Shown piece by piece: positions 1 through 38,900 of a stretch of DNA of 38,900 nt. The DNA lies in NCBI GenBank assembly GCA_015059155.1, contig SVAX01000010.1, forward strand, positions 1 to 38,900, written 5' to 3'. How positions within the stretch are numbered: position 1 is the first letter of the stretch; each line of letters begins with the position of its first letter. The stretch is from Bacillota bacterium (GTDB lineage Bacteria; Bacillota_I; Bacilli_A; RF39; UBA660). Below the pieces are notes generated by a model, which saw nothing but the letters and a program-made list of their open reading frames with translations, did not search any database and was not told the origin of the DNA. A program made the translations under genes and the position numbers.

Positions 1-20
1 TATAATTAATATTGTCTTAT

Positions 21-97
21 GGCGATGTAGCTCAGTTGGCTAGAGCACATGGTTCATACCCATGGTGTCGAGAGTTCGAATCTCCCCGTCGCTACCA
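21..97 (+). tRNA. tRNA-Met (CAT anticodon), CCA encoded
   Basis: GGCGATG...CGTCGCT acceptor pairing, GGTT-CAT-ACC anticodon region, GTTCGAATC T-loop, ACCA 3' end. Confidence 0.95.
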
Positions 98-231
98 ATA
101 GAATTCGACAGGCCCTTGTTTTACAAGGGTTTTTCTATTATTTCCTTATTTTCCAAAGGTTTACAAGGGATATTTTGTTAATATTTTTTCAAAAAAAGTT
201 TGTTTGTATTTTATAAAAACAAGACCAAAAA
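81..231. repeat. Copy 1 of ~150 bp imperfect direct repeat (tRNA 3' end + terminator + left-end motif)
   Basis: tctccccgtcgctaccaatagaattcgac..gcccttgttttacaagggtttttctattat and gttaatattttttcaaaaaaagtttgtttgtatt recur at a constant offset of ~1313 bp. Confidence 0.9.
113..138 (+). terminator. Rho-independent terminator after tRNA-Met
   Basis: CCCTTGT-ttt-ACAAGGG followed by TTTTT. Confidence 0.85.
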
Positions 232-337
232 TAGGAATCTAAGACTAAAATAAGACTAAAACAAGACCAAAATTTTTTTTAAAATTGATTCTTTTCTGTT
301 GTTTTAAAATATGTTATAATATTCATGGTGATAGTAA

Positions 338-1261
338 ATGAATTTAAAACAGAAACAAACTATTATAAATTCTATTATGATAAATGAAATTAGAGAAAAT
401 AATCTTGATACAAAATTTTATTCTTGTTGTCGTATAAATTATTATAATAGTGATTTTTTCAAAAAAATCCAAAAAGATAAAAAAAATAATAGAATAGTTA
501 AACTAGGAAATTTAATCATTCCATTAATATCAGGTGGTTTTCACGCTGAACATAATAATGAAAGAGATATAATAGTTTTTTTAGACAAAATTGACATAGT
601 ACCAGGTTTCTCATTACCACTTGTTAGTTTGTTAAAAACTACCTATCATGAACTTTATCATGCATTGCAAAATAAAGAACTAAATTCTACACCTACAGAT
701 ATGTCATACGATTTGTTTGCCAGTCAATGTGATATGTTTATTTGTAGTAATGAAAGTATTGATTTTTTAAAATATTATTTTACACGCAGTGGGCATGATA
801 CTCAAATGTTTGAAATTTTAGCTAATCTACATGGTGTAAAAAAAACTGAGGAATATTCACAAAATAATAACATTAAAATAAGTTTTCTAGAACAAATGAA
901 ATTAGACAAGCAGAAACAAAAATATCAATATCAGTATCAAAATTATGATTTAACTAAAAGATTAAATCTTATAATTGACAATTATGATAAATACATAAAA
1001 AATGATGAATTTAATAAAACAATTTTTGAACTATTCTTAAACGAAAACGGAACTGTAAAAGATATTAATACAATTTTTTCTAACGAAAATGTTTTAGATA
1101 TGGACCCTAAAATTTTATTAGCATTTATAAAAACTAATGCAATAAAAAAAGCTATTAGTGAAACAACACTAATAGAAAAAACGTCTTACTTTTTAAACGA
1201 ATTATTAACAAATGGTTCAACACAATTATTTCAAGAATCGGAAAACAAAAAAACTATTTAG
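338..1261 (+). CDS. Hypothetical protein with HExxH metalloprotease-like motif (TTYHELYHALQN)
   Basis: 307-aa ORF; HELYH fits the HExxH zinc-binding consensus; flanked by the direct repeats. Confidence 0.75.
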   Translation: MNLKQKQTIINSIMINEIRENNLDTKFYSCCRINYYNSDFFKKIQKDKKNNRIVKLGNLIIPLISGGFHAEHNNERDIIVFLDKIDIVPGFSLPLVSLLKTTYHELYHALQNKELNSTPTDMSYDLFASQCDMFICSNESIDFLKYYFTRSGHDTQMFEILANLHGVKKTEEYSQNNNIKISFLEQMKLDKQKQKYQYQYQNYDLTKRLNLIIDNYDKYIKNDEFNKTIFELFLNENGTVKDINTIFSNENVLDMDPKILLAFIKTNAIKKAISETTLIEKTSYFLNELLTNGSTQLFQESENKKTI

Positions 1262-1393
1262 CATTTAAACTTATTTTTTTATAATTCTCTATTGTTTGAT
1301 TATAAAAAAAATAAGACCAAAAACAAGCCCAAAATGATTTTAAGTTTTCATAAACCCTTATAAAATAAAGGTTTAAAGAAGAATAGCGCCAAC

Positions 1394-1544
1394 TCTCCTC
1401 GTCGCTACCAATAGAATTCGACGAGCCCTTGTTTTACAAGGGTTTTTCTATTATATGACCTAAAATCATTGAAAAATAAGGGTTAAAATGTTAATGTTTT
1501 TTCAAAAGAAGTTCGTTTGTATTTAAAAAAAACAAGACCAAAAC
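1394..1544. repeat. Copy 2 of the tRNA-Met 3'-end/left-end direct repeat
   Basis: tctcctcgtcgctaccaatagaattcgacgagcccttgttttacaagggtttttctattat ... gttaatgttttttcaaaagaagttcgtttgtatt. Confidence 0.9.
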
Positions 1545-1620
1545 AAGACCAAAACAAGACTGAAAAATTTTAGCCAAAAGTATCAAAATATAGGTTCTGA
1601 TAAAATTAAAAATTTGTCCA

Positions 1621-1665
1621 TTAACTAAAAAACAAGTTTCAAAATGAACTTGTTTTTTTAGTTAA
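1621..1665. terminator. Bidirectional terminator hairpin
   Basis: TTAACTAAAAAACAAGTT-tcaaaatg-AACTTGTTTTTTTAGTTAA. Confidence 0.75.
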
Positions 1666-1672
1666 TAAATTT

Positions 1673-2284
1673 TCAATAATCTGTTTTTACATAATACCAG
1701 TTGTCTTTTAAATTTTTAACACTTATTATCGGATGACCTGTTTCATTTTCTTTTATTAATCTTTCTCCATTAGAAGAATAAATCAATTGATGTGAACCAC
1801 TTAACATTCCCCTAAAAATCCAAAAACATATAACTTGTCCTTCTTTATCGTTTTTATATATAGTTATTTCTCCATCTGATGACAATTTTTTTAAATTTTT
1901 AGGCAATTCAGCATTACCATATTCATCTATCTCAATTTCATTATTCTTAACTTTTTCTATTATTTGCAACCTTTCTTCCTCATAAATATATAATTCTAAT
2001 ACCGTTTTTACATTTCTAAAAGGAAATACCAATCTTAGAAACATGGAACCTATAACTATTATAATAGCAATTAAACTTAATTTTGATTTATTTGTCTTTT
2101 TTATAATAAGAGCAACTAATATTACTACTATATTTAATAAAACAATAAATGCTTCCGGAATTAACTGAAATATAAACAAATTATCTAAAAGCATATCTTC
2201 ATACCAACCTAATATAAAATTTATAATAAATAAAATTAGTGATATTACTATAATTATTATTCCAATCTTGTCTTTATTTTTCAT
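1673..2284 (-). CDS. Hypothetical membrane protein (three predicted N-terminal TM helices, C-terminal soluble domain)
   Basis: Hydrophobic stretches IGIIIIVISLILFIINFIL, AFIVLLNIVVILVALII, LSLIAIIIVIGSMFLRLVF; likely start MKNKDK within the 1673-2296 ORF. Confidence 0.7.
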   Translation of the reverse strand: MKNKDKIGIIIIVISLILFIINFILGWYEDMLLDNLFIFQLIPEAFIVLLNIVVILVALIIKKTNKSKLSLIAIIIVIGSMFLRLVFPFRNVKTVLELYIYEEERLQIIEKVKNNEIEIDEYGNAELPKNLKKLSSDGEITIYKNDKEGQVICFWIFRGMLSGSHQLIYSSNGERLIKENETGHPIISVKNLKDNWYYVKTDY

Positions 2285-2388
2285 ATATTTACACACCTTA
2301 ATATTTACAAAACAATTATATCACACCAATATTGCTTTTTCAACATTCAAAACTTGCACAATTAATATATTTATGATAAAATGTATTT

Positions 2389-2498
2389 AGTGAAGGAAAC
2401 TTCATATAATATAAAAGGAACACTTAATATCGCATGTTGAGTGTTGCCCATATTTGTGCATCACCTAAATCATTGCTGAGTTAGGTGATTTTCTTTTC
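2389..2498 (+). ncRNA. Candidate antitoxin small RNA (~105-110 nt)
   Basis: Promoter TTGCAC (2354-2359)-N17-TAAAAT (2377-2382); hairpin AACACTTAA...TTGAGTGTT; terminator TCACCTAA..TTAGGTGA followed by TTTTCTTTT; no ORF. Confidence 0.65.
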
Positions 2499-2580
2499 AT
2501 ACTAAAACTATAAATAGTAATAATACTAATAGGAAGATAAGTATGATTAATGAAAAGATTAGCAAATCTTTCTTAAACAT
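2497..2580 (-). CDS. 27-aa hydrophobic peptide, candidate type I toxin: MFKKDLLIFSLIILIFLLVLLLFIVLV
   Basis: Strong SD GGAAGGAGGG 5 nt before ATG; promoter on minus strand TTGATA (2671-2666)-N16-TATAAT (2649-2644); single TM helix with KK near the N-terminus; convergent with the 2389-2498 RNA. Confidence 0.65.
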   Translation of the reverse strand: MFKKDLLIFSLIILIFLLVLLLFIVLV

Positions 2581-2843
2581 AATATCCCTCCTTCCTTTTT
2601 TGGAATTTGGCAATCACCCAACTATTAAATGTTCCTATATATAATTATATCAAACATATATTCTATATCAATAGTATATATTTATTTTTTTATTATTTTT
2701 GAAAATAAGACTAAAAACAAGACCAAAATTATTTTAATACCCTACTTTACCCTTATAAATAAAGGGTTTATAAAAAAATGAGATAGGCGTGTATCATCGC
2801 TAAAATTTTGATATTAAATTAGAACTATACTAGCAAAATTTTA

Positions 2844-2866
2844 AAACGACTTGTAAAAAAGTCGTT
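2844..2866. terminator. Bidirectional terminator downstream of murI
   Basis: AACGACTtgtaaaaaAGTCGTT flanked by A and T tracts. Confidence 0.75.
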
Positions 2867-2868
2867 TT

Positions 2869-3585
2869 TTATATCATTTTTATAATATATTTTTTATCTT
2901 TCAAAATAGAATTTACATTACTAACAATTTTATCATCTAATTTGCTAAAATATAATTCCACTCTACTTATTCCATCATTCTTTATATCATTTATACATTC
3001 AGCCATGTCAAGTAATTTTATATTATTACCTAAATACTCACTTATTTCTTTTTTTATTATAGGATAATGAGTACATCCAAGCACTATTAAATCTCTATCT
3101 TTTAAATTATCTAAATAATAACTATAATAGTTTTCTAATTCACTAAAATTATTACTTTCAATTAAGGGAACAAATTTAGGACAAGCTACTTCTTTTACTT
3201 CTTTATTTAAATTTTTACTAAATATTTTACTATTTATTGTAGCTTGAGTAGCTATAACTCCTATTTTTTCATAATTACTATTATTTAAATAATCTATAAC
3301 TGGACTAATTATATCAATAATTCTTATATTGTATTTTTCTTTCAAATAAGTAGATAAATTAGAACTAATAGTACCACATGCTATTACAATCATATCAACT
3401 TCTTTTTCTATTAAGAAATTTATAATATTAGAAGAAAGCACTTTTAATTCTTCTATACTTTTATCTCCATAGGGAACATTTTTAGTATCACCATAATATA
3501 TATATTCATTATTAGGGAATTTTTTTATAAGTCTCTTTAAAACAGTAAGACCACCTATTCCAGAATCAAATACGCCTATTTTCAT
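2869..3585 (-). CDS. murI: Glutamate racemase
   Basis: MKIGVFDSGIGGLTVLKRL, YYGDTKNVPYGDKS, IACGTISS and GCTHYPII motifs. Confidence 0.95.
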   Translation of the reverse strand: MKIGVFDSGIGGLTVLKRLIKKFPNNEYIYYGDTKNVPYGDKSIEELKVLSSNIINFLIEKEVDMIVIACGTISSNLSTYLKEKYNIRIIDIISPVIDYLNNSNYEKIGVIATQATINSKIFSKNLNKEVKEVACPKFVPLIESNNFSELENYYSYYLDNLKDRDLIVLGCTHYPIIKKEISEYLGNNIKLLDMAECINDIKNDGISRVELYFSKLDDKIVSNVNSILKDKKYIIKMI

Positions 3586-3588
3586 ATT

Positions 3589-4125
3589 TCACCTCGTTTT
3601 TATGCTAGTAAGTACCCAATCGTAATTTTCCTGATTATATGTACTATGGCAAAACTCACAGTATCCACTTTTATTTACATCCATAGGATGTCCACAGTTT
3701 GGACAAAACCTAACTACGCTTTGCACTTTCGCATTTCTTAATTTTTCAAATACTAATATATTTTCCTTTTCAACCCTTGAAGTATTATTACCCCTCTTAA
3801 AATTACCAGTTTCTTTATCTATAATGTAATCCATATATCTAGATATTAATCTAACAGTAATTATATATTTATCATCTGTTATGTCTATATTTATTATATC
3901 TGTTGATTTAACATTTAACTCATCAAACATTTGTCTTTCATTATTACTATTTAAAACATTAAGTCTATTATTAAACTCTTGATATATATTATCACTTATA
4001 AAATGATCTACTCTTTTCATATTATCAGTCATAAGACTCATATGAAGCATAACAAATATATTATCTACTTTTGTTTTAAAACTACTTTCTGTAAATGTTG
4101 GATCTAAATTAATTAATTCGTTCAT
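3589..4125 (-). CDS. Tim44-like domain / zinc-ribbon protein
   Basis: C-terminal CPNCGHPMD...CEFCH zinc ribbon; N-terminal helical region resembling Tim44-like proteins. Confidence 0.55.
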   Translation of the reverse strand: MNELINLDPTFTESSFKTKVDNIFVMLHMSLMTDNMKRVDHFISDNIYQEFNNRLNVLNSNNERQMFDELNVKSTDIINIDITDDKYIITVRLISRYMDYIIDKETGNFKRGNNTSRVEKENILVFEKLRNAKVQSVVRFCPNCGHPMDVNKSGYCEFCHSTYNQENYDWVLTSIKTR

Positions 4126-4169
4126 TTTATCACCACTTTAATTATATCAAATATAAATATTTAATACAA

Positions 4170-4856
4170 TTATCTATTTTGAATTTTTAATCTACTTATC
4201 ACCTTTTTTTCTATTCTTGATATGTAGGATTGACTAATACCTAGTGTACTAGCTACCTCTTTTTGAGTCATTTCTTTAGTATTATATAAACCATATCTCA
4301 TTATCATGATTTCCTTATCTCTATCATTTAATTTAGTTAATTCTTGATAAAGTATTTTCTTTTCTATTTCTTCTTCTAGAGGACGTGTTACTATATCATC
4401 AGCAGTACCTAATATATCTTCTAGGTGTAACTCATTACCTTCACTATCATAGCTTAAACTATCTTCAAAACTAACTTCTCCTCTTCTTCTTTTGTTCTTT
4501 CTTAAAAACATAAGTATTTCATTATCTATACATCTTGATGCATATGTAGCTAGTTTTATATTCTTATCTAATTTATAAGTATTAACTCCCTTTATGAGTC
4601 CAATTGTTCCAATACTCACTAAATCTTCTAAATCTACACCAGTATTTTCATATTTTTTAGCTAAAAATACTACTAGACGTAGATTGTGTTCGATGAGTTT
4701 ATTTCTGGCAAACTCATCACCTGCCATAGATAATTCTACATATTTTACTTCATCTTCCTTAGTTAATGGTTCAGGAAGTTTATCTGCACTACCTACAAAA
4801 TAAATACCCTCACTACTAAGTAATTTCTTTATAAAATTAATTATATCTCTTATCAT
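4170..4856 (-). CDS. sigE: RNA polymerase sporulation sigma factor SigE
   Basis: Sigma-70 region 2 (EDLVSIGTIGLIKGVNTYKLDKNIKLATYASRCIDNEILMFLRK) and region 4 HTH; adjacent to spoIIGA. Confidence 0.93.
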   Translation of the reverse strand: MIRDIINFIKKLLSSEGIYFVGSADKLPEPLTKEDEVKYVELSMAGDEFARNKLIEHNLRLVVFLAKKYENTGVDLEDLVSIGTIGLIKGVNTYKLDKNIKLATYASRCIDNEILMFLRKNKRRRGEVSFEDSLSYDSEGNELHLEDILGTADDIVTRPLEEEIEKKILYQELTKLNDRDKEIMIMRYGLYNTKEMTQKEVASTLGISQSYISRIEKKVISRLKIQNR

Positions 4857-4857
4857 A

Positions 4858-5634
4858 TTATTCCTCCAATAACTTTCTATTTAATATTACCTCTACACCA
4901 TCTAAACTAATATTATCCATTATTCCAAGTAAAATATTACTATATTCCTTATTATCAAATATTAGCTTATCTATCTTTACTACTTTAATCATGTTTGACC
5001 CATTTACCCCCATATAAGGAATTATTCTAAACTCTTTTATATTAAAAAGTAATTTTCTTTTATCTATTAAAATTACTGGCTTATTAGTTAATGTATCTAC
5101 TAAAACATTACCACTATCCATATAGGCTGTGTATTTATATTTTTTATTTTTATTTATTATCTCTATATTATAATAATTTGAATAAGTATATCTTAAATTT
5201 TTAGTTTGTTTAATATAAATATATAAAATAATGGTAGAAAATATAATTAAAAATATAAAGTTTATACTAAGTCCTTTATTAAAGAATATCATTCCTATAT
5301 GTTTATATGAAAATTCTAAATTTAATAAATATAGAAAACCTCCAAGAATTATACTAGACATATATAAGTAAAGTATATTTACTAAAGTATATTTTAAAGT
5401 TTTATATCCGAATGTTGTTAAAATCATTAAAACACTTATAATTAATTTAAATAAGAATAAAAGAATACTATTTACATTAAAGAATAAAAATAGTATACTA
5501 ATTCCTCCTATGAAAGCGCCCAACATTATCCTAGTGATCTTAACATTTCTTTTTAGTATTGCTGTTACAGTTAAAAGCAATATAAAATCTATAGCAAAGT
5601 TTAGTATCATGACTAAATCTAAATATATTTTCAT
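4858..5634 (-). CDS. spoIIGA: Sigma-E processing peptidase SpoIIGA
   Basis: MKIYLDLVMILNFAIDFILLL N-terminal membrane domain, AYMDSGNVLVDTLTNKPVILI aspartic-protease motif; upstream of sigE. Start taken at the internal MKIYLD. Confidence 0.9.
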   Translation of the reverse strand: MKIYLDLVMILNFAIDFILLLTVTAILKRNVKITRIMLGAFIGGISILFLFFNVNSILLFLFKLIISVLMILTTFGYKTLKYTLVNILYLYMSSIILGGFLYLLNLEFSYKHIGMIFFNKGLSINFIFLIIFSTIILYIYIKQTKNLRYTYSNYYNIEIINKNKKYKYTAYMDSGNVLVDTLTNKPVILIDKRKLLFNIKEFRIIPYMGVNGSNMIKVVKIDKLIFDNKEYSNILLGIMDNISLDGVEVILNRKLLEE

Positions 5635-5662
5635 ATAATCACCAAAAACATTATAAAAAAAG

Positions 5663-5682
5663 AACACTATTAAAAGTGTCGT
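5663..5682 (-). terminator. Terminator of the exonuclease gene
   Basis: Minus strand GACACTtttaatAGTGTTC followed by TTTTTTT. Confidence 0.7.
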
Positions 5683-5702
5683 TTTTTATAATTATTTTAA
5701 TT

Positions 5703-6302
5703 TTATTTTCTAATCACAATAAAAGGATATTTGTATAAATCTTTTAAACATTTAAAATTATTTAATTCTAATTTTTGTAACATTTTCAAAAATATTAAGG
5801 CAGTACCCTCACTATCATAATCTGCTCTATGATGTTTATCCTCATTCCAAGGTATATCATATCTTTTAACAAGGGTTGCTAGATTATGATATCTTTCTTT
5901 TGATTCTAAATATCTAGAAAGCCCTAATGTATCTATAACAGTATTTTTAAGAGTTCCTAAGTTATATTTAGAATATGCCATATCAACAAAAGAAATATCA
6001 AATTTAGCATTATGAGCTACCATAGGTATATTTCCTACCCATTCCATAAAGTCTTTTAATACTTCTTCTTCACTTCTTTTACCTTTTAACATTTCATTAT
6101 CTATTCCAGTAATTTTAATTATTTCTTCATTTAATTCTTTACCAGGGTTTATTAATTCATCAAATCTATCTATAATTTTACCATTACTTATTTTAACAGC
6201 ACCTATCTCTATTATAGTATCTCCACTATTAGGATAAAGTCCTGTTGTTTCTAAATCAAATACTACATATGTATCTTGCAATAAAGTTAATTCTTCTACC
6301 AT
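5703..6302 (-). CDS. DEDD-family 3'-5' exonuclease (PolC/DnaQ epsilon-like)
   Basis: YVVFDLETTGLYPNSGDTIIEIGAVKI, VAHNAKFDISFVD, HHRADYDSEGTALIF (ExoI/II/III motifs). Confidence 0.9.
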   Translation of the reverse strand: MVEELTLLQDTYVVFDLETTGLYPNSGDTIIEIGAVKISNGKIIDRFDELINPGKELNEEIIKITGIDNEMLKGKRSEEEVLKDFMEWVGNIPMVAHNAKFDISFVDMAYSKYNLGTLKNTVIDTLGLSRYLESKERYHNLATLVKRYDIPWNEDKHHRADYDSEGTALIFLKMLQKLELNNFKCLKDLYKYPFIVIRK

Positions 6303-6317
6303 ACATCCTCCATAAAT

Positions 6318-6493
6318 TAAAAAGCCAGAAGAGCGATGCCCTGAATCGAATAAAGCCTAGTCTCCCAGGTGGGCATCACATCACAACTTTTAGGATCCCT
6401 AAATTAATAGGTCTTCTACACCAGCCATGAATTAGATTCCCTATATTTTCGATTAGTAGGTTTTTCATAAGGGTTATATCGCATCTTCCAGCA
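6318..6493 (-). ncRNA. ssrS: Structured ncRNA, candidate 6S RNA
   Basis: Promoter TTGAAT (6527-6522)-N17-TATAAT (6504-6499); ~175-nt transcript whose ends pair (GCTGGAAGAtGCGAT / ATCGCTCTTCTGGC) followed by TTTTT; no coding potential. Size and closed rod shape suit 6S RNA. Confidence 0.55.
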
Positions 6494-6533
6494 ATTTAAT
6501 TATATCATTTTTAAAAACCATATTCAATAATTT

Positions 6534-7724
6534 TTAATCAATTTCTTTTTCTTCTGTATATTCTTCTATCTCTTGATATTCTGTAACATCTTCCACTACA
6601 TTAAAAAATATATTAAGAGTGATTGAATCACTGTGCTTAGTTTTATTTAAAACTTTATAATCTTTTACATATTCTTTTTCTTTTAATTTTTCCTCTATTT
6701 TCTTTTTAGCTAACTTTATAGCTTTTTCTATCAACTCTTCTTCTGTATTATTTTCGTCTATCAATATAGTTTCTTTTTGAGTTTGTTTAATAAGTTTTAT
6801 AGGGAGTATATTATTTTTTAATATAGTATTTTCTATAATTTTTTTTGTATTATATTTATTAAAATTAAATAATTCCATATCTTTACCAAAAAACTTAATA
6901 ACTAACACTTCTTTACTATTTCCTGTCTCATACTCTTCTTTATAAATATATGGGTAGTTAATAGTTACTTTATACCATGTTTCTCCATATACAGTACCAC
7001 TACTGCTTACTGTATCTTTAACACTACCATTTAAAGTAACATATCCACTAACAATAATATCTCCTTTTTTTACATATGAATCTATACCTTTAACAATTTG
7101 TCCACTTGATATATTCATATCTCTAATAACACAATCTTTTTTAGCTATTATATTTCTCAGAGGTGTATCTTCCTCAATTTTATTTTTTATTCTAGGTTCA
7201 TACCTTATTATATATTTAGTACCAACATTTTCTATTTCTATCCATTCTAATTTCTCTTTATGATTACTTAATAATTTGTTTTTTATTTCTTGTAATTCTA
7301 TATAACTCTTCTTAAATTTATATTTTTTTATACCTAACTCCCCTAGTTCTTCAAGTAGTACTTTCTCCATTTTAGAATCATTAGTAACAACATCTACTTC
7401 AAATATTAAACTAGTTATTAAATATAAGAAGATTAAACTAATAAGCATAAATATTATTATATATTTATTATTTAGAAAACTATTTTTAGTCCTAATTACT
7501 CCATAGTAATCCACTATTTCTATTTCATAGATAGTTTTTAATTTTATTAATTTATCGTAATCATATTTATATATCTTTATATTTATTTCTTCATTAGATA
7601 TATGTTTTATATTTAATATTTCTATATTATTGTTTTTTAGTCTTTTAATAAATCTTTCTATATTATGACCTTTAATATTAATATTTAATTTGCTTTTTAT
7701 TAAATAAAGTACATTATTTTTCAA
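6534..7724 (-). CDS. yqfD: Sporulation protein YqfD
   Basis: TM segment then long extracytoplasmic domain (RNIIAKKDCVIRDMNISSGQIVKGIDSYVKKGDIIVSG...); next to yqfC. Confidence 0.88.
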   Translation of the reverse strand: MKNNVLYLIKSKLNINIKGHNIERFIKRLKNNNIEILNIKHISNEEINIKIYKYDYDKLIKLKTIYEIEIVDYYGVIRTKNSFLNNKYIIIFMLISLIFLYLITSLIFEVDVVTNDSKMEKVLLEELGELGIKKYKFKKSYIELQEIKNKLLSNHKEKLEWIEIENVGTKYIIRYEPRIKNKIEEDTPLRNIIAKKDCVIRDMNISSGQIVKGIDSYVKKGDIIVSGYVTLNGSVKDTVSSSGTVYGETWYKVTINYPYIYKEEYETGNSKEVLVIKFFGKDMELFNFNKYNTKKIIENTILKNNILPIKLIKQTQKETILIDENNTEEELIEKAIKLAKKKIEEKLKEKEYVKDYKVLNKTKHSDSITLNIFFNVVEDVTEYQEIEEYTEEKEID

Positions 7725-7728
7725 TATA

Positions 7729-7968
7729 TCACCTGAATTCTATATTACTAAAATTACCAGTTATTAATATTTCACTACTTAATAGTTTAGATACTACTAA
7801 ATCACTACCTTTAACTATTACTTCTCCACTTTCTACTTTAACTACTATTTTATTAGAATCAAAATGACCAATATCTTTATAATTAACAATATTGATTTTA
7901 TTATTTACTATTGTTATTTTTAAATCACTATCTAATATATAAGATCTAATACCATTAATTATATTCAA
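7729..7968 (-). CDS. yqfC: Sporulation protein YqfC
   Basis: Short protein directly upstream of yqfD; GEVIVKGSDLVVSKLLSSEILITGNFSNIEF. Confidence 0.85.
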   Translation of the reverse strand: MNIINGIRSYILDSDLKITIVNNKINIVNYKDIGHFDSNKIVVKVESGEVIVKGSDLVVSKLLSSEILITGNFSNIEFR

Positions 7969-8011
7969 GTTATCACCTATATAATAATATTTAAAAAACT
8001 TAAAAAAAATA

Positions 8012-8590
8012 CTAGAAACTATCTATTCCTAGTACATTTTCAATGTAACATTTACCGCATAATGGTTCATATTTAGCATCTATTCCATCTATAGCAACCT
8101 CTTCGCCTACACTAACATATTTACCATTTTCTAATCTTGCATTAAATTTAGCTCTTTTACCACACTTACAAATAGTAATTAATTCTTCTAATTCATCAGC
8201 TACTTCTAAGAGTGCTTTTGAACCTTCAAAAAGTTTACCTTTAAAATTAGTTTTTAAGCCATAACAAATAACAGGTATATCTTTCATTTTAGCAATAATC
8301 CATAATTCTTTTATTTGTTCCTTTGTCATAAATTGTACTTCATCCACTAATATACAGTTGATATTATCTAATTTTAAAACATGTTTTAATTTTTCATTAG
8401 AATCTAACAAAATATCAACTTTTCTTTCAATACCAAGCCTTGATACTATATTCTTATCTCCTTTTTTATCTACTGCAGGTTTAATTAATAAAATTTTCAT
8501 TCCTTTTTCTTCATAATTGTGTGCGACTTGTAGTAAAGCAGTTGTTTTGCCACAATTCATTGCCCCATATCTAAAATATATTTTTGACAT
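8012..8590 (-). CDS. tdk: Thymidine kinase
   Basis: GAMNCGKTTALLQVAHNYEEKG P-loop, CILVDEVQFMTKEQI, CxC...CGKC zinc motif. Confidence 0.95.
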   Translation of the reverse strand: MSKIYFRYGAMNCGKTTALLQVAHNYEEKGMKILLIKPAVDKKGDKNIVSRLGIERKVDILLDSNEKLKHVLKLDNINCILVDEVQFMTKEQIKELWIIAKMKDIPVICYGLKTNFKGKLFEGSKALLEVADELEELITICKCGKRAKFNARLENGKYVSVGEEVAIDGIDAKYEPLCGKCYIENVLGIDSF

Positions 8591-8593
8591 AAA

Positions 8594-9484
8594 TTACCTC
8601 CTTGCTCTTGGATGAGCATTTAAATATACATTCCTTATTTTTTCATTACTTAAATGAGTATAAACTTGAGTAGTTGATAAATTCTCATGACCTAATAACT
8701 CTTGAACACTTCTAAGATCAGCACCTTCATTCAACATATGAGTAGCAAAAGTATGCCTAAGTACATGGGGAGATATTTTTATTTTTATTCCAGCTATTAT
8801 AGCAGCTTCATCTACTACTTTTCTTATTTCTCTTTCATTAATTTTTTTACCTGTTTTACTAAGAATTAAATAATCACTACCATTTTCATTTAATATAGGA
8901 TAACTCTTTTTTATATAAGAATCTAATAAATTTAAACACTTACTACCAAAATAAACTATTCTTTGCTTATTACCTTTTCCAGTAACCATTATACTTTTAT
9001 TAGATAATGATATATCATTTAATTTTATATTCGTTATTTCACTAACACGTATACCAGTAGAATAAAGTATTTCAAGGATTAATGAATTTCTAATACCCAT
9101 AAAACTATTATTATCAAAACTACTAAGTAATCTTTCCACTTCATCAAAATTTAAATATTTAGGAAGTCTTTTTTCTAATTTAGGATTAGATATAAGTAAA
9201 GATGGATTATTCTTTATATAATTATTACTTTTCAAATACTTAAAAAAACTTCTAACAGCGCTTATATGTCTAGATATAGTTTTATTATTATATTTTTGTT
9301 CATATAAATAATTTATATATAATCTTATATCTTGATATTCAACATCATTATAATTTTTTATATTATTCTCATTTAAATATTCTAAAAACATATCTAAATC
9401 AGATAAATAGCCATTAATAGTTAATTCAGAATAATTTTTTTCATACTTTAACTCATCAATAAATTTTAATATTAAATTCCTCAT
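8594..9484 (-). CDS. XerD-type tyrosine recombinase
   Basis: YSTGIRVSEITNIKLNDI, HVLRHTFATHMLNEGADLRSVQELLGHENLSTTQVYTHLS catalytic R/HxxR/H/Y motifs. Confidence 0.92.
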   Translation of the reverse strand: MRNLILKFIDELKYEKNYSELTINGYLSDLDMFLEYLNENNIKNYNDVEYQDIRLYINYLYEQKYNNKTISRHISAVRSFFKYLKSNNYIKNNPSLLISNPKLEKRLPKYLNFDEVERLLSSFDNNSFMGIRNSLILEILYSTGIRVSEITNIKLNDISLSNKSIMVTGKGNKQRIVYFGSKCLNLLDSYIKKSYPILNENGSDYLILSKTGKKINEREIRKVVDEAAIIAGIKIKISPHVLRHTFATHMLNEGADLRSVQELLGHENLSTTQVYTHLSNEKIRNVYLNAHPRARR

Positions 9485-9549
9485 ATCTATACCTCTATTA
9501 TAATTATATAATATTTTTATCTTTTTTCAAACAAAAAGACACAAAGTGT

Positions 9550-10644
9550 CTAATTTTGTTGAATGTCATCTATTGAAACAGTTATAACTGGACGAACACC
9601 ATAGTTATTGTTGTTGACGATATTGCTGGTGTCGTCGTTGTCCACAAAACCTTCGGAGAACACACTCCAAGCGATGTCAGAATAGTCTGCATCAGAGGCA
9701 AGTATCCAATATCCATAAACGCCACTTATATCATTTGTTTGATATCCCAAATCAGCCATATAATCATACAAATATGCATTTGTTCCATCACTCTTATAAT
9801 CTGATACTTCTGATAATTTTGGTAATCTTGCTTTACCATTTAGTGTAATGGTTCCATAATTATCACCTTCATCATCATATGTTTCGTTAATTTGAGTTAT
9901 CCAAGATGATGTTGCAGTGTTTAAATAGTCCATTGCTGTTACTGGCCCGTATTCATTTGTACAACTATTATCATCTTCACACGAATTCTCATTATACCAA
10001 GCTACTGCGCCTTTATACGCTACAGTATCTGAGTCTACTGGTTGTCCACTTGCATTTATATTAGCATACATTATTAAATTTGTTTTTCCATCTGCATTTT
10101 GTCCTGGAAGTACAAAGAATGTATATCCTTCATCATTTTCTAAATCCATGTCTTCTTCTACTGCACATAGATATTTATCTCCCTCACTTATTCCTGTTGG
10201 AGCTACATCATCTATTAATTTACAGATTGGTTCTTCTTCTTCAGTTTTACCATTTTCATACTTATAAGTTGAAGAACTATCATTTACTCTACATCCAAAC
10301 AAAGTTACTTCTCCCACACTTGTTACACTTATAGTTTCGCATACTATATTTCCATCATAATCAACAGTTATTGTATCCTTAACAACACCATTTTCTTTGT
10401 ATTGTAATGTCACCCCATCTTCTGTAGTGTAGTAACCTGCTTGAGGTGATTTTTTATGTTCTAAATGATAAGTAGCTATAGCATTCTTTACCCCTCTTAC
10501 ATACATATCTATGCTTCTTTTATTAGCTTCTTCTTTAGTATTTTCTATAATATTTAATACTATTGGTGTTGCTATTAAAGCTATAATTGCTAGTATTACT
10601 ATTACTGCTAATAATTCTATTAATGTAAATCCTTTTCTTTTCAT
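9550..10644 (-). CDS. Type IV pilin-like protein with putatively diversified C-terminal domain
   Basis: Prepilin signal MKRKGFTLIELLAVIVILAIIALIATPIVLN; C-terminal ARLPKLSEVSDY...GYWILASDADYSDIAW...YGVRPVITVS domain shared with 24975-25970. Confidence 0.9.
   Translation of the reverse strand: MKRKGFTLIELLAVIVILAIIALIATPIVLNIIENTKEEANKRSIDMYVRGVKNAIATYHLEHKKSPQAGYYTTEDGVTLQYKENGVVKDTITVDYDGNIVCETISVTSVGEVTLFGCRVNDSSSTYKYENGKTEEEEPICKLIDDVAPTGISEGDKYLCAVEEDMDLENDEGYTFFVLPGQNADGKTNLIMYANINASGQPVDSDTVAYKGAVAWYNENSCEDDNSCTNEYGPVTAMDYLNTATSSWITQINETYDDEGDNYGTITLNGKARLPKLSEVSDYKSDGTNAYLYDYMADLGYQTNDISGVYGYWILASDADYSDIAWSVFSEGFVDNDDTSNIVNNNNYGVRPVITVSIDDIQQN
9591..9720 (-). other. Candidate DGR variable region (VR-1)
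   Basis: Locally GC-rich, NNC-codon-rich coding for GYWILASDADYSDIAWSVFSEGFVDNDDTSNIVNNNNYGVRPV. Confidence 0.55.
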
Positions 10645-10721
10645 TTAACATCTACCTTCTTTCATTATCTTGAAATAATTATAACATAATTATTAATTAT
10701 TTAATAGTATATATAAAAAAA

Positions 10722-10741
10722 TCTTAAGAAATTTCTTAAGA
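10722..10741 (-). terminator. Terminator of the Glu-rich coiled-coil gene
   Basis: Palindrome TCTTAAGAAATTTCTTAAGA followed by TTTTTTT on the minus strand. Confidence 0.7.
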
Positions 10742-12256
10742 CTCTTTTATATTATTCATTCCATTTGTAAATGAATTAACTAATTCATTAAATTTAAGTA
10801 AATTATTAGCAAGTTCATTTTTATCTGATTCATATTGAATTCTATCTAAACTTAATTGACTTCTTTCTTCATCTAAAGAATCTTTTTGTTTTCTTAATAC
10901 ATCTTCAATATGATTTAATTCTTCTCTTCTATCATCATAAGCTGACTGAACACTTTTTTGAACTCTATCAATATTTTCTTGTTCTTTTTTCTTATATAGT
11001 TCAAATTCTTGTCTTTCTTTTTCTAAAGTTGCTTGAGATTCTTTTAGTAAGTTTAATCTTTTTTCAATTTCTTCTTTCTTTTCAGTTAATTTATTTAATA
11101 CTTCTTCTTTATAACTATTTACTTCATCTAACTGTTTTTTTCTAGAACTTTCAATTTCAGATTGTAATTTCTTTAATTCTTCAAATCTATTATCTATTTT
11201 TTGTTTTAAATCAGTATTTTTTCTAAATATATCTGAAGCATCTTTTACATTAACACTAACTCTATCAAATAAAGCATTTATATCTGTTTCTTCTATTTTT
11301 TCTTCTTCGTATTCAGTTAATTTATTTAATTCTTCTATAGGAGTATCAGAAACTTCTATTTTTTCTATAGGTTCTTCTTCTGTATCTTCAATATTCTCAT
11401 CATTTTCTTCTACAAGTGAAACAAATTCAGGTTCATTAGAGCTTTCAACTTCTTCTTCACTTGCTTCCATTGTTGGTTGCTCTTCAACACTTTCAACTGG
11501 AACTTCGTCAACTTGATTGTATTCTAATTCTACTGGCATTTCAAAATTTTCAGTATTTAGAACAAAATCATTACTATTTTCTTCTATAGTTGAAACAAAT
11601 TCGTCTTCAGTATCATTTTCAACTTCATCAGATTCTGTTTCATTAAAATTAAATACTACAGGAGGCTCAAAACTTTCATCATTTGAAGCAACATCTTCAT
11701 TATTTACTTCCATTGTTGGTTGTTCTTCTGCTTGCACAGGAACTTCATCTACTTGATTATATCCAAATTCTACTGGCATTTCAAATGTTTCTTCGTTTAA
11801 AGTTGGTTGTTCTTCTGGTTCTACTGTAGTTTCTTCTTCTACTTGAACAGGAACTTCATCCGCTTGATTATATTTAAATTCTACTGGTACTTCAAATGTT
11901 TCTTCATTTAAAGTTGGTTGTTCTTCTGCTTGAACAGGAAGGTCATCTATTTGATTATATTCAAATATTGTAGGATCATCTAATTTAAATTCTTCAACAT
12001 TTTTAACTATTTCTTCTTCGTTTTCATTTAAATTATAATTATCACTTACATTATCAAAACTACCTATTCTAAAATCATTTGAAAAGAAATTATTTGTTGA
12101 TTCATCAGTTTCTACTTCTGTATTAAATAAATCTTCATTTTCGTAATCGCTTTCTCCTAAACCACTTATAGAATCAAAATTAAAACTATTTGCCTGTTCT
12201 ATTTCTTCATTAACTTCATTTCCAAATCCAAAAACTTCATTATCTATCTTTTCCAT
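10736..12256 (-). CDS. Acidic repeat protein with C-terminal coiled coil
   Basis: Repeated EEQPTLNEETFE(V/M)PVEFxYNQ(A/V)DEVPVQ units and a C-terminal heptad-rich region. Confidence 0.8.
   Translation of the reverse strand: MEKIDNEVFGFGNEVNEEIEQANSFNFDSISGLGESDYENEDLFNTEVETDESTNNFFSNDFRIGSFDNVSDNYNLNENEEEIVKNVEEFKLDDPTIFEYNQIDDLPVQAEEQPTLNEETFEVPVEFKYNQADEVPVQVEEETTVEPEEQPTLNEETFEMPVEFGYNQVDEVPVQAEEQPTMEVNNEDVASNDESFEPPVVFNFNETESDEVENDTEDEFVSTIEENSNDFVLNTENFEMPVELEYNQVDEVPVESVEEQPTMEASEEEVESSNEPEFVSLVEENDENIEDTEEEPIEKIEVSDTPIEELNKLTEYEEEKIEETDINALFDRVSVNVKDASDIFRKNTDLKQKIDNRFEELKKLQSEIESSRKKQLDEVNSYKEEVLNKLTEKKEEIEKRLNLLKESQATLEKERQEFELYKKKEQENIDRVQKSVQSAYDDRREELNHIEDVLRKQKDSLDEERSQLSLDRIQYESDKNELANNLLKFNELVNSFTNGMNNIKES
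11460..11960 (-). repeat. Imperfect tandem coding repeats in acidic protein
   Basis: Several copies of the DNA coding for EEQPT(L/M)..E.FE.PVEF.YNQ.DEVPV. Confidence 0.8.
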
Positions 12257-12269
12257 TTTGCACCTCTTT

Positions 12270-12902
12270 TTATTCTTCTTCTTTTATTATTGGTTTAAAA
12301 CTAGAATTAAATTGACTAATCAATTCTTTAAATTTATCACATTTCTGTTCTAAATTTTTATTTTCTAATTCTATTTTTTTATTAATTACTTCTTTATATT
12401 TCTCAAATTGATTTTTTTCTGATTCTAAAATTTCTTGAGAATGTTTAATACGATTTAATTCTATATTTTTATAAGTTTCAAATTGTTCTTTTTCTTCTTT
12501 AAATTTTTCTTTTTGAATTTCTAATTCTCTTTTAGTAAGATCTAATTCATATAAAGAACTATCCATATTTGTTTTAAAATCAGCTTCTGATTTTAAAAGA
12601 TTCTGTTTTTGAATATTTAAATACTCATCAGTTTGCATCATCTTTTTTTCTACTTCTTGATTTTTTTCTCTAACATAATTCTCAAACTCTAATTTAGCTT
12701 TATCAAGTCTTTGTTTCTCTTCTATTAATTCTTTCTCTTCAATACTATTTTCTTTTTTTTGTTTATTAACCTCTTGTATATATTTATTAAAATTATTTAC
12801 ATCGTTTGTTAAGTTATTGAAAAGACTATCTAAATCATTTAAAGACTCTGATTTAGAATTTATATTATTATTTATTAAAAATTCATCATACATATCTTTC
12901 AC
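12270..12902 (-). CDS. Coiled-coil protein, related architecture to the downstream acidic protein
   Basis: Extended K/E/Q-rich heptads; the C-terminal KCDKFKELISQFNSSFKPI resembles LLKFNELVNSFTNGM of the neighbour. Confidence 0.7.
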   Translation of the reverse strand: MKDMYDEFLINNNINSKSESLNDLDSLFNNLTNDVNNFNKYIQEVNKQKKENSIEEKELIEEKQRLDKAKLEFENYVREKNQEVEKKMMQTDEYLNIQKQNLLKSEADFKTNMDSSLYELDLTKRELEIQKEKFKEEKEQFETYKNIELNRIKHSQEILESEKNQFEKYKEVINKKIELENKNLEQKCDKFKELISQFNSSFKPIIKEEE

Positions 12903-12984
12903 CCTTTTATTCTACATTAATACCCTTATATCATATAAATTGTATCATTTTTTATAAAAAAAAACAATACAAATATGTAATGTT

Positions 12985-15141
12985 TTATATTTTTTTAGGA
13001 TTTAAATCTATTTCTAAATTTATTTTAGAATTATTCTTGGATTTATTTATTATAAATTTTAATTTATTATAAATATCTTTTATATTCTTATATTTAATTA
13101 TTATTTGTATATAATATTTATTATAAATTTTAGGAATAGTACAAGGACTAGGACCTAATACTATACAATTGCTATTATTTAGATACTCTTTTATTTTTAT
13201 AGCTTCATTATTTAGTTCACTATAGTCAGTACCAATTAATTTTATTAAACAAAGATTATAATATGGAGGATATTTTAGTTTTTTTCTTATATTCATATCT
13301 TCTTTATAAAAACTTATATAATCATTCTTACTAGCACACTCAATACTATAATGATCAGTATTAAAGCATTGTATAATTACCTTCCCTGGTTTACTACTTC
13401 TACCTGCTCTACCAGATATTTGATTAAGTAAACTATAAGTTCTTTCTCCACTTCTAAAATCAGGAATATTAAGTGTTGCATCTCCATTTACTACACCTAC
13501 TAATGTAACGTCATCAAAATCAAGTCCTTTTGATATCATCTGAGTTCCTATTAAAATATTATATTTTTTATTTCTAAAATCATTTATTATTCTTTCATGG
13601 CTGCCTTTTTTTCTAGTAGTATCTATATCCATTCTAATAGTTTTACAGTTAAATAATTTATTTACCTCTTCTTCTAATTTTTCAGTACCTATACCAAAAC
13701 TATTTATATTTTTACTATTACATTCTGGACAAGTCATTGGTTTATATGTGGTATGATTACAGTAATGGCAATTAAGTTTATTACCATTTTTGTGATAAGT
13801 TAAAGGGATATCACAATTAGGGCATTTTATAGTATTACCACATTCTTTACAAGTAATAGTGGTAGAATATCCTCTTCTATTTAAAAGAAGTATTATTTGT
13901 TCATTCTTTTCTAATCTATTATCTATTTCATCTATTAATTCCTTTGATAGTATTCTATACCCTTTTTTTATTTCATTACTCATATTAATAACTTTTACTT
14001 CTGGCATTGTTTTATTAACCCTATTTTTTAATTCTAAAAGTTTATATGTACCTAGTTTTGCCCTAGTATAAGATTCAATAGAAGGAGTTGCACTACCAAG
14101 TATTATTGGACAGTTATAAGTTTTAGCTCTTTTAATAGCTATATCAATAGCATCATACTTAGGATTATTATCTTGTTTATATGTATCCGAGTGTTCCTCA
14201 TCAAGTACTATTAAACCAATATTAGTTAGTGGTGCGAATATAGCACTTCTAGCACCTATTACAATACTAACTTCTTTTCTTTCTATCTTTCTCCATTCAT
14301 CATACTTTTCTCCATCAGAAAGCGCACTATGAAGTATAGCAATAGAATTTTTAAATCTACTTTTAAATAGGTTAACCATTTGAGGAGTTAAACTAATTTC
14401 AGGAACTAATACAATTACTTCTTTACCATCTTTTAATATACTCTCAATTATATTCATATATACTTCTGTTTTACCACTTCCAGTTACTCCATGAAGTAAG
14501 TAAGGTATAAACTTATCTTTATTTTCTAATATAGTATTTACTACTAATTGTTGTTCATCATTTAAAATAACCTTTTTATCATTATATAAATTAATATCAT
14601 TTATTCTATAAGTTTCTTCTTTTATTTCTTCTATTACTTTTTTATTTAGTAAAGTATTTATACTAGATATCGATATTTTAGTAAGTTCGCTTTTTAATAC
14701 ATTACCTTTCTTTAATAATTCTATTATTTCTTTTTGATTATCATTTTTAGGCATATAATCAAAATCTATTAATTTTATATAAGTTATATATTTTTTATTA
14801 ACTTTAAAATCTTTATGTGCTTTTAAAGCTGATGGTAACATTGTTTGATATGCGTTTATTAAATTGCAAAGAGTTTTTAAACTAATATATTTACCAAGTT
14901 CTAACATCTCTTCATTTATAACAGGTTCTATATCTATAATATCTATTATTTCTTTTAATTCATAATCTATGTTTTTATTATTTTCTATACTTAATACAAA
15001 ACCTTCTAAAATTTGTTTTCCAAAAGGTACAAGCACTCTTATACCTACTTTAATTTTATCCTTAAATTTATCAGGTATTAAATAAGTAAATGTTTTATCT
15101 ATTTTTTTAGCTTTAAGTTCTACTATAATATCCGCATACAT
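12985..15141 (-). CDS. priA: Primosomal protein N' (replication restart helicase)
   Basis: LLHGVTGSGKTEVYM, DEEHSDTYKQD, zinc-binding CKECGNTIKCPNCDIPLTYHKNGNKLNCHYC, ISGRAGRSSKPG. Confidence 0.96.
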   Translation of the reverse strand: MYADIIVELKAKKIDKTFTYLIPDKFKDKIKVGIRVLVPFGKQILEGFVLSIENNKNIDYELKEIIDIIDIEPVINEEMLELGKYISLKTLCNLINAYQTMLPSALKAHKDFKVNKKYITYIKLIDFDYMPKNDNQKEIIELLKKGNVLKSELTKISISSINTLLNKKVIEEIKEETYRINDINLYNDKKVILNDEQQLVVNTILENKDKFIPYLLHGVTGSGKTEVYMNIIESILKDGKEVIVLVPEISLTPQMVNLFKSRFKNSIAILHSALSDGEKYDEWRKIERKEVSIVIGARSAIFAPLTNIGLIVLDEEHSDTYKQDNNPKYDAIDIAIKRAKTYNCPIILGSATPSIESYTRAKLGTYKLLELKNRVNKTMPEVKVINMSNEIKKGYRILSKELIDEIDNRLEKNEQIILLLNRRGYSTTITCKECGNTIKCPNCDIPLTYHKNGNKLNCHYCNHTTYKPMTCPECNSKNINSFGIGTEKLEEEVNKLFNCKTIRMDIDTTRKKGSHERIINDFRNKKYNILIGTQMISKGLDFDDVTLVGVVNGDATLNIPDFRSGERTYSLLNQISGRAGRSSKPGKVIIQCFNTDHYSIECASKNDYISFYKEDMNIRKKLKYPPYYNLCLIKLIGTDYSELNNEAIKIKEYLNNSNCIVLGPSPCTIPKIYNKYYIQIIIKYKNIKDIYNKLKFIINKSKNNSKINLEIDLNPKKI

Positions 15142-15197
15142 ATATTACCACCTATTTAATTATAACAAAATTAAACAAAGAAAAAAAGTATAACTAT

Positions 15198-16034
15198 TTA
15201 CATATTATACTTTTTATTAAACTTATCTATTCTAGACATAGTTTTAACCTTATTATTTCTTTTAAATAATTTATCATAATCACACATAAGGGATTGAAAG
15301 GTTGATTCTTTAATATCTACCGTAGGATATAAGCTTATTATATTAGTCGTATTTGGTACAACTACTGCTTTAACATAATTACATAATTCAGATCCAGAAT
15401 ATCCAATATTTGAAATACCAAAATAATATATATCCATAACTTCTTGAGAATTAATTCTTTCAGCATTAGGAATATTTTTTTCTATAGAACTCATTAAATA
15501 TTTTATATCAACATCATTAAATATTCCTTTTTCATTTTCATTAAACTCATCATCTATAGTGTGATCTAAAATGTGTTCATAAGCAAGTTCCCTATTAAAA
15601 TTTACTATTTGATTTTTTAAATAATTATCTTTTTCTGTTTCTCTTAAATAACTACAATATCCAAGATTTTTTTCGATTATTAATTTCAGTATAGATATAG
15701 ATTTTCTAGAAAAATCTATTTCAAATAATTGTGGTACCATCTCATATGCTTCTTTATACATATATAAATAATAATAAAGAAAAAATAATGCCATAATTGA
15801 ATGTTCATCGTTCGGCTCTTTTTCTAAATTTAATTTTAAATTTTCTATAGCTTCTTCATATTTTTTCTCATGTCTTAAAGCTTTTGCATACATGAATCTT
15901 ATCTTAACATCTTCTGGATAAAATTCTAAATATTTTTCTGCTTCTTTTATTAAATTTTTAAATTTATTATCAAAATATAATTTTTTTATTTTAAGATATT
16001 TTGTTTTTTTATAATTATTTTCTTGAAAAGTCAT
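15198..16034 (-). CDS. TPR-repeat protein
   Basis: NLIKEAEKYLEFYPEDVKIRFMYAKALRHEKKYEEAIENLKLNLEKEPND tetratricopeptide pattern. Confidence 0.65.
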   Translation of the reverse strand: MTFQENNYKKTKYLKIKKLYFDNKFKNLIKEAEKYLEFYPEDVKIRFMYAKALRHEKKYEEAIENLKLNLEKEPNDEHSIMALFFLYYYLYMYKEAYEMVPQLFEIDFSRKSISILKLIIEKNLGYCSYLRETEKDNYLKNQIVNFNRELAYEHILDHTIDDEFNENEKGIFNDVDIKYLMSSIEKNIPNAERINSQEVMDIYYFGISNIGYSGSELCNYVKAVVVPNTTNIISLYPTVDIKESTFQSLMCDYDKLFKRNNKVKTMSRIDKFNKKYNM

Positions 16035-16076
16035 AATATCCCCCTTAAGCTAGAACATATAGTATCAAAATAATGC

Positions 16077-16349
16077 TTATATGTCAAATTTTAATTTTAC
16101 TATCGTGCACCCTGTATTATTAAAAAACAATTTATATTCTTTAACATCCTTACTTCTTTTTAAAGTAGTATGAACCTCATCTTTAATTATTCCACTACCA
16201 ATACCATGTACAATACAAATAATGTCATTTTTCATAACTTTATTATCTTTAATAAATTCTAGCACCTTTACACGTGCTGTATCTCTATCTAATCCATGTA
16301 AATCTATACTAGGTAAATCACTTGTAAAAATAACTTCTTTAAGTTCCAT
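16077..16349 (-). CDS. Smr-domain protein
   Basis: SIDLHGLDRDTARVKVLEFI...CIVHGIGSGIIKDEVH (LDxH / HGxG Smr motifs). Confidence 0.88.
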   Translation of the reverse strand: MELKEVIFTSDLPSIDLHGLDRDTARVKVLEFIKDNKVMKNDIICIVHGIGSGIIKDEVHTTLKRSKDVKEYKLFFNNTGCTIVKLKFDI

Positions 16350-16421
16350 AAAATCACCTTTATTAATATATCACAAAATAAAGGAAAACTCCATCACATG
16401 TTAATAAATATATTTAGCTAA

Positions 16422-17138
16422 TCACCTGAGTTTTTTACAATATTGCGTACAAAGTTTATCTGTACAATTAGAGCATCTAAGAGCAACATTTGTCATCTCA
16501 GAAAAACGTTCTGGATGAAATAAAATACATAGTTCCCAAACAAGCCATGCTAAAAATGACATTACAACGAGTGAAATTGAAAAAAATCCTCCACAAAAAA
16601 TAAGTGGTGAAAACATCATAAGATGATCCCAGTTAAAGATACGACAAGTTGTACAACACTTATTTTTCATAATTAGACGAAATGGACACCAAATCAAAAC
16701 ACAGATCAAATCACAAACATAGAAAAAAACAGAAAACATAAATAACCATACTTTATTTATAATATTAAAATAATAAAGTAAGCCAATAATTATGATCAAC
16801 AAAGTCCATATAATGAATACTTTATATGCTGATGCAGTAGTCTTTTTAATATAATCTTTTAGTAATTTATAATTATTTTTTTTATGAATCGGACGGAAAC
16901 GATTTACAAAAAGTTTCTGTGATCCTAATGCTATTTTATTTTTAATAGGTATAATTTGTAAAATCATATCAAATATCCAAATTAACCATAATAAATGTAA
17001 TATATGAAATTCATCGAAAAAATTCATTCCTTCCAAAATGTTATAAAATTGTGGTTTAAAGCACATAATTAAACATACTATAAAAATCATAATACGTCCA
17101 AATAAACGTAAAAAATATTGTTTTCTTATTGTAGACAT
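16422..17138 (-). CDS. Integral membrane protein with C-terminal Cys-rich motif
   Basis: Multiple TM segments; CSNCTDKLCTQYC; start at MSTIRKQ with upstream GGAGGT. Confidence 0.65.
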   Translation of the reverse strand: MSTIRKQYFLRLFGRIMIFIVCLIMCFKPQFYNILEGMNFFDEFHILHLLWLIWIFDMILQIIPIKNKIALGSQKLFVNRFRPIHKKNNYKLLKDYIKKTTASAYKVFIIWTLLIIIIGLLYYFNIINKVWLFMFSVFFYVCDLICVLIWCPFRLIMKNKCCTTCRIFNWDHLMMFSPLIFCGGFFSISLVVMSFLAWLVWELCILFHPERFSEMTNVALRCSNCTDKLCTQYCKKLR

Positions 17139-17270
17139 AGCCTTATACCTCCAGTACACAATTTTTATTATTATATCATGTAAATAATTTGATTAGTATA
17201 AAATAATTCCAAAAATTCATTAAATATGACAAATTTAAAAAAATTTAAATCATTTAAATAATTCAATAAA

Positions 17271-17293
17271 AAAGACTAGAAAATTCTAGTCTA
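17271..17293 (-). terminator. Terminator hairpin
   Basis: GACTAGAAttttCTAGTC followed by TTTTTT on the minus strand. Confidence 0.7.
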
Positions 17294-17442
17294 TCTAATA
17301 TTATCGATTTTTTTACTACAGGTTGTAAGATGGTATAAATACGAAAAAATATTAGAAAATTTAATTTCCTAGTTTTTTATCTGAATTAATTAAATACTGT
17401 TCCTTTTCATTATTTAAATTATATACTAAAATGCTCATACTT

Positions 17443-18000
17443 TTATCCTTGTTTTAACTGTTTTAAAATATCACTTTCTAATATTTTTTTTATAAAAGTC
17501 CAAGATACATTTTTTTCTGTTAATCCATCATAATTATTATTAATTCTATCTATAAGCTCTTGTATTTTAAAATATTTTATTTCAGACACTTCATTTTCTT
17601 GTAATTTCAATTTAGATATATTGACATCTTTAGTAATTAAATAACATTCATCATAATGATTATTTATATATCCATTTTTGTTATAAGTTAAAGTTGAACT
17701 AATTAAATATTTTATTTCACTATCTTTTACATCTAAATTTAGTTCTTCTTTGCATTCTCTAATTAGCGCTTGCCTTCCAAATTCCCCTGCTTTTACATGA
17801 CCACCGACAGTTACATCCCATTTGTTTGGCCATAATTTTTTATCTGCACTTCTTCTTTGTAATAATATATTCGAATTTTTATCTACTATAATAGCAAATA
17901 CCGCTCTGTGCCAATAGCCTTTTGTATGACATTCATCAAGAGTAGCTACTTCACCTGTAAATTCTCCAAGTTCATTTAATACATCTATTTTTTCTTCCAT
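17443..18000 (-). CDS. NUDIX hydrolase (IDI-like)
   Basis: GGHVKAGEFGRQALIRECKEELNL Nudix box; start at MEEKID with RBS AAAGGAGAA. Confidence 0.9.
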   Translation of the reverse strand: MEEKIDVLNELGEFTGEVATLDECHTKGYWHRAVFAIIVDKNSNILLQRRSADKKLWPNKWDVTVGGHVKAGEFGRQALIRECKEELNLDVKDSEIKYLISSTLTYNKNGYINNHYDECYLITKDVNISKLKLQENEVSEIKYFKIQELIDRINNNYDGLTEKNVSWTFIKKILESDILKQLKQG

Positions 18001-18274
18001 TCTATATTCTCCTTTTAAATAAATCAAATTGTTATTTTTAGAATTTATTACTAATTCTTAAAACTAGATTTTCCCAATATAACTTTGCTAACAAAGTTGT
18101 TCTATACTTTTTAATATCATACATTTATAGACTTATAATTAAATTATTTTATTATATTTGAGCTTTCAGTAATATAAGTTATTTTTTCATCAAACTATAC
18201 TACACCTTGCACCACAGTTTAGTTCGGGATGCATAATATAAATTTAAGTTAGATGACATTTTTAACATCTAATA

Positions 18275-18592
18275 TTAATCACTTATTCTTACATTAATCC
18301 CATCTATGTTTTTATATATACGTTTTTCGTTTTTAGAAACTTTCTTTTCTATTTCATCCGCCAAATCAAAACCTAGCATTTCAGATAATCCCATCAAGTA
18401 AATAGCAATATCAGCTAATTCTTCATTTAAATCATCTTTTTTCTTTTTCCAAGCATCATATGCTTCAGATACTTCTCCATACAGTAAACAGAATTCTTTA
18501 TTCACATCTGTTGTATTAAATCCTTTGTTTAATTTATTTTGCCATATTTGCTTTTGTATTTCTTTCATATTCATTAATATTCCACCTTTCAT
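18275..18592 (-). CDS. MazG-like nucleotide pyrophosphohydrolase
   Basis: EVSEAYDAWKKKKDDLNEELADIAIYLMGLSEML (ExxE...ExxD MazG-type motif). Confidence 0.8.
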   Translation of the reverse strand: MKGGILMNMKEIQKQIWQNKLNKGFNTTDVNKEFCLLYGEVSEAYDAWKKKKDDLNEELADIAIYLMGLSEMLGFDLADEIEKKVSKNEKRIYKNIDGINVRISD

Positions 18593-18620
18593 AAATTCTT
18601 TATAATATGTGTTTAATATA

Positions 18621-18902
18621 TTATTCTATTTCATCTAGCATTTTTTCTTTAATTTTATCTATGTCAGTAAAAAACAAATTGATGCCTCTATGTTTTAATT
18701 TCATTAAACTTTTAAAATTATATAATATAATTTCACTTAATTTTTCTGGTACCTTCGCAGGCTTACCATCAACAGTGTGAACGTGATCAATATATTTTTC
18801 CAAAGTTGGAAAAGCATTTTGTAATCAAATCGCAGCTTTGTTCATCAAAAACTTCTTCATTTAAAATAATTTTATATTCTTTATAATTCTTATTTAGCAT
18901 CA
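18621..18902 (-). pseudogene. Small hypothetical gene interrupted by a +1 frameshift
   Basis: MLNKNYKEYKIILNEEVFDEQSCDLITKCF joins PTLEKYIDHVHTVDGKPAKVPEKLSEII... after one base is removed near the TTTTCC run (~18816-18822). Confidence 0.55.
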
Positions 18903-19999
18903 ATGACTATTAAAGGAACATATATTTCATCATCAGTATATCCCGCATGTTGAGATTTTAATACCTCACTTCCAATATATAATATTGTTTTGTCTGTTTT
19001 TGCTATTGCTAAATAATCACCTAGAGAATCTCTAAATATTTCATTCTCTTCTCCATCACCGAATAATTTAGAATTAATAACATCTTCTTTATCGTATAAA
19101 TCAAAATCATTAGAAAAGTACTTTTTAAATAAACTTTCAAACTCTTCTTTCTTTTTTTGTTTTATAAAGAAGTTTACAGCTCTAGGTTCTATAGATGTAT
19201 TTCTAGCCAAACATTCTACAACATCTGGATATTCATTCAAATCAATATTTATAACATTTTTGTGACCGTGATCTGCTACAACAAAAATGATTGCATCTTC
19301 TAATTTCTTACTTAAATTCTCGATTCTTTTGTTTAAATCTAATATTATTTCTTTAGCTTCAATACAATCGGTTCCCAATTCATGCATTGTACTATCTGGC
19401 TCTGTACTATAAGCATAAATATATTTTTTTCCATCTTCATTACATTTTTCTACAATAATATTAAATAGTTCATCAAAATCTTTATATGCATTATTCCCAA
19501 AAGGAAATAATGTATAACCTTTATATTGTGTTTGTTCATTAATTTCATTCATTATTGATTTTGTTTTCATGTGTTTTTCTTTAAAATCAATAGCTTCTTG
19601 TAATGGTTTATATTCAAAATCTCCTTTTTCAGAATTTAAGAATGTCGTAATTGTTTTATTTATATCTTTAAAATACATATCCCAACCAAGCATTCCAGAT
19701 TCAACCGGATTTAATCCTGTCATCATAGATGTAGTTGCAGCTACTGTTGTTGCTGGGAAAACAGTAGTTATATCCTTATATCTATTAGAAATAAGAAATG
19801 CATTTTCATCTAATACTCTTTCAAGAATTTTTGAACCCATTCCATCACATAAAATTGTAACTACATTTTTAGGTTTTTTTAATTCTAAAAGCTCATCGAT
19901 GTAACTTAAAGTGTTATGTTTATATTCCAAACCAAAATATTTCCTAATAGAACATGCTAGATTAGTTAAACATTCATTATAATTATTTTTCACTTCCAT
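18890..19999 (-). CDS. Alkaline-phosphatase superfamily / nucleotide pyrophosphatase-like phosphodiesterase
   Basis: NVVTILCDGMGSKILERVL, TTVFPATTVAATTSMMTGLNP, FVVADHGHKNV metal-site motifs. Confidence 0.85.
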   Translation of the reverse strand: MEVKNNYNECLTNLACSIRKYFGLEYKHNTLSYIDELLELKKPKNVVTILCDGMGSKILERVLDENAFLISNRYKDITTVFPATTVAATTSMMTGLNPVESGMLGWDMYFKDINKTITTFLNSEKGDFEYKPLQEAIDFKEKHMKTKSIMNEINEQTQYKGYTLFPFGNNAYKDFDELFNIIVEKCNEDGKKYIYAYSTEPDSTMHELGTDCIEAKEIILDLNKRIENLSKKLEDAIIFVVADHGHKNVINIDLNEYPDVVECLARNTSIEPRAVNFFIKQKKKEEFESLFKKYFSNDFDLYDKEDVINSKLFGDGEENEIFRDSLGDYLAIAKTDKTILYIGSEVLKSQHAGYTDDEIYVPLIVIDAK

Positions 20000-20123
20000 A
20001 AGTATCGCCTCTATTAAATTATATCATAATTAATCGCTTAAAGAAATCCAAAGTTTTTTTATACACTTGTGGTACTAGTACCATAACTTGTTTTTTTCAG
20101 CACACATTACTATAAAACAACAA

Positions 20124-20153
20124 AAAAAGACCAAGAGTTTTAAAATCTCAGTC
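20124..20153 (-). terminator. Terminator of ppdK
   Basis: Minus strand AGACTGAGATTTTAAAACTCTTGGTCT followed by TTTTTTT. Confidence 0.7.
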
Positions 20154-20161
20154 TAATTATC

Positions 20162-22789
20162 TTATTGATTTTCTTTTACTACAGCTTGAGCAGCAGCTAA
20201 TCTTGCTAATGGAACTCTAAATGGACTACAAGATACATAGTCAAGTCCTACTCTATGACAGAATTCAACACTACTTGGTTCTCCACCATGTTCACCACAA
20301 ATACCCATATGGATATCTGGACGAGCTGATTTTCCAAGTTTTGCAGCCATTTCTACAAGTTTACCAACACCATTTTGATCTAATTTAGCAAATGGGTCGT
20401 TTTCAAAAATTCCTTTTGTATAATATTCATTTAAGAATTTAGCAGCATCATCTCTAGAGAATCCATAAGTCATTTGAGTTAAGTCGTTTGTTCCAAATGA
20501 GAAGAATTCTGCTTCTTTAGCTATTTCATCTGCTGTAACAGCAGCTCTTGGAATTTCAATCATTGTTCCAACATGGTAAGTAAGTTCTACACCAGCTTCT
20601 TCTATTATTTGATCAGCAGTATCAGTTACTACTTTTTTAACATATTTTAATTCATTAATATCTCCAACAAGTGGGATCATTATTTCAGGCGTAACATTCA
20701 TACCTTTTTTATTTACATTAATTGCAGCTTCAATTACAGCTCTAGTTTGCATTTTAGCTATTTCAGGATATGTAACTGCAAGTCTACATCCACGGTGTCC
20801 CATCATTGGGTTGAATTCTTTAAGTGATTCAACACGATTTTTTAATGCCTCAAAACTCATTCCTAAACTTTCAGCAAGTGGTTTAATTTCAGCATCAGTA
20901 TGAGGTAAGAATTCATGTAGAGGTGGATCTAAATAACGAATTACAACTGGATCTCCTTCCATAGCTTCAAATAATCCTTCAAAGTCTTTTCTTTGATATG
21001 GTAAGATTTTTTCTAAAGCTTCTTCTCTCATTTCTAATGTATCAGCAGCAATCATACGTCTAAAGTTAAATATTCTTTCTCCTTCGAAGAACATGTGCTC
21101 TGTACGGCAAAGCCCTATACCTTCAGCACCAAATTTACGTGCTTGAATAGCATCTTTAGGTGAATCAGCATTAGTTCTAACTCTAAGTCTTCTAACACTA
21201 TCAGCCCATCCCATAAATGTTTCAAAATCTCCACTTATTTCTGGCTCAACAGTTTTAACTTGTTCACCATATACATTACCAGTTGAACCATCTAAGCTCA
21301 TCCAGTCTCCTTCTTTGTATACTTTACCATCAACTGTTTTAACAGTTTTAGCTTCTTCATCTATTACAAGTTCACCACATCCAGATACACAACAAGTACC
21401 CATACCACGAGCAACAACTGCAGCATGGCTAGTCATACCACCACGAATAGTTAAAATACCGTGAGCAATATTCATTCCTTCAATATCTTCTGGACTAGTT
21501 TCAAGTCTAACTAATAATATATCCTTTTCTCCATTTTTTGATGCTTCCATAACATCTTCTGCAGTAAAGTAAATTTTACCAGTAGCAGCACCAGGAGATG
21601 CAGCTAAACCTTTAGCAACTACTTTAGCTTCTTTTAAAGCTTTTTGATCAAAATTTGGATGTAATAATTGATCTAATTGTTTAGGTTCAACTTTAAGTAA
21701 AGCTTCCTCTTTAGAAATCATTCCTTCATTTACTAAATCAACAGCTATTTTTAAAGCAGCTTGAGCTGTTCTTTTTCCATTACGAGTTTGTAACATGAAA
21801 AGTTTTCCATTTTCAATAGTAAATTCCATATCTTGCATATCTTTGTAATGATTTTCTAATATATTACAAATATTAACAAATTGCTCATAACAATCAGGCA
21901 TAACTTCTTTTAGAGTATCAATTGTTTGTGGAGTACGAATACCAGCAACAACATCCTCTCCTTGAGCATTCATTAAATATTCACCATATAATTTTTTTTC
22001 TCCAGTAGCTGGATTTCTTGTAAATGCAACACCAGTACCACAGTCATCTCCACGGTTACCATAAACCATTTCTTGAACATTTACAGCAGTTCCCCAACTA
22101 GATGGAATATCATTTAATCTACGATAAGTGATAGCTCTATCATTATTCCAACTTCTAAATACAGCTTTAACAGCTTCTAATAATTGTTCTTTTGGATCTT
22201 GTGGGAAATCTACACCAGAATGTTTTTTATATTCTTCTTTATAAATTTCAACAACTTCCATTAAATCTTCAGCCGTTAATTCAGTATCGTATTGAACTCC
22301 TTTTTCTTCTTTAATTGCATCAAATTTTCTTTCAAATGAACTTTTTGGGAATCCCATAACTACATCTGAAAACATTTGAATAAATCTTCTATAACTATCG
22401 TATACAAATCTTGCATTATTTGTACTTTTAGCAAATCCTTTAGCAACTTCATCATTTAAACCTAAGTTTAAAACAGTATCCATCATACCTGGCATAGATG
22501 CTCTAGCACCACTTCTAACAGATACTAATAATGGATTTTCCATATCTCCGAATTTCTTTCCAGTTTCTTCTTCAAGCGCTACTAAATGGCTTAAAATTTC
22601 ATCTTTAATATCTTTTGAAATATCCTCACCATCATCATAATACTTAATACATGCTTCTGTAGTAACTGTAAAACCACGAGGCACAGGTAATCCAATACCA
22701 GTCATCTCAGCAAGGTTAGCACCTTTACCACCTAATAAATTACGCATGTCTTTGTTACCTTCTTTAAAGGCATAAACATATTTTGTCAT
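20162..22789 (-). CDS. ppdK: Pyruvate, phosphate dikinase
   Basis: KYVYAFKEGNKDMRNLLGGKGANLAEM; GGMTSHAAVVARGMGTCCVSG phospho-His motif; MGICGEHGGEPSSVEF. Confidence 0.97.
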   Translation of the reverse strand: MTKYVYAFKEGNKDMRNLLGGKGANLAEMTGIGLPVPRGFTVTTEACIKYYDDGEDISKDIKDEILSHLVALEEETGKKFGDMENPLLVSVRSGARASMPGMMDTVLNLGLNDEVAKGFAKSTNNARFVYDSYRRFIQMFSDVVMGFPKSSFERKFDAIKEEKGVQYDTELTAEDLMEVVEIYKEEYKKHSGVDFPQDPKEQLLEAVKAVFRSWNNDRAITYRRLNDIPSSWGTAVNVQEMVYGNRGDDCGTGVAFTRNPATGEKKLYGEYLMNAQGEDVVAGIRTPQTIDTLKEVMPDCYEQFVNICNILENHYKDMQDMEFTIENGKLFMLQTRNGKRTAQAALKIAVDLVNEGMISKEEALLKVEPKQLDQLLHPNFDQKALKEAKVVAKGLAASPGAATGKIYFTAEDVMEASKNGEKDILLVRLETSPEDIEGMNIAHGILTIRGGMTSHAAVVARGMGTCCVSGCGELVIDEEAKTVKTVDGKVYKEGDWMSLDGSTGNVYGEQVKTVEPEISGDFETFMGWADSVRRLRVRTNADSPKDAIQARKFGAEGIGLCRTEHMFFEGERIFNFRRMIAADTLEMREEALEKILPYQRKDFEGLFEAMEGDPVVIRYLDPPLHEFLPHTDAEIKPLAESLGMSFEALKNRVESLKEFNPMMGHRGCRLAVTYPEIAKMQTRAVIEAAINVNKKGMNVTPEIMIPLVGDINELKYVKKVVTDTADQIIEEAGVELTYHVGTMIEIPRAAVTADEIAKEAEFFSFGTNDLTQMTYGFSRDDAAKFLNEYYTKGIFENDPFAKLDQNGVGKLVEMAAKLGKSARPDIHMGICGEHGGEPSSVEFCHRVGLDYVSCSPFRVPLARLAAAQAVVKENQ

Positions 22790-22931
22790 AATTTCCTCCT
22801 TTTAACACTCTATTATTATAACACGTGTAGAAAATCTAAAACAAGCATTTTTGGTAAATTTTACATATTTTTTGTAAAAAATATATATAGTTTTACACTT
22901 TTTTTATATAAACAAAAAAATAGAGCTAACT

Positions 22932-23072
22932 CTATTTCATTAATAAGAAATAACCAACTACTAAAAGTAAAACTATTACAAAAACTGCAACTAATAATGA
23001 TAATTCACTTTTAGCTTTTGCTTCTTTTCTTTTTTTAATAGTTTTTTTTGAAGGTCTACCTCTTTTAGCCAT
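22932..23072 (-). CDS. 46-aa AT-hook membrane microprotein: MAKRGRPSKKTIKKRKEAKAKSELSLLVAVFVIVLLLVVGYFLLMK
   Basis: ORF below the track's size cutoff; RBS GTAGGAGGT; KRGRPSKK AT-hook core, one C-terminal TM helix; terminator hairpin at the stop codon. Confidence 0.75.
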   Translation of the reverse strand: MAKRGRPSKKTIKKRKEAKAKSELSLLVAVFVIVLLLVVGYFLLMK

Positions 23073-23134
23073 AAACATACCTCCTACTTTATGACTAAAT
23101 TATAACATACTTTATTTTTAAATACAACCTATAT

Positions 23135-23485
23135 TTAATCTCTAGGTTGAAAAATTAAAGATAAAATAAATGAAAATACTATCGCAGCCACTATACCTGA
23201 AGAAGTTAAATCAAACATACCCATAAAAAGTCCCATAACGCCAAAATTATTTACCGTATCCATGGCTCCATGAATTAACAAATGTCCAAAAGATGTAATA
23301 GGTACTAAAGCTCCTCCACCTGCCCAAAGCACAAATTTATCGTATATATTAAATACATCAAGGAATGCTCCTATTACAACAAATATAGTAGTAATATGTC
23401 CTGGAGTAAGTTTAGTATTATCTAGTATTATTTGACCTATTAAACATACTAATCCGCAAAATATAAATGCATTGAAATATGTCAT
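23135..23485 (-). CDS. spoVAE: Stage V sporulation protein AE
   Basis: LTPGHITTIFVVIGAFLDVFNIYDKFVLWAGGGALVPITSFGHLLIHGA; gene order with spoVAD/AC. Confidence 0.93.
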   Translation of the reverse strand: MTYFNAFIFCGLVCLIGQIILDNTKLTPGHITTIFVVIGAFLDVFNIYDKFVLWAGGGALVPITSFGHLLIHGAMDTVNNFGVMGLFMGMFDLTSSGIVAAIVFSFILSLIFQPRD

Positions 23486-24471
23486 TTAACCACCTCCAAA
23501 CTCACAGCATGACTAATACTTGGTATAGATAAATGTTGATTACACATACTAGGATTCATTAAAGCTCCTGTAGCTACTAAAAGAACTTTATTTAGTTTTC
23601 CTTTTTTCATCTTATCAAAAATATAAGTATATGTAACTAAAGGTAGACAAGCAGGACCACTTCCACCCATGTAAACAGGTTGCTTATCTATATCAAATAT
23701 CATACAAGCAGAATCATCATAGTTTTTTAAGTTTATATTGTATTCCTTTTTTATATATTCTTTTAGAATCATTTTACCTACTATACCCAAATCTCCAGTA
23801 AGTATTAAATCATAATAATCAATTGTTCTTTTTGTATCTTTCAAATGATCTGCTATTACTTTAGCAGCAGCTGGAGCCATAACTGCACCCATATTAGATA
23901 CATCAGTTATACCCATATCAACAACAGTCCCTAAAGTAGCTGATTCGACTTTAATATTAGATTTTTCATTTGATAAAAAACAAGATGCACAACCTGTTGT
24001 AGTAAAAGTTGTATATTTCTTCTTTGGACCACCATACTCAACAGGATTTCTAAATTGTTTTTCAGCACTATTATTATGAGAAGAAGAAGTAACAATAACA
24101 TTTTTTATTTGATTTGCTTCTATCATATTACTAGCAAGCATTAAACCTAATGTACTAGTCGCACATGCTGAATATATTCCAATTAATGGAATACCTATAT
24201 CTATAGATGAGTAGTTAGTCGCCACAATTTGATTTAATAGATCTCCCCCTATATGAACATCTATTTCTTTATTTATTTTATTTGATTTATTTAAAAGTAT
24301 TTCTATACTATCTTTTATAGATCTTATCTCTGCTTGTTCCCAACTTTTTTCTCCAAAATATAAATCATCATAAATTTTATCAAAAAGTTTAGAAAACGGT
24401 CCTTTTGCTTCATATGGTCCTACTACAGTACTAGTATTGTTTATATATACATTATTATATTTAAAAGTCAT
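23482..24471 (-). CDS. spoVAD: Stage V sporulation protein AD
   Basis: Thiolase-like fold motifs (GIYSACATSTLGLMLASNMI); VGPYEAKGPFSKLFDKIYDD; overlaps spoVAE start. Confidence 0.95.
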   Translation of the reverse strand: MTFKYNNVYINNTSTVVGPYEAKGPFSKLFDKIYDDLYFGEKSWEQAEIRSIKDSIEILLNKSNKINKEIDVHIGGDLLNQIVATNYSSIDIGIPLIGIYSACATSTLGLMLASNMIEANQIKNVIVTSSSHNNSAEKQFRNPVEYGGPKKKYTTFTTTGCASCFLSNEKSNIKVESATLGTVVDMGITDVSNMGAVMAPAAAKVIADHLKDTKRTIDYYDLILTGDLGIVGKMILKEYIKKEYNINLKNYDDSACMIFDIDKQPVYMGGSGPACLPLVTYTYIFDKMKKGKLNKVLLVATGALMNPSMCNQHLSIPSISHAVSLEVVK

Positions 24472-24472
24472 A

Positions 24473-24913
24473 TTAACCTCCCATTACTAATAATCTAAGT
24501 AATCCAAATATATAAGCACTAACTACTCCAAATATAATTACAGAACCAGCTAATTTAAACATATTAGAACCTATTCCAGTAACTAATCCTTCTTTTCTAT
24601 ATTCTAAAGCTGCGCTCATCATTGCATGAGCAAAACCTGTTATAGGTATAATAAGACCACATTTAGCAAAGTTAACCCATTTGTCAAAAAATCCTAAACT
24701 AGTAAACAAGCAACCTAAAAATACTAAAGTAATAATCATAAATACACTAGCATCTTTAGTAGATAAATCAAAATAATATGAATAAAAATCTACTAAAAAA
24801 TTTCCTAATACACCCATAAATCCACCTATTATAAAAGCAATAAATGCATTCATTAATCTTGATTCGTTAGGCGTATATTTATTTACTATTTTTTGATAAT
24901 CTTTTCTTTCCAT
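24473..24913 (-). CDS. spoVAC: Stage V sporulation protein AC
   Basis: NAFIAFIIGGFMGVLGNFLVDFY..., CGLIIPITGFAHAMMSAALEYRKEGLVTGIGSNMFKLAGSVI; start MERKDYQ preceded by GGGAGGA. Confidence 0.93.
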   Translation of the reverse strand: MERKDYQKIVNKYTPNESRLMNAFIAFIIGGFMGVLGNFLVDFYSYYFDLSTKDASVFMIITLVFLGCLFTSLGFFDKWVNFAKCGLIIPITGFAHAMMSAALEYRKEGLVTGIGSNMFKLAGSVIIFGVVSAYIFGLLRLLVMGG

Positions 24914-24918
24914 AAAAA

Positions 24919-24947
24919 AATCCTCCCACATATAGTGTGAGAAGATT
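24919..24947 (-). promoter_or_regulatory. 11-bp hairpin that is both intrinsic-terminator-like and masks the spoVAC SD
   Basis: Minus strand AATCTTCTCAC-actatat-GTGGGAGGATT-TTTTT-ATG. Confidence 0.6.
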
Positions 24948-24974
24948 ATTACTTTTTTATTCATATTTATTTTT

Positions 24975-25970
24975 TTAACCTATATCATAAGTTGAAACTG
25001 TTATAACTGGACGAACGCCAACCATCGGTTCCGACGTGGAGTCGACGGAGTAGTTATACAAAACGCCATGATAGCTCACAAACCAAGCGTAGTCAGATCT
25101 GGCTGCATCAGAGGAAAGTAACCAATATCCATCAAAGTTCGAATAACCATTTGTCTGATACCCTTCCATATCCAGCAAATAATCATACAAATACCAGTTT
25201 GCACCAGTTTCCTCATCATAATCTGATACTTCTGATTTTTTTGGTAATCTTGCTTTCCCATTTAGTGTAATAGTTCCATATCTACCACCTTCATCAGTAT
25301 ATGTTTCATTAAGGCTTAATTCTTCTTTCCATTCTGATGTTGCGTCATCTAAATATGCCATTGCTGTTACTGGCCCATTTACATTTGAACCATCTTTAAA
25401 CCACTCTACAGCGTCATGTTCTAAATCTTCTGAGTCTACTGGTTGCCCACTTTCATTTATATTTGCATACATTATTAAATTAACTGATTCTACATTTCCT
25501 GATGCATCTTTATTTGTAGAAAGCACATAGAATGTATATGGCTCTTTATTTAGATCAACTTTACAATTATATTTTGCTCCTTCATTTGTTCCTGATACTG
25601 GTGAATCTTCTGCCCAATTACATATACATGCTTCTTCTTGATATTCATAAGAATATTGATTAGATACATGACTTATTTTAACAGAACCAGTGATTTCTGA
25701 ATTATCTTCTGGATTTTTTACTTCATTACCTTCTATATAACCTAAAGTTATTAATTCAGAAACACTAACACAAGTATCTTCAATTGACATACCTTCTTTT
25801 AAATAATATGTTTTTGCAGCATCTTCTATTTTTTTTATTTGTGTTTCAGATAAAGAACTTTTTGTACTGTTTAAAACAGAATTAACAGAAACTACTGTTA
25901 TTAACATAATTACAGCTAAAATTATTAAAACTGCTAATAATTCAATTAAAGTAAAACCATTTTTTTTCAT
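24975..25970 (-). CDS. Type IV pilin-like protein with putatively diversified C-terminal domain
   Basis: MKKNGFTLIELLAVLIILAVIMLITVVSVN; C-terminal domain homologous to 9550-10644 ending GVRPVITVSTYDIG. Confidence 0.9.
   Translation of the reverse strand: MKKNGFTLIELLAVLIILAVIMLITVVSVNSVLNSTKSSLSETQIKKIEDAAKTYYLKEGMSIEDTCVSVSELITLGYIEGNEVKNPEDNSEITGSVKISHVSNQYSYEYQEEACICNWAEDSPVSGTNEGAKYNCKVDLNKEPYTFYVLSTNKDASGNVESVNLIMYANINESGQPVDSEDLEHDAVEWFKDGSNVNGPVTAMAYLDDATSEWKEELSLNETYTDEGGRYGTITLNGKARLPKKSEVSDYDEETGANWYLYDYLLDMEGYQTNGYSNFDGYWLLSSDAARSDYAWFVSYHGVLYNYSVDSTSEPMVGVRPVITVSTYDIG
25010..25150 (-). other. Candidate DGR variable region (VR-2)
   Basis: GC-rich coding for GYWLLSSDAARSDYAWFVSYHGVLYNYSVDSTSEPMVGVRPV; differs from VR-1 mainly at codon positions 1-2. 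Confidence 0.55.
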
Positions 25971-26005
25971 ATTATCCCTCTTTATACTAAATTTATAATA
26001 AAAAG

Positions 26006-26034
26006 AACATTGAACCATATCCAATGTTCTTTTG
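26006..26034 (-). terminator. Terminator downstream of tRNA-Lys
   Basis: Minus strand AGAACATTGgatatggttCAATGTTCT followed by TTTT. Confidence 0.7.
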
Positions 26035-26041
26035 TATCCAC

Positions 26042-26117
26042 TGGTGTCCCCTTAGGGATTCGAACCCTAGACCCACTGATTAAGAGTCAGTTGCTCTACC
26101 AACTGAGCTAAGGAGAC
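26042..26117 (-). tRNA. tRNA-Lys (CTT anticodon)
   Basis: GTCTCCTTAGCTCAGTTGGTAGAGCAACTGACTCTTAATCAGTGGGTCTAGGGTTCGAATCCCTAAGGGGACACCA. Confidence 0.95.
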
Positions 26118-26194
26118 AAGTTCTTACTTATTAAGTATAGCATATTTTTTTAAAAAAGAAAATATATTTTTTTATTTTATAAGAAAAAAGAAGA

Positions 26195-27202
26195 TTACTC
26201 ATCTTCCTTAAAATTCTTTACAAAATTGTATGCATCTTTACACATCTCATCTATACCTAGATTTGCTTCCCAATTTAATTTTTCTTTAGCATAGCTTGGA
26301 TCTGCATAACAAGCATCTATATCTCCAGGTCTCCTATCAGTTATTTTATAATTAACATCTATATCATTAACTTTCATAAATGTATTTACTATTTCTAAAA
26401 CACTATAGCCATTACCAGTTCCAAGATTATAGGCATCTACTCCAGTATCTTTTAATACTTTTTCTATTGCTTTAATATGGCCTTTAGCAAGATCAACAAC
26501 ATGTATATAATCTCTAACTCCTGTACCATCTTTTGTATCATAGTCATTTCCAAATACACTTAATATTTCTAATTCTTTTGTTGCAACTTTAACTATATAT
26601 GGCATTAAATTATTTGGTATATCATTTGGGTTTTCTCCTATAAGTCCTGATTTATGAGCTCCTATTGGATTGAAATATCTAAGTATTGCGATAGACCATT
26701 CATTATCTGATACATATAAATCTCTAAGAATATCCTCTATCATTAATTTAGTTGTACCATATGGATTAGTTGTTGACAAAGGGAAATCTTCTTTAATTGG
26801 TAAAGATTTAGGTTTACCATAAACTGTCGCACTTGATGAAAATGCTATTCTTTTACAATTAAATTCATTCATTACTTCTAGGAGTGTTATTGTAGAATCT
26901 AAATTATTTCTATAATATTTTAGTGGTTTTAAAACTGATTCTCCCACTGCTTTAAAGCCTGCAAAGTGTATTACCGCATCTATTTCATTTTCTTCAAATA
27001 TCTTAGTTAAAATATTTTTATCACAGCAATCTCCCTCATAAAATTTAAAATCTTTATTTGTTATTTCTTTTATTTTATCTACTACTTCTATTTTAGAATT
27101 AGATAAATTATCAATAACTACTATTTCATATCCTGCATCTAATAATTCTACACAAGTATGACTACCAATGTATCCTGTACCACCTGTAACTAATATTTTC
27201 AT
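26195..27202 (-). CDS. galE: UDP-glucose 4-epimerase
   Basis: MKILVTGGTGYIGSHTCVELLDAGYEIVVIDNLSNS, YGTTKLMIE, DYIHVVDLAKGH. Confidence 0.96.
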   Translation of the reverse strand: MKILVTGGTGYIGSHTCVELLDAGYEIVVIDNLSNSKIEVVDKIKEITNKDFKFYEGDCCDKNILTKIFEENEIDAVIHFAGFKAVGESVLKPLKYYRNNLDSTITLLEVMNEFNCKRIAFSSSATVYGKPKSLPIKEDFPLSTTNPYGTTKLMIEDILRDLYVSDNEWSIAILRYFNPIGAHKSGLIGENPNDIPNNLMPYIVKVATKELEILSVFGNDYDTKDGTGVRDYIHVVDLAKGHIKAIEKVLKDTGVDAYNLGTGNGYSVLEIVNTFMKVNDIDVNYKITDRRPGDIDACYADPSYAKEKLNWEANLGIDEMCKDAYNFVKNFKEDE

Positions 27203-27278
27203 TAAATCACTCTACTTTCTACTTAAATTATACAATAAAAAATTCAAAAAGTACATCAAAAGAAAAAAATAAAAGATC

Positions 27279-28226
27279 CTAAAGATCTTTTATGTGTTCT
27301 ATTGATAATCCAGTTACTTTTGATATTATTTCTACATTAATATTTTCTTTTAACATATTTCGAGCAGTCTTTTCTATACCTTGTTCTATACCTTGTTCTA
27401 TACCTTGTTCTATACCTTTTTTCATTCCTTCCTGCATTCCTTCCTGCATTCCTTTTTGCATTCCTTTTTCCAGTCCTTCAGCCATTCCTCTTGCTAAACC
27501 TTCTTCTTGTGCTTCTTCTATCTGCGCAATTCTTACTACTCTTTCCATCTCTTGTTTATGCCATTCTGCATTATATGCTCCTAATATTTCATCTTCCTCA
27601 CTAAATTCTTCTACATTCTTCATTATCTCTTCCATACTCTTTTCTCCTTTTGTTAACTCCCTTAACTTAGTTATATCTTCTATTCCTATCATCCCTATAA
27701 ACCTATCTTTATAGTCTAAGTTGTTCGCACTCTCATTATAACACTTTTTTACATAATATGGAAGACTCACTCTTACTATTTCTATTTTATCTGTTAATTC
27801 TTCTTTTGTTTCTTTTTCTATTAACTTATATTTCATTATTGGCATTTCTTGTTTCCCTTCACAATCTATATTTATTTGTATATATCTGCTTAATTCATTA
27901 TATAAACTTCCTTTTTTTCTATCTTGACTTATTATCTTAAACATATAAAATAAATTCCTATTTATTAAATATTTATTTACATTTGTATTCATTTCTATTC
28001 CTATTTTTGTTCCATCTTCTATTTCTACTATCAAATCTACTATTGTTCCTTTATTATAATATGAACTACCTATTATTTCTGGATTTAGTATTGTTATTTT
28101 CTTTGGATCTATTTCTAATATACATTTTATTAGTTCTCTTAATGGCATTACGTTTTCTGGATCTCCAAATATTTTTTTAAACATTAAATCAAATTTTAAC
28201 GGAATTATTCTTTTTTCTTCAATCAT
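27279..28226 (-). CDS. Rpn/PD-(D/E)XK nuclease family transposase-like protein
   Basis: IIPLKFDLMFKKIFGDPEN...GTIVDLIVEIEDGTKIGIEMN catalytic region; repetitive EGMQKGMQEGMQEGMKKGIEQGIEQG tail. Confidence 0.88.
   Translation of the reverse strand: MIEEKRIIPLKFDLMFKKIFGDPENVMPLRELIKCILEIDPKKITILNPEIIGSSYYNKGTIVDLIVEIEDGTKIGIEMNTNVNKYLINRNLFYMFKIISQDRKKGSLYNELSRYIQINIDCEGKQEMPIMKYKLIEKETKEELTDKIEIVRVSLPYYVKKCYNESANNLDYKDRFIGMIGIEDITKLRELTKGEKSMEEIMKNVEEFSEEDEILGAYNAEWHKQEMERVVRIAQIEEAQEEGLARGMAEGLEKGMQKGMQEGMQEGMKKGIEQGIEQGIEQGIEKTARNMLKENINVEIISKVTGLSIEHIKDL
27375..27470 (-). repeat. 12-bp coding tandem repeats in the Rpn-like gene
   Basis: tataccttgttc x ~4 then cattccttcctg / cattcctttttg units. 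Confidence 0.9.
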
Positions 28227-28334
28227 ATTTCACCTCCTTTCACATATATCATTCTACATAACTTCTCTATTTCCTTTTTTTACTCCAAAAAAATTTAAAT
28301 ATATTTGATTTTTCATCATTTTTTCACAAAAAAA

Positions 28335-28354
28335 GACAAATCCTAGGATTTATC
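28335..28354. terminator. Bidirectional terminator
   Basis: GACAAATCCTAGGATTTATC flanked by A and T runs. Confidence 0.7.
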
Positions 28355-28426
28355 TTTTTTATTTTATATTTAATTACTGATTTTTTATACACTACTACAT
28401 ATATATTATAAAATTTAATGTGTTTT

Positions 28427-29875
28427 TTATTCCCTATAAGAAATATCATAATTACTTGGCCCTTTAATACATTTACCATCTATATCAAATCTAGATGAGT
28501 GACAAGGACAATCCCATGTTTTTTCTTCTTCATTAAATATTAAACTACATCCAAAATGTGGGCATTTATTATGTATGGTATGTTTAATACCATTTTCATC
28601 TTTGTATATAGCAAGATTTTTACCATTCTTATTTACAAATGTTATATTATCACTATACCAAGCTTTATTTTTATTAAGTTTAGGTCCAAGTAATGATTTT
28701 GTTTGACCTAATATTATAGAAGGTAATGCGATTAGATTAGACAAATTTATTCTATTTGGATTAAATGTTTCTACAAATTCATTTTCATTATTTAAAATCA
28801 TATCGCTTATTATTCTAGCAGCTAGTACTCCATTAGTCATTCCCCAAGTATTGTAACCTACTGCTATATACATATTATCCTTTAATCTGCCTATATAAGG
28901 CATATGATCAGGAGTCATTACATCTACATTAGAATAAGTCATTACTATATCATTATCTTTTAAATTAAATATTTCTTTTACGCGGGAAAAGTGGTGTTTA
29001 TCATTTTGTTTAATGCTTGTATTATGACTTTCTGATAAACTTATTTGATATGTATTTTTTCCATCTTGATAAAATCTACAAGAATAAGTAGGGCTATTAG
29101 AACTTATACAAGTAAACTCTCCATCTTTTTTTACTTTACTTATTACTATATAAGATTTTTCTATATGAGATCTTAAAGGTAAAAGGAATGGTAATATAAA
29201 ATATGGATAATGTGAAGCTAGTACTACTTTTTTAGCTTTTATATTATATTTTTTACTATGACAAATATAACAATCATCAACTTTTTCTATTTTTATTATT
29301 TTACTATTTTCATATATAGGCACATTTTTTTCTTTTAATATTTTATAAATACCATTTAAATATTTTATAGGATTAAATATGTATGTATCACTAACACAGT
29401 AAGATTTATATTGTGTTATTTTATTAGGTAATTCCTTTTCTTTTACTTCTATTTTATTTTTTCTTAAAAATTCTACTTCTTTTTCTAAAGGTTCTACTTC
29501 ACTTAATGTATTAGCAAATACATAAGAATCTACTCTTTTAAAATCACAATCAATATTATTAGTTTCTATTATTTCTTTTATATGATTTATAGCATATCTT
29601 TGTGATTTTAAATATTTAATAGCACTTTGTTCATCTCTAATATTTTTTATTTTTGTATATATTCTTTCTTGAAAATAATTTATTTTAGCAGTTGTATTTA
29701 AAGTTACCCCATGACCTATTAAATTCGCATCTACCACACATATATTTTTATCTTTTAGATAGTATGCAGTAGTCATACCAGTAATACCTGCTCCTATGAT
29801 TAATATATCAGTTTCAATATCTTTATTTAATTCTTGTATTTCTCTTTTTATTTCTTTTTTATTCCATATACTCAT
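28427..29875 (-). CDS. FAD-dependent (DAO-like) oxidoreductase with C-terminal Rieske [2Fe-2S] domain
   Basis: DILIIGAGITGMTTAYYLKD; CPHFGCSLIFNEEEKTWDCPCHSSRFDIDGKCIKGP. Confidence 0.92.
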   Translation of the reverse strand: MSIWNKKEIKREIQELNKDIETDILIIGAGITGMTTAYYLKDKNICVVDANLIGHGVTLNTTAKINYFQERIYTKIKNIRDEQSAIKYLKSQRYAINHIKEIIETNNIDCDFKRVDSYVFANTLSEVEPLEKEVEFLRKNKIEVKEKELPNKITQYKSYCVSDTYIFNPIKYLNGIYKILKEKNVPIYENSKIIKIEKVDDCYICHSKKYNIKAKKVVLASHYPYFILPFLLPLRSHIEKSYIVISKVKKDGEFTCISSNSPTYSCRFYQDGKNTYQISLSESHNTSIKQNDKHHFSRVKEIFNLKDNDIVMTYSNVDVMTPDHMPYIGRLKDNMYIAVGYNTWGMTNGVLAARIISDMILNNENEFVETFNPNRINLSNLIALPSIILGQTKSLLGPKLNKNKAWYSDNITFVNKNGKNLAIYKDENGIKHTIHNKCPHFGCSLIFNEEEKTWDCPCHSSRFDIDGKCIKGPSNYDISYRE

Positions 29876-29936
29876 ATTATTCACCAATATTAGTATTTAT
29901 TTTATTTAAAATTATATACAAAAAAGATTTAAATAC

Positions 29937-30263
29937 TTAAGCATTTAAATCCATAAATTCTTGATTTAGTGTCTGATATTTAGCATCAAGTTTTTGTTGT
30001 TCTACTTTTTCTATTGTATACCAGCCTTTTTTAAACATTAATTCATATACTTCTCTTTGTAAGTTTGTATACTCATCAAACATAATTTTATATTCATTAT
30101 ATAAATTTTCATTACTTACTTCTGTTAAAACTACTGAATAATTCTTTACCATTTCTTTTAAGCAACTTAAAAGAGAGTTCATATAATCTTTATCGTTAAT
30201 GCTTGTTCCTTTTGGTACTTCTGTTTTTGGATTACTAATGTTATTATTCATTGTTACCTCCAT
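29937..30263 (-). CDS. CotF-like spore coat protein
   Basis: NDKDYMNSLLSCLKEMVKNYSVVLTEVSNENLYNEYKIMFDEYTNLQREVYELMFKKGWYTIE. Confidence 0.8.
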   Translation of the reverse strand: MEVTMNNNISNPKTEVPKGTSINDKDYMNSLLSCLKEMVKNYSVVLTEVSNENLYNEYKIMFDEYTNLQREVYELMFKKGWYTIEKVEQQKLDAKYQTLNQEFMDLNA

Positions 30264-30501
30264 TATTTATAATATTTAAAACTTTAGTCATATTACTATG
30301 AAATACATTTGAAGCTTTTTGTAGCATCAGACTAAGTTCTTCGTCACTAACTGAATTAGCTGCATTTAAACTTGTTTTATAAGCTCCATAATTCCAATTA
30401 AACATATCGCTTAAATAATCTAAATCTTTACTACTTATAATATTAGGTACTCTACTATATGTTTCTTGCATAATTTTCTCCTCCCTTTTTATATTGAACA
30501 A
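30244..30501 (-). CDS. CotF-related spore coat protein, small
   Basis: Upstream of and overlapping the CotF-like gene; PNIISSKDLDYLSDMFNWNYGAYKTSLNAAN. Confidence 0.65.
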   Translation of the reverse strand: MFNIKREEKIMQETYSRVPNIISSKDLDYLSDMFNWNYGAYKTSLNAANSVSDEELSLMLQKASNVFHSNMTKVLNIINNGGNNE

Positions 30502-30525
30502 AAAGAAAAAAAGTTATACAACTTT

Positions 30526-31470
30526 TTATCCTTTATAAAGACCACCATTTATATGCATAGTCTGTCCTGTTACATATGAGGAGTCGTTACTTGCAAGATA
30601 TACAAATAAAGGTGCGATTTCATAAGTTTGGCCTGCTCTTTTCATAGGAGCATCTGCACCAAGTGTTGGAATTTTTTCAGCTTCCCAACAAGCAGGTTGA
30701 AGAGCTGTCCAAAAGTATCCAGGTGCAACTGCGTTTACTCTTATATTTTTATCTGCTAAATTAGTTGAAAGAGCTCTTGTAAATCCAATTATTGCACCTT
30801 TACTAGTTACATAGTCAATTAATTCTGGTTCACCGTAGAAAGTTGTAACTGAACTTACATTAATTATAGATGCTCCAGGGCACATATATTTTAATGCTCT
30901 TTTAGTCAAATAGAATATAGAATAAATATTTATTTTCATAGTGACATCAAACTGTTCGTCACTGATATCTAGTAGACTCTTTGTTTGAAATTGTACACCA
31001 GCATTATTAACAAGTATATCTATTTTTCCAAAACATTTTATTGTTTCTTCCACTACATAATCGCAAAAATTAGGATCTTTTATATCTCCTGCTAAAAGAA
31101 GACATGTTCCGCCTAATCTTTCAATGTATTCTTTTGTTTCATTAGCATCTATATGTTCATTATAATAAGGTAAAACCACTTTGGCACCTTCTTTTACATA
31201 CGCTATTGCTACCGCTCTACCAATTCCTGAATCTCCACCTGTTATGATTGCAACTTTATCTTTTAATTTTCCTGATCCTACATAATTAGGATTATCAAAT
31301 ATAGGTCTAGGATTCATTAAATATTCCATACCAGGTTGTTCACATTGACATTGAGGCGGAAATTGCACTTTAAACTCAGTACACTTTAATCCATTACCAC
31401 ACTCATCTACATACTTTAATCCATAATCATCTTTACCATTATTATTTGAATAATAAAACTTATAATCCAT
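30526..31470 (-). CDS. SDR family oxidoreductase
   Basis: KLKDKVAIITGGDSGIGRAVAIAYVKEGA, DILVNNAGVQFQ, YVTSKGAIIGFTRAL, GQTMHINGG. Confidence 0.93.
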   Translation of the reverse strand: MDYKFYYSNNNGKDDYGLKYVDECGNGLKCTEFKVQFPPQCQCEQPGMEYLMNPRPIFDNPNYVGSGKLKDKVAIITGGDSGIGRAVAIAYVKEGAKVVLPYYNEHIDANETKEYIERLGGTCLLLAGDIKDPNFCDYVVEETIKCFGKIDILVNNAGVQFQTKSLLDISDEQFDVTMKINIYSIFYLTKRALKYMCPGASIINVSSVTTFYGEPELIDYVTSKGAIIGFTRALSTNLADKNIRVNAVAPGYFWTALQPACWEAEKIPTLGADAPMKRAGQTYEIAPLFVYLASNDSSYVTGQTMHINGGLYKG

Positions 31471-31523
31471 AAAATCACTCCCATACAAGTATATTCAAAT
31501 AAAAAAATAATAAGCTTAGCTTA

Positions 31524-31961
31524 TTATAAAAATGATTTTAATTTTTCTACTGCAGTTTCTTGTACTTCCACATATTTTTCTACTAATTTATTTACTTCTT
31601 CATTGGTATCCTTATGATTCAATAATCTTCTTCCTTCGATGATACCCATATTAGTTCCTTGAAGTAAGAGTTCTGCAATTTTAGATGTACTAGAATCCAT
31701 AAATGTTTTCATTTCTATTCCATACCAAGTCATAATTTTATTCATAGCATTTGTTTTATGTGGTTCTTCATCACTATATTCAGGATAAATCTTATTTATT
31801 GCTTCTGATATTTCCTTATATTCTCTATATTGTCTGTTTAATTCTTGCTTTAAGGCTTCATCTTCTACTTTATCCATTATAAAGTGAATAGCATCTCTTC
31901 CCATACATGCTCCCTTACTTAATTCATCTAATACATTTACTTCATTTTCATTTTTACTCAT
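31524..31961 (-). CDS. Four-helix bundle (DUF2383/ferritin-like) protein
   Basis: LDELSKGACMGRDAIHFIMDKVEDEALKQELNRQYREYKEI; all-helical; start MSKNEN with GGAGGG RBS. Confidence 0.6.
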   Translation of the reverse strand: MSKNENEVNVLDELSKGACMGRDAIHFIMDKVEDEALKQELNRQYREYKEISEAINKIYPEYSDEEPHKTNAMNKIMTWYGIEMKTFMDSSTSKIAELLLQGTNMGIIEGRRLLNHKDTNEEVNKLVEKYVEVQETAVEKLKSFL

Positions 31962-32026
31962 GTTATCCCTCCAATAATATATTGATTTAATAATAGATTT
32001 TTTATACAAAAAAGAATAGAAAATTT

Positions 32027-32821
32027 CTATTCTTTAGCTTTTTTTGTTAAAAATTTACCTGCTATATTATATTTATCTTTGTTCATAATATATAAATAGC
32101 CAAACACACTAAATATTAAAGCACCTACAAAATTAACTATTAAATCTTTCATAGTGTCATTTAGCCCAATATCTAAATAGCCATCTAATTTAATTAATTC
32201 TTCATTATTCTTATCATACAAAACTGTTTTATCTATATCTTTTATATTTATAACATTATTATCAAATTCAGGATCTAAAACAACTGTATTTATATTATAA
32301 ATATATTCATCTTTTTGCATATCCAAATTAAATAAATTATCCATTCCATATTCAAAGAACTCCCAAAATATTCCTATAGTCATAGAAAAACAGAATGCAA
32401 AAATTGAAACAAACAATGGAGATAATTTAAATGATTCAATATTTTCATTTAATAAATAAATAAGAGAAAAGCCTATACTAGCACATAAAAATCCGTTTAT
32501 TGTATGAAGTATATTATCAAAATTAGCAAATATTCCATAAAAATTATTAATTTCACCTAATATTTCTGCAGAAAATATAAACAACAATATAATTATTTCC
32601 AAAACACTTGGAAAATCTATTTTAAATGTTCTTTCTACAAACGCTGGCAACAAGAACAAAATTAACGACAAAATACATAATAATGCATTTTGATAATTTC
32701 CATTTATAAGTTCCCTTACCAAACAAAGAATAACTAATACTCTGAGTGTTAAATAAACAAAGAAAGTTTTTTTATCTGCTTTATTTACTGCTTTCTTTAA
32801 TCGTTTTAATATTTTTTTCAT
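32027..32821 (-). CDS. Multi-pass membrane protein
   Basis: Several TM helices; FDNILHTINGFLCASIGFSLIYLLN, FWEFFEYGMDNLF motifs. Confidence 0.65.
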   Translation of the reverse strand: MKKILKRLKKAVNKADKKTFFVYLTLRVLVILCLVRELINGNYQNALLCILSLILFLLPAFVERTFKIDFPSVLEIIILLFIFSAEILGEINNFYGIFANFDNILHTINGFLCASIGFSLIYLLNENIESFKLSPLFVSIFAFCFSMTIGIFWEFFEYGMDNLFNLDMQKDEYIYNINTVVLDPEFDNNVINIKDIDKTVLYDKNNEELIKLDGYLDIGLNDTMKDLIVNFVGALIFSVFGYLYIMNKDKYNIAGKFLTKKAKE

Positions 32822-35447
32822 TTACCTCTCCACTTTTATTTTTATATTTTATTTTTTTATAAATCTCTAACACTAGTAAAACTATAAGTGATAATGGGAA
32901 TAAAAGTACTAAATCTATTAAAGGTACTGAAACGGTGTTTAAAAATTTAGATAAGAATGGTACCTCCATTACTATAATTTGTAAAAGTATAGAGAAAAAC
33001 ACACCCGCAACAATTAATTTGTTTGTTCTTAATGGCACACTAAATGCAGATTTTTTCTCACTTCTACAATTAAATACATGAACATTTTGAATAAATACCA
33101 TAAGCGCCATAATATAACCACGAGACATTCTAATATGACTAGTATTTTTAATTAAACAGAACCAAACAACAAACACAATTATTCCGATAGTTAATCCTGA
33201 AACAATTATTTCGTGAAATAAGTTTTTATCGAATAATGGTTCTTTAGGATTTCTTGGTTTTTCTTTCATTATTCCTTTTTCTGCATTTTCAAAAGATAAA
33301 GCAAAATCTTGAATACCATCTGTTACTACATTAAGCCATAAAAGTTGTATAGCAACTAACGGCATAGGTAAATTAAATACTATTGATAAACAAAAGAATA
33401 ATACTTCAGCAAGTCCACAAGATATTAAGAAAAGAATAATTTTTCGAATGTTAGCATAGGCAATTCTTCCTTCTTTAACCCCTGCGACTATTGATTTAAA
33501 GTTATCATCAATCACTATCATGTTTGCAGTTTCACGTGCTATATCAGTGCCACTACCCATAGCAATTCCAATATTAGCTGCTTTAAGTGCTGGAGCATCA
33601 TTTACTCCATCTCCTGTAACAGCTACAAACTCACCTTGTCGTTTTAATGATTCTACTATTTCTAATTTTTGTAAAGGTGTTACCCTTGTAAATATACATT
33701 TTGATTTTACAAACTTATCAAATTCAGTTTCATCTTTGAATAAATATTCATCAACTTCTTTACCTGTTGTAACATCTGAATAATTGTCTGTTAATTTTAA
33801 TTCTTTAGCTATTGAGAATGCAGTTAAAGGATGATCTCCTGTAATCATTAATACTTTTATTCCAGCTGTCCTACATTCATCTATAGAAGCAACTACTTCT
33901 TTTCTAATTGGATCAATAAATCCAACCATTCCCATAAACGTTAAATCTTTTATATCGTGTTCACAATAATTATTCTTTCTTTTTACTTTACCATTAGCAA
34001 TAGCAATTACTCTATAACCATCGCTAGCTAATTTCTCATTTTGTACCTCTAATAAATTAGAATTTATTTTTTCATCTACTAAATTAATACTACTACAAAA
34101 TTCTTTTACTTTTTCTAAAGAACCTTTAACAGTACAATAAACTTCATTATCCATTTCATAGAATACTGCTGAATATTTGTTTTCTGACTCATAAGGTATT
34201 AATTCTAATGTTTTTATTTTATGAGTATTAACACCTAGCTTCTCACCTAATATTAAAAATGCAATATCGATAGAATCTCCTACTCTTTTATTATTATCAA
34301 TACTTGCTTCATTATTAAGCACCCCATATAATCCAATTTCTTTAGCATATTCTAAATTTTTACCTTTTACTTCACCGACAGTGTTGTAACCTACACCAGT
34401 TATTTCATATTCTTGATTATTAGGAAGTAATATTTTTTTAGCAGTTTGCTCATTTACTGTAAGTGTTCCTGTTTTATCACTAGCAATTACTGTACAACTG
34501 CCAAGTGATTCTACAGATTTTAATTTTCTTACAATTACATTTTTCTTAGCCATTTTATTAGAAGCTATTGTAAGGGCCATAGTAAGAGCAAGAGGTAATC
34601 CTTCTGGCATTGCTGATACAGCAAGAGCTACTACCGATATAAATATGGCATTTGGCTCTTCTCCTTTATATATTAATAAAATTGTAATTATTAAAGCAAT
34701 TACTAATATCAATGAACTAATTTGTTTTGAAAACTTTTCTACTCTTATTGTTAGGGGAGATTTTTCTTCTTTAGTATTATTAATACTATCAGCAATCTTT
34801 CCTATTTCTGTATATAAACCAATAGCAACTACTATTGCTTTGGTCCTACCTTTTACTACATTCGTACCAGCAAATAGCATATTTTCTTGATCTGTTATTT
34901 GGGCATTTTCAGTATTTATAATCTTACTATGCTTATTTACTTGTATACTTTCTCCAGTAAGAATTGATTCATCAACCATAAGATTATGAGCTTCTACTAT
35001 TCTCATATCTGCTGATATTTTATCACCAGATTCAAGTATTACATAATCTCCTATTGTTAAATCTTCAGAATCTATTTGGACAACTTCACCATCTCTTATT
35101 ACTTTAGTTTTAACTGTAACTAGTTTTTCTAAAGCTTCAGCAGTATTATTTGCTTTATTTTCTTGATATGTCCCCATAATTAAATCTATTAATACTATAA
35201 ATATAATAGCACAAGCATCCATAATTTCATTAGCGATAAAAGAAACTATTATAGCTACTATAAGCAATAATACTATAGGATCTTTAAGTTCATTAAAAAA
35301 TATTTTAAAAACACTATCTTTTTTCTTTTTTGGCAAAGTGTTTTTACCATATTTGTCTAATCTCTTTTTCGCTTCTTTATCAGTTAAGCCATCTATACTT
35401 GTTTCTAATTCGTGTTCTATATCTTCTATTTTTTTATTATAAAACAT
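32781..35447 (-). CDS. P-type (Ca2+/Mn2+-type) cation-transporting ATPase
   Basis: VIASDKTGTLTVNEQ, ILTGESIQVNK, MITGDHPLTA, AVTGDGVNDAPALKAANIGIAMG. Confidence 0.96.
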   Translation of the reverse strand: MFYNKKIEDIEHELETSIDGLTDKEAKKRLDKYGKNTLPKKKKDSVFKIFFNELKDPIVLLLIVAIIVSFIANEIMDACAIIFIVLIDLIMGTYQENKANNTAEALEKLVTVKTKVIRDGEVVQIDSEDLTIGDYVILESGDKISADMRIVEAHNLMVDESILTGESIQVNKHSKIINTENAQITDQENMLFAGTNVVKGRTKAIVVAIGLYTEIGKIADSINNTKEEKSPLTIRVEKFSKQISSLILVIALIITILLIYKGEEPNAIFISVVALAVSAMPEGLPLALTMALTIASNKMAKKNVIVRKLKSVESLGSCTVIASDKTGTLTVNEQTAKKILLPNNQEYEITGVGYNTVGEVKGKNLEYAKEIGLYGVLNNEASIDNNKRVGDSIDIAFLILGEKLGVNTHKIKTLELIPYESENKYSAVFYEMDNEVYCTVKGSLEKVKEFCSSINLVDEKINSNLLEVQNEKLASDGYRVIAIANGKVKRKNNYCEHDIKDLTFMGMVGFIDPIRKEVVASIDECRTAGIKVLMITGDHPLTAFSIAKELKLTDNYSDVTTGKEVDEYLFKDETEFDKFVKSKCIFTRVTPLQKLEIVESLKRQGEFVAVTGDGVNDAPALKAANIGIAMGSGTDIARETANMIVIDDNFKSIVAGVKEGRIAYANIRKIILFLISCGLAEVLFFCLSIVFNLPMPLVAIQLLWLNVVTDGIQDFALSFENAEKGIMKEKPRNPKEPLFDKNLFHEIIVSGLTIGIIVFVVWFCLIKNTSHIRMSRGYIMALMVFIQNVHVFNCRSEKKSAFSVPLRTNKLIVAGVFFSILLQIIVMEVPFLSKFLNTVSVPLIDLVLLFPLSLIVLLVLEIYKKIKYKNKSGEVNEKNIKTIKESSK

Positions 35448-35472
35448 TTATACCACCCTTCCTAAAATAAAA

Positions 35473-35499
35473 AGACTCTCTACTATAGTAGATAAGTCT
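35473..35499 (-). terminator. Riboswitch-associated intrinsic terminator
   Basis: Minus strand AGACTTATCTACTATAGTAGAGAGTCT followed by TTTTTATTTT. Confidence 0.75.
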
Positions 35500-35577
35500 C
35501 GTTAATTAAAATAAAGCCAGATAAAATATCGAGTATGTTGACCTTATTACATGGGTATGCTAACTACTCCCTCATCT
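35490..35577 (-). promoter_or_regulatory. yybP-ykoY (manganese) riboswitch
   Basis: Minus strand AGATGAGGGAGTAGTTAGCATACCCATGTAATAAGGTCAACATACTCG...TCTGGCTTTATTTTAATTAACGAGACTTATCT; upstream of the P-type ATPase. Confidence 0.88.
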
Positions 35578-35641
35578 ATTATAATTATAACATACCTATT
35601 ATTTTTGGACAAGTATTAAAATCCAAATAGAACTTACAAAT

Positions 35642-36073
35642 TTATCTTATTTTTTTATTTTCACTTTCATACTCTGAATCAACATAATCATCATATAAAG
35701 ATAAAGGTTCTGTCCCAAATCCAAATCCATCATCTTCAAATGTTCCTGTATTCCATTTATTATGATTATGTCCACCATAAAATTTATCAGTTTTAAATCC
35801 AATTCTATTCATTTCTATATAAAGATTTTCATCAAAATCTGCACTATCGGCATCACATTTTTTAATTAACTCCGAAATTAAAACAGCTATTTCTGATTCA
35901 TTGCTTTTTGAAAGTTCTGGTGGCATTTTGATTAATCCACACATAAATAACTTTAACAATAAATATTCAGCTTCTTTAGATAATACTCCTAAAGAATCAC
36001 CTAATAATAAAATATTTTTATCAAGTAAACCATACTTTCCTAATAAATCTTTTACTATAATTTCTTTTTTCAT
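35642..36073 (-). CDS. Hypothetical protein
   Basis: 143-aa ORF between tRNA-Gln and the riboswitch; no recognised motif. Confidence 0.6.
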   Translation of the reverse strand: MKKEIIVKDLLGKYGLLDKNILLLGDSLGVLSKEAEYLLLKLFMCGLIKMPPELSKSNESEIAVLISELIKKCDADSADFDENLYIEMNRIGFKTDKFYGGHNHNKWNTGTFEDDGFGFGTEPLSLYDDYVDSEYESENKKIR

Positions 36074-36124
36074 TTTTTACCTCCAAATACATTCAATAAC
36101 AATATATATTTTTTTAATATATAT

Positions 36125-36199
36125 TGGTTGCCCCAGAAAGATTCGAACTTTCGCATAATGGAGTCAGAGTCCACTGCCTTACCGCTTGGCCATGGGGCA
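36125..36199 (-). tRNA. tRNA-Gln (CTG anticodon)
   Basis: TGCCCCATGGCCAAGCGGTAAGGCAGTGGACTCTGACTCCATTATGCGAAAGTTCGAATCTTTCTGGGGCAACCA. Confidence 0.92.
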
Positions 36200-36273
36200 A
36201 TTTGAATAATCATATTATACTATATATAAATTAAATATTCAAATTATTCATAAATTTTTAATATTAAAAATAT

Positions 36274-36771
36274 TTATCTATTTTGTTCTAAATATTTACA
36301 AACTTTAACAAAACAAGAAATCTGGTCTTCATTTAATTCATTAATATCAACCATATGTTTTAATTCATCAATAGAAAACCATCTAACTTCAGATAATTCT
36401 TCTTCTTGTATGCTTATATCATTTAAATCAATATCTTTATTTATAAAATACATTTTATAGCAATCCTTACCATCACATCCTGAATCATACTCAATAAAAT
36501 TTTCATTAGAAAAATCTAACCCTAATTCTTCTCTTACTTCAGAAATTATTCCTTCTAATGGTGTTTCTCCTGATTTTGGATGACCACCTGTTACTCCCCA
36601 ATCTCCACCTTTTGATTTTACTCTTTTTTGCATTAAAAACTTTCCTTCAGAATTTCTTATTACAACCATAACTACCATTGGATAATAACCTTCTGGAATC
36701 ATATCTCCTTTTCGATAAGTTTTATCAGTTTTTTGACTATTAAAATCATACAAATCTCTCAATTCAGCCAT
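36274..36771 (-). CDS. NUDIX hydrolase
   Basis: GGHPKSGETPLEGIISEVREELGL Nudix box. Confidence 0.9.
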   Translation of the reverse strand: MAELRDLYDFNSQKTDKTYRKGDMIPEGYYPMVVMVVIRNSEGKFLMQKRVKSKGGDWGVTGGHPKSGETPLEGIISEVREELGLDFSNENFIEYDSGCDGKDCYKMYFINKDIDLNDISIQEEELSEVRWFSIDELKHMVDINELNEDQISCFVKVCKYLEQNR

Positions 36772-36890
36772 ACTATTACCTACTTTCAAAATGATTATAT
36801 CATATTTATTCAATTATTTGAAAATTTTTATTAAATTAATAATATATAAATTTAATACTTCATACACAAATATAGTATTGTTATAAAAAA

Positions 36891-36910
36891 ACAATTAGAA
36901 TTCTAACTGT
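36891..36910. terminator. Terminator hairpin
   Basis: ACAATTAGAATTCTAACTGT flanked by A and T tracts. Confidence 0.6.
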
Positions 36911-36956
36911 TTTTGATTTTATAAAATTACTATAAAGTAAAAGAAATATTAATTTT

Positions 36957-37445
36957 CTACTCATTTTTTAATTCATCTCTAAGTTTCATCCATAATTTAC
37001 CTAATTGATTCTCTCCATCTCTATTAGGTCCCCATCCCCAAAAAGAATCTTTTGGAGAATCTTCAACTATTATGTAATCTTCTGTTTGCAATAATTTTTT
37101 CTTTACATAAGGATTTTGTTCTATCTTTAATCTTAATAATTCCTCCATAATACCTAATTTAACCTCATTCCAATCCGATCTTTGTTTATCTCGATTGGAA
37201 TATGCTATTCTTTGTGCTTCATCTGCTGAATGAGAGTTTTTTATCTTTTCAACTAATTCTTCATCACTTCCCATAAAACTAGCTGCTTGATATGCTTCTT
37301 CAAGTGATGCATATAGATATCCGTTCCATTCAACTTTAAAAGAAGAAAAATTATCTAAAGGATAAAATTCCCTAGGATAAAAACCTATCACATCGTTCAT
37401 TTTTTCTGCAAGCCATGTATCTCTATATTGTTCTAACTTAATCAT
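36957..37445 (-). CDS. NADAR (YbiA-like) family protein
   Basis: FYPREFYPLDNFSSFKVEWNGYLYASLEEAYQAASF...LLQTEDYIIVEDSPKDSFWGWGPNRDGENQLGKLWMKLRDEL. Confidence 0.9.
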   Translation of the reverse strand: MIKLEQYRDTWLAEKMNDVIGFYPREFYPLDNFSSFKVEWNGYLYASLEEAYQAASFMGSDEELVEKIKNSHSADEAQRIAYSNRDKQRSDWNEVKLGIMEELLRLKIEQNPYVKKKLLQTEDYIIVEDSPKDSFWGWGPNRDGENQLGKLWMKLRDELKNE

Positions 37446-37712
37446 ATAATCACTCCATTCTGCATTAATTATATCACACTTTCTTAATATAAGCGAGAAG
37501 TCGATTTATTTTTATTGGGCTTATCACACGCCACACATATGCGTTCACGAATATACAAAGAAAAAAAACATATAAAATGGTTTTCAGATTCGTAAATGGT
37601 GACCGGTACGGGAATGTAAATTGCTATTTTTAAAAAATCGTTGAAAATAAAGGGTAAACGCCATATTTAGTTAAAAAGCAAGAGATTTCGTGTTACTGTT
37701 TTATCATTTTTT

Positions 37713-37749
37713 GTTACTGTTTCTTTTGATAATTTTAAGAAATAGTAAC
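37713..37749. repeat. Near-perfect inverted repeat
   Basis: GTTACTgTTTCTTttgataattttAAGAAAtAGTAAC. Confidence 0.8.
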
Positions 37750-37795
37750 CGTTTACAAGAACAAACTACAAGACTAAAAATTCTTTAGCCAAAAA

Positions 37796-37822
37796 AATAG
37801 TTAGATTTTAATTCTAACTATT
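37796..37822. terminator. Terminator hairpin
   Basis: AATAGTTAGAttttaatTCTAACTATT. Confidence 0.65.
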
Positions 37823-37848
37823 TTATTTTTATAAAATTACACATTAAA

Positions 37849-38349
37849 TTATAAAGATTTTAAGAAAGCTGACATTCTTCCTCTTTCATTTTCGTATTCA
37901 TCAACTAATTTATATCCATCCTTATACATATTGTTAATAGAATATAAATTTTCACTGTGAGCCTTTGTAAATATATATTTCATTCCAATACTAATACAAT
38001 ATTCATTAAATACTTCTAACATCTTCAACATATATCCATTACCAATGTAATCTGGACTTACCATTATTGGCCCTAATGCCCCAGTTTCATTTTCTAATGT
38101 TTTAATATTTCTTTTATCTAAAGATTGTTGATTAGATGGTATGTAAAACATAGAACATACTAAATGAGTATTATCATAATATAACCAGATTTTACCACCA
38201 TTAGATAAAATATCTTGAATTTCATCTAATGAAAAAGTTCCAAGCCATTCAGGATGCTGCATATTTTCTCTTACATATGTATATAATCTTAAATAATCAT
38301 CTAAATTAACATTATTATTAACACACTTTAGTTCAATAAAACTCATCAT
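37849..38349 (-). CDS. GNAT-family N-acetyltransferase
   Basis: GALGPIMVSPDYIGNGYMLKMLEVFNEYCISIGMKYIFTKAHSENLYSINNMYKDGYKLV. Confidence 0.75.
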   Translation of the reverse strand: MMSFIELKCVNNNVNLDDYLRLYTYVRENMQHPEWLGTFSLDEIQDILSNGGKIWLYYDNTHLVCSMFYIPSNQQSLDKRNIKTLENETGALGPIMVSPDYIGNGYMLKMLEVFNEYCISIGMKYIFTKAHSENLYSINNMYKDGYKLVDEYENERGRMSAFLKSL

Positions 38350-38370
38350 ATCACCTTTTTCATTATAAGT

Positions 38371-38900
38371 TTATTTTTTAATTTTTTTATTATTTTCTAA
38401 TATAACAACATCACTACTAACTTCCCAAATTTTACCATCATTTTCAAAATAAAATTCAATATTACCATCAGTAGATTTAATTATGCTTATATCAAATAAG
38501 CCATCTTCTCTAGGATTATCTTGTAACAAATAATATTTACCATATTCTTTAGCTACTTTTATTAAATCTTCTTTCTGATACGTTTCTTCCCCAACTACTA
38601 ATGTATCTGGATAAATTTTATTAGATGTATTATTGTGAGGATATATTGATAAGCCATCTAAATTTAATCCATCTTCAACATGAAATTCAGGATATTCTTC
38701 ACTACAAGGAGTTATTATTATGTGTTCGGACATTAACATAGCACCAGCACTAAATCCTAGCATAATGCCATCAAATTGTTTTAAATCAGATAAAATATCT
38801 AATTCTCTACACATATCTCTTTGCTTATATGGATCGCCACCCATTAACATTATAAAGTTTGCATTTTTAATCATTTCTTTTGCTTGTTCTTTAGATAAAT
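38371..38900 (-). CDS. Peptidase S51 / type 1 glutamine amidotransferase-like protein, truncated at window edge
   Basis: FIMLMGGDPYKQ...FDGIMLGFSAGAMLMSEHIIITPC (GxSAGA nucleophile); the reading frame stays open upstream (LSKEQAKEMIKNANF) to the window end. Confidence 0.85.
   Translation of the reverse strand, partial: LSKEQAKEMIKNANFIMLMGGDPYKQRDMCRELDILSDLKQFDGIMLGFSAGAMLMSEHIIITPCSEEYPEFHVEDGLNLDGLSIYPHNNTSNKIYPDTLVVGEETYQKEDLIKVAKEYGKYYLLQDNPREDGLFDISIIKSTDGNIEFYFENDGKIWEVSSDVVILENNKKIKK

Follow-up and report, generated by a model that had tools for sequence, protein, structure and literature searches.

Tandem integrase-less cassettes with siphophage-like attachment ends at a tRNA-Met gene, probable candidates for mobilisation in trans

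Described non-autonomous elements and the tRNA-Met array

CIMEs are defined as derivatives of ICEs or IMEs that have kept attL and attR and have lost their integration genes (PMC5704250). Phage satellites known so far have been described with genes of their own for the integrase and excision factors that they need (PMC10803314). CALINs are cassette arrays without an integrase, for which the recombinase is supplied in trans, and MITEs are non-autonomous derivatives that keep recombinase-recognised ends (PMC11389934). The open-access papers that we searched do not describe cassettes that lack an integrase and are built on phage att ends.

In this work we analysed positions 1–38,900 of contig SVAX01000010.1 of assembly GCA_015059155.1 (called the window as a whole), which belongs to the genome of an uncultured gut bacterium, G000, whose assembly is 70% complete. 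Two small units lie in tandem downstream of its tRNA-Met gene, each with a left (L) end, cargo and a right (R) end (Table 1). They resemble CIMEs in that they keep attL and attR, contain no integration or transfer genes and have accreted at the end of a gene, with a decayed outer core in unit 2. CIMEs by definition descend from an ICE or IME; the ends of the units match a siphophage lineage. CIMEs are described as decayed ICEs or IMEs mobilised by a conjugative partner, whereas the present elements have temperate-phage ends, measure ~0.7–3.5 kb, have no parental backbone left and frequently carry toxin–antitoxin cargo. Like phage satellites (PICI, P4-like, PICMI, PLE), the units are small, integrated site-specifically and presumed to rely on a helper phage, but they encode neither an integrase nor an excision factor, and no gene for replication, regulation or packaging was recognised in them. 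They share with CALINs the arrangement of small cargo cassettes in arrays and a recombinase presumed to come from elsewhere; however, their sites are not attC but phage-type att sites that combine arm repeats with a core from a tRNA, and the presumed helper is a phage. As in MITEs, the ends are kept, although these are site-specific ends of the tyrosine-integrase type and the cargo is protein-coding. Finally, recognisable phage genes or gene fragments, the mark of a prophage remnant, were not found in any of the nine cassettes delimited here, apart from short AT-rich matches.

Anatomy and cargo of the array

The tRNA-Met gene is followed by L end 1, the 307-aa ORF, R end 1, a copy of the core and L end 2, then by the 207-aa membrane-protein ORF, a small toxin–antitoxin-like locus, R end 2 and a decayed third core. 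The sequence-only reading had described two tandem L–cargo–R units without a recombinase, and all of the parts that it named are present: no integrase is encoded in unit 1 or unit 2, and the two cargo regions are their whole content. The tRNA 3' end and terminator are repeated over 61 bp with 95% identity (81–141 and 1394–1454), and both L ends also give the tRNA a rho-independent terminator (110–132 and 1423–1445). The L ends are 86% identical (165–230 versus 1478–1543); the R ends are 92% identical over 36 nt (1308–1343 versus 2702–2737), with a second matching block at 81% (1354–1384 and 2749–2779). The arm unit is a 10-bp repeat, AAGACCAAAA, spaced by 11 nt at L ends and 12 nt at R ends, and from the position and repetition of these repeats we infer that they are integrase arm sites. 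The outer right core was suspected to be a decayed tRNA 3' end; it indeed reads TGTATCATCGCTAAAAT, a decayed copy of TCTCCCCGTCGCTACCA, and the same position in the sister genome G008 still reads CCGTCGCTACCA.

Table 1. Features of the tRNA-Met array (window positions) and cassettes found in relatives (sizes)
Feature	Position or size	Strand	Remarks
tRNA-Met (CAT)	21..97	+	ARAGORN, Rfam
Attachment core, last 17 nt of tRNA-Met (TCTCCCCGTCGCTACCA)	81–97	+	17-mer also in phage attP
L end of unit 1	98..272	+	terminator, conserved TGTTAAT..GTTTGTATT block, arms AAGAC(C/T)AAAA at 221, 241, 252, 263
Unit 1 cargo: 307-aa protein, HELYH (HExxH-like) motif	338..1261	+	homologue in G004 tRNA-Arg cassette
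R end of unit 1	1308..1393	+	arms at 1313, 1325 (12-nt spacing), then ACCCTTATAAAATAAAGGTTTA inverted repeat; colinear with phage attP
Internal core	1394..1410	+	1 mismatch with tRNA 3' end; R1–core–L2 is an attP-like junction
L end of unit 2	1411..1565	+	terminator 1423–1445, conserved block, arms at 1534, 1545, 1556
Unit 2 cargo: 207-aa predicted membrane protein	1673..2296	-	homologous to 209-aa ORF of G008 tRNA-Met cassette
Candidate convergent antitoxin RNA	2355..2500	+	promoter-like 2355–2382; AATCACC..GGTGATT type stem near 2460–2490; proposed by analogy with Fst/par
Candidate type I toxin: 27-aa hydrophobic peptide MFKKDLLIFSLIILIFLLVLLLFIVLV	2497..2580	-	promoter-like 2671–2644, minus strand
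R end of unit 2	2699..2789	+	arms at 2707, 2719; inverted repeat CCCTTATAAATAAAGGG
Decayed outer core, copy of tRNA-Met 3' end	2790..2806	+	intact in G008
G008 tRNA-Met cassette	3.0 kb		four ORFs and toxin–antitoxin locus; no integrase
G011 tRNA-Met cassette	1.75 kb		no integrase
G004 tRNA-Met cassette	1.95 kb		CptN-like type III toxin, upstream tandem repeats; no integrase
tRNA-Glu cassettes of sister genomes	G008 ~0.7 kb, G011 ~1.1 kb		no integrase; ends resemble those of the C15 prophage
G004 tRNA-Arg cassette			homologue of unit 1 protein, 44–45%; R arms decayed
tRNA-Asn cassette, JAFSEX010000054 (goat-gut genome, same family)	1.5 kb		perfect core copy

The 307-aa protein of unit 1 belongs to no Pfam, NCBIfam or PADLOC family, and its HELYH motif is only suggestive; an AlphaFold model of this protein was set aside for its low confidence (mean pLDDT 46.8). 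In unit 2, the 27-aa ORF is hydrophobic and promoter-like sites are present on both strands, the one for the toxin scoring 11/12 with an extended -10. Neither the peptide nor the toxin–antitoxin RNA gave a Pfam, NCBIfam or Rfam match, and the architecture makes this locus a candidate type I (Fst/par-like) toxin–antitoxin system. Type I-like loci are found in seven of the nine cassettes (unit 2, both G008 and both G011 cassettes, the G004 tRNA-Arg cassette and the tRNA-Asn cassette), and toxin–antitoxin loci of either kind in eight, unit 1 being the exception. The eighth is the G004 tRNA-Met cassette, which carries a CptIN-like type III system (L050 9461–10108, on G004 contig C39): its toxin matches CptN (4rmo; phmmer E 3.2e-16) and is preceded by a 50-bp tandem repeat of 2.2 copies that has no Rfam match.

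These genes are not specific to cassettes, as related type I-like loci are common elsewhere in the genomes (2–14 copies each in G000, G001, G008, G011 and others), mostly away from arms, and some reach ~96% identity between species that are 81–88% identical in their host DNA. The two G011 cassettes, at tRNA-Met and tRNA-Glu, have loci with 95% identity between them, an indication of copying inside this genome. Phages were not found to carry the cargo: both cargo proteins of the window had no match in IMG/VR, nor had the 307-aa protein in INPHARED; ten cargo proteins had no counterpart in the viral loci that we collected; one exact toxin–antitoxin pattern, a strict test, had no match in viral contigs; and ten viral contigs picked by pattern for arms of the AAGTCC type, as seen in G011 and G004 cassettes, yielded no related toxin–antitoxin loci or cargo.

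A siphophage lineage with the same ends, and cassettes in relatives

A scan of viral contigs for arm pairs yielded a 41.4-kb phage record (IMGVR_UViG_3300029705_000302, IMG/VR) that carries a tyrosine integrase and an attP for this tRNA-Met, and is thus the integrase-bearing relative with the same ends that the sequence-only reading had proposed to look for. The C-terminus of its integrase, KQDQKQDQ, is encoded by the R arms, which are followed by the tRNA-Met core, the terminator and the L arms, and this arrangement constitutes attP. The R1–core–L2 junction of the window (1307–1554) is colinear with it, with 80% identity over 249 bp (E 9e-61). In two further viral contigs (L098, L110), this left end is also seen integrated at a tRNA-Met gene. 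G000 itself contains a sister prophage of ~49 kb (contig C15, 64.66–113.77 kb), which is integrated at tRNA-Glu(CTC) and encodes a 420-aa integrase (L007, L095, L096, L048). This prophage and the tRNA-Met phage have 31 of 43 proteins in common, with a median identity of 82% and 98% for the major capsid protein; identity between their integrases is only 29%, yet their arm repeats, AAGACCAAAA pairs, do not differ. The ends of the C15 prophage match those of the integrase-less G008 tRNA-Glu cassette (81% on the left, 89% on the right), and its left end also aligns with the G011 tRNA-Glu cassette. The lineage behind the ends thus consists of siphophages with capsid and tail genes, and is not an ICE or an IME; by sequence, the ends of the units are attL and attR of this tyrosine-integrase lineage. 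The integrase-bearing tRNA-Met phage shares only its att ends with the units, which are therefore not evident deletion scars of it.

Other tyrosine integrases, 28–50% identical, occur in viral contigs (L100/L120, L123, L124) and at two genome loci (L195, L206) with cores that resemble the 3' ends of other tRNAs and have the same arm repeats on either side; the arm sequence is kept across a diverse group of integrases. In G000, the best match to the integrase of the tRNA-Met phage is ~32% identical or less, in an assembly that is 70% complete. The C15 siphophage prophage carries tRNAs of its own. Contig C15 terminates exactly with window positions 1–127; the overlap, perhaps a trace of strain variation at this locus, is too weak a basis for conclusions.

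The existence of att-bounded cassettes without an integrase, proposed for this locus alone, extends to relatives and to other tRNAs. Nine such cassettes were delimited at tRNA-Met, Glu, Arg and Asn genes in five genomes: units 1 and 2, the tRNA-Met and tRNA-Glu cassettes of both G008 and G011, the tRNA-Met and tRNA-Arg cassettes of G004, and the tRNA-Asn cassette of JAFSEX010000054. Their cargo is mostly different, so that different cargos occur between the same ends at the same tRNA, and the same ends recur at other tRNAs. Across the 16 genomes of the genus, arm pairs of the L type occur at 11 places and those of the R type at 14, and no place matched the reversed-pattern controls; these numbers exceed chance. 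The empty sites that the sequence-only reading had proposed to look for also exist, as the tRNA-Met genes of G001, G002, G003, G007, G009, G010 and G015 have neither a second core nor an arm pair. In the family as a whole, 19 of 291 genomes have a match to the R-type pair, and in the stretches that were fetched most of these pairs adjoin a tRNA 3' end. An HMM built from 52 integrases detected no nearby integrase at several of these tRNA-adjoining pairs; we give no rate, because some stretches are cut by a contig end or are left ends, where an integrase is not expected.

Further cassettes are probable behind tRNA-Ser and tRNA-Leu and, in G004, at the 5' end of a protein-coding gene. At this last site (L353 1–660, contig C48), a toxin–antitoxin locus and R-type arms lie between two copies of a 26-bp sequence, which looks like the same kind of cassette, possibly in tandem, in a site that is not a tRNA. 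Behind a tRNA-Ser (L164 6283–7560, E07__bin2), a short L end with a toxin–antitoxin locus is tandemly repeated, and core copies are not clear. Beyond the G004 tRNA-Met cassette, a second L-like end is present where the contig stops (L050, C39). In two species, a solitary R end has next to it partial copies, inverted and decayed, of a tRNA-Ile/tRNA-Glu(TTC) pair (L086 425–490, L088 7960–8040).

Fossils, landing pads or cassettes moved in trans

In the two window units and in the G008 tRNA-Glu cassette, phage similarity halts at the arms on the cargo side. Inside the nine cassettes we found no integrase remnant (best E 0.13) and no phage DNA beyond short AT-rich matches. A true remnant is available for comparison at a tRNA-Pro of another genome (L402), where a C-terminal fragment of an integrase remains at the R arms. 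Trimmed prophages are disfavoured, because no phage fragments are found inside the nine cassettes, and in that sense the term "remnants" used in the sequence-only reading fits poorly. In its other sense, immobile fossils, the units would derive from prophages or larger islands that decayed by deletion to att ends and a few genes, for example toxin–antitoxin genes, and would have no present mobility. We consider this rather unlikely, although several observations are in its favour: unit 2 has a decayed outer core, the divergence of cassettes between sister species is close to that of their hosts, a Met-specific helper was not found in G000, and both deletion remnants (L402) and solitary R ends (L145/L404) occur in the family. 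However, nine cassettes would have to be cut back to their arms by many deletions of similar precision, with every integrase fragment and clear phage gene removed. In addition, the cargo was not found on phages, conservation within the array is highest at the outer ends, and the cores of unit 1 are intact except for one mismatch. Alternatively, att scars may have served as landing pads between whose arms abundant chromosomal toxin–antitoxin loci or other genes were later inserted by ordinary recombination. The number of related loci off the arms and the near identity of some of them across species would suit this scenario, but it leaves unexplained why both ends were kept, why there is a tandem array with an internal core and why cargo abuts the arms at several different tRNA sites, and we regard it as improbable. 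Lastly, both units might be deletion scars of one larger integrase-bearing element at tRNA-Met, as the sequence-only reading had envisaged. A phage with the same ends does exist, but it has only these ends in common with the units, and the array has each type of end twice, L and R, around an internal core, which points to two integrations; the inner R and L ends with their core speak against deletion of a single element, and such an origin is extremely improbable. The other concern, that the ends are found only here, is removed by their presence in relatives and on the phage.

The comparison of sister genomes bears on the age of the array. Between G000 and G008, the outer ends are 96.7% (L, 120 bp) and 95.4% (R) identical, the interior and cargo 79–83% and the flanking host DNA 81–88%; better conservation of the ends than of cargo and flanks favours a constraint on working ends, or their exchange. 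The tRNA-Glu cassettes of G008 and G011 differ by ~8% and their flanks by 6–7%, a similarity that suggests descent over movement, and the cassettes common to sister species were, to judge from these values, inherited mostly by descent. The G008 tRNA-Met element combines a unit 1-like L end with cargo and an R end like those of unit 2, and would most simply result from a deletion within an ancestral array. No excised circle, phage-plus-cassette or helper-plus-cassette composite, or recent transfer was found. In view of the host-like divergence, the decayed core of unit 2 and the lack of a close Met-phage integrase among those found in G000, unit 1, whose cores are intact save one mismatch, seems able to be excised if a suitable phage arrives; unit 2 probably could not leave by itself, and the whole array may be old.

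The best reading of the units, in our opinion, is that they are non-autonomous integrated cassettes with phage-type ends (arm repeats and core), small cargo and no recombinase, and that they belong to a group of cassettes of this Bacilli lineage whose arm repeats are shared with a temperate siphophage family. That they are CIME-like cassettes on phage att sites, mobilisable in trans, is the explanation that we find probable, with some reserve; the sequence-only reading had named mobilisation in trans as one option. A helper phage of this family with matching core specificity would supply an integrase, and an excisionase, in trans; the integrase would bind the arms, and recombination between the tRNA core and a downstream core would release the cassette as an attP-carrying circle. 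This circle could insert again at a tRNA 3' end, whether vacant or occupied, so that tandem arrays would build up, and cell-to-cell spread might occur by co-excision or co-packaging with the helper. Between helper visits, toxin–antitoxin cargo would stabilise the cassettes by addiction. We propose more tentatively, as a possibility short of likely, that these cassettes form a class of their own among the non-autonomous elements that depend on temperate phages, consisting of att ends and cargo (mostly toxin–antitoxin), ~0.7–3.5 kb in size, collected in tandem at tRNAs and moved in trans by phages that share the arms and have a matching core; phage integrases would then run an integron-like cassette economy.

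Elements made of att ends and cargo would, if this is true, be close to the smallest satellites possible, and, having no integrase, such cassettes would be missed by integrase-based searches for mobile elements. Whether integrases that are only 29% identical and have different target tRNAs serve one cassette pool through one set of arm sites is a testable question. The existence of such cassettes would explain why toxin–antitoxin genes and genes of unknown function stand in tandem behind tRNA genes.

Follow-up and report, generated by a model that had tools for sequence, protein, structure and literature searches.

We conclude with considerable confidence that a short locus within the window (the whole stretch of 38,900 nucleotides of DNA analysed here) is a type I toxin-antitoxin module, one of a new family that is present in many copies. 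The anatomy of the module, the selection on its coding frame, the structure of its RNA as revealed by covariation, the cognate co-variation of its pairing arms and the obligate linkage of its two genes are all directly supported. As is characteristic of type I systems, the locus encodes an antisense RNA that is complementary to the toxin mRNA: a covarying RNA abuts the peptide frame, and the cognate pairing was matched in 0 of 2000 permutations. What is new about the module is how it combines principles of control that are already known: the layout of par/Fst, a 3' overlap of the txpA type, and a predicted mRNA self-pairing that recalls hok and AapA.

Anatomy of the window locus

A preceding sequence-only reading of this DNA had proposed two convergent genes with overlapping 3' ends, and a coordinate check places both promoters and their spacers exactly where it had put them; the convergent overlap and the 27-aa minus-strand frame behind a strong Shine-Dalgarno (SD) sequence were recovered as well. 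The parts of the locus are as follows.

2354-2382, plus strand: antitoxin promoter TTGCAC-N17-TAAAAT (-35 TTGCAC at 2354-2359, -10 TAAAAT at 2377-2382, spacer 17 nt); aligned upstream consensus TTg..tttTtatgttataat in 127 copies
2389-2498, plus strand: antitoxin RNA of ~108 nt, ends predicted; fold z -5.0 against shuffles, 109 bits with covariance model R1, covariation
2391-2404, plus strand: 5'-terminal hairpin of the antitoxin RNA, TGAAG-GAAA-CTTCA; from folding, near-invariant in the alignment
2403-2637, minus strand: putative full-length toxin mRNA, its 5' end predicted to lock onto its 3' end; -72.1 kcal/mol, z -8.4
2405-2418, minus strand: toxin-strand U-tract (conserved AATAAAAAAGG on the plus strand), proposed tail of the toxin terminator; 97% of 128 copies
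2419-2445, both strands: hairpin 1, an antitoxin structure on the plus strand and the proposed toxin terminator stem on the minus strand, with pairing block A as its 3' arm; covariation in helix 1, 94.8% paired
2458-2468, plus strand: pairing block B, GCATCACCTAA, the 5' arm of the antitoxin terminator; from cognate duplex energies
2460-2498, plus strand: antitoxin intrinsic terminator, stem 2460-2489 followed by a U-rich tail; from folding, helix 2 covaries, tail 70% U
2497-2580, minus strand: putative toxin peptide of 27 aa, KKD type, MFKKDLLIFSLIILIFLLVLLLFIVLV; ATG at 2580-2578, TGA at 2499-2497; homologous frames in other copies, under selection (see below)
2581-2637, minus strand: toxin 5'UTR; from the promoter position, aligned across copies
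2586-2595, minus strand (2595-2586): Shine-Dalgarno sequence GGAAGGAGGG
2592-2605, minus strand: small stem TTCC/GGAA adjoining the SD; a weak prediction in the window copy
2610-2621, minus strand: toxin 5'UTR block B', UUGGGUGAUUGC (repeat GCAATCACCCAA), which pairs with block B
2622-2636, minus strand: toxin 5'UTR block A', GGAACAUUUAAUAG, a copy of the 5' arm of antitoxin hairpin 1; in the predicted fold of the full-length mRNA it pairs with the 3' end
2644-2671, minus strand (2671-2644): toxin promoter TTGATA-N16-TATAAT with extended -10; 11/12 to consensus

The promoters are weak evidence by themselves, since a promoter scan of this AT-rich region returned 22 sites where 16.2 +/- 4.4 are expected, and the two in the window alone therefore prove nothing. 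Comparative evidence was thus needed, and the significance of the locus comes from conservation across copies. TATAAT is present at the toxin promoter in 68 of 106.

A multi-copy family

The locus is not a singleton; it is one of a large family with three peptide types. Its host belongs to the uncultured gut bacteria of the Bacilli/Tenericutes kind. The window DNA matches further copies in its own genome at 77-79% identity, and a search with the antitoxin covariance model R1 (E<0.001) yielded nine copies there. Within the host's family the same model has matches in 279 of 386 genomes (~72%), spread over 118 of 150 genera, with 1 to 21 copies per genome among genomes of the same genus. In a class-wide sample, matches were confined to the host family plus one match in another family; this sole outside copy (L237:3048-3158) lies near the end of a 12-kb contig, and would reflect transfer or contamination. 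Approximately 100 further regions were retrieved, a subset of which, together with the own-genome loci, gave the 128 copies compared here. Tandem arrays of 2-4 modules in one orientation, spaced by 318-491 bp, were observed in L160, L162, L197, L218, L223, L229, L230, L235 and L236.

A viral or plasmid origin was considered and rejected: IMG/VR holds no exact match to a 27-base motif of the module, and phage and plasmid collections gave no match to the module at the sensitivity of blastn. A literature search on the family or its host likewise returned nothing.

The antitoxin RNA

The plus-strand RNA, proposed earlier to carry a terminator ending near 2498, indeed ends in a stem and U-tract at that position, and the stop codon of the peptide (2499-2497) abuts this RNA end as had been pointed out. 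Among 126 distinct copies, all 20 of the 20 modelled base pairs show double changes and 94.6% of cells are paired, a level that 0 of 500 shuffles come near, with the reservation that an alignment fitted to the model favours the structure somewhat. As a control, sliding the partners against each other cuts pairing to ~35%. The RNA follows a conserved promoter and starts with a small GAAA-loop hairpin, after which comes AATAAAAAAGG.

Rfam covariance models detected no antitoxin RNA family in the window at gathering score. BsrG, which had the best Rfam score of the toxin RNAs, was discarded as a relative, its E-value of 2.6 being that of chance. Elsewhere in the window, the minus strand carries a 6S RNA at 6318-6497 (Rfam RF00013, 64.8 bits).

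The peptide and its linkage to the antitoxin

The sequence-only reading had named lack of conservation of the frame in homologous loci among the things that would refute it; an intact short hydrophobic convergent frame with an SD lies opposite the antitoxin in 106 of 128 copies, its stop codon mostly -10 to +13 nt from the antitoxin RNA end. Three peptide types, KKD (that of the window), TKRE and IKVL, share one RNA scaffold. The frames are under purifying selection (dN/dS 0.19 for KKD, 0.23 and 0.43 for the other two), and the peptides measure 25-31 aa with median GRAVY values of 3.63, 2.95 and 2.87 for the best 19-mer. Pfam, NCBIfam and PHROGs hold no family matching the peptide, in keeping with the earlier remark that it has no obvious match to Fst, Ldr, TxpA/BsrG or holin-like toxins, and no similarity to a solved peptide was found. 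Sequestration of the SD was rejected as a general rule: the SD-stem is predicted strongly in IKVL and in part of the KKD copies, and weakly in TKRE and in the window copy (0.34).

In one own-genome copy (L072:1501-1760) the toxin reading frame is shifted within a stretch of eight A that follows the start codon, which may reflect decay, an assembly error or phase variation.

An independent sequence model of the KKD toxin and its 5'UTR, run on whole genomes at E<1e-5, gave 40 matches, of which 38 adjoin a convergent antitoxin and the other two are cut by contig ends. Antitoxins without an intact toxin amount to 20 of 126, and toxins without an antitoxin to 0 of 38 (Fisher p 0.004), a comparison that combines two models differing in sensitivity and in which part of the missing toxins may reflect assembly errors. 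Such an asymmetry in decay is what a harmful toxin would be expected to leave behind.

Pairing of the two RNAs and of the toxin mRNA ends

The direct repeats at 2458-2468 and 2610-2621, and the 9-bp complementarity to the toxin 5'UTR that the sequence-only reading derived from them, correspond to a block B duplex of -13.8 kcal/mol in the window, an energy that 2 of 2000 shuffled UTRs attain. Since an energy test on the whole antitoxin RNA proved noisy, block-wise tests were used instead. For block B, cognate pairs come to -14.2 kcal/mol versus -9.7 kcal/mol for non-cognate pairs (z -8.2 within genomes), a preference matched by 0 of 2000 within-genome permutations and again by 0 of 2000 with the peptide type also fixed, values which overstate independence because the copies are related. 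The arms of block B have diverged between copies in a compensated manner. The SD lies outside block B. Block A also pairs with the toxin 5'UTR, significantly so within genomes, and was dropped as a specificity element because this significance is lost once the peptide type is fixed (z -1.1). Of the proposed likeness to the DRa/DRb logic, the part that concerns block B thus stands as cognate-specific, and the part that concerns block A does not. An apparent recombinant was seen at L222:3090-3339, in which a peptide and an antitoxin of TKRE type are combined with an IKVL-type 5'UTR; its cognate pairing is poor (-8.6 kcal/mol).

On the toxin strand, at least 7 U are found in the 11 nt after hairpin 1 in 97% of 128 copies, and a U-tract follows the antitoxin terminator stem in only 0.8%. 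The toxin mRNA therefore probably extends to ~2405, in which case its last 90 nt would probably be fully complementary to the antitoxin. The earlier reading had missed this apparent read-through of the entire antitoxin terminator, with the toxin transcript stopping at hairpin 1. It had equally missed that the 5' and 3' ends of the toxin mRNA are complementary, with the same hairpin arms serving both pairings: the toxin 5'UTR is almost a duplicate of antitoxin hairpin arms, which allows the two ends of the mRNA to base-pair with each other. Folding predicts this for the full-length mRNA of the window and for 96 of 104 toxin mRNAs, and the arms concerned also pair with the antitoxin. The lock amounts to -36.0 kcal/mol for cognate ends versus -23.1 kcal/mol for swapped ends (0 of 2000). 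Given that the same arms take part in pairing of the 5'UTR with the antitoxin and with its own 3'UTR, covariation alone cannot apportion selection between the two.

Genomic context

Upstream of the module, the window holds the following features.

21-97, plus strand: tRNA-Met anchoring a variable island
87-137, plus strand: first copy of a 51-nt repeat of the tRNA-Met 3' end, the second copy lying 1313 bp further on
1400-1450, plus strand: tRNA-Met 3' end repeat, copy 2, the left border of the module's cassette
1673-2296, minus strand: predicted membrane protein of 207 aa in the module's cassette, kept at the tRNA-Met island of the related genome G008

The recurrence of the tRNA-Met 3' end 1313 bp downstream frames one cassette, and the module sits in the next, which agrees with the tRNA-anchored cassette described before. 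The strong bias of antitoxin copies towards sites directly behind tRNA 3' ends had gone unnoticed. In 28 of the 31 fetched loci having a tRNA, the nearest one is upstream and in the same orientation, and the start of 18 copies, against ~0.3 expected, falls 50-155 nt beyond the 3' end of a tRNA or tmRNA. The eight other own-genome copies have no tRNA close by, and the two of them that were inspected sit between core genes. This led us to reject tRNA genes as the site of every copy, and makes the linkage a strong preference and not a rule.

In G008 the order tRNA-Met, 207-aa protein, module, murI is kept, and the gene of the first cassette has no match at its tRNA-Met island. G002 has tRNA-Met and murI in its neighbourhood and no match to the module there. 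Behind a tRNA-Leu lies a 2.1-kb element with a 20-bp tRNA-end repeat at its borders, whose only long frames are the module and an HNH protein.

Both L214:2853-5040 and window 87-1450 are small cassettes with tRNA 3' end repeats at their borders and no integrase gene. That of L214 carries the module and, possibly as a defence gene, a 387-aa HNH-nuclease protein, part of which is predicted to lie in the membrane. Cassette 1 of the window contains, at 338-1261, a 307-aa ORF with an HELYH motif, a possible metallopeptidase, and DNA matching part of it occurs in a tRNA-Arg island of G004 (L270:3073-3458). AAGAC[C/T]AAAA repeats cluster at cassette ends (window 221-272, 1313-1322, 1534-1554 and 2707-2728), perhaps as recombinase arm sites, and a similar arm-like sequence is found near tRNA-Glu in G008 (L267:1284-1362). 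In linkers between tRNA and antitoxin (e.g. L160:2954-3031 and L214:2931-3009), a terminator-like hairpin on the tRNA side, ACGACTTGTCAAAAAGTCGTTTTT, overlaps the antitoxin promoter, with the antitoxin -35 sitting in its loop.

Discussion

The closest likeness in layout is to par (RNA I/RNA II, Fst) of pAD1 and chromosomal par loci, which have convergent genes and repeats that pair the antitoxin with the toxin 5'UTR, a toxin mRNA of ~230-245 nt, a 3' overlap ending before the coding frame is reached (PMC7472228), and locus-specific repeats that differ between copies (PMC7472228, PMC4147584). The convergent arrangement with 5'UTR-pairing repeats that marks Fst/Ldr is thus present here. However, the toxins share no sequence signature, the module's antitoxin is longer, with two main hairpins and a 5' hairpin, and its mRNA has extensive self-complementarity between the 5' and 3' ends. 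Whereas par/Fst uses a shared bidirectional terminator, the toxin transcript of the module probably ends at hairpin 1, judging by the two U-tract frequencies and hence by predicted transcript ends. Fst/Ldr toxins are defined by a P/D/S/TxxxG motif in the membrane segment (PMC7472228), which occurs in 0 of 42 KKD, 0 of 42 TKRE and 1 of 20 IKVL peptides. The tryptophan that precedes a highly charged C terminus is likewise absent (W in 0 of 42 KKD and 0 of 42 TKRE), and the last six residues hold on average 0.3 (KKD) and 1.0 (TKRE) charged residues. The Fst_toxin profile PF13955 matched 0 of 58 related genomes, its sensitivity being limited in that the control matched only Lactococcus lactis, below cut-off. 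On motif, tryptophan, charged tail and profile we reject Fst membership. The module would be a true Fst/Ldr member only if diverged past sequence recognition, a reading to which the common architecture, repeats, 3' overlap and transcript sizes lend something, as do the K and D in the N terminus of the KKD type, charged N-terminal residues being of importance in Fst (PMC7472228). With KKD and TKRE peptides lacking PxxxG, tryptophan and charged tail, and with no Pfam or NCBIfam match, we regard it as unlikely.

Other known systems resemble the module in single respects. The predicted pairing of the two ends of its full-length toxin mRNA recalls hok/Sok and AapA/IsoA, in which such pairing keeps the full-length mRNA inert (AapA3, hok: PMC6733600); their peptides are unrelated, the antitoxin of the module differs in converging at the 3' end, and mRNA processing in the module is putative. 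With txpA/RatA, bsrG/SR4 and the prophage modules of Clostridioides difficile it has in common convergence, a long 3' overlap and short membrane peptides; those of C. difficile stabilise their prophage and have cognate-specific antitoxins (PMC7699646). No sequence relation to any of these three was found, and the module adds pairing in the 5'UTR. Sib RNAs overlie the toxin gene itself, a different gene arrangement from the module's convergence at 3' ends. Ibs/Sib resembles it in having a very short, almost wholly hydrophobic peptide (Ibs 19 aa) and several copies per genome (PMC8309996, PMC4147584).

Could the peptide be something other than a toxin? A convergent, RNA-controlled small membrane peptide with a regulatory or signalling role (compare transporter-binding peptides), its level set by the antisense RNA, would show identical conservation and antisense control. 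Addiction is the better fit to a copy number of up to 21 per genome, to antisense repeats specific to each copy, to the location in tRNA islands and to decay of the toxin ahead of the antitoxin, and we give a non-toxic peptide only a slim chance. It is more doubtful still that the locus is a dispersed repeat, MITE-like or REP-like hairpin DNA, with an incidental ORF: units of ~320-490 bp, tandem arrays, many copies, hairpins and a fixed orientation behind tRNA genes do recall such elements, but purifying selection on the frame, an SD in place and the retention of three peptide types on a single RNA scaffold make this very improbable.

For the toxin-antitoxin module that we favour, we infer transcription, transcript ends, folding order, toxicity and a role in keeping DNA as follows. 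The minus strand would yield an mRNA of ~235 nt for a 27-aa single-pass membrane peptide, presumably toxic from inside by disturbing the membrane, and the plus strand would yield the convergent antitoxin RNA of ~108 nt. The toxin mRNA would cross the antitoxin gene and end at the reverse of hairpin 1, and such read-through would make its 3' end fully complementary to the antitoxin. As its 5'UTR copies the antitoxin hairpin arms, the newly made full-length mRNA is predicted to adopt an inert fold, its 5' end pairing with its 3' end. Once the mRNA is freed or trimmed at its 3' end, block B' would pair with block B of the antitoxin, the 3' overlap would form an extended duplex between the two RNAs, and both would shut translation or trigger decay. 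Should antitoxin synthesis stop, for instance when the cassette is lost, translation of the stored mRNA would follow.

Type I modules are thought to be narrow in range because searches begin from known toxins (PMC12390103). This family is invisible to Pfam, NCBIfam, PHROGs and Rfam, and yet occurs in ~72% of sampled genomes of a large uncultured family of gut bacteria. Its more than 100 aligned copies, many of them within one cell, offer a natural record of how parallel modules evolve specificity in RNA-RNA pairing. Through their tRNA linkage, the modules are also tied to variable genomic islands. Tentatively, as a possibility that we would not put at even odds, they may form a separate type I superfamily. 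In it a single set of arms, copied from the antitoxin into the 5'UTR, would lock the new mRNA and also be the target of the antitoxin, and divergence of these arms between copies would keep the modules orthogonal. As many as ~20 addiction modules could then exist side by side, a large number of them protecting cassettes that are anchored at tRNA genes and lack an integrase.

Follow-up and report, generated by a model that had tools for sequence, protein, structure and literature searches.

Pilin-like proteins of an uncultured Bacilli genome carry probable variable regions of diversity-generating retroelement targets

The stretch flagged at the 3' end of a pilin gene is, very probably, the variable region (VR) of a diversity-generating retroelement (DGR) target, namely a type IV pilin-like protein that would display a hypermutable beta-hairpin on a C-terminal domain of probably lectin-like fold. 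DGRs hypermutate chosen protein sites. The window, that is, the whole stretch of 38,900 nucleotides that was analysed, corresponds to contig C10 in an assembly (G000) of 1.0 Mb that is 69.6% complete. A preliminary description had quoted the codons of the stretch, which are the exact reverse complement of positions 25005-25150 (minus strand), and had placed a second pilin with a matching variable region 15 kb away. This is the case: the second gene (p1, pilin 1) lies ~15.4 kb from the first (p2, pilin 2). The features are as follows.

24975-25970, minus strand: p2 gene, 331 aa, with the ATG start at 25970 and the stop at 24975-24977.
25896-25967, minus strand: type IV prepilin N-terminal methylation motif of p2 (KKNGFTLIELLAV...), residues 2-25; PF07963, 27.8 bits with a cut-off of 21.2.
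24978-25589, minus strand: compact C-terminal beta domain of p2, residues 128-331, a distant DUF6273 relative.
25008-25115, minus strand: VR of p2, SSDAARSDYAWFVSYHGVLYNYSVDSTSEPMVGVRP; GC3 0.61, alignable with the template repeat (TR) of the related genome G208.
25007-25019, minus strand: conserved 3' end of the p2 VR, GGCGTTCGTCCAG, at the position equivalent to the initiation-of-mutagenic-homing (IMH) site in relatives.
9550-10644, minus strand: p1 gene, 364 aa, with the same architecture as p2.
9589-9699, minus strand: VR of p1, ASDADYSDIAWSVFSEGFVDNDDTSNIVNNNNYGVRP; GC3 0.61, alignable with the G208 template.

Both proteins score above the cut-offs of N_methyl PF07963 and TIGR02532, and the p2 model has a helix at residues 8-34, fulfilling the hydrophobic helix criterion of type IV pilin-like proteins. 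The N-terminal halves of p1 and p2 had been called distinct; they do differ, but both are prepilin-type stems. The C-terminal domains are 61% identical over about 167 residues, with the previously listed anchors GYW, SDA, AW and GVRPVITVS in register. In both genes the VR sits at the 3' end and combines a fixed scaffold with NNY/NNC variable codons, as required of a DGR target.

The codon usage of the two VRs sets them apart from the rest of the contig. The GC island noted earlier is confirmed: at both the 100- and the 140-bp scale, GC content on the contig peaks in windows that begin at 25007-25009 (0.53 and 0.48, respectively, versus a mean of 0.258). Among 9,973 33-codon windows from 39 genes, the p1 and p2 VRs hold ranks 1 and 2 in GC3 (0.61 each), the background having a mean of 0.12 and SD of 0.07 and the next unrelated window reaching 0.36; their GC3 is therefore far beyond chance. 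Just upstream of the p2 VR, positions 25119-25217 (YDEETGANWYLYDYLLDMEGYQTNGYSNFDGYW) show a modest unexplained GC3 rise (0.36) that is absent in p1.

Differences between p1 and p2 at codon positions 1, 2 and 3 number 16, 14 and 8 in the VR, and 39, 35 and 41 in the remaining domain. This is the direction expected for a DGR, although taken alone such a sequence comparison is weak evidence. As p1 and p2 differ at eight third positions, the two cannot both have been copied recently from a single template. The same test pooled over all G000 paralogues was uninformative (third-position share 0.35 upstream and 0.33 in the VR), since most pairs are old.

AlphaFold gave confident models, with a full-length pLDDT of 84 for p2 and, for the domain, a pLDDT of 87 and a pTM of 0.88. 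The VR is modelled as strands 294-299 and 304-308, i.e. a beta-hairpin in which the fixed W, V and G alternate with variable residues. Against DUF6273 (PF19789) the domain scores 14.1 bits, below the gathering cut-off of 23.5, so that membership is not met; five of 12 homologous domains match DUF6273 weakly (best 7.5e-5). In fold searches the p2 domain matched viral DUF6273 models (best 9.8e-6), and in the PDB the T. ramosa IgA peptidase was best (8.5e-4), with no other match passing 0.001; the weak matches included EgtB II (0.03) and Mtd and CD94/NKG2A (E about 3). DUF6273 phage DGR targets are reported to have a C-lec fold with the VR as a surface beta-hairpin (PMC10743442), and in Faecalibacterium prophage DGR targets VRs lie at the C-terminus of DUF6273 (PMC11792537). 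Given the weak fold matches and these papers, a C-type-lectin/FGE-like fold is likely for the modelled domain, not proven; that the tip binds ligands is inferred. The proposal of a diversifiable domain would have been refuted by a conserved DUF whose homologues have the same residues. Here, the VR residues differ among homologues and the anchors are kept.

The mechanism itself is seen in relatives of the window's organism, which have complete DGRs with pilin targets of this kind. In a family-level search, the domain was present at E<=1e-15 in 22 of the 386 genomes sampled. In G208, a genome of the same family that is about 95% complete in 5 contigs, the domain is found on no fewer than eight pilins, and locus L153 contains a complete cassette:

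7315-7740, minus strand: MutS_I-like protein.
6977-7333, minus strand: bAvd (PF22296, 5.4e-13).
5812-7014, minus strand: reverse transcriptase (RT) with GLPIGNMSSQ and YMDD.
5625-5729, minus strand: TR, the AAC-rich template.
4203-5276, minus strand: homologous pilin.

G208 thus fulfils the criteria for a DGR (RT, Avd, TR and VR, with adenine-directed mismatches), and G078 has the same arrangement. The preliminary description had proposed a diversifiable domain without naming a DGR; the domain stands, and the same domain is targeted by a complete DGR in the same family. Small ORFs were observed before Avd in the cassettes L153, L046, L047, L050, L051 and L052; both of those tested (L153 and L046) match Pfam MutS domain I, the ORFs in the other cassettes being similar.

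The G208 TR and VRs were compared over 105 bp, comprising 37 adenines and 68 other bases. The L136 VR is changed at 21 of the 37 adenines and at none of the 68 other bases. The corresponding counts of changed adenines and other bases are 21 and 1 in L132, 19 and 2 in L133, which is adjacent to the cassette, 26 and 5 in L135, 18 and 12 in L134, and 19 and 15 in L130; the L131 and L129 VRs show no adenine bias against the TR. The bias is significant in six of the eight pilins, with Fisher p from 2e-12 to 3.6e-11 for three remote VRs and 6.5e-9 for the adjacent one. Most of the non-adenine changes seen in L130 and L134 replace C by T, the pattern that drift towards AT would give. GC3 follows the order of adenine bias: 0.62-0.69 in the four adenine-clean VRs, 0.47-0.50 in the next and 0.09-0.15 in the two without bias. 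By the mismatch counts in these eight pilins, it seems that at least six of them, five remote, have been supplied by a single template, and the VRs appear to age.

The p1 and p2 VRs can be read against this template. Its translation is SANADNANNAWNVNNDGNVNNNNVNNDNNYGVRP; compared with it, A, W, V and G, the fixed residues of p1 and p2, largely coincide, variation falls on the N positions, and the 5' half of both VRs is in codon-by-codon register. The alignment scores, 100 for p1 and 67 for p2, were each reached by none of 1,000 codon shuffles, and both alignments beat all 1,000 shuffles without the 3' anchor too. Mismatches fall at 15 of 38 adenines and 14 of 63 other positions in p1, and at 22 of 38 and 20 of 67 in p2, a moderate bias only, with a template from another genus. 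Both VRs are slightly longer before GVRP, hence their own template differs from that of G208. The conserved 3' end corresponds to an IMH-like motif at which TR/VR identity stops in G208 (GTGCGCCCAG) and G003 (GTTCGCCC). A further variable block suggested upstream (NGYSNFDG in one pilin, NDISGVYG in the other) is not supported as a block of the same kind: the G208 template boundary puts the VR start downstream of GYW and the block therefore lies outside the VR. The modest GC3 rise of p2 falls in this part of the gene.

By this mechanism, the RT would misread adenines while copying the AAC-rich TR, and the resulting cDNA would take the place of the VR as far as the GTTCGTCC motif. New amino acids would arise where AAY codons change at their first two positions, with the scaffold AW.V...G.V...GVRPV staying fixed. 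The TR of the window's own species would be expected to have the scaffold TCTGATGCA..TCT....GCTTGG..TGTG.

The window's own genus has complete DGRs as well (G012 contigs C9 and C28, G010 C72, G011 C11 and G003 C76). In 90-bp window scans, 85-100% of their TR/VR mismatches are at template adenines, and their RTs carry IGNxTSQ motifs. At least two, G012 C9 and G010 C72, have pilin-stem targets (GFTLIELLAV), and a truncated DGR target in G003 ends in GVRPVITIS, an ending of the kind that p1 and p2 have. Comparison of three pilin VRs in G002 shows differences chiefly at the first two codon positions (4/12/1, 8/15/2 and 8/16/3 at positions 1/2/3); no template was found in this genome. Phages and viral contigs yielded no relative of the domain, and no viral contig had an exact match to the IMH.

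In the window's own genome there are five strong copies of the domain (two on C10 and one each on C16, C12 and C15), weaker copies on C6 and C13, and a looser pilin relative on C8. The earlier suggestion of one diversifiable domain on distinct pilin stems is thus supported and extended: of at least five strong copies, three have type IV pilin stems and two have TasA/camelysin-like exported ones. Pilin-type stems are found on C10, C15, C13 and C8, and the TasA/camelysin-like type on C16 (L005) and C12 (L006); the latter label is our reading of the sequence and not a database match. Two more VR-like ends, closing in GVRPVLYLKSDVSK and EVRPVLYLKSDVS, are on C6 and C15. On C6, locus L144 (39001-44000) encodes a 1042-aa protein with one domain of AT-rich codons and a second with a DGR-like, GC-rich VR end (VSYYYSNAYNTFGVRPVLYLKSDVSK, 42399-42410). 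A second ORF near the C15 pilin (L007), a separate frame, has the VR-like end WTITPISNYWSGVFAVGSPGNVSHCDASNPIEVRPVLYLKSDVS.

That the VRs of the window were made by a DGR is an inference, and the presence or activity of a DGR in this organism today has not been demonstrated. No DGR RT and no bAvd were found in the 69.6% complete assembly, nor was a template repeat by searches for IMH-like and template-like patterns; with none of the three in an assembly ~70% complete, present activity remains unproven. The sole RT in the assembly is a Drt2 defence RT (L002, C4:121888-122562; PADLOC 2e-125) and not a DGR RT.

It is accordingly possible, if somewhat doubtful, that the VRs are relics, made by a DGR since lost in the lineage and now drifting, which would be a variant of the DGR reading and does not exclude it. 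The absence of RT, Avd and TR from 1.0 Mb of assembly is compatible with such a loss, as are the C-to-T third-position drift of the ageing G208 VRs and the state of G002. The latter genome (L058-L060), 94% complete, has adenine-type pilin VRs and no RT match; its DGR may be lost, unbinned, or on another element. Comparison of p1 and p2 also revealed no common 3' flank, a point against both being current targets of one template. However, the assembly of the window is merely 69.6% complete, and the GC3 of p1 and p2 (0.56-0.57 by the measure used for G208) is close to the values of the clean VRs, and the drifted VRs lie far below it.

The flank matters because it may act as a cis element. In G208, the four adenine-clean VRs have ~100 nt of 3' flank in common, which the other four lack, and its distribution does not simply match the phylogeny of the pilin bodies: L134, whose body is 94% identical to L133 and L136, is drifted and lacks the flank, yet L132, with a body only about 60% identical, has it. 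Because the flank tracks clean VRs and not simply body phylogeny, the VR with its flank may be a portable unit, possibly needed for homing; this rests on sequence comparison only. No convincing stem-loop of the BPP-1 type was found downstream of the IMH behind p2 or the clean G208 VRs, and hairpins behind some other VRs are terminator-like. We tentatively propose, with more reserve than for the VR itself, that one trans-acting DGR diversifies the surface repertoire of these small-genome Bacilli, several type IV pilin-type and TasA-like fibre proteins across the chromosome. Retrohoming would be licensed by a portable 3' tail made up of the VR and the ~100 nt that follow it, and targets without this tail would no longer be rewritten and would age by C-to-T drift.

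An ordinary ligand-binding loop under diversifying selection, without any retroelement, is unlikely. In its favour, some homologues (the first C6 domain, the C13 copy, and L129 and L131 of G208) vary with ordinary AT-rich codons. Still, selection on amino acids does not explain why GC3 jumps from 0.17 to 0.56-0.6 in the VR alone, or why a non-coding template is matched codon by codon. Recombination of cassettes from silent pilin copies could account for 5' and 3' anchors common to several genomic copies of the domain, but it is very improbable as the source of variation: the copies are dispersed, each in its own open reading frame, no tandem silent cassettes were seen, and differences in relatives are adenine-directed rather than mosaic. 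Horizontal acquisition of a GC-rich segment, for which the position of the contig's local GC maximum might speak, can practically be dismissed, as the GC-rich part spans ~35 codons within one domain, has AT-rich domain sequence on both sides, and recurs in several paralogues and species.

The DGR interpretation agrees with known systems in several respects. Like DGRs of the BPP-1 Mtd type, those of the relatives have an RT with IGNxxSQ and YMDD, bAvd, adenine-directed TR/VR mismatches, a VR at the 3' end of the target and a domain consistent with a lectin-like fold. Unlike them, the targets are chromosome-dispersed type IV pilin-stem proteins, the relatives' cassette includes a MutS_I-like gene, and the window's assembly has no cassette. 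With the DUF6273 phage targets known as tentaclins (PMC10743442) p2 shares a VR hairpin (modelled at residues 294-308) in a DUF6273-like domain, probably also of C-lec fold, and with the Faecalibacterium prophage targets (PMC11792537) a VR at the C-terminus of such a domain; in contrast to both, the stems here are bacterial, pilin-type and TasA-like, and the domain is below the DUF6273 gathering score. As with cyanobacterial remote targets (PMC7517822), one DGR appears with dispersed paralogues (CLec in the cyanobacteria, probably so here), some with a mere remnant of TR homology; those proteins are mostly predicted to be cytosolic and often kinase-linked, whereas the ones described here are surface pilin-type.

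In Bacteroides, DGRs diversify tip adhesins of type V pili (Macadangdang et al., as cited in PMC12632263). Likewise, the DGR there diversifies a C-terminal binding domain that is associated with a pilus, in gut bacteria, the difference being lipoprotein pilins of type V there and type IV prepilin stems in low-GC Bacilli here. A link between DUF1566 targets and putative pilin structures has also been mentioned (PMC6642488). DGRs, C-lec targets, remote targets (PMC7517822) and DGR-diversified type V pilus tips (cited in PMC12632263) are already known; what is added here is the type IV pilin stem as a carrier of DGR targets, in uncultured Bacilli. No paper combining "diversity-generating retroelement" with "type IV pilin" or "prepilin" was found, with partial coverage of the literature.

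The G208 set offers fresh and aged VRs within one genome, and the cis requirements of remote retrohoming are therefore testable. For these uncultured, reduced-genome Bacilli, DGRs aimed at many dispersed type IV pilin-type surface proteins suggest an adaptable adhesion repertoire.
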